Of a stretch of DNA of 64,000 nt, positions 1 to 64,000 are shown piece by piece. Source of the stretch: Ilex aquifolium (Eukaryota > Streptophyta > Magnoliopsida > Aquifoliales > Aquifoliaceae); the NCBI GenBank assembly GCA_951799425.1, contig OX637402.1, forward strand, positions 20,659,844 to 20,723,843, given 5' to 3'. The translations under genes were made by a program, and so were the position numbers. Positions within the stretch are counted from its first letter, which is position 1. Each line of letters opens with the position of its first letter. Under the pieces are notes generated by a model that saw nothing but the letters and a program-made list of their open reading frames with translations, searched no databases and was not told the DNA's origin.

Positions 1-782
1 AGTTGTTCATATAGGAACAATGGGTTTTTGTTGTTTTAGATGCATAAATTGTTGTATAGGCACATACATTTTACTTGGTCCATTGTATAGGACCCACAAA
101 TTATTTTGTAGATCTTCGTTTAGAATAGACTACACAATTTGATTGAATTGATGCAATATAAGTTGAGGATTGTCAGGCAGGTTTCATAGTTTATTTGTTT
201 AGTTAACATTTTTTAGATGGTAGATTATGTAATTAGCATTTTATTGATTGTCTATGAAGGTTGATAGTTTATTGGTATCTAATTTTGTGGAAATTCTATC
301 CAAATATTTTTAAAAGAACAAAATAAATTCTTTTAGATTAAATATTGACAATTTTTGTTTAGCATACATGGTACATTCAAGTTTTAACATTCCTTCTAAC
401 AACTTTATTTTACAAAAATCATGACATTAGAAATGTAGTTTAGACTTTTAGTTTAATGCGTGTCTATATTCAATGTTTGATTGTTTCGTGTTAAAAAACA
501 ATGTTCGTTTTTTTTCTTTTTTTTGAATTGCACAATACCTTCAAGAATGGGTTATCGTTAATTATATAATAATTCTAAAGGTGGTTTCAGAGTCAATTCG
601 GAAAGTGTGTTCTCCTTCCATTATTTTTTTCTTTTATCTTTGAGTAATTTTTCCACGGAAGAGTAGGAAACCTCAGTTTTGTAAACCACAAATAGATAGT
701 AGATAATTATTTGATTTGGCTTTGTTAAATTGTAGTACAATGCGTGAAAACATTATTGTGGGAGAACGAGTATATTAAGTAC
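1..782. other. intron of the CDKAL1-like gene, no feature seen
   Basis: This AT-rich stretch follows exon 6 of the minus-strand methylthiotransferase gene, whose donor GT lies at 781-782. The next exon should encode the rest of the radical SAM barrel. I could not find it here, so it is probably beyond the left edge. I see no other coding, RNA or transposon signal. Confidence 0.6.
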
Positions 783-3700
783 CATAAGCTCCGGTATCTT
801 CACTACTCAACCAAATCTCCTTCACTCCATCAGCTATGACATTTCTGACACGCCCTACCTGAAGTGCTGAGAATTAGACAAACAGCTGATGAATTTCAAA
901 GTCAAGATTAAAAATATATGCACGTTACATACAAGGCTGTCAACTGTATAGCTTCCTAGATGACCGCGAGCATGCTTCGTTTTGCAATATGTGCAAGCAC
1001 CTAAACAACCAACATTAATTGGAAGAATCTCAACAAACTTGTTCTTTCTCACCTGTTGGATAACAAGTCAAAATCATCTGAACAAGTACATAAATAGGAA
1101 ACATTTTCCATCCCAAGTAAGTTTAATGGAAATCATTCATATGAGATCTAAAATTTGCACCTTTGGAAGATCAAGTGCCGGCAATGTCTTGCGGGTTAAA
1201 AGCCGCACCTCGTGACCTTTTAAAGTCTCTTCTACAACTTCTACCACACGATCAATTTGCTGGACTCCAACTATACTGACCCCTTCTAGCTCTTTCAGAT
1301 CTCGACTTCCTTGAGGCACACAACCTGCTACCACCAGGGGCTTCTTTGCAATTTTACATTTCGATATCAGTGTGTCCATGGCAGACTGACTTGGGGACTT
1401 CACTGTGCAGCTGCATCATGATCATGGAATACGGGGTAGTTCGAATATAAAAATAAAGTCAGAAATCAAGTTAGAATGTAAAAAACTTCCCGCTCATACA
1501 TATAAGAATATCGAATGGTTTCCCAATCATTCGAATTCAAAAAAATATTAAAGGTTCAACAAACCGCGCAAGGAGAAGATGCTACGAAGGACTTTGAAAG
1601 AATGCCATTCTTTTCATTAACGATCATTGGCCTCAAGTGTGTGCCGAGGGTTGAGGCTTGAGATTTGGTCATTGTGTCTATTTCTCTATGCTCATAGTTT
1701 TGCTTTTAACCTTCTCTTTTATTTTATGTATCTCTCTTGTATGTAACTTTTATCATGAGGACTCATTTTTCTCTAATGTACTCTTTCATGATTTTATTGA
1801 GGATTAATAAATTTTCATGTTTACTATTAAAAAAAAAAAAGATGCTACCATACTTGCAATGGCTGAATTTTGAGATATAGTCAAATGAGACAACCAGGGA
1901 AACAAAGAAGCAAAAGGTGACAACACCTCACACACCCTCACAAAACCTAATTTTTCCCCCATACCCCCCCACCAAAAAAAAAAACAAATTTGACATGCTT
2001 GTAAAAGATAGGTATTCCTTGAGAACGCACGCACCTCATGAGTCTCTAAAAGAAGCCTATTCACAGAGTTCTATGATATCTAAAGTCTACTTCTAGTAAA
2101 GGGTTATTCTTTTTTAGACACGGACACCTACAAATGGGAGCTGCTGAGCAGAATATGTTAATGGGGAAGATCAACATCTGGTAAATGTTCCTTTGTAGGT
2201 GGAACCCTACTGACATGGCATACCAAGAATGAGTCGTTGCTAGATGTAGTGTAGAGACAACTTATGGTGTCCGTGAACAACTCTCATTGAAATCTTTATT
2301 GAAGGAGCTTAGTTTTGACCTGGGGAAGCCATTGAAGCTGAACTGTGATAACAGAGTGGTGATTTCTACTGCTCAAAATCACTTTTCGAAAAAAAAATGC
2401 TCACAGATAAAACCAAAAACATGTGGAAGCTGGTAAATAGTTTACCAAAGAAAAGTTAAATGCAACTTTCGTTGACACCTTTTGTGAAGATAGGAAATCA
2501 ACTTGCATATATTCTGACAAAAAGAGTTTGAGCACAATGTTTCACAGTTCTTGACAAGCTGGGCATATGGAATATATTTGTACCAGCTTGAGGGGGAGTA
2601 TAAAGTGTTCTAGCTTCTTCTATGTCACTGAGTAGGCATTTTTTCCCTTTAATATGAGTTGGTGTTGGTAATAATATTAGGAGTGAAGGAACCCTAATCA
2701 TCTCTCTCTTTTCAGCCCTACACACACTCTCTCTCCCCCCCCCCCCCCCCCCCTTTTCTTTTTTCCTTTTATCCTTCGCTCTTTCTTCAATTGTGGGATT
2801 ACACAAAAATCAACATTACAATGTGCCTTCTGGTTCTCTCAACGATCCACATTAAAATATATATGACATTCATATCCAAGTTCCCCGCATTAGTCTATCA
2901 TTGACCACCGCCCACTTGACTCTTATTAGTCACATGACCATGATAATGTGATTGAAGCAATATTAGAGCACTTAGATTCCAGGCTTGATCAAAATGGCAA
3001 CAAAAAAATGGATATGTAAAAACATAAACAGGTCCTCACGTATTTATCAGCCACAGGTCTGCCTCCTCTGGAATGTCACTCAGAGCATAACCAAATGCTG
3101 AAAGTTGACCTGCCATATATTCGCTGTCACTCTGCCAAGATGATCAAAACAATATGTGAAAAGAAATGCCATTTCCCAAAACTACAAATAATTATTAAGC
3201 TACACAAAACAAGCAATGCAGGCAAGACCTATGCACTGATCGTAATAGTTATATGCCATTGACATCGTCCTTTTTCTTAAATTTTTCAAAATAATAAGCT
3301 TTATCCATTCTCTCCTCTTTTTCTAATTAATGATGAGGTACACTTATATAGTGCATATGAGAGATAGAGTACATGAATTCCACTTGTTTCTCCGCTCCTA
3401 AATTCCACTTTCAAAGCAAAGGTGCATGTTTTGTACCCTGCTCACGAGAAAATTAGAACAAAATAAGATGCTCCCACCTACAAGAACTATCCCAGCTTCT
3501 AGCCCATAATTTTATGGTTTATGGCTAAGGAGTTGTGATCTGCATCATGCCTAGCTAGCTTTTATTGAGTGACCAAGCAGCATACGTAAATGGTGTGCTT
3601 GGAGTCGACAATGTGGAACAACTTCTTGTCAATTTGTCTCTTTCATGTATGTTTTCCCTATTTCTACCCTCCTCTCTTTTTATTCTTTTTTGGCTTTGTA

Positions 3701-6700
3701 TTCAAAGTTTTTTTTATGTATAACCAAACCAAACCTGATATCCCAATCATTTGGAGTCTATATGAGTCCGTCTTCACTATTCATTTTGGTCATGACCATA
3801 TGCTCATTTAAGTTAAATATTTTCATATATTTTCTTATTATTTCGTTCAATGTTAATTTAGGTATATCCCTACTCTTAATACCATTAAGAGAAATTCTAT
3901 CACTTTTTCTAACTGGTACCCCTATCTGCCTCCGTTGAACATGTTTGTTCTCAATTGGAGCTACTCTTACCATTTCTCTAATACGGTCATTTCGTATTCT
4001 ATCCTTTCTAATTTTTCCACACATCTACCTTAACATTCTCATTTCCGCTAACCTCATTTTGTCACTATGTTGTTTCCTAATTGCCCAACATTATGCCTCA
4101 TACAACATTGTTGTCCTCATAGCTGTTCGGTAAAACTTGTCTTTCAATTTTATTGTGTCCTTCTATCACATAATATGCTAGATACTTTCCTCCACTTAAG
4201 CCAACCAACGTTGATTCTATGAGTTACATCGTCTCCAATCTCTCCATCATTGTTAATGATCGATCCTAGATATCTAAATCGTTTACTTGTTTGTATTTTT
4301 TGATTTTCAATCTTAACTTTTTCACTGTATCTACTTCTTCCATTACTAAAATTGTATTACATGTATTCAGTCTTACTTCTATTTATTTTAAACCTTTTTG
4401 ACTTGAGTATCTCTCTCCAAATTTTTAATTTATTATTAATCCCTCTTCGGGTTTCATCTACTAAGACAATATTATTTGCAAATAGCACATACTGTGAGAC
4501 ATCATCTTAAATATGCCTAGTGAGTTCATCCATAATTAAGGCGAATAAGTATGGACTTAGGGCTGATCCTAGGTGTAATTCAACCGTGATTGAAAATTCT
4601 TTACTTTCTCCCACGAAAAACCTGATTGTAGTCATAGCCCCATCATACATGTCCCTTATCACTTCAATATACCTATTTGTCACTCTTTTTTTCTCAAACA
4701 CCCTCCATATTATATTTCTAGGCCTTTATCATATGCCTTTTCAAGATCTATAAATACCATATGGAGATTTTTCTTCTTCTCTATATACTTTTCTATGAGT
4801 GTTATTAATAAATATATAACCTCCATTGTTGATCTACTAAGCATAAACCCAAACTAATTTTCCGAAATTATAGTCTCAACTCTTAGGCGATGTTCAATGA
4901 TCCTTTCTCATAGCTTCATTGTATGACTCATCAATTTTTTCCATATATAATTATTACAATTTTGAAAATCTCATTTATTTCTATAGATAAGTACTAAAAT
5001 ACTCTTTCTCCATTCATCGGTCATTTTCCAAATAGTAATAATTCTATTAAATAATTTCGTTAGCCACAACACCCTATCATTCCCTAAGCACTTCCAAATC
5101 TCAATTGAAATCTCATCCGGTCCTAAAGTCTTGCCTAATTTTATTTTCTTCAATACAATCTCTACCTCCGAATCCTTGATTCTACGAAAGAACGTGTGTG
5201 CTCTAATTTAATGAATCCTACCATTTTTTATCTCTTCTAAGTTACCTAAGTGATTTTTATTTAATAGTTTTTCAAAATAGTCTTTCCACCGATCATTTAT
5301 TTCTTCATCCTTCACTAAAACCTTTGAATCATCGCCCTTGATGCACTTAACTTGGTTAAAAAAATTTATTTTTCTTTCTCTAGTTTTAGCTAGTTTGTAG
5401 ATGTCTTTTTCTTCCTCTTTACTATTTAGTTTTTTATACAACTCGTCGTAGGCTTTTAACTTAGCATCTCTAACTATCTTTTTAACCTTTTTGCTAGCTA
5501 ATTTATATCGTTGGAAGTTCAAGTTATTTCTATCATTTTACCATCTCTTAAAGGATTCTTTCCTTACTTTAACTACATCTTGTACGTCATCATTCCACCA
5601 TCAAGTTTATTTTCCCACAAGCCCTCTACCCTTTGACTCACCAAGAAACTTTTTCGAAATTTTGCTAATGCATTCCGTCATCCTATTCCACATAACGTTA
5701 GTCTCATCCTCTAAATTTCATACGACCTCCTTAAACATTCTACTCCCAAAAAATAATAGTTTCTCATCTTTTAGATTCCACCATCTCATTCTTTGTTTTT
5801 CTAATACTTCTCCTTACTCTATGTTTCCCGTTAATATATAAATCTAGGATTGTTAGCCTATGTTGAGATGTTAATCTAGATTTCATTCTTGTTTTCTAAT
5901 GCTTCTCCTTACTTTATGCATATAAAATGCATTTCATATGAGAAGTGAGCCTTGATACATTGGTAAGGTTGTTCCATTAGGAGTGGTTGTCGAAAATTTG
6001 AGTCACGAAAATGGTCATTCTACATAGGAATTAAAACTTTTAAGATATAATTGTAGCACCCTGCTCAAAAAAACTTAAAGAGTCCTACATTGGCAAACAC
6101 TCATCAATTTCCGACTTTAATTTGATCGAGAATGTGTCAAATGCTTATACACTATAACAACGCCTCTACCAGAGCGATTTTCATTTTTCCTATAACAGCA
6201 AAGGTATAAGAAATTCATAACAGTGTTACTCTAGCATTTTTCCAGACAACATCAAATAGCACTATCCAAAGGCACTTTAAAATGCAGAAACTTCAATTGA
6301 CCTTCTGGGTTTGTCCATATAGTAAACCACCATCACCCACACATACACGCACAAGTGCAGAACGGCATTATAAGGAGGGGGAAACCCCACTAACATTTGG
6401 CTGACCCTCAATTTACCCTTATATATGCAGTATTACAAAATCATAATTATGTCAAATTCATTACGTTGCCCCCCTTAGGTTTTAGAAATTTGTAAAGTGG
6501 TCCCAGCAATTATTTTTTCCCCGTTAGTTAGTCATTCACTCAACTGCCTATATTTTGTTTTTGTACTAGGGAAAACAGATATAGATGTCTTAACCTATTA
6601 ACCAAAGACAATACCTTCATTATTTAATACACTGACACTTATTTTCGAAAAACAATCATATAGTTGTCTTCACTCGTTTTTTAGTGAGTGATAAAACATC

Positions 6701-7555
6701 CTTGCGAAAGACTCAACTTCTCAACCAAGGATGATCTGTTGTCAAAAAAAAAAAAAAAACCAAGGATGGTCTCAAATAGGCTGCACAACAAGCTGAGAGA
6801 TAATTTCGTCAAGGACTCTTTGGTTGTGTACACTAAAAGAAAAATTGTGAAAAATTAGCATATAATCAGTCAATTATTGAAGACATGTGTGACTTATACC
6901 AAAGCTGTCAGTGCTGCTTTCTAATGTTTGACTTAGTTGAAACGTATTATGCAAAAATTATTGTCTCTTTTTTTATTCATACTTTGTTTCGGCTAATTTA
7001 ATACTGGTTCAAATTTCCATCTATAAATCAAGTCTTGAATCTAATATATTTCACGTGCTTGAATGTAGGATTCTGTGTGTCAAGGAAAATTCTATTTAGT
7101 TTTTATACTAATTGGTTAATTTTTCATTCATATTTTCGCCACCCCCCCCCCCCCCCCCTCTTCCCCCTCCCCCTAAAATACAATCTTGGCTCCCAGCGCG
7201 CGCACACACATGAAGAGAGAAAAAGGAATCAGAAAAGTTACCTGATTATGAGAACATCCAAAAGTCTTCATATAAATTGTCTGCATAAAACATTCCGGCA
7301 ACAATATGAGTCGGTGAGAAAACAAAAATACATACCAACACATTCTTACACATAAAAATATACAGACACGAATTCTATCTAGAGAAAGAGAGAGACCTGG
7401 GTGCCAGGGATTTTGGAATAATAAGGGGAAGTGACAGAGTCTCGGACTGGCTTCTTCTGCTTGGGATTGACTCCAACGCCTGGCGCCGCCAAGGGCAACC
7501 GAAACCCAGGTGGTGCCCCACCACTCCCCACCAATAAATCTTCTATATCCTCCAT
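783..7555 (-). CDS. CDKAL1/MtaB-like tRNA threonylcarbamoyladenosine methylthiotransferase, 5' part (exons 1-6)
   Basis: The enzyme family adds a methylthio group to t6A37 of certain tRNAs, using S-adenosylmethionine and two 4Fe-4S clusters. Exons, read on the minus strand, are 7397-7555 (ATG at 7555), 7242-7280, 3040-3131, 1161-1410, 933-1052 and 783-858. All introns are GT-AG and the phases join without a break, giving 245 residues plus one base. The three UPF0004-domain cysteines are at about residues 62 (FGCSHNQSDSEY), 98 (NTCTVKS) and 127 (VAGCVPQ). The radical SAM Cx3CxxC motif (GCLGACTYC) is at 196, 200 and 203. The plant homologue is about 600 residues, so the rest of the barrel, the TRAM domain and the C-terminus lie outside the window. 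Intron 2 (4.1 kb) holds an RTE LINE and a SINE-like trace; intron 3 holds copia and L1 fragments. Family assignment is firm, and the exon ends are read by eye. Confidence 0.93.
1576..1848 (+). mobile_element. 5'-truncated LINE (L1-like) tail with poly-A and 10-bp target duplication
   Basis: A perfect 10-bp direct repeat AAGATGCTAC lies at 1576-1585 and 1839-1848. Between them is about 250 bp of T-rich sequence resembling a plant L1 3' end, finishing in a run of A. It sits in intron 3 of the methylthiotransferase gene, antisense to it. Too little coding sequence remains to classify it further. Confidence 0.6.
2120..2820 (+). mobile_element. Ty1/copia 3' fragment: decayed RNase H, polypurine tract, LTR start
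   Basis: Plus-strand translation gives the copia RNase H signatures [18 protein letters not shown] (about 2163-2216) and, after several stops, [18 protein letters not shown] (about 2475-2530). An A/G-rich polypurine tract, TTGAGGGGGAGT, follows at about 2588-2599, and then LTR-like sequence with a long C run near 2737. Frames are broken by stops, so it is dead. It lies in intron 3 of the methylthiotransferase gene, in the opposite orientation. Confidence 0.7.
3640..5900 (-). pseudogene. RTE-clade LINE remnant (end of endonuclease, linker, reverse transcriptase)
   Basis: Minus-strand reading frames follow RTE non-LTR retrotransposon order. They are the end of the endonuclease domain ([12 protein letters not shown], near 5850), the linker (5522-5208), RT fingers with [20 protein letters not shown] (5153-4971), the palm with [18 protein letters not shown] (4701-4507), and the C-terminus, [20 protein letters not shown] (4024 onward). 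The catalytic FADD box reads FANN (about 4465-4480), so both metal-binding aspartates are changed. Several stops and frameshifts confirm a dead copy. It lies inside intron 2 of the CDKAL1-like gene, in the same orientation. Confidence 0.85.
5940..6065 (+). mobile_element. possible Au-like SINE remnant
   Basis: The stretch starting GCCTTGATACATTGGTAAGG, with TTTGAGTCACGAAAATGG downstream, recalls the A-box and B-box layout and the flanking words of plant Au-type SINEs. It is diverged, and no target duplication is obvious. From here to exon 2 (7242) I see only AT-rich intron with an A run near 6746 and a C run near 7141. Confidence 0.35.
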
Positions 7556-7869
7556 TTCAATATACTAGATTATGGGTTCTATGAGAAAAGAGAGGGTATT
7601 GAAAGAATATATCTTGATTTCGTTTGCTAGTATGTGCGTGTGTAAGAGTGGGAGAGACAGGGAGAGAGGAGACAGCGCGAGGGAGGGAGAGAGAACGTTA
7701 CATGCTCTGCTTAGTGAAAATATTGGTCTTTCGGAGCCTGTCAGACCTCCAATGGGTCCGATCGGGCTGACCGGTCCGAATTCTGTGGATCACTCCAAGG
7801 TAATTTGTTAGTGCTTAATTGCAATGCACGTGAGAGGTTTTATAAACTTGTCTCAATCCCTTCAAACAT
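7556..7869. promoter_or_regulatory. 5' flank of the CDKAL1-like gene
   Basis: This is the short upstream region between the start codon (7555, minus strand) and the first transposon boundary at 7870. It contains a GA-rich purine stretch around 7650-7695, which on the gene's strand is a CT-rich tract typical of plant 5' leaders or core promoters. No TATA box could be fixed with confidence. Confidence 0.35.
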
Positions 7870-9128
7870 TAATGGCTCGTTTGGTTGCCATATTAAAAAT
7901 AAATGAATTGTATAAAGTAATACAGTTTAATACAATATAGATAGATAAAAGACAAGATTAAATATGGTATTAGAATAATACGTAATTTTATCTAGTGTTT
8001 GATAATACACAATTTAAGCATTGGATAGTAATTATTTAATTTAATTGGTTGTTTGGTTATAAAATTATTTCTTCGTATTAATGTTGAATTAACAAAAATA
8101 TCATTAATCATAGTTTGTTACATTGATGACAACTTGATTTTATCACTTGAGGGTTATAATAGTAAATGTGTAGAATAATACGTTTAGTGGTAGGGGTGTC
8201 AAACGTGTCAGAATAAACGGTTACGTGTCGGGTTAAACGGCTGACGGGTGAAAAATATGTAAACCCGTACACGACACGTTTAATAAACGGGTGAAAAATC
8301 TCAACACGAACACGACCCGTTTAATAAACAGGTAACACGACACGACTCGTTTAATAAACAGGTAACACGACACGACTCGTTTAACCCGTTTAATTTTTAA
8401 AAAATTATATCAACAAATTTTAATACTTCACTTTTTTTTATTGTCAATTGTACTTACCTAAAAAAAAAAAGAATTTTTAGCCAAATTTCATAAAAATCAG
8501 ACTTGAATGCTTAAAAAAAAATGAAAGAGGTCATTGTCTTTTATAGGCAACTCAACTCTTCTCATCTCTCCTCATTTTCCAATGTGGAACAAAAACAAAA
8601 GGCATTGGTTTGCCTTTGTCTTTGAAGTGCTCCTCATCTCTCATCTTTTGTCTTTGAACTACTACTTTACTTTTTTTTTTTTTGTATTGATTTCTTTACT
8701 TCTTTTTTTCTTGTTAATTTTTTAAAATAATTATTAATTTATTAATATATTAATTTTATTTAAACGGGTAAACGTGTGATAAACGGTTTGACAGGTCTCA
8801 CCCGAACACGACCCGTTTATTAAACGTGTTTGGCGTGTCAACCCGTTTATCACTCAAACCCATTAAGATCTCACCCAAACCCGTATAATTCGTGTCGATT
8901 CGTGTCGGTTAATCGTGTTGTGTCGAATTTTGACAGGCCTACTTAGTGGTATTAAAAGACCTCTATAATACAGGTCTATCGTATAACAAATATACGATTA
9001 ATATACGTTTTTGAAATTAATATGATATCTAATTTGCTTACCAAACAAAATATTAGGTCCGATTAAATAAAAAATAATACAATTCAATATTTAATCCTCT
9101 CATAATACGTCTATCAAACGAACCCTAA
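7870..9128. mobile_element. PIF/Harbinger (Tourist-like) MITE, split by a hAT-type MITE
   Basis: The ends are inverted repeats: TGGCTCGTTTGG from 7873, and the complement GGGTTCGTTTGA reading in from 9125. They are flanked by TAA at 7870-7872 and 9126-9128, the Harbinger-type 3-bp duplication. Without the 751-bp insert and its 8-bp duplication the element is about 0.5 kb, AT-rich and non-coding. Its right TAA also serves as the left target duplication of the large Harbinger element next to it. Confidence 0.65.
8183..8949. mobile_element. non-autonomous hAT-type element with AAACGGGT subterminal repeats
   Basis: The element itself is 8191-8941 (751 bp). The ends TAGGGGTGTCAAA and TTTGACAGGCCTA are inverted copies. 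The 8-bp flanks TTTAGTGG (8183-8190) and CTTAGTGG (8942-8949) differ by one base. Both ends are packed with ACCCGTTTA/TAAACGGGT words, which would suit transposase-binding subterminal repeats. The middle is AT-rich with no credible ORF. Length, duplication size and ends fit hAT. Confidence 0.75.
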
Positions 9129-9771
9129 AGGTATGTTTGTTTGGGGGATTAATTATGGGTGGTATTGAAAATGATATACATTTCACTCCTACCCAATGGG
9201 ATACTATACCTGGTCTTAACATTTTATCCCATCATTCCCCTTGTTTGTTTCTTAGAAAAATTATTTGTGTGATACCTACCAAAAAAAGTGTGTCAGATGA
9301 ACTATTCAATGTAAAAAGACAATTGTAACATTATAATTGAAAGCAATTCATGCCCTTGTTTGTTCGTACAACCACTTGTGCATGACTAAAACCAAAACCT
9401 TGTTTTTTTTTTTTTTTTGTTCCACATTGTTTGCATGCACTGTTGCAATTATCTCCCAGATAACACACACACACACACACATAGAATCAACCTCAAACAC
9501 ACAAAACAATTGCATCAACAATGACTGCTTTATATTTTGCAAGAATATGTCCATCTGTCCAGCCTTAACACTACAACAAACTCACAGCAAAATCCCCATT
9601 AGAACAATGTATGGATATCAATTCAAGCACAACACACACAACACTGTCATTCCTTTTACAAAAAACAAACTGCATGCACAACACATCAACATATATAACG
9701 TCAAATATAAGATACCAGTGCAAGCACATCAACTGCCACTAAATAGCAATACAAACATAGTTCAAGAAAGT

Positions 9772-10173
9772 CTACCCAGAAAAAAAGTAAAGAATATGGG
9801 TTAGTAACATACCCAAAACAAACATCACAACATACATGAGATAGTTACCAACATTGCGGTCTCCCTCACCCTCGTCATCGCGCCCAACAACTATCAGGGC
9901 TGCTAGAGGAATGTCCATTGCATCTTCTACACGAAGATTATCCATAGGTTGATTCTGATGTACAACCACTTCAAATTCATGTTGGACATCTCTTATAACA
10001 TCTTCATTCGCAATGTATGTGCGCAATGCGTTTTCAGCCTCGATGTACGAGTCATAAGACTTGTACAACGCGCTCGAGTACCTATTCACTTGCACATGAC
10101 ATTCTTGTCATGTCGTATAGACACCAACTTGTTTTCCAACAAATACAACGTAAAAGCGTGTTCTCTTGTGCAT
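9772..10173 (-). pseudogene. RNase H1 N-terminal (hybrid-binding/viroplasmin-like) domain ORF of the Harbinger element
   Basis: Reading from ATG at 10173 gives FYVVFVGKQVGVYTT, one TGA stop (10108-10110) where the family has Trp, then QECHVQVNRYSSALYKSYDS and an acidic stretch. The FVGxxxGVY...W..C..QV...S..YKSY pattern is that of the hybrid-binding domain found at the N-terminus of RNase H1 and in caulimovirus-type viroplasmin. A hydrophobic tail (YLMYVVMFVLGMLLTHILYF) follows. It may be a membrane anchor, or intron read-through, because a GTAACT donor-like site precedes it. The ORF begins about 300 bp after the Myb-like gene. Apart from the TGA it is open. Confidence 0.6.
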
Positions 10174-10469
10174 CACTTGTCTAACTAAATACATGTTAGT
10201 ACATTTCTATGCAAGCGCATACCAATATAAAAAACAAGAGTTAATAAACATAACGTCATAATGCAAATACAACTAAGTTGTTAAAACTTCATACGAAATA
10301 ATTTACATACGTACTTAACTATATTTTACATACGAACATAACCATATATTACATATAGACATAGGTGAACAAGCAAAAAAATTGGACAGTATATCATGTC
10401 ACTTTATAAGGTCTTATATGACTAATTTCACCTATATCACGTCAAAAGAAATGTTACCCAACCCTACAC

Positions 10470-11483
10470 CTATTGGTAGCTTGCTCTGTACAACAAATTC
10501 CTTACCCAATATGGCTTTGAAGTGTTAGACAAGCTAAAGAATAAGTCCACCTTAACCGGATTAGAGGCAATTCTGTAACCAGCCTCATAGAGTAGATCCT
10601 CATCAAGCCACCCAATTTTCTCAAGCTCAGCAAAGATTCTTCTTCTCGATTTAGAAACATCTTGGGCATGGCCTACCCTATGTGCGATATTATCGAGCTT
10701 ACGACCACAAGTAGCAACATAATCACCTAAGACTCTGGTCATATCACCAAGCTACTTGCAATGACCTCGGCAGCTGTAGAAGCCTTTCTCTTCTTCATCT
10801 TTTTGGTAGTGGAGGTGTCAGTGGAAACATCCATGCCTTGAGTCATACTATGACTTGTGCCATTGGTCTCATTTTCATTTTTAATGCATGTCGGATCAAC
10901 TTCATGATGTGCATCCTCATTGTCATTCCCTCCAACCATGTCATCAAGATCCTTCGCAAATTCTCCTGATGCGCGATCCTTACCAAAAATAATTCTCCAA
11001 TCTTTGTTGTATGACCAACATTTTTCACTCATCCCCCTAGCCTGCTTATCCTTCTACAACAATTATACCACGAAAGATCATGTCTCGAATAAGTGGAGTA
11101 CTAAAAATAACAAAATACCTCTATTAATTAAAAAGTGGTATACCAGACCAAATTACCTTTAAATACTCCTCCCAAACATCATCAGAATCAACCTCGATTT
11201 TGTTATCAGTGTCATTTAACCCGAAGCCACTTGTGTTCATCATAGATAGTATACAATTATACTGCATCTTCCACATTTTTATCTTTGATTCGATGTGTGG
11301 TTGTGCACGAAGCATACTGCTGCCAATTCTTTGTTCTAGCATCTACAGATAACATGACATGAATGTACCATTAGGACACTTCAACCCTGCTGCACATAGA
11401 TCCTTCGGTGCATATAATAGTTGTGTCTCTTCTGCATTTGTCCATATTCGTCTGGTACCTTTTTCCACTTGAATACCACTCAT
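10470..11483 (-). pseudogene. Harbinger Myb/SANT-like DNA-binding protein (ORF1), two lesions
   Basis: In PIF/Harbinger elements this protein helps bring the transposase to the element's ends. ATG at 11483 opens a frame with RRIWTNAEE, DLCAAG and NGTF. A TAG stop lies at 11343-11345. The same frame then continues with RAQPHIESKIKMWKMQY, SGFGLNDT and DSDDVWEEYLK. A GT-AG intron (about 11054-11156) joins this to KDKQARGMSEKCWSYN and IFGKDRASGE. A one-base frameshift near 10745 moves the C-terminal helix (GHAQDVSKSRRRIFAELEKI) into another frame, ending at 10470. The protein was nearly full length before the two lesions. Confidence 0.8.
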
Positions 11484-11501
11484 ACTCTGCGAGCTGCCAA
11501 T

Positions 11502-11522
11502 ACACACACACACACACACACA

Positions 11523-11599
<77 letters not shown>

Positions 11600-11600
11600 A
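11502..11600. repeat. self-complementary (CA)n-(TA)n-(TG)n microsatellite
   Basis: A CA run is followed by a short GAGA spacer, a long TA run and a TG run. The CA and TG arms are complementary, so the tract could form a long hairpin. The Athila-type element inserted at its very end: the 5-bp target duplication GTGTA is its last five bases (11596-11600). Confidence 0.9.
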
Positions 11601-13439
11601 TGACTTGATCCGAAATGTATACACCCAAGTGCAGGCGGTCAAGTTGTAGTAATAATCTGGTTTGAGTCCAGAGTCGAATCCTCAGGGAACTATGGTTGGT
11701 GTTCTTTGAAGTAAATAGTGAGAAAGACTTGTAATTGGAAATATTATGATTTTGAAGTTGTGGGAAGTTTTGGATAGAATGTAAGATTCTTTCCAATGGG
11801 TATTTTGCTAGACAAAATATAAGATGATTAAATGTAACAAACACTCTTTGGTTCGGGAATCAGAATATGTAGTTGATTATCCGGTGCATTATGTTTATGC
11901 TTTATAACTCAATTAACTCCCGTGTCAACGGCAAATTAATCGGAAGATAGGAATGAAGTGCAATAATGGTGGACATTGAAAGTTTGTCATGAAGAGTTAG
12001 TTAGGGTACTTGCCTTGAATCAATGGATCTTTCCATGTAGGAGTCATCCATTTATCATAGAAAGATCCGTTGATTATACAAAGTACCTTTACTTTGCTAG
12101 GTGCATTCAATCACCCAAAAATCAAGTGGAGTATAGAACATTTAAGCATAAAGGTGATACACAAACATAATGTCCGGATTAATCTTTTACATATCTATCA
12201 TCCCTTCCCAAAGAGTGAATGAGGACTACTCACCCTTCATAGCTATGGTAAAGCTAGAATGATGAATGGTACTCATCCCCAAAAGGTGTTACAAAGTAAA
12301 ATGCTCAAGCACTAAAAGTGAAATGCTTTAAAGTAAAATAGCTAAACAAGGAGCCGATCTTCGACAAAGAATGAGTGAATCACGTTCCACCCTTCACGGC
12401 TTTGGTAAAGCTCTAGAAAAGTGGAAGAGTTTCACTCCTCTAAGGGGAAGAAGGAAGCTCCAACAATGGAAGTAAAAGAAAACAATACTTAAATTAAAAG
12501 AAAGCAATAAATACTTGGTGTTTAATCCACAACCAAGAGATGATAATACATAAAAGAAAACAACAACTTCTTGGTGTTTAATTCACAACCAAGATCTAAT
12601 AAAAAGAAAACAACAACTTCTTGGTGTTTAATCCACAACCAAGATATAATAAAAACATAAAAGAAAACAATAACTTCTTGGTGTTTAATTCACAACCAAG
12701 ATCTAAAACATAAAAGAAAACAATAACTTCTTGGTGTTTAATTCACAACCAAGATCTAAAACATAAAAGAAAACAATAACTTCTTGGTGTTTAATTCACA
12801 ACCAAGATCTAATAAAAAGAAAACAATAACTCAAGAAAGTAAATAAAGCAATAATACTTGAAAGATGATTCAAGAAAAAGATTCAAGACCTTTGGAGTGT
12901 TTTCCACTAGGAAGAAATGTTCTTTACAAGAAAAATGAAACAAGAGAAGGATGCCCATTACAAGCCCCCAAGGGGGGTATTTATAGGCATCCAAATTATA
13001 AATATCCTAAAAGATATTTATCCTAAAATATATTTAATTACAAATATCCTAAAAGATATTTATCCTAAAAGATATTTAATTACAAATATCCTAAAAGATA
13101 TTTATCCTAAAAGATATTTAATTACAAATATCCTAAAAGATATTTATCCTAAAAGATATTTAATTACAAATATCAAGAAGATCTTGATTTACACTTTGAT
13201 CTCCCTTTGTTTTGAGCTTTAATAATTTACACCCTATGCTTTGATAAGTTGCTCTCCATGCTTTGATAATTGGCTCCCGTCGTTTTGACGCATAAAAACC
13301 TGAAAAGAACAACATTCAATGCATTATCCTTAATTCACACATTAACCCTAATTAGATTTATTTTGACTAGTTTAACTTTATTTAATTACACAATTGACCT
13401 TTTAATTTAATTACATTTTGCATTAATTAGGGTTAATCA
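11601..13439 (-). repeat. 3' LTR of the Athila-type element
   Basis: This LTR is 1839 bp, with TGACTTGATC at the left and GGTTAATCA at the right in plus orientation. On the element's strand a TATA box (TATAAATA) lies at 12978-12985. It differs from the other LTR by one extra copy of a 42-bp unit (about 12994-13170) and a few substitutions. An array of about six ~50-60-bp units, each with the palindrome CTTGGTgtttaattcacAACCAAG, lies at about 12510-12812. Confidence 0.92.
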
Positions 13440-13452
13440 CACCCCCCAACCT
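13440..13452 (-). other. polypurine tract for plus-strand priming
   Basis: On the element's strand AGGTTGGGGGGTG lies directly against the first base of the 3' LTR, where the plus-strand primer of a gypsy element belongs. The same 13-mer occurs internally at 17779-17791. Confidence 0.85.
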
Positions 13453-14137
13453 AAACATTACTAGTCCCTAGTAATAAATAACAGCATAACAAAATCACTT
13501 TCGTAGATAACACGATTGCATTTAGCATATGCAATAAGCCGTTAAACCCCTAGGTGATTCCTAGTGGACGAGTTTTGTCTCGTGAAGGTTTTCAGTGAAG
13601 CTACCTACAAACTCCATTGTGAAAAAAAATGTGTATATGCATTAGCACCATGATAGTTGAATTTTTTTTTTTTTTTTTTTAGAACATAGAACACTTCTCT
13701 GTCATTGGTACGTAATATACGCAAAAATAAACACTTGTTATATTGGTATTTGAAATTCCCTATGTAGTAAGAATGATCATTCTAGCAACAAGAATTGTTA
13801 TATAACAAACACTCCACTTTACTACCTTCCATGGATAGCTTCGATTTCACAAACCTCTCGTAGAATGCTCTCAGCAAAAATTCACTCCGATTATAGTGAC
13901 TTGTCTCTCACGGGGCATGTGATCAGAAGGTGGCCAATCGAAAAATCACATGCACAATTAGGAAGGAAGTGAAGTTTACGGAAACAAACTAATCATGTTT
14001 GGCATAATCTCATGAAAGAATATTGATGCAATTTAAAGAAATACTATTTACCATACCCCAATTTTGATTAACAACACACACATGTAACAGACTTGAGATC
14101 AATTAGGGCTTTTCATAGGTTGTAGCGTGGCCAGAGG

Positions 14138-14285
14138 TCAGTGGCTAGGGCTGTTAATCGAGCTGAATTCGAGCTTTTGTCAAGCCTAATTTACACATAA
14201 ACGAGCTGGCTCGTTTAACAATTAACACATAAACGAGCCTTAAATAATGTTCAAGCTTGGCTTGATTAACAGCCCTATCAGTGGC
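14138..14285. mobile_element. 132-bp hAT-type MITE inside the Athila-type element
   Basis: The element is 14146-14277. Its ends, TAGGGCTGTTAATCGAGC and the inverted GCTTGATTAACAGCCCTA, are nearly perfect. It is flanked by a perfect 8-bp duplication TCAGTGGC (14138-14145 and 14278-14285). It has no coding capacity. Direct repeats of ACACATAAACGAGC lie inside. Confidence 0.85.
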
Positions 14286-15079
14286 TAATGAAATGACGTC
14301 AGAGGTTTTCAAAAGCTATCTTTTCATTCTGTAATGTAGCACACTTCTTTCTAGCTTTTCGACATTTTGCCAAGAAATGATTTCTTTTTTTTTTTTTTTT
14401 TTTTTTTCATTGATTCTCCTTATCATCGAAAAGTAATCTCCACAGTTTTCCCATTTCTTTGCATTTCTGTGTCATATTAATTAATAAGAGTGTGCAAGAA
14501 AATTAGATAGCAATGGTGTGTCCAGTATGTTTTCTTGTGGCTTGGTAAATATTTGGGTTTATCAAAGAAGAAATCATACTTTGAGGGCTCAAACATAGCT
14601 GACTAGGGAAATAATTTTGCAGAAAAAATGGCTAAGGCTCAATATCAAATCAAAGATGGCCTAAAATCCTTTCTCAAGTATGTGAACATGTATGTGTCGT
14701 ATGAACAGATTTCTTGGGGATATGTCAACAGATTACCTTAGTTGCGTCAATCAAAGCAAATTTAATGAGATTATTCAAAAATAGAGAATGAAAAACCTTA
14801 CTTGAATAAATGTTAATTATCTCTCAAAAGTATGATAAGGCTCAAAACTTACCATGGTATTCTTTATCATCTCCACTGGTAATGTCAGGTTTTTCATGGA
14901 ATGTCGGTTATATACCGATTCTATTTTTGAGTCTGGTCATTCTTTACCTTAAGAATAACAAATAGCAATATACATTTGACATTTAAGCATAGAGAAAATA
15001 CCATTTTTCAAGGAAGTGGTTTTTTTTTTTTTTTTTTTTTTTTTTAGAAAACAAGAAAAATAAAATTCAAAATTATAAA

Positions 15080-15341
15080 CATACTCATTTATCTATGAAA
15101 ATTGAAAGAAGACTAGATGCACCAATTAAACTTGAAAAACTATGGCGTCTCAGGATAAGTCCCTACCCACACTACAGGTTGGCATTTTAGGACATTCCTT
15201 ACTCCGCCCACATACTCATTTATCTATGAGAATTGAAAGAAGATAAAATGCACAAATTGAACTTGGAAATTTATGGCGTCTCAGGATCAAATCCCTACCT
15301 ACACTGTTAGTTGGTAGTTCGGGACGTTCCTTACTCGGCCC
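15080..15341. repeat. two tandem copies of a 131-bp unit
   Basis: The units start CATACTCATTTATCTATGA at 15080 and 15211. Each contains words (ATGGCGTCTCAGGAT, CCTTACTC, GCCCA) that match, in the same order, the DNA coding for the C-terminal GLSKDYPDTP region of the two basic Cys/His ORFs upstream. They may be remains of a further cassette copy. Confidence 0.55.
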
Positions 15342-15455
15342 ATATTTTTATTTCAACAACCAGACTTTGTACAAAAATATTTTACAAAAGAGTTCAGACC
15401 CTTAACCTTCATTCCAAAACACATTTTTCCACAGCTTTGTTTTTATAGTTAAAAT

Positions 15456-15881
15456 CTAATCCGAGTCATCGCTTGGATCTATGTCATTATCAGTGACCCT
15501 TCCAACTTCTTGTCGCACATAACTTGTAAGTCCCGGACTGGCATAAGATGGTGTGTCAGGATAATCCTTACTCAGCCCATACACTATCCAGTTTAATCGA
15601 TCGGTTGCACGACCCGAAATTGGTTCAGAACACTGATTATGTTTTTTCATATGAAATATCCTGCCACAATGGTAACAAGCACCCAGTCGTTTGGAACGAC
15701 GATGTTTAGCAAAATTGCTTCTGCCACACAATGGTTGTTGTTGTTTCTCTCGGATCTCAATTTTTCTCATATCCCTTGCTTTTCTCATTATCACAGCATG
15801 CACATCAGATGGGAAAATGCGTAGAACTCCTAGACTAAACCAAAAAAGTTTAGGATCCATGCTTGCTAAGACTAAAGACAT
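15456..15881 (-). CDS. accessory basic Cys/His protein, cassette copy B
   Basis: This 141-residue protein has unknown function. ATG is at 15881, in a context shared with copy A. The N-terminal part is hydrophobic (LFWFSLGVLRIFPSDVH), followed by a basic Arg/Lys stretch. The cluster RLGACYHCGRIFHMKKHNQC (about residues 67-86) fits Cx2Cx4Hx6C, with another Cys at about residue 52. Then come the invariant SEPISGRATDRLNWI, GLSKDYPDTP and an acidic tail. By eye about two thirds of residues match copy A without gaps over the first ~130 positions, which argues for selection on the protein. The layout, a helical FPxDV segment, a Lys/Arg block and a Cys cluster at the 3' end of the element, resembles the nucleic-acid-binding protein family of carlaviruses (Pfam Viral_NABP). 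I infer a nucleic-acid-binding role. Confidence 0.75.
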   Translation of the reverse strand: MSLVLASMDPKLFWFSLGVLRIFPSDVHAVIMRKARDMRKIEIREKQQQPLCGRSNFAKHRRSKRLGACYHCGRIFHMKKHNQCSEPISGRATDRLNWIVYGLSKDYPDTPSYASPGLTSYVRQEVGRVTDNDIDPSDDSD

Positions 15882-16423
15882 TCTATCTGGTTCTTTAACG
15901 TCTACCAGTCACAAAGACAGTTGAAGCTGCATCCGATGTAATCATGAAATACAGGTACAAATACTAAAAAAAACGCGATCCAAAAAAAATAAATTTTTTT
16001 TTTTTTTTTTTTTTTTTTTTCAGATCTAAAACTAAAATTACAAATACGAAACTAGAGAAAATATACCAAAATACAAGCGGAAGGAAGAAGATTTAGGATG
16101 AAACAAACAAATTAACGAAGAAGGAATAAACCCAGAATACATAGGATTGAGGAGGATTATTTGGCAAATTATCAGATCTTACTGTAACAGCAATTACAAC
16201 ATAGTCATTGGAGGGCATAGCAAATTCACAAGGAATCTTATAAAGACAAATAGCCATGAGAATCACAAGCTGTAGATATCAAATTTCAAATATATATATA
16301 AATGAAATTACAAACAAGCAATACTTACAACACTAGCACTAGTGGGCTAGTGGAGATAAGGTTGTAAGGTACAGATCTGTTCATCTGCCGAAACCTACAA
16401 ACAAAATACAACAATTACTCAAC

Positions 16424-16555
16424 TCAAGGAATATCTGGGTTTCTCTGGAAACTCCTCATCCTAAGTGTGAGAACACAAAGAGCACCCAGGTACACATACA
16501 AACATATAAGACAAATTATTAAACAAAAGACTGGATCGTCGGCGTATATGGTCAT
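16424..16555 (-). CDS. 43-residue one-span membrane peptide, cassette copy B
   Basis: This ORF starts at ATG 16555 and ends at TGA 16424-16426. It has a short acidic start (MTIYADDP), about 25 hydrophobic residues rich in Cys, Leu and Ile, then a basic Arg-containing tail ending NPDIP. It matches the 48-residue ORF of copy A in size, in the DDP start, in the hydrophobic span, in the NPDxP end and in its distance from a TATA-like box (about 153 nt here, 150 nt in copy A). Function is unknown. Alone it would be a weak call; the matching pair makes it credible. Confidence 0.6.
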   Translation of the reverse strand: MTIYADDPVFCLIICLICLYVYLGALCVLTLRMRSFQRNPDIP

Positions 16556-16707
16556 GGATTTACAGGGGGTGAGTTGTTTTTACAGAGAACAGAAAGAACG
16601 ACGACGAAGAAGAAGAGAAGAAAAAGAAAGAGAAGAAGATAAGGGAAAGAGAAAAGGGGGGAACCAACACCGGTGATGGTGGAAGAAAAAGAAAAAGGTG
16701 GAAGGCC

Positions 16708-16714
16708 TAATAAA
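16708..16714 (-). promoter_or_regulatory. TATA-like box of cassette copy B
   Basis: On the minus strand TGCCTTTATTAGGCC is followed by about 110 nt of C/T-rich leader (a plant Y-patch-like stretch) and then the membrane-peptide ORF. Copy A has TGCCTTTATAAGGC at the same distance. It is a candidate internal promoter. Confidence 0.45.
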
Positions 16715-17152
16715 GGCATTCCTCAGATTTTTGTTTTTTTTTTTTTTGTTTTTTTTTGTTTTTTTTTTTTTTTTTTAATATAAGAAAGTGTCGGCAGGAG
16801 CTGGCAGGCAGAAGAAAAGAAAAAAAAGAAGAAGAAAGGCAGTGGGAGGCCCCCCCCCTTTTTTTTTCTAACTTTACTTTCGGCAGTGTCGGCAGGCGCA
16901 ATAATAGCAGCAGGCGCAATAATGGTGCATAGTAATAAAAATGAGTAGGGTAAGAGAACACCTCGCACTTGAGCTTTGACTCATGCACCAATATCTGAAT
17001 CTAGGAACAACAAAATTATACAACAAAAGAAAGTGATATGCAAAAGAGTTTGTACAGAACATAAAAAAATAAAATAAAATAAAATAAAATAAAATTTACA
17101 GACTCGGACCTTCAGCTCTCATTCCCAACCTCAGTACACTTTTTCACAGAGG

Positions 17153-17584
17153 TCAATCCGATTCCCCCTCCGTATCTGTGTAAAATGGACAACTAGTAAC
17201 TCTCCCAACTTCCTCTCTCACAAATCGGTTAAGCACAGTACCGGAATAGCATGGCGTATCAGGGTAATCCTTACTCAGCCCATGTTTTATCCAGTTTAAT
17301 CGATCGGTTGCGCGACCGGAAATTGGTTCAGAACATTTGTTGTATCTTTTCTCATGAAAGTATCTGCCACACTGTTTACAGGCACCAAGTCGTGTAGCAC
17401 GACGACGTTTAGAATAACTGCTTCGGCCACAGAGGGGTTTCGCTTGTTTTTCTTTGATTTCAGCCTTCCTTACTAATCTTGCTTTTCTCATGATCATGGT
17501 ATGTACATCAGATGGAAAAGTACGTAGGACTCCTAGACTAAACCAAAAAAGATTTACATCCATGATTGATACTCTATGACCCAT
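17153..17584 (-). CDS. accessory basic Cys/His protein, cassette copy A
   Basis: This 143-residue paralogue of the protein at 15456-15881 starts at ATG 17584. Key parts are LFWFSLGVLRTFPSDVH, a basic stretch ending CGRSSYSKRRRATRLGAC, and the Cys/His cluster ACKQCGRYFHEKRYNKC (Cx2Cx4Hx6C). SEPISGRATDRLNWI, GLSKDYPDTP and an acidic C-terminus follow. The DNA just before the start (a CTTTGTGACTGG word) is shared with copy B and preceded in both by an AG that could be a splice acceptor. It lies 323 nt after the membrane-peptide ORF. No standard Athila gag, pol or env-like domain fits it. I infer RNA or DNA binding from charge and cysteines only. Confidence 0.78.
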   Translation of the reverse strand: MGHRVSIMDVNLFWFSLGVLRTFPSDVHTMIMRKARLVRKAEIKEKQAKPLCGRSSYSKRRRATRLGACKQCGRYFHEKRYNKCSEPISGRATDRLNWIKHGLSKDYPDTPCYSGTVLNRFVREEVGRVTSCPFYTDTEGESD

Positions 17585-17778
17585 TATCTGGTTTTTTTAC
17601 GTCTTCCAGTCACAAAGACGATCAAAACTGACCCACAGATATTATCATTAATACAAGGTACATAATATGAACAGATACAACAATAAAAACAAAAAAAATT
17701 TACAGAAAATTTTACGGGTTCAACCTGCGCAGATCAACTACTGTAAACTGCAGATCAACTATTGTAAACTGTAGATCT

Positions 17779-17791
17779 CACCCCCCAACCT
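17779..17791 (-). other. internal copy of the polypurine tract
   Basis: AGGTTGGGGGGTG occurs here exactly as at the 3' LTR junction. It follows a GGGGACAATGTTCAGTCT word of the kind often found after pol in Athila elements. It may be a second plus-strand priming site, or a mark of the ancestral end of the element. Confidence 0.55.
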
Positions 17792-17906
17792 AGACTGAAC
17801 ATTGTCCCCAATGTTTCGAGTTTTTCGGTTTGTAGAGCTTGAATACGCAGTTAACTGTGGAGATCTGTTCAATCGCCGATGACCTATACCAAAAAAAAAA
17901 CAGAGA

Positions 17907-18053
17907 TTAAGCATCTTTGGGGTGGTCTGGGTTTTCATTGGGACAAAAACCCTTGATCATCAGTGCGGCCCGAAGAAGAACAGCCATAAGTAAATAATAC
18001 AAACAAATGTAGATCATGAGAAGGAGGATAGGGTCATCGAAAAATGCAGACAT
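17907..18053 (-). CDS. 48-residue one-span membrane peptide, cassette copy A
   Basis: ATG at 18053 (context CAGTACCATG) opens MSAFFDDPILLLMIYICLYY, continues hydrophobic for about 25 residues, then has basic residues and ends PNENPDHPKDA. The N-terminal DDP, single span and NPDxP end recur in copy B. It is the first ORF after the TATA-like box at 18203-18209. Function is unknown; I infer a small single-pass membrane peptide. Confidence 0.62.
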   Translation of the reverse strand: MSAFFDDPILLLMIYICLYYLLMAVLLRAALMIKGFCPNENPDHPKDA

Positions 18054-18202
18054 GGTACTGTTATGGGTTGGATCGTGGTACAGAAGACCAGATGCAGTGG
18101 AGAAGAAGAAGAAAAGAGAAGAAGCAGAAGAAGAAAAAGAAAAGAAAAGAGTAAAGGTGTGGTGAGGAAAAGAAAAAAAAGAAAAAAAAAGCGATGGGAG
18201 CC

Positions 18203-18209
18203 TTATAAA
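18203..18209 (-). promoter_or_regulatory. TATA-like box overlapping the gag-pol stop codon
   Basis: The minus strand reads CTGCCTTTATAAGGC, where TAA is the stop codon of the polyprotein and TATAAG a good TATA box. About 120 nt of C/T-rich leader and the first cassette ORF follow. The candidate promoter would let the accessory genes be expressed without the 5' LTR. Confidence 0.5.
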
Positions 18210-21200
18210 GGCAGTCCATCGTGTCGGGTGTCTGACTGACCCGACCCTTTTTTGTGTCGGCAAGCGTAATCTCCGGAGTGATTTCCGGAGATACTTTCTG
18301 GATCCATAAAAAAAATGGTCTCCACATTTTGGACAAAATTCTCCACAAAGGGTTTTAATCGCTGACCATTGACGGTAAAAATGTTACCGTTTGATGGGTT
18401 CTCCACTTCCACTGCCCCATGTTCAAATACCTTTTTAACAATGTATGGTCCAGTCCATCTTGATTTCAACTTACCAGGAAATAGGCGAAGTCTCGAATTG
18501 AAAAGTAGAACTTTTTGATCAGGTTCAAAAGATTTTCGCACTATGTTCTTGTCATGAAAAATTTTCATCCTGGTTTTTGCAATCTTAGCATTTTCATATG
18601 CTTCATTTCTCAATTCCTCCAATTCATTAATCTGAAGCTTCCGTGACAGTCCAGCCTTGTCTAAGTCAAAATTCATTGCTTTAATAGCCCAGTATGCCCT
18701 ATGTTCCAATTCCACAGGCAAGTGACATGGCTTTCCATAGACTAATCGATAGGGAGACATGCCCAAAATTGTTTTAAAAGCAGTTCGGTATGCCCAGAGC
18801 GCATCAGTTAGTCTTAATGACCAATCTTTGCGATCTGGGTTCACCGTTTTTTCCAAAATTAATTTGATCTCCCGATTAGCTAACTCAGCTTGTCCACTGG
18901 TCTGTGGATGATAAGGGGTTGCAATTTTGTGAAAAATCAAGTATTTTTTCATTAAATTCCAGAAGGGACGATTGCAAAAATGAGAACCCCCATCACTTAT
19001 AATGGATTTTGGAATTCCAAACCGAGATAAAATATTTTCTTTTAAAAACTTGATCACCGTTTGATGATCATTATTTCGGCATGGAATTGCTTCAACCCAT
19101 TTGGATACATAGTCTACGGCTACTAAAATGTATAGATAGCCAAAGGAGGGGGGAAATGGTCCCATAAAATCGATACCCCAACAGTCAAAAATTTCGATCA
19201 CCAAAATTGGGTTTAAGGGCATCATGTTTCTTTTTGAAATGTTTCCCAACCTTTGACATCTATCGCAAGTTACGCAAAAAGCATGGACATCTTGGAAAAG
19301 TGTGGGCCAGTAAAATCCACACTGCAAGATTTTTGCAGCGGTTTTTCGAGATGAAAAATGACCACCGCATGCTTCTGAATGACAAAATGTTATTACCTGT
19401 CTACTTTCCTGAGCGGGGATGCAACGTCTTATGATCTGATCCTTACAGTACTTGAATACGTAGGGATCTTCCCAAAAGAAATTGCGGACCTCCCTCAGAA
19501 ACTTCTTTTTGTCCATGGGAGTGAAAAATGGAGGAAGTGTTCCGGTAGCAAGGAAATTAGCAATATCAGCGTACCATGGGGTTTCATCAATCCTGAATAG
19601 TTGTTCATCGGGGAATTTTTCATTGATTGGCAGTCCATCCTCATGAAATTCATAAGTTAATCTTGACAGATGATCTGCCACCACATTTTCCACACCCTTT
19701 TTGTCCTTAATGACTAAATCAAATTCTTGGAGCAAAAGGATCCATCTCAAGAGCCTTGGTTTGGCATCTTTTTTTGTAAGCAAAAATTTCAGTGCTGCAT
19801 GGTCAGTAAATACAGTAACAGAAGAACCAACCAGATAAGATCGAAATTTTTCCAATGCAAATACTACAGCAAGTAATTCCTTTTCAGTTGTTGAGTAATT
19901 CATTTGGGCATCATTTAAAGTTTTACTTGCATAGTAAATCACATGTGGCTTCTTATCTTTTCTTTGTCCCAAAACAGCACCTACAGCATAGTCACTAGCA
20001 TCACACATCAATTCAAAGGGTAGAGTCCAGTCAGGAGGTTGCATTATTGGGGCAGAAATTAACATGCCTTTGAGTTTGTCAAAGGATTTTTGGCACGCTT
20101 CATTCCAGTCAAAAATGACATCCTGACTCAAAAGATGACACATAGGTTTTGCTATGGTGCTGAAGTCTTTTATGAACCTTCTGTAGAATCCTGCATGACC
20201 TAAGAATGATCGAACATCCTTTACAACCCTAGGAGCAGGAAGATTCCTTATCAAATCAATTTTTGCTTTATCAACTTTCATGCCTTCAGACGACACAATG
20301 TGACCCAAGACAATGCCTTGATTCACCATGAAATGACATTTCTCCCAGTTAAGCACCAGATTTGCCTCTTTGCATCTCATCAAAACTTTTTCTAGGTTAG
20401 CTAGACACAAATCAAATGAGTCACCATATACCGAGAAATCATCCATGAAAATTTCCAAAAAATTTTCGACCATGTCACTGAACAAGCTCAGCATACATCT
20501 TTGAAATGTTGCAGGAGCGTTACAAAGTCCGAATGGCATCCTTTTGAATGCAAAGGTGCCAAATGGACATGTGAATGTGGTCTTTTCTTGGTCATTCAGA
20601 GCTATCTCAATTTGATTGTATCCGGAATACCCATCCAGGAAACAGTAAAATTCATGGCCTGCTATTCTCTCGAGGACTTGGTCAAGGAAGGGAAGAGGAA
20701 AATGGTCTTTTCTAGTCACCAGATTGAGTTTTCGATAGTCAATGCACATTCGCCATCCTGTGACGACTCGTGTTGGCACGAGTTCATTTGCATCATTTTT
20801 GACTACTGTGACTCCAGATTTCTTTGGTACAACTTGGGTTGGACTAACCCATTTGCTATCGGAGATAGGAAAAATTATCCCTGCATCCAGGAGTTTGAGC
20901 ACTTCCAGTCTCACAACCTCTTTCATGTGAGGATTCAATCGTCGCTGCATTTGACGAGAGGGTTTTGAGTCCTCTTCAAGGTATATGGCATGATTACAAA
21001 TTAACGGGCTTATACCTTTCAAATCAGCGATGGTCCACCCAATGGTGCTTTTGTGACTTTTAAGAACTTCAATTAATTGAGCTTCTTGCAAGTCTGTGAT
21101 TTTTGAAGAAATTACCACTGGGTAAGATTTATCCTCACCTAAAAATGCATACTTGAGATCAGATGGGAGCGGTTTCAGTTCAGGCTTTGGTGGCCTGTCA

Positions 21201-23803
21201 CTTGAAGATAGTGGTTTTGTACCACTTGATGAAATTTCTTCAAATTTAGGAGCCCATGTCCCCACATTGAAGGTAGGACACTCAATGGAGTTTTGTTCCA
21301 GAGAGTCAGATGAGTCAGATTTTGACAAAGTTGATTCACTAAGATCCTCACAGAATGAGTCATTCAGATGTGCTTGTATTAATGACTCAATGAAATTTAT
21401 TTCTCCTACCTCCTCGTACTCTCTTGGGTGTTTTGCAATGTCAAAGACGTTCATTTCGAGAGTCATATCCCCAAAAGTCAATTTCATAATACCATTCCTG
21501 CAATTGATTAGTGCATTGGAGGTTGCTAGAAAAGGTCGACCAAGAATGACAGGAATTGGAGTTTCTGAATGAACTTCTGGATGAGTATCTAGAACAATGA
21601 AGTCTACAGGGAAGACAAAATTATCCACTTGAACAAGTACATCTTCAACAATACCCCTAGGAATTTTTACAGATCTATCTGCCAATTGGAGTGTGGTGCA
21701 AGTGGGTTTCAGTTCACCTAAACCCAACTGCTGGTAGACAGAGAAAGGAAGCAAGTTGACACTAGCTCCAAGGTCTAACAATGCTTGCTCAATTTTGAAA
21801 TTTCCAATGACACATGACACAGTGGGACACCCTGGATCTTCGCACTTTGAAGGGATTTTGTGTTGAAGTAGGGCACTGGCTTGCTCTGTGAGGAAGGCTC
21901 TTTTTTGAACATTTTGGCTTCTTTTGACTGTGCACAAGTCTTTTAGAAACTTGGCATAAGCTGGAACCTGTTGGATTGCATCCAGAAGTGGGATGTTGAT
22001 TTTTACTTGCTTGAAAAGCTCGTAAATTTCAGACTGATTGTTTGCTTTCTGTATGCTCTTGAGTCTATGAGGGAAAGGAGCAGGAATAGAACACGAGGGT
22101 TCTTCTTCCCTTGATGGCTCTGGTTCTTGTTCAATCATGGGATCACAGTCATTTTTTTTTTCAAGTTCTGGCTCACTTAATGGGTTGGCTGGAATTGAGA
22201 CTGGTTTTGGGTCTGGAATCAGCATGTTTCTGATGGACTTGTCAATCTTTTTGCCACTTCTCAATGTGGTGACAGTTTTGGCTTGGTCTTGTGGAGTTTC
22301 CATAGTTGATGGATTTCCCACCTGAAATTGGCCTTGTGGAGGCTTTGGTTGGGCAGGAAATTTTCCCTTCTCATGTGTGCTCATGGACTGGGTCAGCTTT
22401 TGAATGTGGCCTTTGAGATCCTCAAAAGATTGTGTGGTCTGGGCCTTGAAATCAATAAAAGCCTGAGTAGAACTATTGTTATAGCTCATTTGGGTTTGCA
22501 TGAATTGATTCAATGTATCTTCAAGGTTCCTTTTGTGTGGTGGTTGATATGGAGGATATTGTGGAGGTCCTTGAGGTGGTTGTGGTGGCCCTTGTGGATG
22601 AGGATATTGTGGAGGTCCTTGAGGTGGTTGTTGTGGACTTTGTTGCTGATTCATGGGGGTTGGTTGTGTGTTTCTCCAACTGAAATTTGGGTGGTTCCGC
22701 CACCCTGGATTGTATGTTTCAGAGTATGGGTTGGAGTAAGGCTTGTTGAAATTGGAAATGGCATTTGTTTGTTCCAACAAAACTTCTTTGAATGCCGGAA
22801 TGGTCGGGCATTCCCCAGTAGGATGCCCTGTTAGTGCACAAATCCCACACACTTGTTCTGTGGGAGGGACAACATCAACTTGATGGACCTTTTTCATCTC
22901 TAAAGCTTCAAGCTTTCGAGACAAAGTGGACATTTTTGCTCTAAGATCATCATCTTCTCTCAAGACATACTTACCCCCTTGGAAAGTAGGTGGTTTGGCT
23001 TCTACAGTGGTAGGAGATGCTGAGTCCCACATTTGAGAACTGTCAGATATGGTATCAAAAAAATTGAATGCCTCCTCCGGACTTTTTCCCATGAACTCTC
23101 CTTGAGCCATCATTTCGACAAACTGTCGTAACCTAGTGGGCAAGGAGTCATAGAAAAATCCTACCAAAGTCCAATTTTCAAAAGCATGGTGTGGACAAGA
23201 TTGGAGAAGATCTTTGAATCTCTCCCAGCTTTGATAAAAAGTTTCCCCTTCTTTGATCGAAAAATTCATGATTTGTCTTTTGAGTGTATTAGTGCGGTGC
23301 AGAGGAAAGAATTTTCTGAAAAATTCATTCTGTAGAGCCTGCCAATTAGGGATTGAAAGAGATTTTAAAGAATGTAACCATTGTTTGGCTTTATCCCTCA
23401 AAGAGAAAGAAAACAATTTCATTTTTGTCAATTCAGAATTGTCTTGAAATGTTCCACACACTTCTTCGAAGTCTTTGATATGCAGATACGGATTTTCTGC
23501 ATCTGATCCATGAAACACGGGCAATAACTGCACTGTCCCCGGCTTTACAGTAAAGAGGGGAGCATTTTCAGGAAAAATAAAACAAGAGGGGACACTATTC
23601 CTTGTGGGATGTAAGTAATCTCGCAATGTTCGAATGTTGGGTACTTCCCCCTCTCTCACATGATCTTCACCCTGCCTGTCAATATTTGCCATATTGAAGT
23701 TACAAGAATCGGCTTCTGATTTGGGTGAAAGTGGTTCAAGTTGATTTACAGACCCAGAAGATTCAGCAGGCAAATTTTGAAAGAGGCGATTGGTGTCAGT
23801 CAT
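18203..23803 (-). CDS. gag-pol polyprotein of the Athila-type retrotransposon, intact
   Basis: One open frame of 1866 codons encodes particle, protease, reverse transcriptase and integrase. Gag occupies about residues 60-340. It has a Pro/Gln-rich tract at about 390-425 and a zinc knuckle [14 protein letters not shown] (Cx2Cx4Hx4C) near 318-331. The protease has [12 protein letters not shown] near 676, with Leu where most families have Ser or Thr, as is usual in Athila. RT has [11 protein letters not shown] and the FMDDFSVYG catalytic box near 1119. RNase H starts [12 protein letters not shown] near 1266. Integrase has an HHCC finger near 1470-1515 and a DDE core (WGIDFMGPF near 1546, IISDGGSHF near 1605, Glu in QTSGQAE near 1640). 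No stop or frameshift was seen. The last residues before the stop overlap the cassette promoter. Confidence 0.95.
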
Positions 23804-23904
23804 AAAACAAAATTATTCACAATAAGGCAAAAATATAAACAAAAAGAGAGGTTTTTTTTTTTTTTTTTTTTTCACTTTTTTCTAAAAAAAACACATTTTA
23901 TGAT

Positions 23905-23922
23905 TCCCCGGCAACGGCGCCA
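23905..23922 (-). other. primer-binding site, tRNA-Asp type
   Basis: On the element's strand TGGCGCCGTTGCCGGGGA follows the 5' LTR after a short spacer. It is complementary to the 3' end expected of plant tRNA-Asp (GTC) with CCA added, the primer usual for Athila elements. Confidence 0.88.
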
Positions 23923-23928
23923 AAAACT

Positions 23929-25725
23929 TGACTTGGTCCGAAATGTATACACCCAAGTGCAGGCGGTCAAGTTGTAGTAATAATCTGGTTTGAGTCCAGA
24001 GTCGAATCCTCAGGGAACTATGGTTGGTGTTCTTTGAAGTAAATAGTGAGAAAGACTTGTAATTGGAAATATTATGATTTTGAAGTTGTGGGAAGTTTTG
24101 GATAGAATGTAAGATTCTTTCCAATGGGTATTTTGCTAGACAAAATATAAGATGATTAAATGTAACAAACACTCTTTGGTTCGGGAATCAGAATATGTAG
24201 TTGATTATCCGGTGCATTATGTTTATGCTTTATAACTCAATTAACTCCCGTGTCAACGGCAAATTAATCGGAAGATAGGAATGAAGTGCAATAATGGTGG
24301 ACATTGAAAGTTTGTCATGAAGAGTTAGTTAGGGTACTTGCCTTGAATCAATGGATCTTTCCATGTAGGAGTCATCCATTTATCATAGAAAGATCCGTTG
24401 ATTATACAAAGTACCTTTACTTTGCTAGGTGCATTCAATCACCCAAAAATCAAGTGGAGTATAGAACATTTAAGCATAAAGGTGATACACAAACATAATG
24501 TCCGGATTAATCTTTTACATATCTATCATCCCTTCCCAAAGAGTGAATGAGGACTACTCACCCTTCATAGCTATGGTAAAGCTAGAATGATGAATGGTAC
24601 TCATCCCCAAAAGGTGTTACAAAGTAAAATGCTCAAGCACTAAAAGTGAAATGCTTTAAAGTAAAATAGCTAAACAAGGAGCCGATCTTCGACAAAGAAT
24701 GAGTGAATCACGTTCCACCCTTCACGGCTTTGGTAAAGCTCTAGAAAAGTGGAAGAGTTTCACTCCTCTAAGGGGAAGAAGGAAGCTCCAACAATGGAAG
24801 TAAAAGAAAACAATACTTAAATTAAAAGAAAGCAATAAATACTTGGTGTTTAATCCACAACCAAGAGATGATAATACATAAAAGAAAACAACAACTTCTT
24901 GGTGTTTAATTCACAACCAAGATCTAATAAAAAGAAAACAACAACTTCTTGGTGTTTAATCCACAACCAAGATATAATAAAAACATAAAAGAAAACAATA
25001 ACTTCTTGGTGTTTAATTCACAACCAAGATCTAAAACATAAAAGAAAACAATAACTTCTTGGTGTTTAATTCACAACCAAGATCTAAAACATAAAAGAAA
25101 ACAATAACTTCTTGGTGTTTAATTCACAACCAAGATCTAATAAAAAGAAAACAATAACTCAAGAAAGTAAATAAAGCAATAATACTTGAAAGATGATTCA
25201 AGAAAAAGATTCAAGACCTTTGGAGTGTTTTCCACTAGGAAGAAATGTTCTTTACAAGAAAAATGAAACAAGAGAAGGATGCCCATTACAAGCCCCCAAG
25301 GGGGGTATTTATAGGCATCCAAATTACAAATATCCTAAAAGATATTTATCCTAAAAGATATTTAATTACAAATATCCTAAAAGATATTTATCCTAAAAGA
25401 TATTTAATTACAAATATCCTAAAAGATATTTATCCTAAAAGATATTTAATTACAAATATCAAGAAGATCTTGATTTACACTTTGATCTCCCTTTGTTTTG
25501 AGCTTTAATAATTTACACCCTATGCTTTGATAAGTTGCTCTCCATGCTTTGATAATTGGCTCCCGTCGTTTTGACGCATAAAAACCTGAAAAGAACAACA
25601 TTCAATGCATTATCCTTAATTCACACATTAACCCTAATTAGATTTATTTTGACTAGTTTAACTTTATTTAATTACACAATTGACCTTTTAATTTAATTAC
25701 ATTTTGCATTAATTAGGGTTAATCA
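23929..25725 (-). repeat. 5' LTR of the Athila-type element
   Basis: This LTR is 1797 bp, with TGACTTGGTC at the left and GGTTAATCA at the right in plus orientation. The TATA box TATAAATA on the element's strand is at 25306-25313. It has three copies of the 42-bp unit ending ATTTAATTAC, where the other LTR has four. The CTTGGT/ACCAAG palindromic unit array lies at about 24841-25140. Confidence 0.92.
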
Positions 25726-25950
25726 GTGTATCAATGTAAAGTGAATATGCAATGTAAAATCAATTACAATACGACAAATGTGAAATATGTAGCATAATAA
25801 CACCACAAAATAAATTGTATTCCTTAAGATTCAGGACAACCATTAATCAAAGTAGAAGAAGTACCAATAACACATTACAAACATATCCACCATTTAATCT
25901 ATTAATTGAATGTCGCAAAATAACCCCCTCCCCCCCCCCCCCCCCCCAAT

Positions 25951-27355
25951 TCATCTACCCATCTGCCATGCGTCGTACATTTCATTCGCCAACTGATTTC
26001 TCCAAGTAGTCCACGCAGTAGAGGTCTCAACACTGTCAACTACATTGGTGTTGGTATTGTCATCGTCCTCATTAAGAACATACTCAGGTATGTGGTCTTC
26101 CAATGGGTCAACTGACATCTCATTTCTAATGAAATTATGTAACAGACAACAAGCAACAATAATTCTGTTATATGTGGTGACAGGGTAGAAACGGGCAGTT
26201 CAAAGGATTGCCCATCGCATCTTGAGGAGAGCAAAACACCTCGCAATAACATTCTTGACAGAGGAATGTTTTAGGTTGAAATATTCATCAGCATTATGAG
26301 GAGCTGCCCTTCCACTTTCAAATTCGTCAAGATGGTATTGTTGACCCCTAAAATGAGCTAAGAAACCCTCATCATTGGTGTACCCAACATCACATAAATA
26401 ATATGTGTCTGTCGTAATTGTGCATATACCCATTAGTACACAATTTCCACAAAATAAAAAATGCAATAAAAATTTCCACTATAGCTTACCCCGTTGAACA
26501 CGTAACACAGTACGTCTTGTAACTGCGTCGCGAAGGACTCTTGAATCTGTCGTCGATCCCTCCCAACCAGACAAAATATAAATGATTCACATGTCAGACG
26601 CACATACTCCTAACACATTTGTTGCAATTTGCCCCTTCCTTGTCCTATATCTTGCTTGGTGCACAAGTGACACTTTTGCTCTAATGTGAGTGTCATCTAA
26701 AGCCCCAACACAGTTCTATACAATAGGAAATAAACATATTATCAACTGATATTTTGCTAACTACATACGATACTACATGACATGACAACTCAAAGGTGGA
26801 TATACTTTAAAAAAACTCTCAATATCTTAAAAAACTTTCACTTACGGTCAGTGCATTCATTTGTGATTGGATCAGGGACTGCAAGCAGTAATCGACATAG
26901 CCTAAGAACTGCCAAAAACACTGCATTGAAATACTTGCTAACCGTCTCACCGGATCTAATGAAACTAAATTTGACTGGTCTATTCTTATGATCATGACTA
27001 ATAATGCTCAAGAACATAGCTACCATATCTTCAATGCTAACATTCCTTGTACGACTGAGCCCACCAACCTATTCAACTAGTGTGCACAATATAGAAAAAC
27101 ATCGTTTGTCCATCCTAAGTTGATTGTAGCATGTTATATCACATTTACCTATCAATCTATTAAGATGCTCTATTTACAGTCGGGTTCACGTGAGCTTGGG
27201 ATCCTATTGTTGTTTTCAATTTCATGAAATTCCAGCAAATTTGCAATCACAGCAATCAGGCATGAGCATATCATAACTATATCATAGATGACACTATCCA
27301 AAACAACCACCAATGGCACACTGAGATCATTGTCTTCATCCATAACAACTACCAC
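25951..27355 (-). pseudogene. PIF/Harbinger transposase (DDE_Tnp_4 type), decayed
   Basis: The minus-strand pieces follow family order. An N-terminus with MDEDND starts at 27343-27355. Next come RNVSIEDMVAMFLSIISHDH, GALDDTHI with the first catalytic Asp, YRTRKGQIATNVLGVC, an intron (about 26421-26489, GT-AG), and YYLCDVGYTNDEGFLAHFRG. Then come NVIARCFALLKMRWAIL, and the end YDAWQMGR with the stop at 25951. The third catalytic residue, Glu in the family ERxFGxLK motif, is Ala here (GCG). Several stops interrupt the N-terminal half. The copy is therefore not a working transposase. Confidence 0.85.
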
Positions 27356-27937
27356 TCACACAAATTACAGTAAACATCCACAACCAACAAGCTGCGTTTT
27401 AAATTACCAAAACAAAACATATTACAGGAACAAGCATGTATTAGATATCATCACACAACAAAGAATACATCTTTTTTGTTAAAATATAAAAAAATCATAA
27501 TCGTTGGACTCAAAATAAAATCAAACAAACATTCTTAATATTATAAGGGCTAAAATATGGATAAAGGCAACATTCTGCAACAAATAAGAGAACAAACTAC
27601 CCAAAAATCGAATAGGTCCAGCGACTAAAACAAGGGAAAAAAATATTTTGGTCTTGTATTTCACTTTCCAAAAACAAATGGTTAAAAAAAAAAGAAAGGA
27701 CATTCTGGGCATGTATTTCACCAACGATTAAAAATTTAGAAGACCAAAATACTAGATCACCACCAATCTTTCCCACAGAGGTCGACATAGGCCAGATCGC
27801 AAGCGATCGTCTCCCTGTCTTACAACATTAACACAACATTAGCGTAATCGACGTTGACGAAAAATTTGAGAAGACTCATAAGAACGTATCTGTGTGCGGT
27901 TTGTAGAAAAAAAAGGTTTAACATCGTTGAGAGTGGC

Positions 27938-28179
27938 TAGGGTTTCAACGGCATTGAGAGTGGCTAGGGTTTCAGCAGCATTGACAGTGGCTAGGGTTTC
28001 ACCATCGTTTAGAGTTGGTAGGGTTTCGGCATCGTTGAGCGTGGCTAGGGTTTCAGCGGCGTTGAGAGAGGCGAGTGGCTAGGGTTTCACCATCGTTCAG
28101 AGTGGGTAGGGTTTCAACATCGTTGAGAGAGACGGCTAGCAAGGGTTTCAGCGTTGAGAAAGGCGAGTGGCTAGGGTTT
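27938..28179. repeat. telo-box minisatellite upstream of the Harbinger transposase
   Basis: TAGGGTTT occurs eight times (plus one AAGGGTTT variant) at roughly 30-bp spacing within units like GTGGCTAGGGTTTCANCG. On the transposase strand this reads AAACCCTAGCC, the plant telo-box. It sits 0.6 kb upstream of the transposase start, near the right end of the element. Confidence 0.8.
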
Positions 28180-28478
28180 GTTTGTAGAAAGTTGGCTTTT
28201 ATATGGGGATACTATACATGAGGGCATTTGTGTCATTTTTTTCTCTTGTACCGTCCTTTCATTTATACCAGCAAGATAATACCACCGGGTAGGTGGTATT
28301 CATTAATACCATGTATAAGGTTTAACGGACACTGTGCAAATCGGGTCGGTATTACGACCCGAAAAATAGTACTGCACATAAAATGCCAAACAAGTAAGGT
28401 AATAGGTGGACCCCGGGTACTATTTCTTGTTATCCCACCCTATAATACCATTTAAACCCCTAAACAAACATGCCCTAA

Positions 28479-31400
28479 AGGTATGTTTGAATATATTCTC
28501 AAAAAACCAGTGTCGGATCCGATCGGTCAGTCCAACTGTTAAACTAGTGAATTGGGTCGTGAACCAAACGCTTTTATCAAACTGGGGCCAGTTTGAATTT
28601 TAAATGATATATAAAATTAAAAAAATCTTTATTTTGGGCAATTTTGCCCTAAAAACTTGTCTTATCTTCTCCAATCTCCACGAGCCAGACACACGCACGA
28701 CGACGACGCATCTCTCTTCTTTTCTCCCTCCTTCTCAGCTCAATTGATCTCCTCGACATCTCTGCTCAACCATAGATCTGATTTGGGACACGATTCCCTT
28801 GTGTTGTTGCTCTTCGGCGGTGATGGTGCCATTGCCCAGATCTAGAGAAGAGAGATGTGGAGAGTTCAAGTGAGCGAGAGATTAACAGAAGAGAAAGAAA
28901 GAGGTAGAAAGTTTCGGACAGAGAAGGAGAAAGAGAAAGAGAAGAGGCATTGAGTTTGAGAGAAAAGACAGATTGTATCTATCTTTGGATTGTGTTGGTA
29001 AAGTAGAAAACAATCATAACCGTTCATCTGGGTGTGGGTGTGAATCAATTGACAGCTGAAATTACAAGACTAAAACTAGAACTTGAAAATTGAACTAAAT
29101 GTAACCTAGTCTTAATTTTATGGCAAATTGTATGGATTGTTGACATGTTTCATAATTTTTTAGATAAATTATTATGTTTTATAATTTTTTTTTGTTTTTT
29201 TATTATACGATCGGTCAATCCAATGAATCATTGACTTGGTCTCTTTGTCGGTTCAATGACCGATTTAATTCTGATAACTTTGTCAAAAAAGGTATTCAAA
29301 AAGATGTTTTCGAGAATAATTTTAGAAAATTGTGATTTATTTTTTGTATATCAAAACATATTTGGTTATATGATCCTAAAACACAGTTTTAAAAGACAAA
29401 AAAAGTCAACACATGTTTGAATAATGACCAAAAAAATAATAAAAATAATTTGAACATAGCGCGAAAGGTAACAACGTGTCGTCCCCAGGATATAACATTA
29501 CAGCCTATTGACTGTTGCTTCACTCAGACATGCACAATCGAATGAAGCAGAAGTTTTACACGACACTTTTAAATATTGCCCAAAAACTTATGCAGTAGAG
29601 AGATTGTAATAGATATTCAGATTGTATTTTTCTATACTGAAATATGTAAATATATATATAGAAAATAGAGGTGTTTAATATTCCATAATTACTTCCATAT
29701 TTAATCAGATAATAACTAAAAAAATAGTTGTTGGAAAACTAGTCAATTGGTATTCAGAAACTAAAATTTTAATATAGGAGTTGTGATGAAAAATAATTAA
29801 ATAAAATATTAAAAAGAGGGTTTAATACTAATTAATATTTTATTTCATTTAGGCGAGCTAGGGGAACCCGCATCTCCTCCGCTTGTCACATCCCTGAGCA
29901 CGTGAGAGTTCTAAGGTCTCACTTTAACTCAAAGGCTAATAACACTAGCATATATATATATACACGCAAGTACTTTTAGCAATTTAGTGGATGTGAGATT
30001 AAATTCTCACATAAAAAACACTCTATTGTTTAAAATACTCTAACATCAATATTATACAACATGTAGACGAACAAAATTTACTCACATAACTCTCAATATT
30101 GCATTGTCTAATGCTAGAAATTAACCTACCATATTTTCTAAAAAGAAAAAAGGAAACCCAAGGATAAAGGGCAAGTGTGAAAGCCTATGAACATATCTCA
30201 AGCAACAAAAAATTAATTTCAAAAACTGAACATGCAAAAAAGACTTCATTCTTTCCTTCACTGTGATGAACTTCAAAACAAAGTCAACCAACTATGTTTC
30301 AAAATTGGCAAAAATATATTATTAGTGTTCTCTGAAATTCTAACTTTTTGTTCCTAGTTTTGGAAAACTAGATATAAAACTTTGCCATCCAAACAACTTC
30401 TCTTATGTTTTTCATATCTGAAAATAAAAAAATTGTTTTACAGATGTAAACCAAATAGGTCTTACGTTTTTTTGGAGTGGATAGTAGACTATAGATTAAA
30501 AATACTTATAATTGTTGTGTTGTGTGTAATTGTGTTGTTGTACTCATCATCTTGTCCTTGTAATCTTTACTTTTCTCTTTCTCATCCCACTATTTGAAAA
30601 ATAAAAATAGAGAATTATGAAAATTTGGTATGATAAAAGAATTTTGAAAAATTGGGGTGATAAAATTAATTTTAAAAAACAAAAAGTTAATAAGTGATTG
30701 TTGGTTAGTGGAGGAGTAAATTATATGGTGATACAAATAAATCTTGTCAAAAAAATTAAACGGGTGGTAGTTAATTGGTAAGGTAAAGAAGTTCTAACAT
30801 GAGACACATGTTAGAATATTATTGTATAAACCGTGAGATATAATTAAATTAAAAAAAAAAAGAAAAAGAAAAAAAACTAAGAGTAAAAGTTTCTTAAGTC
30901 ATCTCCCTTCTAATTTAATTGTAATAATATATAATATAAATATATATTTTACGATAAATTTCATCCAACACATTTGTACCTTAACAAAAGTGATAGAAAC
31001 GGTTTTGCGTATTTGTTTATCCGAATTTTACATATTTACCAAATATGTGTGACATCATATCTTATGTATGTTATGCATAAATGGAAAAATCATCAATATA
31101 TGTATATACATTAACACACACACACACATATAGAGAAAGAGAGGGAACCCGATTAATCAACCAACCTCACTTGCCCCTACCACTTATTCACTCATTCCTC
31201 CCGCCCCCGCCCCCAACCCCACACCATCCACCCCCATCACCTCTCCTCTGTCCCTGCCCTAATCACCCCACCCTCATCATCGAAATTCTTCATTTACCCT
31301 TGTTGAAGGGTTGGCTATTGGTTGGGTGATGGAAGTGGAGGTGGAGATGTGTGAGGTTGTTTGTGGGTGTGCGACTAGTGGTGGTGGTTGTTGAAGTGGT

Positions 31401-31515
31401 TGGGTGGTGGTGGTATGTATATGTGTGTGTGAGGTGGTGTCAATCATAGTGATGACGACTTTGATCTATTTCTTTCTCTTCAAAATTAAAATTGATGTTT
31501 TTTGGTTTCAATTGG
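28479..31515. other. gene-poor intergenic region
   Basis: I see no gene. Two similar direct repeats (GATCGGTCAGTCCAA near 28520 and GATCGGTCAATCCAA near 29210) enclose a CT-rich then GA-rich tract and may bound an old repeat. The rest is AT-rich with a few TA runs (29650, 29952, 30930), a CA/GA microsatellite near 31112 and a C-rich stretch at 31190-31290. Confidence 0.5.
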
Positions 31516-34500
31516 TGTGGGGACCAATCACATACTGCCGGTCGGCACTTGCATGGACCAAGCATGAGCTGCCCGTTGACACTTGCAAGGACCAAGCATG
31601 TGTTGTCGGTCGACACTTGTAAGGACCAGGCATCTCCTGTCGGTCAGCGCCTACCTAGGAGAGCCACTGCCACTCAGCAGCCTCTTGGGCGAGGGTTTGC
31701 CAGTCGACACTAGTTCACAAAGGGTCCTTACACAAGCCTACTTGCAACCACTAAGCCTCAACTACTCAGCTACCTCCTTGCTACCTGAGTTGCTAAGAGT
31801 TCCCTTGTCCATCTTCGCTAGGAGACACCTACTCAGCTAAGAACCAACCAAGGACTTAGAGTCCTAGTATAACTCTACTCCGAGTATCAATGGACTAGTG
31901 ATAAGGCTAACAACGCCTCTTGGCAAGCACATCTCTTCCTTCAATCTAGGACCTAGTATCCTAGTGCAATTCTACCTCGAATAACCAGGAGCCGGTGATG
32001 AGGATTGAGGACCAAAAGTCCTAGTCTAACTCGGCTCTGAATTTCTGGGACCTGGTGATGAGGTTGAGCCAATCAACCTCGAGTTCAGGTTCCTTTGGGA
32101 CATATTGATTAACCATAATTAATGCATAATTTAATTAAGTTAATAAGACAATTGTGTTAGTTAAACAAAGTTAAACTAGTCAAAATAAGTCGAATTAGGG
32201 TTAGTGTGTGAATTAGGGATAATGCATTAATTATTGTTCTTTTCAGGGTTTTGTGCGTCAAAGCTACAAATTACTGGGGAGCCAATTATCAAAGCTACAA
32301 ACTATAGGGTGCCAATTATTAAAGCTCAAAACAAAGGGGGATCAAAGTGTAATTCAAATGACATCTTCTAAGGGCTTGTAAAGAGCATCTTTTGGTTGCC
32401 TATAAATACCCACCCCTTGGGTCTTGTAAAGATCATCTTTTCTATTGTATCATTTTCTTGTAAAGAGCACATTTTGGTTGTGGAAAACCCTCCAAGTAGT
32501 TATTGTTTTCTTTACTTTCTTGTATTATGGTTTTCTTTTACTTCCATTGTTGAGCTTCCTTCTTCTCTTAGAGGAGTGAAACTCTTCCACTTTTCTAAAG
32601 CTTTACCAAAGCCGTGAATGGTGGAACGTGATTCACTCATTCTTTGTCGAAGATCGGCTCCTTGTGTAATTTATTTTTACCTTGTAATGTCTCTACTTGG
32701 AGGGATGGGTATCACTTACTTTTCTAGCTTTACCAAAGCAATGAAGAGTGAGTAGTTTTTCATTCACTCTTTAGCAAAAGGCGATTGACATGTATAAATT
32801 ATCTTGAAGTTATATTGGTGCATTTCATTTATGCTTATCTCCAATCTTCATTTCTTCATTATGTCTCTTTACATTATGTCTTTCTTGCTTAGCATGAGTA
32901 GCTAGATTTTTAAGTTGGCTAATCCAAGGGAGACCTCCTCTTGGGTGTGTCATTTCAACTCATTTTCTTTCCTGCTCTCAGAGTATGATGGTTCGGTTTG
33001 ACTGGGTTGAGAGTGGATGCGGTTGTGAGTCTTTGATATCCCGTAGGCCTAGTCACGGGTTATGCTTGGATCCTCACCTCCATTTCGTCCCTAACTTCCC
33101 ACGAATCAATCGTTCATCTAAGCTCTATTCGAGGAATGTTTCGAGTTGATTTGGGATTCCCATTGGAATGAACCCTTCGGATTAGCCAACATTTATTTTT
33201 ATTTCATTTTCATTAAGAACACTATCACAAACCAAACTCAAAACTCAAAAGATTTTACATTTTCCTTTTCTTTCACAAAATCACATTCACACACTTGAAC
33301 TTTCCTTCCCTGAGGAGACGGCCTTAGAATACTTTTTCAAGTAAAACACAACAAGCAAAAGACTCCTTGCGCTTGGGGTGCACTTTTGTTCACACATATC
33401 ATTTCCACACATATTTTGTTCACTTCATTCATCCACCATTCCGTTGCCCTATTTCCCACATCATTCCAAGGGAGAGTGACACTCTTTTCACACATAAGTC
33501 ATATATACATTGATGGATGATATTAGGAGGTTAGGAACAACAACGGTTTTGATCAAGCACATATCTCCCTACCACTATAAATAAAGGCCCTGAGTACCAG
33601 GTAAGGCATTCAATCTGAGCCTATTCACTCTATACTTTTCTTCGACTAGCTTACTGACTTAAACATCGAAGTCCATTTGGTTACTTCCAGCTATCGGTTC
33701 ACATAGGTGTTCTCTTATCTTGCAAGTTCAGTAAGACTCCTTCACCACCCTCTCCATTCATACAAGGTGGTGGCTTTCTATGTGAAATTATTCCCGCACA
33801 ATTGGCGCCGTCTGTCGGAAGCGACTAAGTTTTCTACCAATGAAGAAGCCTTGAATCATGTCCGCGCGAGAGAGCCCTCGTCCCAGGAACCAGCCACGAC
33901 ACTTCCACTGCCTCCAATCCTTGAAGATCCCACTAACTATGACCTCCAATTATCAGAGAACGTACTACTCTATTATTGACAGAAGCACTCTAAAAAAAGA
34001 CCTCATTCTCATCGCAACCTACCTACCATTGGTGTAGAAGGTGGGTTAGCTATTGAGATGGTTTACCATGAGGCAATAAGGAAGAAGACGGAGGAGTTAG
34101 AAGCCCTCAAGCAAGGGCTCCTTCTCCAAAGGGGCAATAAACTTGCTAGTCAGGTCATACGCTCGCCTCGTCAAAGTGACCACCACAACAATCACTCACA
34201 TGAGGCTCAATCCACCTGTCACAGTAACAGGTTGCTGGCAAGGAGCTATTCAACCCATGATAAGTGTTAAGACAAATATTCACCAAGACGCAATAATTTT
34301 CAGCGCTTTCCTAGGGACCCTTCACCCAGACGACACCCTCCTCGTCATATCTAGAGGGGAGGGGAGTCGCATAGGGAACGCCGCCCTAGGGAGCGTAGAG
34401 AAAGGCACGGGAGTTCAACCTGTCACTCTACACGAGATGATTGGTACAACAATTATAGAAGAACGAAACATAGGCGCTTTGAACCAGCCCGTGAAGTGGT

Positions 34501-34570
34501 CACCCGGTTGTAATACAACTTCGTTCAAGATGACCTCATATATTCAACGAATGAGAGGTGCTTCACCTTG
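31516..34570 (+). mobile_element. Tat-type Ty3/gypsy fragment: 5' LTR, PBS and broken gag
   Basis: An LTR with ends TGTGGGGACC (31516) and TTCCCGCACA (33800) is followed directly by ATTGGCGCCGTCTGTCGGAA, a PBS of the form common in plant Tat elements. Downstream, gag-like pieces in shifting frames (for example LPPILEDPTNYDLQLSEN, and AIRKKTEELEALKQGLLLQR) reach about 34560 with stops between them. pol and the 3' LTR are absent. The LTR is about 1.0 kb once the inserted solo LTR is removed. Confidence 0.7.
32101..33399 (+). repeat. Athila-type solo LTR inserted in another element's LTR
   Basis: The LTR is 32106-33394 (TGATTAACC to GTTCACA) and is flanked by CATAT at 32101-32105 and 33395-33399. 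Its first 600 bp resemble the LTR of the intact Athila-type element on the opposite strand. Shared parts include a TATA box in CCTATAAATACCCACCCCTTGG (about 32399-32420), and the words AGAGGAGTGAAACTCTTCCAC and GTCGAAGATCGGCTCCTTG. No internal region remains, so it is a product of LTR-LTR recombination. Confidence 0.85.
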
Positions 34571-34576
34571 GAAGTT

Positions 34577-34640
34577 GTAAACCCAAGTATAGGTTGTCAA
34601 GCAGGTAATAAATCTTGGTAGAGTCCAAGCTTGAAGGTGC
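34577..34640 (-). repeat. possible LTR-end fragment, Athila-like
   Basis: AACCCAAGTATAGGTTGTCAAG, with GAGTCCAAG after it, resembles the terminal CACCCAAGTGCAGGCGGTCAAG ... GAGTCCAGAG of the intact element's LTR. The match is short and diverged. Confidence 0.3.
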
Positions 34641-35331
34641 ATCAGAGTAATCTTGATATGACATTGTAGCTTAATCTCATTCGCTTTCTTGTCACTTACA
34701 GATCTTGATAACCCTAGAATTAAGTTGAGATTACATAAGACATTATGAAATTAGAAAATTACAAACATGATCATAACAATCTCCCCATTTGACAATTTCG
34801 TGACAAAATACAAGAGTAAGAAATTAAAGATTATAACTCGAAAACAATCAAGAACAAAATAAATTGCAAACTAATCTCCACACCCTAGTGTATAAAGCTT
34901 AATACTAAGTATATAAACTATCTTCTCGATGAAAGTTTTGAAGATCATAATCTTACGTACAACAGCTCAACCAATACATCGTGAAAAACATCATATATAT
35001 AGAACATAATGTAATCATAAGTATGAAAATTACAAGAGAAGCATAGGACATTTTCATGTTAACATCAAAATGTTTATAAAATTCTTTGAACATGGGTCAA
35101 GTGAGGAGCTACCGACTATACTGTGATAATAAAAGTCCTTGAACAGTTCAAAAATGTTATGCTATCGGAGCTACAAAAGCTGAGGAGACAATCTAGGGAG
35201 TTGTTGGAGCCTTCCACTTTCAGGTGATGTCTTTTGGCTTAACGAAGAGTATTTAAAAAAAATAATGAGTTGCTTCTATCTGCGATACACACTTTCAGCT
35301 ACTTTGTTGAATACTTTTCAAGATTGCTTGC

Positions 35332-35652
35332 ATATCATAATTAGCCCTTAAACTTTACCTTATATTTTAAAATGGTACTTACACTTTTAATTGTCTCAAT
35401 TTAGTCTCTCAAATATCAATTTCATGTCAATTAATTAATTCCATCAATTTTAGCCATTAGGACAAACGACGACATATGATGTGAACAACCACATGACAAA
35501 AACGTGGCTTATCTCCGTTTATTCTAATAAATGAAATTGATTGAATGATTTAATTGAAATCAAATTAATAATTAAGGGACCAAATTAAAACAATTGAAAG
35601 TTTAGAGATCATTTTAAAATCAAAGGAAAAGTTTGAGGATTGATTGTGATAT
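35332..35652. mobile_element. foldback-type MITE with ~110-bp inverted repeats
   Basis: The left arm ATATCATAATTAGCCCTTAAAC pairs imperfectly over about 110 bp with the complement of the right arm, which ends GGATTGATTGTGATAT. Both arms carry the phrase for 'CTTAAACTTT...TTTTAAAATG.....TTTCAATTG'. No target duplication was fixed. It is a non-coding, Mutator- or foldback-like element. Confidence 0.55.
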
Positions 35653-35658
35653 TTACCC

Positions 35659-35856
35659 TATAATAAAGAATAATGCTATTGGACCTAAAAAATTAATCTA
35701 ACTTGCTAACCTAATAATGTGATAGTAATGTGGTCTAATAGTGTTGCTGCGACTATAACTCTTGAACTTTTTCATTGAGACTTCATCATTTGACACATCA
35801 TTATGTCAACAAATTAAATCAATTTTTAAGTCTCAATAGTATTACTCTATAATAAA
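35659..35856. mobile_element. 180-bp Mutator-type MITE with 9-bp target duplication
   Basis: The element is 35668-35847. Its inverted ends GAATAATGCTATTGGACC and (inverted) GAGTAATACTATTGAGAC extend over most of its length. The 9-bp flanks TATAATAAA at 35659-35667 and 35848-35856 are identical. A diverged relative lies at 40711-40896. Confidence 0.75.
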
Positions 35857-37338
35857 AGACAAAGTTTCTCAATATTAAATCACAATGACGAGTAATATTA
35901 TTTAGTGTTACGATCCAATAGTGAATCTTGCAAACTTATATCTTAACCACAATAAATATTTTAACTATATTTACATTTCAACTACCCACTTATATTTTAA
36001 TTAAAGTAAAATATTTTAACTATATTGACATTTCAATCACTCAATTGCATTTTAACCATAGTAAAAAAAATGCATTAAACCGGTTAGCCTAGTCTATCTA
36101 TATAAGAAAGCAAGCTTAGACACTGGTGTAGAAAACAGTAGTGAAAATGAAGTTCAACTACTTGTGTAGCTCAAACTCCAACTTAATGCACATATGGCTG
36201 CAGTCGTTCGTTCTACTAAACGCTCATCGTTGGACCACTGAATGCAAAAACCTTAGACTAGCATACTGCAGTTATTTCATTTAACAAATAAAATTCTCTA
36301 CATCATACTTCCCCACTTACACATGAGAAAAAGTTTTGAGGCAAGTGTATACCATCTATGCAGTCGTGCTCTTTGCAGATCGGAGATGTCATCACTGTTC
36401 TAATGCCTGGAAGCCTGTTTTGTCATCTCAAATGGACAACGAGGCTCTCTTAAGGGTCGCTTTCACGGCCTTAGAGCAATCCTTGTGCAAACACGCCTCG
36501 GGCACCCAGAAAAATCCTTGCGCTGTCGAATGCCTCAGCCTTCCTCAGGCTTGACACAAGCATCACGCCAGACTCCATATCACTAGCGTGGTCTTCATGC
36601 TTGTGGTGTACACTAGAAGGCAAATAGGGAAGAGCACCCTATAGCACACAAAGCGAGAATTTCCAAAGACTACCAAGAAAGCAACAATTTCTGAGGGCTT
36701 ATGGTAATTAAGCGCCCTATAGGAAAGAAAATCATATGATTTGTGGTAATTAAGCGCCCTATAGCACAGAAAAACATATGATCATAAGCTATATAAGAAG
36801 GCAGGCAGTAAAAGCATAAGTCAACAGGTGAAAAGGTCAGCCAATAGACCAAGCGCCAAAATGAAGGACATCTAAAACTAGAAAACCCGAAATTGGAAGG
36901 AAGTGTAGCCAAGCCCGCCAGCTTTATCATTTAAACCTCATCAGATCTTATATTCCATTAAACCTCCCATTTCCATAACCTCAATCAAAGCCACTGCCCA
37001 GTGTCGCAGACCATCACACACATTAATAAAAACAAGATCTCTCTGGCAGTTGCTAACTCCTAATGCTAGCTACAGTAGCTTTAACAACCACGTAAGAAAG
37101 ATATTGAATTTCTACATGACTCACATTTCACACCACAGCAATCTCGGGGTTAAAAAAACATGATAAAGAGAAATCTGCAATATCAAAGATAGGATTTACT
37201 GCTGCTTTCGCGAAACCATTACAAACAGAAGTAATAAAGAGTCTTTATTGGATTCTCAACTTCACCAAATCTTCACACCTTACAAAGCCAAATAAACGTC
37301 TCATCTTCCCTGTCAAGCTATTATATATACATGTAAGA

Positions 37339-40300
37339 TTACATTCTTCTTAAATTGTCTAACCTGGCCTGCAAATCACTGTCTATCCCACTGTCATCAT
37401 TTACTGTTGCTTCAGCTTGCGCAACCTTACCTTTTGCAGCTGGGGCAGCTACAGCGGAGGAGGGTGCATTCAAAAGCTGTGCATGAAATTGAAATAACAA
37501 TGAAATCATCAGCATCAGTTCTCACAATTGTCTTATACAACGGAGAGAGCACAATTACACCAAGTAAATGTACACAGAGAAACAAATGGAGTAGCAGAAA
37601 TACCTCCGAATTGATATTAATTCCAATCTCATCAAGGACCTGGCTCACTAGCTCTTCTGTCTCTTCTTCTTCTTCATCTCCTTCCAAAGCATCGTCAATG
37701 GCATCTCCCATCACCTCAGTTACCATTTCCATCTTCTCATTTTGCCTCTCAAATTCTTGCATTATTTTCTGCAACGATGGCAAGTTCATCTGTCTGTTCA
37801 TCTGGCCCATCGCCTTTGTCACACCTTTCATTGCCTCGCCCATTGCTTGTGTCGATTTCAGGGTCTTCGTAGATAAATGGGAAAAATTAGCAATTTTTAG
37901 TATCACAAGTAGAAAAATTGCACAATTCTTACAAATATGTCGGTGTCAATCCACATTAGGGCCAACCAGAAGAATGCAGAGGCGTAGCCAACATATTTGA
38001 CCGAATAAGGACACAAGCCAATGGATCAAAACTTGGTCAAACAAAAACAAAGATATGATATACCAACGTACAAATTGAAATTCATATGCATCAATGAAGC
38101 ACAAAGGCATGGAGATGTCTAATTAAGTAAAGAGTAAGCATAGTAGCATGCATTTTTCCACTTTAAATGATAACCTTATGAGCCTAGAAATCTCTGAACA
38201 CTCCCATATAAAATCAATATGTAGCGAGCAACTAAGGTCCTTGAGCTTCCTCCTATGATTAGAATTGTAATAACTTCAAAGTTCAAACCCTTAATCCTAA
38301 TGAAACCAAAGTATGACATACACAAATCCTATTTGAAACGCCTTAGCTCTGACAGAGCACAAATGCACAGAATGTATGGACAAAATAAAGTAAGGAACAA
38401 AAAACCAAGCCCGCCAATGTCTAAGCAGTATATGAATATACTAATATGGATAAAATGCAACAAAGAGTACATCTCTCTTTAGTTTGCTCCAACCAACATA
38501 AGTCACAAACAGCAAGACTCAACGCATAACACCCCACACTGCATCACCAGACTTCTAAAAGTTTCTCTAAGAACTGTTGTCAAACTTCTATTATCTTTAA
38601 TTACCTCGACCTTGCATTAGACCTTCCCACCAACAAAAATGATGTCTTTCAATTTCTTATTAACCTCATTCAAAATAAGATCCAATGTTGGAGTACCCTA
38701 GCCCTCTCTCAAGCAGGCCAAACCATTCTCATCAAATCCACTCTTACCTCTACTCCAGTCTATGTTCTTTTCTCCATCCAATTCGCCCTTCCATTTGAAA
38801 CCATCTTAGCTGCATACTGGCCAAGTTGTGGTGGACTGGTGGAGTGTCAAGAACGGAAGAAAAAACCACCCCCTCACTTGCTCAAATACAGCAACAGCAA
38901 ACTTTGGGCACCCTGAAAGCTGGAAGGCCTCGGTAACAGTTTGGTCTTCAGCCGCAATCTGTTTACCCTTGGTATACGTGGGCAGGTTGGCTATATTCCC
39001 AAATCAACACCTCCCCATCCTCGCTAATCCCCTCTCTCTCCCTCTTTGGTTGGAAGAGCATATCAACATCTTTGAATTGGCCATTAAAATCAGCTGAAAG
39101 GGTCCCTTAAACTTTTGAAACAACATATAGATAGTCACCCACATGGTTCCATTACTGGGTCAGAATAATTTATTCAATGACACATATTACACAGGTTTCG
39201 AGCTTCAACACACACAAAAGCAATAGCATACATGTAGAAAGGAATACAAGAGGGCATAGTATAATATGTTTAAAACATAATAATAATATGTACGAGTCAA
39301 AACATACCTGAATTCTAAGAGCTACACCCTGGAGTTGGGATTTTAGCTTGTAAAATTTTTCGACCTGATGTCGTGTTCTAATCAGGTCTTTGGCCATCAC
39401 CTTAACAGCTCCCTGGGAAAAAATTTCAAGCCAAATAAAAATGATGTTGCTCAAAAGTGGTTAGATTTATGTTCACTCATTATGCTACATCACTATAATA
39501 CTGGCAATGAAGGGTATGATGATCACAAACACACTGACTATTCACCCACTCAGACACGCAATGACTAATAAGGTGCAGTCTAATAACTAATCAAGAGTGA
39601 TGAATTTCCACCACAAGTACATGAAGTAGCATGGTGTACGAACTAGAGATTAACACGACATACGCTGATATTGGACTCAATTGAAATCAAGTTCCCAAGT
39701 GTGACTGTTTTTCCAAATAGATTCAATTTTATCAGGCAAGCTGATTTTAGTAGAAATGCACAATGCATATAGATCTGGCATTTGTTTACACAATAAAAAT
39801 CATGAATGAGTGTGATGATATGATTGTAAAAATTGAACCGAACTTATCAAGTCCATAGCAAAATACATGAAAATCCGGAGCACTGTGTGGTAAGCCAATA
39901 TGTCCTTAAACATAACATAAGTTGAGGACAGTATGTCCTCTTCAAGAAATTCACAACAGGGTAGCAGCATAGTAGATCTAAACCCAACTTCTAGCACCAC
40001 CCCTCTCACTTACTTACCCAGAATACAATTTCCCCAGACCAGAGCCACTTTTGGTTAACCTCCTTGACTTACTAACTCCAATACAGACTAGGGCAAAGGT
40101 TCCTCAAAAGAAGGGTCATTTTCATATTGGACTAGGTTTCCATGGTCATTAATGTCAATACAATAATCAGATGGATATCCCATTAACAAGGATTCCACAG
40201 TGCAAATTGTAGTCCGATTTTTGAAACAAAGTCAAAAAAATGATCAAAATGCCACAAATAACACATGAGAGCTAGTGAACAGTAATATTGCAAATAAGGG

Positions 40301-43300
40301 GACAAAAACATGCAACCTATTATCACTGAGATTAAAACTAACAAATCTCATTCTTCAAATATCTTTCGACGCAACCAGAGTCGAGCAGATTCAGGGGCAG
40401 AGGTAGGACTTCTGTTTAGTGGGGCCACTTCCAACTCATTGTTAAATTAAAATCATAATGCTAAGACAATTTAATTATATCACAAACATGTTAATTCATC
40501 GATAATTAGGTTTAATTTCCAGGTTTGAAAGTTTAAACTATAATTTTCAACTTAGAATTTCAAATTTCAAGTCCGATTTTAATTCATATTTGAAACACGT
40601 GCACACACTATAGGGGCTAAAAAAATAGTTGTGCCATTGAATTGCATGAAAGAAGCTTATATATGATTTTTTAAGTCAAAAGAAACCCACTTATTGACTA
40701 AAATATAAATAGTAATGTTATTTGGACCTAAAAATTTGATTTATTTTAATGACCTAATGATGTGGCAATTAATATGGTCCAATAATATTATTCTAATTAC
40801 AACTCATTGCAACTTGTGGACTTCTTATTGGGACCACATCAAACGTAATTAACCCAGTAAATTAAGTCAAATTTTTAGGTCCCAAAAATATTTTTCAAGT
40901 GTAAAAACATCCAGAAAAATTTAGAAATTTTTTAGTGGGGATAAATTCAAAAAAAAAAATTAGAAATTTCAAATGAACCTAAAAGAATTGGAGGATTGCA
41001 CTGGGGGCAGTTGCCCCCACCCACTGCCCCGAGTGTAAATCCGCTCCTGGCAACATGCAAATAAGTAAACATCTTTGCTAAAGACCTTCATTAGAATTCG
41101 TGATGAGAAGCATTTGAATTGTCAAAATCAAATACACTATGTTCATCTCCAAGTACAGAAAAACAAAAAACAAGAGTTAGAACATATTGCCGAATATGAA
41201 TTGAATCACTGATGAACTATATAGGCATTCACACCTTAAGCAAGAAGGTACATATATCCTTTTATGGAGAGCCATTGAAAACACATTCAAAGATCGTGAA
41301 CTATATTACAGCATGCAGTAGAATGGACTATTTGCTCCACATAGGAACTTTTTTTGTAACAGGGGAGAGGAAGGCTAGGTCAGGAGAGTGAAGGACCCAG
41401 AATAAACATACCATCTGCCCTTGCTTTGCGCTTTTCTTTATCTCTGCAATTAGTTTCTTCTCCTGTGCTTGTAACCCTTGCCTCTCCCTTTCTATTTCTC
41501 GGATAGATTTATCAAGCATCCTTTTGTTTTCCCGCAGGAGTTCTGAAAGTCAAGACCATAAAAAATTAAACAAGCACATGAATGACACGAGCTCTACTCG
41601 TGTTCTAGTTATAAGGCTGTAATGCGTAGATGATTATATTCCACAAATCATACTTTAACACAAAACTTGTAACAAGCAACAGTCAATCAATCCACAATAC
41701 ACTCATTTTGACCAATGGAATATGGATTACAAACAAAATCTTAATATTAAAAATCCCAAATCAATGCACTTAAATGATTAGGATATATTATTTGGAAGAT
41801 GAAACTACCAAACAAGATTAAACATTTTGCTTGGCGTGTTCTTGAGGATATTCTGCCTACAAACCATAATCTCCTAAAAAAAATATTGCTGTTGAACAAT
41901 ATTGCTTCATGTGTGATGCTTGTCTGGAATCTAGTACTCATCTTTTAATGGAATGCAATTCTACAAGAGATGTATGGGAAGGTGCGGGTTTTCAAATTAC
42001 TGATCCTTCTAAGTGCGCTCTACATGAGTGGATGAAGAATGGGTTTGAAATGATGGAGTCTAAGAAGGCCTGTCTAATGTCGGTATTGATGTGGCTATAT
42101 GGTTTAATAGAAATAAATCACGCCTTGATGAGTGTACCAGATCCCCTACTCGGTGGATTTGCTGTCAACTACTATGAACAATTTCTTGATGTATAGAGGA
42201 GGTACAACTAGAAAACTCTTCACCTGCAAGTATTGATGATCATTGGCATCATCCAAAACCTGGTTGTTTTAAGATAAATTTTGATGGTGATGTGTCCTCT
42301 TCTTTGGGAAAATCTGGAACTGATGGTGTAATTAGGGACTGTAATGGTAGAATGGTTGCTGCTTTTTGCCAGAGCGTTGATTGTATTCTGAAAGATGATC
42401 ATATTGAAGCCATAGCTGCATCTGTTGCACTTAAGATTGCTATAGACATGGGTCTCCGAAGGGTGATACTTGAAGGTGACTCAAAGACATTAATCGATTC
42501 GATAAGTTGCAAACAAAAGGGCTCATCAGACATTGGGAACTTCGTGGATCAGATCCAATTATGTGCTCAACTGTGTGATGAGTTTTCGACATCTAGGCTA
42601 CGTAGACCTGGCAATAATGTAGCTCATATTCTTGCTAACTATGCAAAAACTATAATCAATGTTGTATTTGGAGGGGGAAATCCCATAGTTCATATCATCT
42701 TCCCTCATGTCTATGTATCTTGTTCTTAATATTAATGTGAGTTTCCTGTCCTTTCTTATCAAAAAAAATAAATAAATCATTATGATATGTTTGGAACATG
42801 AAAGCATTTATTTCCATTTCCTCATGAAAAAATATAAAAATGCAACAGGTAAAGATAAAAAAAAAAAATAAGAGGGAGAGAAGTTGACACTTGACATAAA
42901 GGACGTAACATTTAGGAATGGATGATCTTTGCCATGAAGGTCAAAGATGATAGAAGCCCTTTCTACAATGGCACTGGCCTTTGTGATGGGAAATTTCATC
43001 TCCAATGTAAAAGCAGAAGCAAGTAGAGATTACTTACTCAGGATAAAAATTACATTAAATTACATCTTTAAGAGAATTATCTTCCTCACCATGAAGAAAA
43101 TAATGTGCGGTGAATTGGTAAAGAATGAATTCCACAATGAGCATTCCAAATGGGACTCTTAAGTCTAAAATCAAATTATCAATAGTGCAATGAAACGTTT
43201 TATCTTGATAAGAACCATGACATAACAGATGATAATTTCTTCATAAGTAATTGACACCTTTCCCACACAACTTATGGTTTTTCAATCATGTAAAAAACAT

Positions 43301-43899
43301 TTTTTTACACGACCTTAGTCTTGCGTTGCAGCAATCATTTGATTTTGTTCCTTGCTCTCCCTGTACTATTCTTACAAACTCAATGAAACCAACAGATAAT
43401 TAAAATCGCAAGTAGATTTCTTTTTTTACCGTAAGCGGTGAGAATTGAACCAAGTTAGCATTTACCACACTGCTTAAGAGAGATAAATCAAACATGACCA
43501 AGCTATTTCCCTTTCGTCTTTTCTTTTCTTTTCTTTTTTGAGGTGATTTTTTTGTTTAATAATTTTTTAGGTCATCGACTCCGATTCTCATTTGTTATTG
43601 TTGCTAATCAGCTTAATTAAGCGAATTGATAATCAATATGAACCCCCTAACTCAATATCGCATTAGCATTCAGCATCGCTGCACAAAAGCTTAAATACAA
43701 GTACTAAGATCAAAATTGACTAGTTTTTGTGCGTAGTTCCAAAGCAACACCATAAGACAATCCATTTATATTCAAGCTAATCCCATAAGGAGGTAACAGG
43801 AAGGAAATTCTGTATGGATAGTAGAAACAGATACATATACATAGATCAAAATATGAGCAAACCTGCGGGAGTTTTTTTCTTGCCGAATAAGAAACTCAT
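37339..43899 (-). CDS. VPS2.1: ESCRT-III subunit VPS2/CHMP2 (VPS2.1-like), complete
   Basis: VPS2 is a Snf7-family protein that polymerises with VPS24 on endosomes and recruits the AAA ATPase VPS4 for multivesicular body formation. Exons on the minus strand are 43863-43899, 41412-41542, 39308-39412, 37604-37864 and 37339-37476. All introns are GT-AG and phases agree, giving 223 residues, the usual length. The N-terminus MSFLFGKKKTPAE is followed by basic helices (LLRENKRMLDKSIREIERER), the conserved QAMGEAMKGVTKAMGQMN and PSLQKIMQEFERQNEKME, and an acidic run EGDEEEEETEE. The C-terminus LQARLDNLRRM is a MIM1 motif for the VPS4 MIT domain. Introns 1 and 3 hold L1 fragments and intron 2 a MITE. 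Nothing suggests loss of function. Confidence 0.96.
38590..39110 (+). pseudogene. L1 LINE reverse-transcriptase fragment in VPS2 intron 3
   Basis: Plus-strand translation gives LDLPTNKNDVFQFLINLIQN followed by CWSTLALSQAGQTILIKSTL and TSTPVYVLFSIQFALP, the thumb-side region of plant L1 RTs. The remainder to 39110 is probably the same element but less clear. It is antisense to the VPS2 gene and lacks both ends. Confidence 0.6.
40711..40896. mobile_element. second, diverged copy of the Mutator-type MITE
   Basis: AGTAATGTTATTTGGACCTA and the inverted right end GAAAAATATTTTTGGGACCTA match the inverted repeats of the 180-bp element at 35668-35847, and the inner words (GACCTAATGATGTGGCAA) agree too. 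It lies in intron 2 of the VPS2 gene. No clear target duplication. Confidence 0.55.
41750..42785 (+). pseudogene. 5'-truncated L1 LINE: zinc-binding region and RNase H domain
   Basis: The zf-RVT region (WKMKLPNKIKHFAWRVLEDI, frameshift, then CDACLESSTHLLMECNSTRDVW) is followed by an RNase H domain. This begins KINFDGDVSSSLGKSGTDGV (Asp kept), with EAIAASVALKIAIDMG (Glu kept), LEGDSKTLIDSI (Asp kept) and RRPGNNVAHILAN (final His kept, last Asp replaced by Asn). An A-rich tail ends near 42780. It sits in intron 1 of the VPS2 gene in antisense. The RNase H part is open over 145 codons, but the whole element is truncated. Confidence 0.75.
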
Positions 43900-44614
43900 C
43901 GCAATCGATCGACCAAAAAACTGAATATTCCGATTGAATTCCTCTCCGCTCTGACGCTTTCCGATGGAATTTCTATCCTCTTTCTCTCTCTCTTCCTTTC
44001 CGATGGAATTTCTACAATTTGATTGTCGCCCCTACTGTCTTACATCCTACGCGTCTACGCGGCATAGTGGTTGAGGAATCGGCAATATGCTTGTTGATCC
44101 AACGGTGCAGAATTAACATTCCAACCAACCTATACGTGGCAACATCTGCGAGCTTCGGTCCGTGGAAGAACCGCAGACAGTGCAACGATATTGCCGAATG
44201 ACTATCTTAATGATTAAGCTTCGTTGAGTGTAGGCCTCCTCATACCAAGTCGTCACTGTTCACTTGTTCTATTGCTTGGAAATCGTTGGTTTAGCCCATC
44301 GTATAAATGTGAATAGATACAGAAAGACTTGCCTTGATTCGGAGCGCAATTCGGGCGGGTTGGGTGGGTCAATTCTAATCCAATCTTACGCATATAATCT
44401 TCAATGAAGAAATTGGAAGGGGTATACTAAATTGAAGTTAATTATAAAAAAGTACACAGAAAAAAAATATAGGGTAAAAAAGTTCTTAATTTTGATACTT
44501 ATTTATTTTCAAGTATATTATTTGAAATTTTCATAATTTTTTATGACTTTTCTATCCTCCCTTGATCCATGCGTATTTTTTTTTGGAAAGTGGTGCATTA
44601 AACATCTCCTAGTT
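43900..44614. promoter_or_regulatory. 5' flank of the VPS2-like gene
   Basis: A CT-rich stretch with a repeated TTTCCGATGGAATTTCTA word (about 43958 and 43998) lies within 110 bp upstream of the start codon and is probably the 5' UTR. No definite TATA box is seen. Beyond about 44250 the sequence is AT-rich with no feature. Confidence 0.4.
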
Positions 44615-45121
44615 TTATAGGAGAACTTTAATATTCCGTATTTTTATGTCCTCCCTTGATTTATGCGTATTTTTTTTTGGATTATATTTATATAAAAATT
44701 GTATTACCTTTTGTTGGTCAGAAATAATAGTCCACTTAGTCTGGCATGCAAGCCCAATGTCAGTACAAACTAGTTGTACAAACCAAGTCCGTGATGATTT
44801 TGTTTCCTTTTCAATTACTGCATATGCAAAAGGGTACATCTCGTCATTTGCATCAACCCTTACTGCTAATAACAATTGCCCTGTGTATGTTCCTCTTAGA
44901 AAACATCAATCTAGCCCAATCACTTTTTTGCACCCCGTTATAAAAATCTTGCTTGAGTGTCCCCAGACAACAATATAATCTTTTAAATCTTGGATTTTCA
45001 TCTCTACTAATGTTGTCATCCACATCTACAACCATCGTAGATCTTGGCATTGCCCTTCTGATTTCTTTATGATAATTCTATATAAGTTTGTATTGCTCAC
45101 TATGATTGTTATCAACTAGAA

Positions 45122-46915
45122 CCTTAGTGTAATACCCCGTTCCATTTTGGCAAGGAACTAGTTAGGGAATATTATCTTGGAAGGAATAAGAAAATTTTTA
45201 AAGAAGAATCTAGAATGTTGGAGAAGTTTCTAGAAAGTTCTAGAAGATTCTAGAATGTTCAAGAATAACCTAGAATAGTCTAGAACAATCTAGGATGATG
45301 AAGAAATTTCTAGAAAGAATCCAGAAAGTTCTAGAACAATCTAGAGAAGTCTAGAATATCTTAGAAGGTTCTAGGGGATACTAGAAGGTTCTAGAAGGGT
45401 TTAGAATGTTCCGGAAAGTTCCGGAAGGACTTAGAAGGTTGGAGAATACTTTAGAACATCATAGATCAATCTAGATATTTGTGGAATTGTCATGTGCAAG
45501 ATAAGCTTGGAACCTAGAAGGATCTAGGAGAAAGGAAATGGTAGAATATTCTAGGGAATCTTCCCTAAAAATGTCATATGTCAATATTCTAGAATAATCC
45601 TAGGATGCCTATAAATAGGGCATTTGGGGAATGGATTAAGGATACACAAGTGGACAAGTAGTCTTCCACTTTCAAGAAAGAATAGAGAGTAAAAGAGAGA
45701 AGAAGAAAAGAAGAGAACCTCATCAAAAGAGGAAATGCATCCATAACATCTCACTCTTCTTCGGGTAACAAGCAAAATACCATTTGGACTTGAGGTGAGT
45801 GGTTTGGCATGCTACGTATCTTCGAAAATTCCTCGTATCCCTAAACACTTTCAAAATATTACATCATGCTTGTTCATTACTACCTTTCCAAAATGTTTGA
45901 CTAAGTGTCTAAATACTTGTGGCATACGATTCTCCTTACTTGATGAATTCTTTTGTGAAGTATTGTGACTCCATCACTTGTTTATATGGTGAGACTTTGT
46001 GATAGTGAATGAGACCATGATTGAAAGTCCAGGGAAATTATTCTTCTATGTGGAGTGACCCTGGCCACTAGGGAACAGACCGGGGGGAGGCTGTGGTGAC
46101 CCTAGTGCTCAACGGTTGAAGGAACAGTGCCTGGTGCGTCCTGGTGACCTTCACCGGATCGTCTTAGGGAATAGTTCCCGAGCGCCAACCTGTGGTGACC
46201 CTAAGTACGATGTTGGATCCAACTCTGAGATATATTCTGGCATTTGGTATTTGGTTCCCACCGATTACTGGATATCGTACGGTCTTCACCATTATGATAT
46301 GATTCACCATTGTGGTATGCTTTCTTGTTGAAATCCAATTGTGTTATTCTTGAAAAATTGATTATCTTATATTCTGGCATTTAGTATTTGGTTCCATCGA
46401 TTATTGGATATCGTGCAGTCTCCACCATTATGATATGATTCACTTTTGTGGTATGATTCCTTGTTAAAATCCGATTGTGTTATTCTTGAGAACTTGGTTA
46501 TCTTGATGAAGTTATTCTTCCAAATCTTTGTTTTACATGTCGTATGCCAAATATGTTTTTCAGCCACTTTATGCATGCCTTTCCATTCACTGGGCTTTTT
46601 AGCTCATGGTTTCAAAATAAATTTTTTCAGGTAAAAGATTAGAGTGCCAATAGTGGACTCAGGGAATTGATTGGGGACTAATAGTGTTGTGACCTCCGTA
46701 GCATATATCGTATAGCCATCTTTACTTGTTTGGATAATTGGGGCAAACAAGTTTAGGTATGTTGACTTTGACATATTGACATAAGATTAATTTAGTGTTA
46801 ATGTTGTTTTCCACTCCTATATTATTAGTTTATTGTTAGGCTTACGTGTTCCATAGGTTATGGATCTATGGTTCACGGCCGGTCATACCCTTGGAGTTGG
46901 GGTGTGACACCTTAG
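45122..46915. repeat. gypsy-type solo LTR with heat-shock elements
   Basis: The LTR is 45128-46909 (1782 bp), from TGTAATACCCCG to GGGGTGTGACA. The flanks CCTTAG at 45122-45127 and 46910-46915 are identical and lie in the middle of the MULE coding trace, which proves the boundaries. A cluster of TTCTAGAA words at 45210-45430 precedes a TATA box (TATAAATA, 45610-45617), so the LTR's own transcription would run on the plus strand. No internal retrotransposon sequence remains. Confidence 0.85.
45228..45426 (+). promoter_or_regulatory. phased heat-shock element array
   Basis: At 45228-45265 eight alternating units run TTC-ta-GAA-ag-TTC-ta-GAA-ga and so on, each separated by exactly 2 nt, the ideal binding pattern for trimeric heat-shock factors. 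A second perfect four-unit block (TTCCGGAAAGTTCCGGAA) is at 45409-45426, and looser TTCTAGAA words lie between. The array is about 180-380 bp upstream of the LTR's TATA box. Confidence 0.8.
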
Positions 46916-47965
46916 CCTCTGACTTTGTTATATAAAATTTACTTCTTGATACTCCAATTAAGTGATTTTTTAAGATAGTTTCTCTAAAAGACTATGTTGG
47001 CCACTATGGATTGGACCAAAAGTTATCCACATACCTCTTGGATAACCAATTTGATGTCACATTCTTCTTATAAAATGCTGGTCTACAATTGGTATGCTTA
47101 TCAATCAAACTCTTCACTTGCAATGTGCTTTCACCTTGCATCTTAGATGCAAACACCATCCATTTACATGGTGGCTTGCACTTGGCTCTAACTCTCCATT
47201 TCTCATTCTTCACAAAGCTTATTTCCTTCCTATTCAATATGGAATACTCCTTACCACATCTCTAAAATGTTTAGCTGTGGCAAATAACATACCAACTGCA
47301 AATTGTGGATTGATCATGTGCTTATATGGATTAAAAATAGGATGCCTCCCTTTGTGATGATGATTTTCTTTATCAGATGAGGTTTGAAGACTCCTGATGT
47401 CATCAGAAAGTTCATACTCTGAAACAACATTATAACCATCAACCCTTACATTCTTCTGGTTAGATCTCATACCACTCCACTTGGGTGCATTATCAACAAT
47501 CATATCAATCAACACCTCATCTTCATTCAATTCATTATCAGTGTTATTTGCAGATTTTGAACTACTAGCAGAGCTTGTTGAAGCATTATCAGGATCAAAG
47601 TTACTATCACTAGTGCTTTACTGCACTTGGCCTTGTATTTCATCTACTGCTACCTCATGCTCTAAGTATATCTCAATCACTCTATATATTAGTATCCACT
47701 CCACCATTAAAAGAATGTCTCTATCATTTTCCAAAACCCTCAACCCACTGATGATGTCCATTACAAGAACTCTATACCAACATGCCCTTACATCAACATA
47801 CCCAATCTCTTTGGCCATGCAATGAATATCTGGAATAAAAATTTTATTTGCATCAACCTAGTCAATGTACACAACAGAACCACCCACGTATTTCTTATAT
47901 GGTATGCTTATAAACTCACCCCCATGGTGTACTTCAATACTGAATAAAGTAGAGTATATGGCTAA

Positions 47966-49668
47966 AACCATGCAAAATTAAAGTAAAAATCACATCAACA
48001 AATGAATTACAACACTTTATTGGGACCTCTGTTATTGGGACCACTCACAAAAATATATTCTAATATTCTAAAGCGCAAAGAATCAAACTTCTGGACCACT
48101 TACATCAACATATAATACAAGACAAAAAAACTAAAAGTAGATCTTTCAACACCAATAGAAAATTGAAACCCATAAATCAAATAATATAATATTCTTCTTC
48201 ATTCAAACACTTATGAAAAACTTAGAATCATGACTTACAATATATTTTATCTAGATCCAAAAACTAATCTACATGTCGCAACACCCAAGACATCATTCTA
48301 GTAAGCACAAAGAAGTAGTTGATTACGGTAGGGTTTGTGAACAGTGGATGGAATCGGATGGAGGGAAGAGAAGAGACGAACAATTGAGCCAAATACTTTC
48401 TTTTCCCTTAATTACCCTTGGAACTTGCCTCTCGTGAGTCATGCATGCTTTTGTCCGTCACAGTAAACGGCTGAATTGGATGGAAGGGCTTGATTGACAT
48501 AAATTGACAAGTTGAGGAGCTAAATTGACACAAACCAAAGTTGAGGGGCTTAATTGACACAAACTATATAATTTAAGGGCTAAATAGGTAGTTAACTCTT
48601 AACATTTTAGTGATTAATTTTTGTATGAGTCGTCACATATAGTGTATGACATGAGATACATTTTAAACAAAAGTATTATTGTTAATGTACTACGTCCTAA
48701 ATTTACGTACACTACCTCCACGCTACATAAAAAACTGCTATTCCTACTTTTCCAAAAGGAAATAATCACTAAAACACGTTAAAAGAATCTTTCCTGAAAT
48801 GAATTGGCAACAGACAGAAAGACCCCTTAACCATTTAAAACAACCTTAAATGGCCCAAACTTTAGATGTAAGGTACAATCTCTTCACATCATTCCTCACG
48901 TTGGAGCCTGGTTGATAAACCAAACAAAAATGGTCAAATGTATTGGAAAACTCAAGTGTGCACTCAACCTAAAATCAATTGGTAATGCTTCAAAAACGTA
49001 TTCAGTCCAAACATTGACAAGCATGTCCACAGCACATATACTCCTACTTGTGTAATACTGTAACTTCATTACAAAAACAGCCAGACAAGCCTTTCCATTT
49101 ATAAATTTCACATAAACATAAAACATTTAAAAGAAAAATAAAAATGGAGTGCAAATTATGCAAGCCATATACCCATTTAGCAAACTGCCGTCCGAAATGC
49201 AGGACTAAACCATATACATCCTCCTACAGCTAAAGCTCAGATCTAAGACACCAAGGGCTACAGGCGGAACATAATGGTCCTCTCTGTAAACATCCCCTGT
49301 ACGTGACAGCAACCAGTAGCAAACCATTATCAGTACCATCCTACTATCAAGTTGTTCAACTGATTTACCCATTATGCCAATGCTGTAAGAAAAAGAAAGC
49401 ATCAAGGAAGATTACAGAGAGAAAAAAAATCACATCAATATTGCTACACTAATAGAGTCCACCGTACAAGAGCTATAGAGGATTTTCAACTGTAAAACCT
49501 TACTCATATACAAGCATCCTCACTTCTGCTAAAAATTTAGAACCTCTCCACTTATTACCTATACAATTGGCCAATATTAATCACAGGATTGATGTGGCAG
49601 AATGATGAAACAACTTAAATGGTAAAAAAAAAAAGGTGAATTGAGGAATGCATGCGAGATGGTACAAT
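47966..49668. other. intergenic region, 3' flank of the unknown gene
   Basis: AT-rich. A short stretch of 'GAGGGGCTTAATTGACACAAA' type repeats (48490-48590) looks like a decayed inverted-repeat element. The part next to 49669 probably holds the 3' UTR of the unrecognised gene. Nothing else is seen. Confidence 0.45.
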
Positions 49669-52600
49669 TTAAACTTTGGGCATCCTTTCTTCTCCAATAA
49701 TCCATCTCGTCAGCTGGCTCGGGTCTCCAGCCAAAGCTTTACATGACTTGGGGACAATCCCAAGATCAGCACCAATTTGGTCATACTCCTTGAGAGATGC
49801 TTCCATCTCCGCTTCAACAGCTGCATCATCCATGCAGTCAATTGTGCCCATGCGAAGAATGTCAGCGTAATGCTTCTCTTTCTCAGGATCGTGCTGAAAG
49901 GGTTCCATTGCAGGGCCCTGCTCAATCCAAAATTGAAGATGAAGAGAGCTAAAGACAGACAAAATGACCCCAGCACATCTTTCACCATAAAAATATAACA
50001 CTATAACACTTTTCTGTTCAATTATCCTCCCATAACAAAGACATTCACATTGTCAAACCTAAAAAGGACATTGATCATGATATCGTCAACGCTTGAAAAG
50101 GGCTTACCATTGGCACATGTATGCTTGCTGCACTGAGCAGCTAAGTCATGAGCTTTGCAGACCATTGAAAAATATTCAATCTGTTTTCTATGCAAGACAA
50201 AGTATGTGCAATGTCAACTGGCTCCAGTCAGCAAAAGAGGACAGGCAGGTGACTGGTCATGTGGTTCACCAATTTGGGGAATGCCCTATGGTCCTCACTG
50301 AGGTCAATAGACCACAGTGAATGTGGGAAGCCAAGGAGGCCCATTCAAGACATCAACAATTTGGAGTTCTCACAACTGACCATGATAGATCTCCCCAAAA
50401 GAGTGTTTGTGGCTATTTTGAGTTTCTTTTCCCTTTTTCGGGTGTGCATGTGCTTTCCTGTGTATGCACATGGGCATGAGCAACATATTACTGTGTCAAA
50501 ACAATGTTAAGAACAAATTTTGAAGTCATTTATTTGCATAGGAGACAAGATTGCCATACCTAAATCTCTTTCATCTATTTAGGGGCTATAAATAGCTGGC
50601 TAACTTGCTAGCATTTTTCCTTACTGTCGTGTAGTGTGCTAGTGAATAAGAAAAACAAATTGATATTACCAGTTAAGATTGTAATTATATTTAATTATTT
50701 ATTTATCAGTAAGGGTAGTCTAGTCTTTTTCATTATGGGTTTTCTCTTCTTCTATCCTTTCTCTCTCTGGCTTCTTTTCTTTGCACTAGTTGATCAATGT
50801 TTTCATGGTATAAGATCAAGGTTTGATACTTTTGCATTCATCTTTCTTCTATAAAGCATTCATTGTTTGTTGTCACGAAGTTTTGCCTGAGCCACAACTA
50901 CGTTCAAATTGCTGCATCGTTGAAATCCTTACCTTGTTTATTGAAGAGATTTGTTGGTAGGTTAAACTCGGTGCAACAGTACCAAGGAATATAGCGTGAA
51001 CAGTGAGTTGCAGCTAGGGTTTTTTTTTTGACTTGTGGCTGCTACTGGCTTTGCTTGGTTAGATGTTCTGAAATTACAAATCTGCCCCCAGCATGTTCTG
51101 AAATTACAGAATCAGCCCAAGAATGTGCTTAATTTATATAATCTTCCCTAGGATATTCCTAAAATTACAGTTTTGTCCCAGAATTTTTTGTCCAGAATTT
51201 TATGAAATTACAGAATCAGCCCTAATTTTCTAAATTTTCAGCATTGACCCCAAATTTTCAAGTTACTCTGATCCTTGATTAAGATGAGTCTCTGTAATTA
51301 TACTTATTATTATGGCAAGTGGAAATTCAGCAAATACATCATATGTGGATGCATCGTTTATTTCTTCTCCTATAGGTTTATCTTCATCGACTCTTTTAGG
51401 ATATCTCGCCCCATAAGGATATTTGTTTCAGGTGCGACACATCATATGATTAATGACATATCTTTGTTTCTTTCTATCTCATCTCTTCCTTCCCCTACTA
51501 GTGTTAATGGCTGCTAATGGCACTCCAATGTCATTGGTAGGTGTTGGATCTATTATGACTTCACTCTTCCCTCTTCCTAATGTTTATTTTATTCATTAAT
51601 TATCTTTGAACTTGATTTCTATTAGTCAACTTTGTAATCTTGGTTTCATTATTTACTTTTTCTCTAGTGGTTGTATTGTGTAGGATCCCCATTCTAAGAA
51701 GTCGATGGGGTTAGGCCGTGAGTTGGAGGACTGAATGTCCTAGAAAACTTACATGTTCCAGTTGTGACTCTTTTTTATGATTTGTCTTCTTTTCATTTGA
51801 GTTCTAAGTCATCTGGGTTTTATTTATTTTATTGGTACATTACGTGATTTAAATAGTCATGGTATTTCTGATTGTAGTATTTGCAAACTTGCTAAATTCA
51901 CATCTTTACCTTTTCAGAATAGTTCCAGTTCTTCTGCTCCTTTTGATCTTTTATATTTTGATGTGTGGGGTCCTGTCCCCATTGCCACAAACGGGGAATC
52001 TCGGTATTATGTTTCTTTTATTGAAGATTGTACTCGATATTGTTAGACTTATCTCATGGAACAACGATCTGAATTTTTCTCTATTTTTTCCATTTTTGTG
52101 TCATGATTCACACATAATATTCTTCGGTCATCAAATGTTTTTATTGTGAATTGGGTGGGGAATACAAACACAATTATTTTCTTGACTTCTTGAAATTTGA
52201 TGGTACAATTCAGCAGTCCTCTTGTGTAGACACTCCTAAGCATGAGCGAAAACACGGACACATGATGGAGACTCCTATCTCATTGCTCTTTTATGCGTTA
52301 ATTCCCACTTCCTTTTGGGGCGAGGCTGTTCTCATTGTTGTTCATCGCATTTATCATATTCCCTCTATTATTAATTCGGGTCTTTCGCCGCGGAAAACCT
52401 CCTCAGTACTTTTCTTTGCGTGTTTTTGGTTACATTTGTTTTATACTTCTTTCGAAAGATGAATGCAATAAGTTATTTGCTCGTTCTGCTATGTGTATCT
52501 TTCTTTGTTATGGTGAGGGATAAAAAAGATATCGTTGTTATGATCCTATTGCTAGAAGATTGTATCTTGTGCTCACTTTTCATTATTATGAAATATTAGA

Positions 52601-55600
52601 GTGCCGCATAAGATTTCTCTTCTATTCTCTCTACGTGTGGCTTCTTTTCCTTGCACTAGTTGATCTATATTTTCACTAATGGCACATGGAGGTGGAGGAT
52701 AGAACATCTTTAGTGGAAGATGTGCCTCGCCCCTGTCTACTTAACAGATAATGTGAATGATGGGAATCCTATTGATAAAGAAGAGGCATAGGTATAACCT
52801 CTCCATCTAAACCATCTTCCCAAGGCTCCCAACACATTTTTTATTCAAAAGAAACTCCGCAACCAAATAGATAAGATCAAACTTCTGGGTCCCCTTGATG
52901 ACCCTCCCTTCAACTTGAACTGGTCCAAAGAGATCAACCCTCACCATATTTATTAGAGGCGGATTTTGAAAATCCTATAGAAATGAAAGATGATATCATC
53001 ACATAGTATTGAATGACCTCAAAAAGAAAAAAAGTGAGCTTCGGTTAGTATCTTCGACATGTTGAGAGTGTCCCAAGCTAGGTTTTGTCCTCCAAATTAC
53101 TCAAAGCCAACTCCTTTTCTCATTCTCTCTCTTCCTCACCACTGTCACATTCATTCTACTACACCAAAGACTTTAAACCCCTTGCCTTTTGCTCTCCCAA
53201 ATCAAAACATCACTTTGTAAAAGTTTGTTGGATTTGAAGGAGATCTACCTATCGTGTCAAAGTTCCTTTATTCAAATGAACGGAAACATGGTGATGATGG
53301 ACTGAACCTAAACTCGCGGTCCTATGATCTACTAGGTGGTTAAAACATTAATACCAAGGGTATTTGGTCAAAGTTTCGGTTTTAGGCACTATGAATGGAG
53401 TTGAAAGAACTTTTGGATGGCAAGAGATAAAGCAAGGTTTAAAGGCTAGAATAGTAGGGTAGGGTAGCTTTAAGGTTTATAGGATCAAAAATTAGAGATT
53501 ATGGGACAAAAATAGTCTGATGGGTGAATTTGATGAGGTGTTGAATTATTCAAGCAGTTTCAAAATCAAGAAGGAGAAATGAAGAAAAGCTATCCACATC
53601 CGATATGATACTATGTGGTTACTCGATGATACGTATTGGAAACATATCATGAATACATCTTGATAAGGTTATCCAAGATGAATATGCTTTGGATACATAC
53701 AAAGCAATATGTGGAATTTATAATTTTAATCCTCACCATTTCTTCTTGAATTTACATATATTAACATACCTAAAGAAAAGTTCGTATAACTTGGAAGAGA
53801 AGTGGGTATTTTTTAAGTATTATCTACTACCAAAAATTAACTAGGTAACTGCTGGTTGTAGTGTCTTTAATTAATAGAGGTTGGCGGTTGGCCTAATGAC
53901 CACCACCCCTCAGTTGGACCTAAAAGTCGCGGGTTCAAACCTTGTCGTCCCTCTCCCCGGTAAAAGTGTAAAAAAAAAAAAAATAGTTTCTTTAATTAGC
54001 CACGCTTACTTTATGACCACCACAATGAGACGAGTATGTTTCTATGAAAGTAAAACTCGCATATTTTTTGAATTGTATAAAGAATTTATTGAAAATAATC
54101 AAATTGTTAGATGACAATAAAATTATAAAAATATGTTTTATTGTCAGACGTAGCCTGGCCATATTCATATCGCTCTGTATGTGACATATTGTACTTGTAT
54201 CCCATACCCATACTTCCGAGACAGAATAAATGAATTAGGGAAACGAAAACCTTAGAATGACCATAAGGGCTTCTAGTCTCACATAAAAGAAATCGAATGG
54301 TGTCTCAACCTTTAAAGATAGCAAAACTGCCAAAAGAATCCATTGATCATTTTGTTAGAAACATCCCTACATAGACTAACTGATACAGATACATACACCG
54401 ACCTAATTCACACAATGAATGGACTATATAAACTCAAACTAGAAAAATGGCTTAATCAATTTCAAGCAACAAACGAATTATTTGGGCTCATCAAACAACT
54501 AGAAACCAGGAGAATACTTACCATAAAAGCCTGGACAATATACAAATTCAGAAATGCTAACATCTATCTGATCAGCTTCCAAGAAACCCTGATTAGAAAA
54601 AACCTGAATTTCCTGACTCCAAAGTATTGGAACCATATGAGTTCAATTCAATCAGGCCACCTAAGCATGACTCCAACCAATGTGACTGCTAGTGTCGCCC
54701 TTGAAGAATTAGTGGGACCCACATGGTGGTTTCTCTTTCTTCTCCTTTCAAGAAAAAACAACTGAAGGTATCCATCCCAATCACATGGCCTTAAAATGGA
54801 AAATAGTTAAATTTCCTATGCCAATTGCTTATCTTGGTGACTTTACCTAAATTAACTGTAGTAGAATTACATCTGCAGTATATTGATTGATCTTTCAGAC
54901 AATGCTACATCTTAGACGTTATCTTTTCTTTATTACAACCATATTTTTTGAAGGCTTACTATGTAGCATGTTGTTGCAATGTTACTCAACACCTATCCAA
55001 TACACTGCCAGTAAGTCATCCCAATGCTCCCTCAATCAGCAATCAGTCCCGAGACATTAAGACTTAATACACAGACATCCAAATAAATAATTTGAAAGTT
55101 CCTTCAAATTATTCAGGGAAAAAAAAGAATTGTGACAAAATAGAGGGAAACCAGTGCAATAAACTTTCTTGCCTCATCCAAACATAAAAGTCTTTTTTCT
55201 TTCAGTAAATGATTTCCACATAGATGAATATGGCCTACTATAATTACAAAAACTTTACTAAAGACAGTTTGTCTTCATTACCTGGCATAGTTCAGCATAA
55301 TGCCTATAGATCTCGCTGTTTTCATCTTGATCACCAAGCAATGTACCACCATACCAACCATTGCCTTCGTCTACTGATGTCATTGAAAGGTATCTACATA
55401 AAAGGTGCCAATCACAGTGCATCATTGATTAGCAACATTCTAGAGCATACTGAACAGTTGCCTTAAAATATGCTATACCAAGAAATAACTATTAATTTTT
55501 TCCACAAAACGAGGGAAAGATCTGAGAAAAGATAACCCAACACAGGCATTATTGGGAATTTCTCAGACAGCATATTTGTAACTAGTGCAATCAAGTACAT

Positions 55601-58600
55601 GATTGGATCAAGTTCCGCCAGATTTAAAAATTACACGGTGGCGACATGGGTCCAATCGTACTTTCTTATGTTCTGGAAGGCAAGGGTATTCTAGTAACAT
55701 TGATTAACATTGACTTGGGCTCCAGTGAAAAAATGTGTACCTCTGGGTCTACTGATGCTAATGGGCCTTGAGATATGGTCCAAACTCCACAGAAGTTTCG
55801 TAGCGTTATTAGCAGTTGGCTTGTCATGTACCCCATGAATGTCTACCTAATCTGCCTTTTCATGCAGCCTGACGTAGGGGTTAAAGAGGTAATATTTATA
55901 AAGAATTCTCCTCTTTTATTTTCTGCAATTCAATTATAATAACCACAACTAGATATTATTTTCTTTATTAAAAAGGCGTACCAAGTGCACAAGGCCTTAT
56001 ATTACTTTCTTTATTCTCTGGTCTAAAACCCTATTCCATGAACACGAACATTATACCCTTTTAGCCTTCATTTTGAATCCATAATCAACAAGAGTAGTTG
56101 GCCAGGATTTTTGTTAACATTCTATACACTAGGGAACCAGCCAATTCTGTACATTTCCAATCCAAGAGGCCTACAACATTCTCCATACTTGAAACCCTAA
56201 CCCCATGGGTGTTCCACACGGGCTGTAGTGAGAATATGGATCCCAATGGGACTATTTAAGCCAAATGGTCTAAAGATGTGGTTCATAATAGGTCTATAGT
56301 GTTCATAACAGTCTAAATGTCATGTGTGTCTTGTTCAAAGTCCTGGATCTAATGGTTGATGATCTGCCTTCTATATAATCTGCCAATCAGATGCATCCTA
56401 ACATAGGGGTAAGGAGGTAAGATGTCTGAAAAATTATCTTCCTCGTTACTTTTCTGCAATTGATTTTTGCTATCATAACTACATTGGTTCTTAAACTTTT
56501 TATTTTCTGATCCAAAACTCTATCTCATAGACACCAGACCTTCCCCTAGTCTTTTATCCTTCCCTTTCAGTACATAATCAGCTAGAGTAGTCAACCAGAT
56601 TTTTGTCCTTGGTAGGTGAACATGAAGTTCATTAACCAAATAGAGAAAATTGTTGAAGTCTCCAACCTTATCCAAATTTTAACTCAAATTTAAATTTGAG
56701 TAAAAATAGGCTAAAAACAGCATTTTACTCAAAAGTCATACCAAACGAAGAGAGACCCAAAATTTTACTCAAATCAAAAGAGATTCAAATCTTTACTCAA
56801 ATTTCCAATGGTAAGATTTCATCATCCTTTAAATATCCAATTGTCATATTTTACGGTATTTTAAATTCGAGTTTATTCTCTTTTAAATTTGTGTTTGTCC
56901 ATTGGAGTGCTTAGTATCAAATCAAGCATTTTACTCAAAAATTAACTCAAATTTGAGTAAAAATGAGTCAAGATTAGCGATGGCCTAAGAGCCACATGGA
57001 ACATATTCTCATAAGAGAGCTACTCAACACAAAGCTAGTCTATCAACAAAGAAAGCCCTAACAGCCCAAGAAATAAGCACAAAGCATCACACCTCAAAAG
57101 ATCCTCAACCGGTCAGGTGAACATACACGTCTTTACTAAAAAGGGTTGATTACATACACCTCCCCTGACGTTTGTCAAAATATCCAGTAAACCAGCTCAG
57201 CTATGGATAATAACACTAACGTCCCCTATCGGTGACCTCTGTCCTATTAATCTAATAGAATTAGCAAAATGACTATAATGTCCTTAAATGTGAAAGATTC
57301 TTCATCGTTAGCTAATTTTACAACATCCAATCATACAATGCCACGTGATTATAAATACAAAAACTAATTTTCAAAAATAAACTATAAACTATTATTTTCC
57401 AAAAATATAAAACACAAATTATCCCAAAAACAAAAACCAATATTGTCATTTCATCACAATTGATCAATAATTCATCAACAAGATGAAGAAGATATTGAAC
57501 AATTTATCATTGACGATCAATTCATCACAAGTTTTCTTTGTTTTTCCCTTCTGTCGGTTTCATGTTCTTCTCTCAAGTGTAGTGACTGTAATCTCAGTAG
57601 ATTGAGTCTTCAATTGCGGGCCCTATTGTTTGATTTCAGAATGTGGTGTTCAAGATGTGTTTGAAGATGTAGTTTGTGCTAAGTGGACAGTGTTTGGGAG
57701 CTGAAGATTGTGGTGTTGTCATGACTGGTTGTCGATGATGTTGTCAGTCTGTAGTTGTTGATGACTCATTGTAATCTTGCTTGTATTGCTGTAGTTGAAC
57801 AGAGGAGACGTCATTGTGAGCTTTCACGCATCTAGCCTCTATTGTCAATTTTGACTATTCATCGCCGTGATATGTCGTCATCGCCACAGTTGCGGAGTGA
57901 TTTGTTGCTGTGAAAATCAAAGGTCCTTTCCACTGTTGAGTGTCTTCGATTGTGGCTGTTGAGTTCGTCAAATGCCTCTGTTCAGTCGTCTATCGTTTGT
58001 GCCTTGCTGTGTTGGTGTGGCAGGCATTCTTCGTTTTACCGGAGAAATCAGATTGCGATCATCTTCGAAGCAGTTGTCAGAATCGCCGGTAATCCCTTTG
58101 TTTTTGCCACCGTTCGGTGTCGTCGCCGCTAATACTTCTGACTCATCGTCATTTTTAATTGTTGCCAACAACCAGTTCTTCATTGCATCATCGTTCAAGT
58201 TGGAAGCTAGGGCTGCGATCTTTGTTAGGCGGAGCTTTGCTTGTGATTTGAGGTCTGAAAGGAGGAGTGCAGGAGTTCTTGGGCTGGGCTATTTGGCTTT
58301 TAAACTGAATTGGGTTATTACTTTACCCATTCGATTTGGGTAGTCCAAGAGTAGTCGTTCAGGTTTGCAACTCCAGAAGTTATTGCTGGAATAGTTTTCT
58401 TTTATTAAGGTCTAGTTGAGTGCAAATAGTTGAGTGCAAATCTAAACCAGTTCAGTGAAAATCTAGACCGGTTCAGTGCAAATTGAGCCCAGTTTGGTGC
58501 AAATGAGACCCGGTTCAGTGCAATTTGGCCCGGTTCAGTATATTTTAATATAGTACAGGACTCTTTCTGGCCAGTTCAGTGATTTTTCACTCTGATCAGT

Positions 58601-59523
58601 CCATTTTTAGGTTGATTCAGCTCCATTTTACTATTATTCAGGCTGCTTTCTTCAAGTTCGGTCTCAGATTGGCTCGATTTAATGCTTTCATAGCTAGTTT
58701 CTTGGCGGTTCATCTTGGTTTAGTGTTTCTTTTGCCCACTTCTTGAGGGTCCAGTGTTGGATTAGCATTCTTGGAGCCCATTTTTACTTCATTTCAGCCT
58801 CTGCTCAGAGTTGTTGTATTATTATCTTGCTTGAAATGTGTCCTCAGAAACAAGTTTTCCATTCTTCTACTGCTACTTTTGCCTGGTCCGGTATCACTCC
58901 TACATGCTTAAAAATACCTCAAAAACTAGTATACGAGGCTTTTGAGCCTCTTCCTCAATGTCGAATGGTTTTAAGTTGGATGCTTTAAAAATTGTTACAA
59001 CGTACAACTCTTGATATCAAGACACTTACTTCTTCCTCAGATTCTAAAAATGAAATTAATTAGGAGAAGTGATATACGAAACTTAATGTACACTTTTATG
59101 CTAGCAACTAGGGAAGGTTTAATGAGCCAAGCACACAAGCAAGTAAAACTTGATGCTCTAACTAGATTTGTCAGCCTAAAGTTAGGCCCTAAGCTTGGTT
59201 TCTAGTAATCAAAGCCAATAGGCAAGCATGCCAGCAAGAAAGTATGTCAACTGATCTAGATAAGAATAATACCACCAGCAAACATATTCTATTGACAAAA
59301 ACAAGATCAGGTTCTCATGAGACATACCTTTGGAAGACATCCTCTTCATTGGTGTCACCAATAGACGAAAGCCAATTTAGGTCACATAAGCCATATATTC
59401 CCTTCTCCTCTTGAGACCCTCCATTTGCAACATCACGTGAAGCTACTTTGGGCACAGAGTTACTATGCTCATGCTTCCTCTGCCCAAAAAGCCAATTCGG
59501 GCTTTTGAGTTGTATTTCACTGC
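49669..59523 (-). CDS. unrecognised plant gene, last three exons
   Basis: Three exons join in phase. About 59337-59523 encodes EIQLKSPNWLFGQRKHEHSN ... GLCDLNWLSSIGDTNEEDVF. 55282-55393 encodes RYLSMTSVDEGNGWYGGTLL ... SEIYRHYAELCQ. 49669-49917 encodes GPAMEPFQHDPEKEKHYADI ... LTRWIIGEERMPKV and a TAA stop. Splice sites are GT-AG (TTTCTTGCAG, TTTATGTAG and TTGAGCAG acceptors), and the split Arg codon AG|A fits. The visible 182 residues are soluble, acidic and without repeats or membrane spans. Upstream exons must lie to the right, beyond the L1 element. I do not recognise the family. Clean splice joins and lack of stops argue for a real gene. Confidence 0.7.
50504..52675 (+). pseudogene. Ty1/copia element remnant with both LTR ends
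   Basis: The 5' LTR (about 50504-50805, TATA box CTATAAATAG near 50585) ends TTTTCA and is followed by TGGTATAAGATC, a damaged initiator-Met PBS. The protease box reads VSGATHHM, with catalytic Asp changed to Val (about 51424). A GAG-pre-integrase trace and integrase (CKLAKFTSLPFQNSSSSSAP, FDLLYFDVWGPVPIATNGES) follow, then DGTIQQSSCVDTPKHERK and FWGEAVLIVVHRI. A matching LTR 3' end (CTTGCACTAGTTGATC) closes at 52675. RT is missing and stops abound. It sits in the last intron of the unrecognised gene, antisense. Confidence 0.75.
52676..55281. other. intron of the unrecognised gene
   Basis: Apart from a SINE at 53874-53988 I see no supported feature in this AT-rich intron. Confidence 0.5.
53864..53998 (+). 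mobile_element. tRNA-derived SINE with target duplication
   Basis: The body is 53874-53988. It starts near GGTTGGCGGTTGGCCTAATG (A-box region), has a good B box (GGTTCAAACC, about 53933-53942) and ends in an A run. The flanks TCTTTAATTA at 53864-53873 and 53989-53998 are identical. It is about 115 bp, short for a plant SINE but otherwise typical. Confidence 0.75.
55394..59336. other. intron of the unrecognised gene
   Basis: This is a 3.9-kb intron without a supported gene. An inverted-repeat-like AT-rich stretch (56640-56980, ACTCAAATTTGAGTAAAAAT words) may be a MITE. At 58430-58640 the word CCGGTTCAGTGCAAAT recurs in degenerate form. ORFs around 57950-58340 lie on both strands without similarity I recognise. 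Confidence 0.45.
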
Positions 59524-59654
59524 AAGAAACAAGTATTGACTTCTTGTTAAGCAATAAACTACTACTACTAAACCATCAGTGTTTACAAAGCTGTTTCAGC
59601 ACTCACACAATTGATGCAGAAGTCAAAGAGGGGTGCCTCCTCACAAAGAGGGGG

Positions 59655-59871
59655 TTGCAGTGAGCGTCCGAAACGTTTCCATTTCCATGAAAATCAAAAC
59701 AAATCATTTGATTGAATATCAAAATTCCTATATTTCAAGGTGTTTCGGTTGTTTCAACCAATGTTTCGGAAACAAATTTTTCAATTTGTTATTTGTTTCC
59801 ATCTTGTTTCCGAAACGTTTCTGTTTCTAAGCGCACCGAAACTATGCACCGAAACGAAATTTTGATCCTTG
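59655..59871. mobile_element. hAT MITE family (GAAACGTTTC type), copy 1, left end decayed
   Basis: It shares with the copies at 60545-60888 and 61453-61738 the words CCGAAACGTTTCC, GTTTCCATCTTGTTTCCGAAACG, and the right end ACCGAAACGAAATTTTGATCCTTG. The left terminus and target duplication could not be found. Confidence 0.6.
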
Positions 59872-60536
59872 ATCAGTCCCCAACTTCAAAAGAAAAAGGA
59901 AGAAAAAAAACCAAAGAGGAAACCACAATTTCTCTGAATTGTTCTTGTCATATGCCCATTTCACAGAGTTAAAGAAACCATTTTGCTGAAAGTTGAACCA
60001 ATTTAACAAGTAATCACCAAGCACCCATTTGGGAAACTAATGTTAAACGAAGTTTATGTGAACCACTAGAAAAGCACTACCCTCTGTGTGCACACCATCA
60101 GAGAGAGAGAGAGAGATAAAGGGAGTGCTTCCAAAAAATCATAAAAATAAAGCACTGGTGGATAGGCATCTCTTCCAATTCAACTGTTCTCCTACTCAAT
60201 CTTTCGAAGGCACCACCAAAGGTAGCAATGTGCTGCCCAATACTTCCAGCCTAATTATCTGCTCCTCCCTGGTCACGTTATTCCCAAGGACTAACTTCAG
60301 GATCGTGCATTGAAATTCAAACAAAGACACAAGAATGTATCATATCTCATGAGCTATCAGGTATCTAACATTTGACCTTAGGAGACTAGCAAAAAGATTT
60401 CACATTACTAACCCTCAGAGGCCACCCTGACACCAAAAAAACCATAAAAACAACCTTAGTAAAACAACCAGCTCAGGAATACTCCCCTCCAATGTTTCTT
60501 CATGTACATTATGGTGACAGATTATACATGCACATT

Positions 60537-60896
60537 GTGGTGTGCAAGGATCAAAATATCGTTTCGAAACGGTCGAAACGTTTCCGTTTCCATGGAGACC
60601 GAAACGAAACAGTGATGGAATCGAAATTCTGATATTTCGAGGTATTCCATAATGTTTTTTAAATGTATTATAATATTTCAATGCATTTGCACAATTGTTT
60701 TAGAATATTTCAAGGTATTTCAAGATACTTTGATATATTTCCATCAATGTTTTAGAAAAATAATTCTTAAATTTTTTATTTTTTTCATTATATTTCCGAA
60801 ACGGGTCGAAACGTTTCCGAAATACGTCGAAACGTTTCCGTTTCCTAGGTGACCGAAATAGTACACCGAAACGATATTTCGATCCTTGGTGGTGTG
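60537..60896. mobile_element. hAT MITE family, copy 2, complete
   Basis: The element is 60545-60888 (344 bp). It starts CAAGGATCAAAATATCGTTTCG and ends in its inverted copy CGATATTTCGATCCTTG. It is flanked by a perfect 8-bp duplication GTGGTGTG (60537-60544, 60889-60896). It is non-coding and full of palindromic GAAACGTTTC words. Confidence 0.85.
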
Positions 60897-61444
60897 CAAG
60901 AATGACTGGCAAAACTACCCTCCAATGTTTCTTCCATGTTTAAGAGAACATGTAAGAAATTCCAACAACAAAGATTGAGTTATATTAGGAACGTTCTCAA
61001 ATATTTTTGGATGAGTGACAAACTTTATTAAAGAATAAAGAATACAAAATAAAGAGAACAAATCAAGGATATAACAGCTTATCTTTTCAAAAGTGGACAT
61101 GAATTTGGGGCATCAAAAAAAGGAAAGAGGGTCACTCCTCATGGGATGGAGGGAGTACAACCACTATGATATTAATTTGCTTGGTGAACTTCTCCAACAA
61201 CTTCCTAGGGTCATTCGATGTTCGGACACGTGTTATGGCCCTCATTTCTAGAGAGGTCTAAGCCCCTCACCCGCATTCATAATCTCATTTCCCCAACCCT
61301 CAGCCACAAGCATCTTATGTCATGTCAAATTTCCACAGCCATCTACACATAACCCCACCTTCTTAATGCTTAAACTCAAATGACCCCCCCCCCCCCTTTT
61401 TCTTCCCAAAAAAAAAAAATAATCACAATCTATGACCAAATATG

Positions 61445-61746
61445 CATGGAACCAAGGAATTAAATTTTATTTTGAAAAGGTCGAAACGTTTTTGTTTCCA
61501 TGGAAACCGAAACGAATCATTGATTGAATATCAAAATTCCAATATTTCGAAGTGATTTAGTGTGTTTCGGTATATTTCGACCTATATTTCAGAGTGTTTT
61601 GACCAATGTTTCGAAAACAAATTTTCAAATTTTTTATTTGTTTCCATCTTGTTTCCGAAACATTTCTAAAACATTACCGAAACGTTTTTGTTTCCAAGCG
61701 TACCGAAACTATGCACCGAAAGAAAATTTTGATCCTTGCATGGAAC
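61445..61746. mobile_element. hAT MITE family, copy 3, complete
   Basis: The element is 61453-61738 (286 bp), with ends CAAGGAATTAAATTTT and AAAATTTTGATCCTTG. The flanks CATGGAAC at 61445-61452 and 61739-61746 are identical. It is closer to copy 1 than to copy 2 internally. Confidence 0.85.
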
Positions 61747-61799
61747 TAAGTCGACCTTATGATACTTAAATTTCTCACTCAAGCTTGCATTGGAAAAAA

Positions 61800-64000
61800 T
61801 TCATTCGCATCTGCACTAATCTATTTGCCATAAAAAACAAAGAGCTGAGAAGTTGTGACAAAGATACCCCTCTGAAATTCGTGCAAATTCCATATAGAGG
61901 TAAGAAACACAACTCTGTTCCAAACTAATTGCAATGTAATCAATGATTTTTTACGACTCTCAAATTCCTCTCTAAACAAATATTATAAGGAACCGCTATC
62001 AAAGCACAACTCCACAAAACCTTTGCTTCTTTGCTTTTTCCCAAAACCCCAAGATTTAGTCCGCAACAGCTCGTCAACTGTAGCCGGACAAACCTATACC
62101 TCTCCAATCACATTACATAATTTATTCCACAACCCCCAAGAAAAAAACATTGACTAAATATATAGAGATAGACATTAGATTCTCCATGTCTCAAACAAGT
62201 TGACACATATTAGGACTCAAAGCTTTATAAGATTGTCTCACCTGCAACATATCATTAGTATTCACCTTGCTGAGCACAAAAGACCAAACAAAAGCCTTGA
62301 CTTTTGAGGGGCTCTTTACCTTGTAAATGAATTTGTCAAGAAAAAAAAAAAAAAAAAATAGAATGATAACTAACGAGATAGGGATTCAAATTCTACAATC
62401 ATGAGAAATATTAGGATTGAAAATTCTGAAGAATAAGAAGAAAAAAGCCAAATCCTCTACTTCTCCATCATTTAGACGCTTAAAAAAATGAATATCATAA
62501 GAATAGGAATCCTTCCCTCCGCCTCCCCCCCCCCCCCCACAAAAAAAAAACCAACAAAAAAAAAAACAAATAAACAATAAAACTAGAAATAAAAGCCTCA
62601 TGGAGAGAAGGAAGGTGATAAAGTCACGGAAAAACATCACTTAAAAGCTGATAGACCTTCCCACTTATCCTCCCAAAATAGAAACCTAGATCCATGTCCC
62701 ACCTTAGAGCAAATCAATGGAAGGAAAGAATGACACACCTTTGCAATAAATTTTGCAGGACTCATATGAGTTGCATTATGCCCATATTTAGCATCCCAAC
62801 CATTCTGATGAAGACTATACTTACTCCTTATCACTTTATGCCAAAGGGAATTAGGTTCCAAAGGGAATCTCCATAACCACTTACCAACAACAAAAATACT
62901 TTTAGACATAAATTACCAAGTCCCAAACCCACTCATTTATGGGCTTACACATTACAGCCAACTCACTAAATGATCTCATTTATCCTCTTACTTGACCAAA
63001 GAATGTCTTTTATGATCTTCTCTAATCTTTTAGCAACACCAAGTAGAATTCTAAATCAAGACAAATAATATATGGGAATACTAAACATACAAGACTTAAA
63101 AGTAATATGCCCAGTTGAAGAAAAATATGCCCATTTTCAACCACCAATCTCCTTTCCACCTGCAAAACAACCAAGTCCCAAAATGATCTAGGATTACCTC
63201 CTAATGGCTAACCCAGATAACTCATGGGCCACACATGAGTTACACAACCTGCTAAAATTCTCTCACAACCTCATCCTCCAAATTAATGTTTGCCGCTCCA
63301 TTTTTGGACAAATTAATTTATGAACCACATACTTTACCAAAAATCTTTTAACAACTGGACCACATTTTCCAAACCCTCCATTTTGTCACACAAGCGAAAT
63401 ATTACATCATCAACGAACTGCAAATGTGACACACTTACACACATTCACCACCCATTTTCATCCCCTCCACTAAATCCACCTCTTCCATTTTCATCCCTTC
63501 TGCTATTTTTTTTTTCATCCCTTCTACTAAATCCACCTCTTCGGCTCTAAAAACTTTCCACTCAAAACATCAACCGCCAAAGTAAAAAGAAAAGGAGATA
63601 ATATATCCCTTGCCTTAATCCCCCGGAAACATCAAAACAACTCCTTAGGATCACCATTCACCGACACTGAGAAAATAAAAGAAGAGAGACATTTTCTGAT
63701 CCACTTCCTCCATCTCTCCAAAAACTTTTGGTCTCAACACACAATTCAAAAACTTTCAACTTACCTGATGACATGCCTTATCAAAATCCACTTTGAACAC
63801 AATTCCCTTATTTCCTTCCCTCCTAACATCATCTACCACCTAATTTGCAACTAAAACTGAATCTAAAATTTGTCAATCAATAATAAATGCACTCTGAGCC
63901 ACTGTAACTGTTACACCTAAAACCTCACTAAGTCTCCAAGACAACACTTTGGAAACTATTTAATACAAACTAGTCACCAAACTAACATGCATATAATCAT
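61800..64000 (-). pseudogene. L1 LINE, 3' half, running off the right edge
   Basis: Right to left on the minus strand are RT motifs (DRQILDSVLVAN, GIVFKVDFDKACH, ILSPFLFTLAVDVLS) and LQFVDDVIFRL with the catalytic Asp pair kept (about 63400). KWLWRFPLEPNSLWHKVIRS, GHGSRFLFWEDKWEG (62909-62637) and the zinc-binding region (KVKSPSKVKAFVWSFVLSKV, about 62340-62270) follow. A decayed C-terminus ends near 61800. Stops and frameshifts are present. It lies upstream of the visible exons of the unrecognised gene, in the same orientation. Confidence 0.75.

What the first reader, a model, noticed from the sequence alone, without database searches (positions are those of the whole stretch)
15456..18210. 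Duplicated two-gene accessory cassette in an intact Athila-type retrotransposon
Between pol and the 3' LTR the element carries two copies of the same module: TATA-like box, C/T-rich leader, a 48- or 43-residue one-span membrane peptide, then a 143- or 141-residue basic Cys/His protein. TATA-to-ATG spacing is 150 and 153 nt. The larger proteins match at about two thirds of positions with no gaps, while the non-coding parts are largely unalignable by eye. That suggests selection on the proteins. Standard Athila elements have gag-pol and sometimes an env-like ORF; I know of no description of this pair. The arrangement of a small membrane protein followed by a basic Cys-rich protein recalls accessory genes of plant RNA viruses, but that is inference.
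Basis: partly seen in the sequence, partly recalled or inferred. Interest (0 to 1): 0.87.

Follow-up and report, generated by a model that had tools for sequence, protein, structure and literature searches.

The report
Plant retrotransposon with RNA-virus-type genes
A young plant jumping gene carries two diverged copies of a gene otherwise known from plant RNA viruses, where relatives of it help fight host gene silencing, so the element may have captured a virus's counter-defence tool and kept two versions of it.

Summary
The window contains an intact, very young Athila-type Ty3/gypsy element (11601-25725, minus strand): LTRs with 1 mismatch in 1797 aligned sites, a 5-bp target duplication and an open 1866-aa gag-pol. 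Downstream of pol lie two homologous modules, each with a one-span membrane peptide (48/43 aa) and a basic Cys/His protein (143/141 aa). The larger proteins are homologues of plant RNA-virus nucleic-acid-binding proteins: PF05515 Viral_NABP E 7e-11 and 1.3e-12, plus PF01623 Carla_C4, all above curated cut-offs; reversed controls list no family. dN/dS between the copies is 0.34 (bootstrap 0.18-0.53). They fall into two paralogue groups that recur in metagenomic proteins, so the duplication predates this insertion. The peptides are probably real but less certain, without known relatives. Ten literature searches listed no report of an NABP in a retrotransposon. Best reading: a flexivirus-type NABP captured, duplicated and kept as a nuclear zinc-finger factor that counters silencing or activates transcription. 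Homology and selection are shown; capture direction and function are inferred. The host genome could not be searched.

The parts
23929..25725 (-). 5' LTR (1797 bp)
   Evidence: 1 mismatch in 1797 aligned sites to the 3' LTR; TG...CA ends
11601..13439 (-). 3' LTR (1839 bp; one extra 42-nt internal repeat unit)
11596..11600 (.). target-site duplication GTGTA (partner 25726-25730)
   Evidence: read directly; the left copy adjoins a TG-microsatellite
23905..23922 (-). primer binding site TGGCGCCGTTGCCGGGGA
   Evidence: match to the tRNA-Asp 3' end is recalled, not tested
18203..23803 (-). gag-pol single ORF, 1866 aa (gag, protease, RT, RNase H, integrase)
   Evidence: seven Pfam families at E <= 0.01; no chromodomain or aRH-type second RNase H listed
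18201..18209 (-). module A start: TATA-like TTTATAAGG overlapping the pol stop codon
18054..18200 (-). module A C/T-rich leader
17907..18053 (-). peptide A, 48 aa, one hydrophobic span
   Evidence: Kyte-Doolittle 2.75 over 19 residues
17779..17790 (-). internal PPT-like GGTTGGGGGGTG inside module A (second copy of the PPT at the 3' LTR)
   Evidence: the exact 12-mer occurs twice in the window
17585..17650 (-). conserved non-coding block directly 5' of NABP-A
17153..17584 (-). NABP-A, 143 aa, viral nucleic-acid-binding protein homologue, CX2CX4HX6C
16706..16714 (-). module B start: TTTATTAGG (copy of the pol end)
16424..16555 (-). peptide B, 43 aa, one hydrophobic span
   Evidence: Kyte-Doolittle 2.82
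15882..15945 (-). conserved non-coding block directly 5' of NABP-B
15456..15881 (-). NABP-B, 141 aa, viral nucleic-acid-binding protein homologue, CX2CX4HX6C
15189..15348 (-). two short possible relics of the NABP core (15328-15348 and 15189-15216)
   Evidence: blastn E 0.001 and 0.005, weak; the shuffle control there used a stricter cut-off (1e-4) and does not test them
13440..13451 (-). polypurine tract GGTTGGGGGGTG next to the 3' LTR

Best explanation
An ancestor of this Athila-type retrotransposon acquired the nucleic-acid-binding protein (NABP, also called Cys-rich protein) of a flexivirus-like plant RNA virus next to its polypurine tract. The block from the end of pol to the NABP was duplicated, and both copies were kept and diverged into two paralogue lines. 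The proteins most likely act in the nucleus through a basic cluster (KRRR / KHRRSKR) a few residues before a CX2CX4HX6C zinc finger. There they would bind RNA or DNA, weaken host silencing of the element and/or raise its transcription, as viral homologues do. The small membrane peptide would be a helper at the ER or plasmodesma. Shown: intactness, youth, homology, paralogy, purifying selection on the larger proteins. Inferred: direction of capture, capture route, nuclear action, anti-silencing role, expression of the peptide.
For: PF05515 Viral_NABP and PF01623 Carla_C4 above gathering cut-offs for both proteins, E 1.3e-12 to 5.4e-5, and matched at E <= 0.01 by 13 of 13 members of the alignment, which includes the two window proteins; reversed sequences: 0 families listed. 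The match is colinear over about 110 residues (A 15-124 to profile 109-221; B 5-113 to 100-210). dN/dS 0.34, bootstrap 0.18-0.53 from 200 resamples. A-type and B-type split with 100/100 support in a 14-row tree (91/81 with the truncated P0013 included); A and B of this element as sisters rejected, AU p 7.7e-57. Cys72, His77 and Cys84 invariant and Cys69 nearly so in 13 sequences. Viral CRPs are described as silencing suppressors with an NLS and a zinc finger, and one as a transcription factor (passages of PMC12172455; PMC10335701); that these CRPs fall in PF05515 is recalled, apart from the Pfam descriptions.
Against: No viral sequence could be aligned directly: the protein database, viral contigs and genome contigs gave none, so the link rests on Pfam profiles. 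Structure prediction failed (mean pLDDT 47.8). Direction of transfer untested. No transcript data. One DNA copy only: the host genome search did not complete. Weak zinc-ribbon matches exist too (PF12172 E 0.14, PF13913 E 0.11, below cut-off; PDB eL43/L37Ae E 0.005-0.02). A viral CRP without suppressor activity exists (Shallot virus X, stated in PMC10335701). The metagenomic relatives have unknown hosts and could come from one plant. The helper role of the peptide has no support beyond its hydrophobic span.
Confidence: 0.6

Rival explanations
1. The gene went the other way: an old plant or retrotransposon zinc-finger gene was taken up by the ancestor of carla-, allexi- and mandariviruses.
For: The gene is maintained as two old paralogue lines in the element family. 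In mandariviruses it is a 3'-terminal accessory gene partly overlapping the coat protein gene (passages of PMC12172455).
Against: The name-giving Pfam families are described as viral, and CRPs are spread over two virus families (passages); relatives found here, 13 in 5.8 billion proteins, are few and close to each other. That database showed no virus protein, so it cannot weigh viral diversity.
Confidence: 0.2
2. The larger protein is a zinc-ribbon derived from a host ribosomal protein (eL43/L37Ae type) or from the element's own gag zinc knuckle, and its viral resemblance is convergent.
For: PDB hits to L37Ae/eL43 at E 0.005-0.02; one metagenomic relative was named ribosomal protein L37AE/L43A by its source. 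Gag has its own CX2CX4HX4C knuckle at residue 319.
Against: No ribosomal Pfam family was listed (HMMER's filters drop most matches above about E 0.1), against 7e-11 and 1.3e-12 for the viral family over about 110 colinear residues. The knuckle spacing differs from gag (X6 against X4).
Confidence: 0.07
3. The NABPs are real but the small peptides are not: the stretch is a 5' leader or intron, and the NABP is made from a spliced RNA that skips it. (Compatible with the NABP part of the best explanation.)
For: A T-rich tract ending in TAG followed by a shared exon-like patch lies 3' of both peptide ORFs. The peptide stretch is T-rich (0.36-0.37); codon-position differences are nearly even, 20/18/23 of 43, NG86 gives dN 0.64 and dS 1.33 on few sites, YN00 gave no value. 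Identical residues in the ungapped part are 9, 6 and 9 in the three frames, so by identity the ORF frame does not stand out. No homologue.
Against: In that part only the ORF frame has no stop in either copy, and its BLOSUM62 sum is 47 against -10 and 13 (stops count as mismatches); alignment score 64 against 25.2 +/- 5.0, 0 of 2000 shuffles, and at most 44 against the two other equally hydrophobic ORFs; hydrophobicity at the peptides' level in only 4 of 145 ORFs of 40-60 aa, two of them these.
Confidence: 0.4
4. The modules are passengers: decaying captured DNA carried by a young element, without function.
For: GAG-POL proteins are considered sufficient for transposition (abstract of PMC7264820). 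One metagenomic B-like relative, P0013, has lost the zinc-finger core.
Against: dN/dS 0.34 between copies with dS 0.75, both frames open after that divergence; 12 of 13 relatives keep the domain.
Confidence: 0.08

Closest known systems
Viral_NABP (PF05515) / Carla_C4 (PF01623): Cys-rich proteins of carlaviruses and, as recalled, allexiviruses and mandariviruses
   Same: Same Pfam domains over about 110 residues, basic cluster before a Cys/His finger, small size.
   Different: Sits in a DNA retroelement; two diverged paralogues in one element; no coat protein family among the five 3' ORFs scanned; mandarivirus CRPs are 223 aa, these 141-143.
Athila clade of plant Ty3/gypsy retrotransposons
   Same: Single gag-pol, no chromodomain or aRH listed by Pfam, long non-coding 3' region, extra ORFs 3' of pol (feature of most OTA elements in PMC6317226 passages).
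   Different: No Athila ORF-1 or transposase domain listed for the five 3' ORFs scanned; the extra ORFs are short, paired, duplicated and of virus type.
aORFs / env-like ORFs of plant LTR retrotransposons (e.g. sunflower Athila 14, 70-aa one-span ORF)
   Same: Extra ORFs next to gag-pol in an Athila element; small one-span membrane peptide (passages of PMC11728184).
   Different: The sunflower ORF is marked (-) and matched no known domain; no NABP partner is mentioned in the passages seen.
Animal LTR elements with env genes taken from viruses (e.g. C. elegans Cer elements with a phlebovirus-type env; recalled, no call)
   Same: An LTR element that took a gene from an unrelated virus.
   Different: There the gene is an envelope gene in animals; here a nucleic-acid-binding accessory gene in a plant.

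Membership tests
Viral_NABP / Carla_C4 protein family | Match to the curated profile above its cut-off | tested here: met
   A 42.9 and B 48.7 bits against cut-off 23 (PF05515); 26.3 and 23.5 against 20.9 (PF01623); 13 of 13 alignment members match both at E <= 0.01
Viral_NABP / Carla_C4 protein family | Basic NLS-like cluster and zinc finger (as described for CRPs in PMC12172455 passages) | tested here: met
   KRRR / KHRRSKR before CX2CX4HX6C; pI of residues 8-105 is 10.7 and 10.6; sequence only, viral spacing not compared
Viral_NABP / Carla_C4 protein family | Encoded by a flexuous plant RNA virus beside the coat protein gene | tested here: not met
   Encoded in an LTR retrotransposon; so a homologue of the protein family, not a virus
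Viral_NABP / Carla_C4 protein family | Silencing suppression or transcription activation | not testable with these tools
   needs a bench assay
Athila retrotransposons | Ty3/gypsy gag-pol without chromodomain and without aRH | tested here: met
   gag, protease, RT, RNase H, integrase; neither extra domain listed at E <= 0.01
Athila retrotransposons | Position in an RT/RH/INT tree with Athila references | not tested
   no reference domain set was at hand
Athila retrotransposons | LTRs, 5-bp TSD, PBS and PPT | tested here: met
   general LTR-element features, not specific to Athila
Small hydrophobic movement proteins of plant viruses (TGB3-like) | One membrane span in a small protein | tested here: met
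   hydropathy only
Small hydrophobic movement proteins of plant viruses (TGB3-like) | Sequence match to a TGB or movement-protein profile | tested here: not met
   peptide A no family; peptide B DUF3481 E 0.0083 and DUF4519 E 1.1, both below cut-off

The most novel reading that the evidence does not exclude
A plant LTR retrotransposon lineage took a silencing-suppressor gene together with a small membrane gene from RNA-virus stock, duplicated the pair, and now runs two specialised counter-defence proteins (for instance one against RNA silencing and one against transcriptional silencing, or one acting as activator). That would be a virus-type accessory gene set in a plant retroelement, comparable in role to retroviral accessory genes.
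Probability: 0.3. Interest if true: 0.93.

Novelty: new variant of a known kind. Interest (0 to 1): 0.8.

Why it matters
The origin and function of extra ORFs in plant LTR retrotransposons are open. The review PMC7264820 (abstract, the first of three parts and section 7 seen) says of antisense extra ORFs that a lack of similarity to other TEs or viruses speaks against such an origin and that the origin of most is unknown. Here a sense extra ORF has a clear viral homologue whose relatives are studied silencing suppressors, so a function can be tested directly. It would also link RNA viruses and plant retroelements by gene exchange, and it suggests that surveys limited to ORFs of 250 codons or more (PMC6317226 passages) have missed small accessory genes.

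Tried and rejected
Host-genome copies: the genome search 'own' was sent ten times and never answered, so copy number, frame conservation in other copies and empty sites remain unknown. Viral relatives: the alignment search of the protein database (13 hits, none from a virus by what is shown), viral contigs (22 pattern matches, 0 confirmed) and genome contigs (55 pattern matches, 0 confirmed) gave no virus record; gag-pol in viral contigs gave nothing. Fold: AlphaFold2 model too poor (mean pLDDT 47.8), so no fold search was made. Peptide relatives: none (a 48-residue query offers few words). dN/dS: YN00 failed for the NABPs and gave no value for the peptides; NG86, LWL85 and ML were used for the NABPs. 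Third NABP copy downstream: only two short weak matches, and the shuffle control of that call (0 of 50 at E <= 1e-4) was set stricter than the matches themselves. Poly(A) relics of viral RNA: rejected as an origin marker, because 7 of 7 homopolymers of 14 or more in the element are A-runs on its sense strand, including one in the gag leader. Ribosomal-protein origin: weak PDB hits, no Pfam support. tRNA scan of the window: 0 genes. Literature: 10 of 10 searches used (one search was about function; two searches listed 20 of 23 and 20 of 100 papers). No listed title or abstract start reports an NABP in a retrotransposon; unlisted papers, subscription journals and preprints are not excluded.
Full report
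What was checked. The four reported ORFs are present on the minus strand: peptide A 17907-18053 (48 aa), NABP-A 17153-17584 (143 aa), peptide B 16424-16555 (43 aa), NABP-B 15456-15881 (141 aa). They lie between the end of gag-pol (18203) and the 3' LTR (13439) of an element running from 25725 down to 11601. The LTRs align over 1797 sites with one mismatch and one 42-nt gap; the target duplication is GTGTA; a PBS and a PPT are in place. At rates of 6.5e-9 to 1.3e-8 per site and year (recalled), one mismatch means about 21 to 43 thousand years, with a Poisson upper bound near 240 thousand at the slower rate. Gag-pol is one 1866-aa ORF with gag, protease, RT, RNase H and integrase domains and no chromodomain or aRH listed. 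This fits Athila, but no tree with reference elements was made.

The larger proteins. Both match PF05515 Viral_NABP (E 7.3e-11 and 1.3e-12; 42.9 and 48.7 bits, cut-off 23) and PF01623 Carla_C4 (26.3 and 23.5 bits, cut-off 20.9). The only other families listed for them are zinc-ribbon or zinc-finger models below cut-off (PF12172 E 0.14; PF13913 E 0.11). Reversed copies list nothing up to E 10, with the reservation that HMMER's filters drop most weak matches. A search of 5.8 billion proteins gave 11 relatives with one sequence and 13, the same 11 included, with the alignment; sources are given as ENA or JGI, without host names. Twelve of the 13 match PF05515 and PF01623; P0013, a truncated protein, does not. 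In the alignment of 13 proteins Cys72, His77 and Cys84 are invariant and Cys69 nearly so, a few residues after an Arg/Lys-rich stretch. The spacing is CX2CX4HX6C, unlike the CX2CX4HX4C knuckle of the element's own gag.

Two old lines, under selection. NABP-A and NABP-B share 92 of 141 residues. NG86 gives dN 0.254, dS 0.749, ratio 0.34 (95% of 200 bootstraps 0.18-0.53); ML gives 0.23/0.91; LWL85 0.25/0.57; YN00 failed. In a 14-row tree without P0013 the A-type (window A, P0001-P0005, P0011) separates from the seven other rows (window B, P0006-P0010, P0012) with 100/100 support; with P0013 included the support is 91/81. Holding A and B of this element together is rejected (AU p 7.7e-57). So the duplication predates the split of these sequences, and both lines have been kept. 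The hosts of the relatives are unknown, so no age in years can be given.

The small peptides. They share 14 of 43 positions. Their alignment score of 64 is above all 2000 shuffles (mean 25.2, s.d. 5.0) and above the best score, 44, against the two other ORFs of like hydrophobicity. In the ungapped part only the ORF frame lacks stops in both, with a BLOSUM62 sum of 47 against -10 and 13 in the other frames; but identical residues are 9, 6 and 9, so by identity alone the frame does not stand out. Nucleotide identity there is 56 of 108. Hydrophobicity at the level of the weaker peptide (2.75 over 19 residues) is reached by 4 of 145 ORFs of 40-60 aa in the window, two of them these. Against: differences by codon position are nearly even (20/18/23 of 43), NG86 dN/dS is 0.64/1.33 on few sites, base composition is T-rich, and no homologue was found (short queries are poorly served by that search). 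I hold the peptides to be probably real, not certain.

Anatomy of the module. Modules A and B are homologous from the last codons of pol onwards, so the TATA-like motif of A overlaps the pol stop and that of B is its copy, TTTATTAGG. Over the NABP and its 5' flank the DNA aligns at 390 of 514. Parts of the C/T-rich leader, a T-rich tract ending in TAG with a shared patch after it, and the stretch just before the NABP ATG are alignable; the C/T-rich match may be composition alone. Module A holds a second copy of the polypurine tract (exact 12-mer GGTTGGGGGGTG at 17779-17790 and 13440-13451, two occurrences in the window); in B the matching place is not recognisable. This fits an insertion of NABP DNA between an old PPT and the LTR, for instance by template switching during reverse transcription, but that route is inference. 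Met8 is invariant in the alignment, and 9 of 13 relatives start there, so translation may begin at that Met.

Mechanism. Passages of PMC12172455 state that mandarivirus CRPs have an NLS and a zinc finger, that one suppresses local silencing, that Sweet potato chlorotic fleck virus NaBp suppresses local and systemic silencing, and that Chrysanthemum virus B p12 is a weak suppressor and a eukaryotic transcription factor. Passages of PMC10335701 state that allexivirus CRP is a suppressor and can be confined to the nucleus, and that the Shallot virus X CRP lacks the activity. By homology the element's proteins most likely bind nucleic acid in the nucleus and protect or activate the element. Two diverged copies suggest division of labour. 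None of this was tested here.

Known or not. PMC6317226 (passages) predicted extra ORFs only from 250 codons upward, so ORFs of this size could not appear; the passages name plant mobile domain, Transposase_28 and Athila ORF-1 as the prominent domains; its additional file 4 was not seen. PMC7264820 (abstract, first of three parts, section 7) reviews sense and antisense extra ORFs; in the parts seen no virus-type NABP is mentioned. PMC11728184 (passages) describes sunflower Athila extra ORFs without such a domain. PMC3136472 (passages) reports a betaflexivirus replicase-like sequence in cucumber; 'nucleic acid binding' occurs 0 times. PMC11359110 (passages) has 0 occurrences of carlavirus, flexivir and allexivirus. 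Exact-name searches for Viral_NABP and PF05515 found 0 papers. Subscription journals and preprints are not covered, and Pfam's own species list, not seen here, may already contain plant proteins. I file it as a new variant of a known kind: an LTR element with extra ORFs, where the extra ORF is a plant RNA-virus-type NABP, duplicated and selected.

Limits. One DNA copy; no host genome; no direct viral alignment; no usable structure; no expression data.

Noticed in passing
window 11124-11342 and 26200-26433: The element seems to sit inside a PIF/Harbinger-like DNA transposon: DDE_Tnp_4 (E 1.3e-6, above cut-off) on one side and a weak Myb/SANT-like match (E 0.0008, below cut-off) on the other, both minus strand.
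   Followed up: partly
window 17779-17790: Second, internal copy of the polypurine tract inside module A; could act as a central PPT.
   Followed up: partly
window 13662-23872: 7 of 7 homopolymers of 14 or more in the element are A-runs on its sense strand, one in the gag leader (23852-23872); outside the element the 4 runs are three A and one T on the + strand. Unexplained.
   Followed up: no
window 32106-32665: Remnant of a related LTR in inverse orientation, two pieces 82% and 90% identical to parts of the element's LTR; tblastn of gag-pol and NABPs found nothing beside it in the window.
   Followed up: partly
window 12492-12882 and 24820-25210: Tandem repeat of about 53 nt inside each LTR, plus a 42-nt repeat that differs by one unit between the LTRs.
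   Followed up: no
window 15079-15287: 78-nt direct repeat pair (88%) downstream of NABP-B, next to weak relics of the NABP core.
   Followed up: partly
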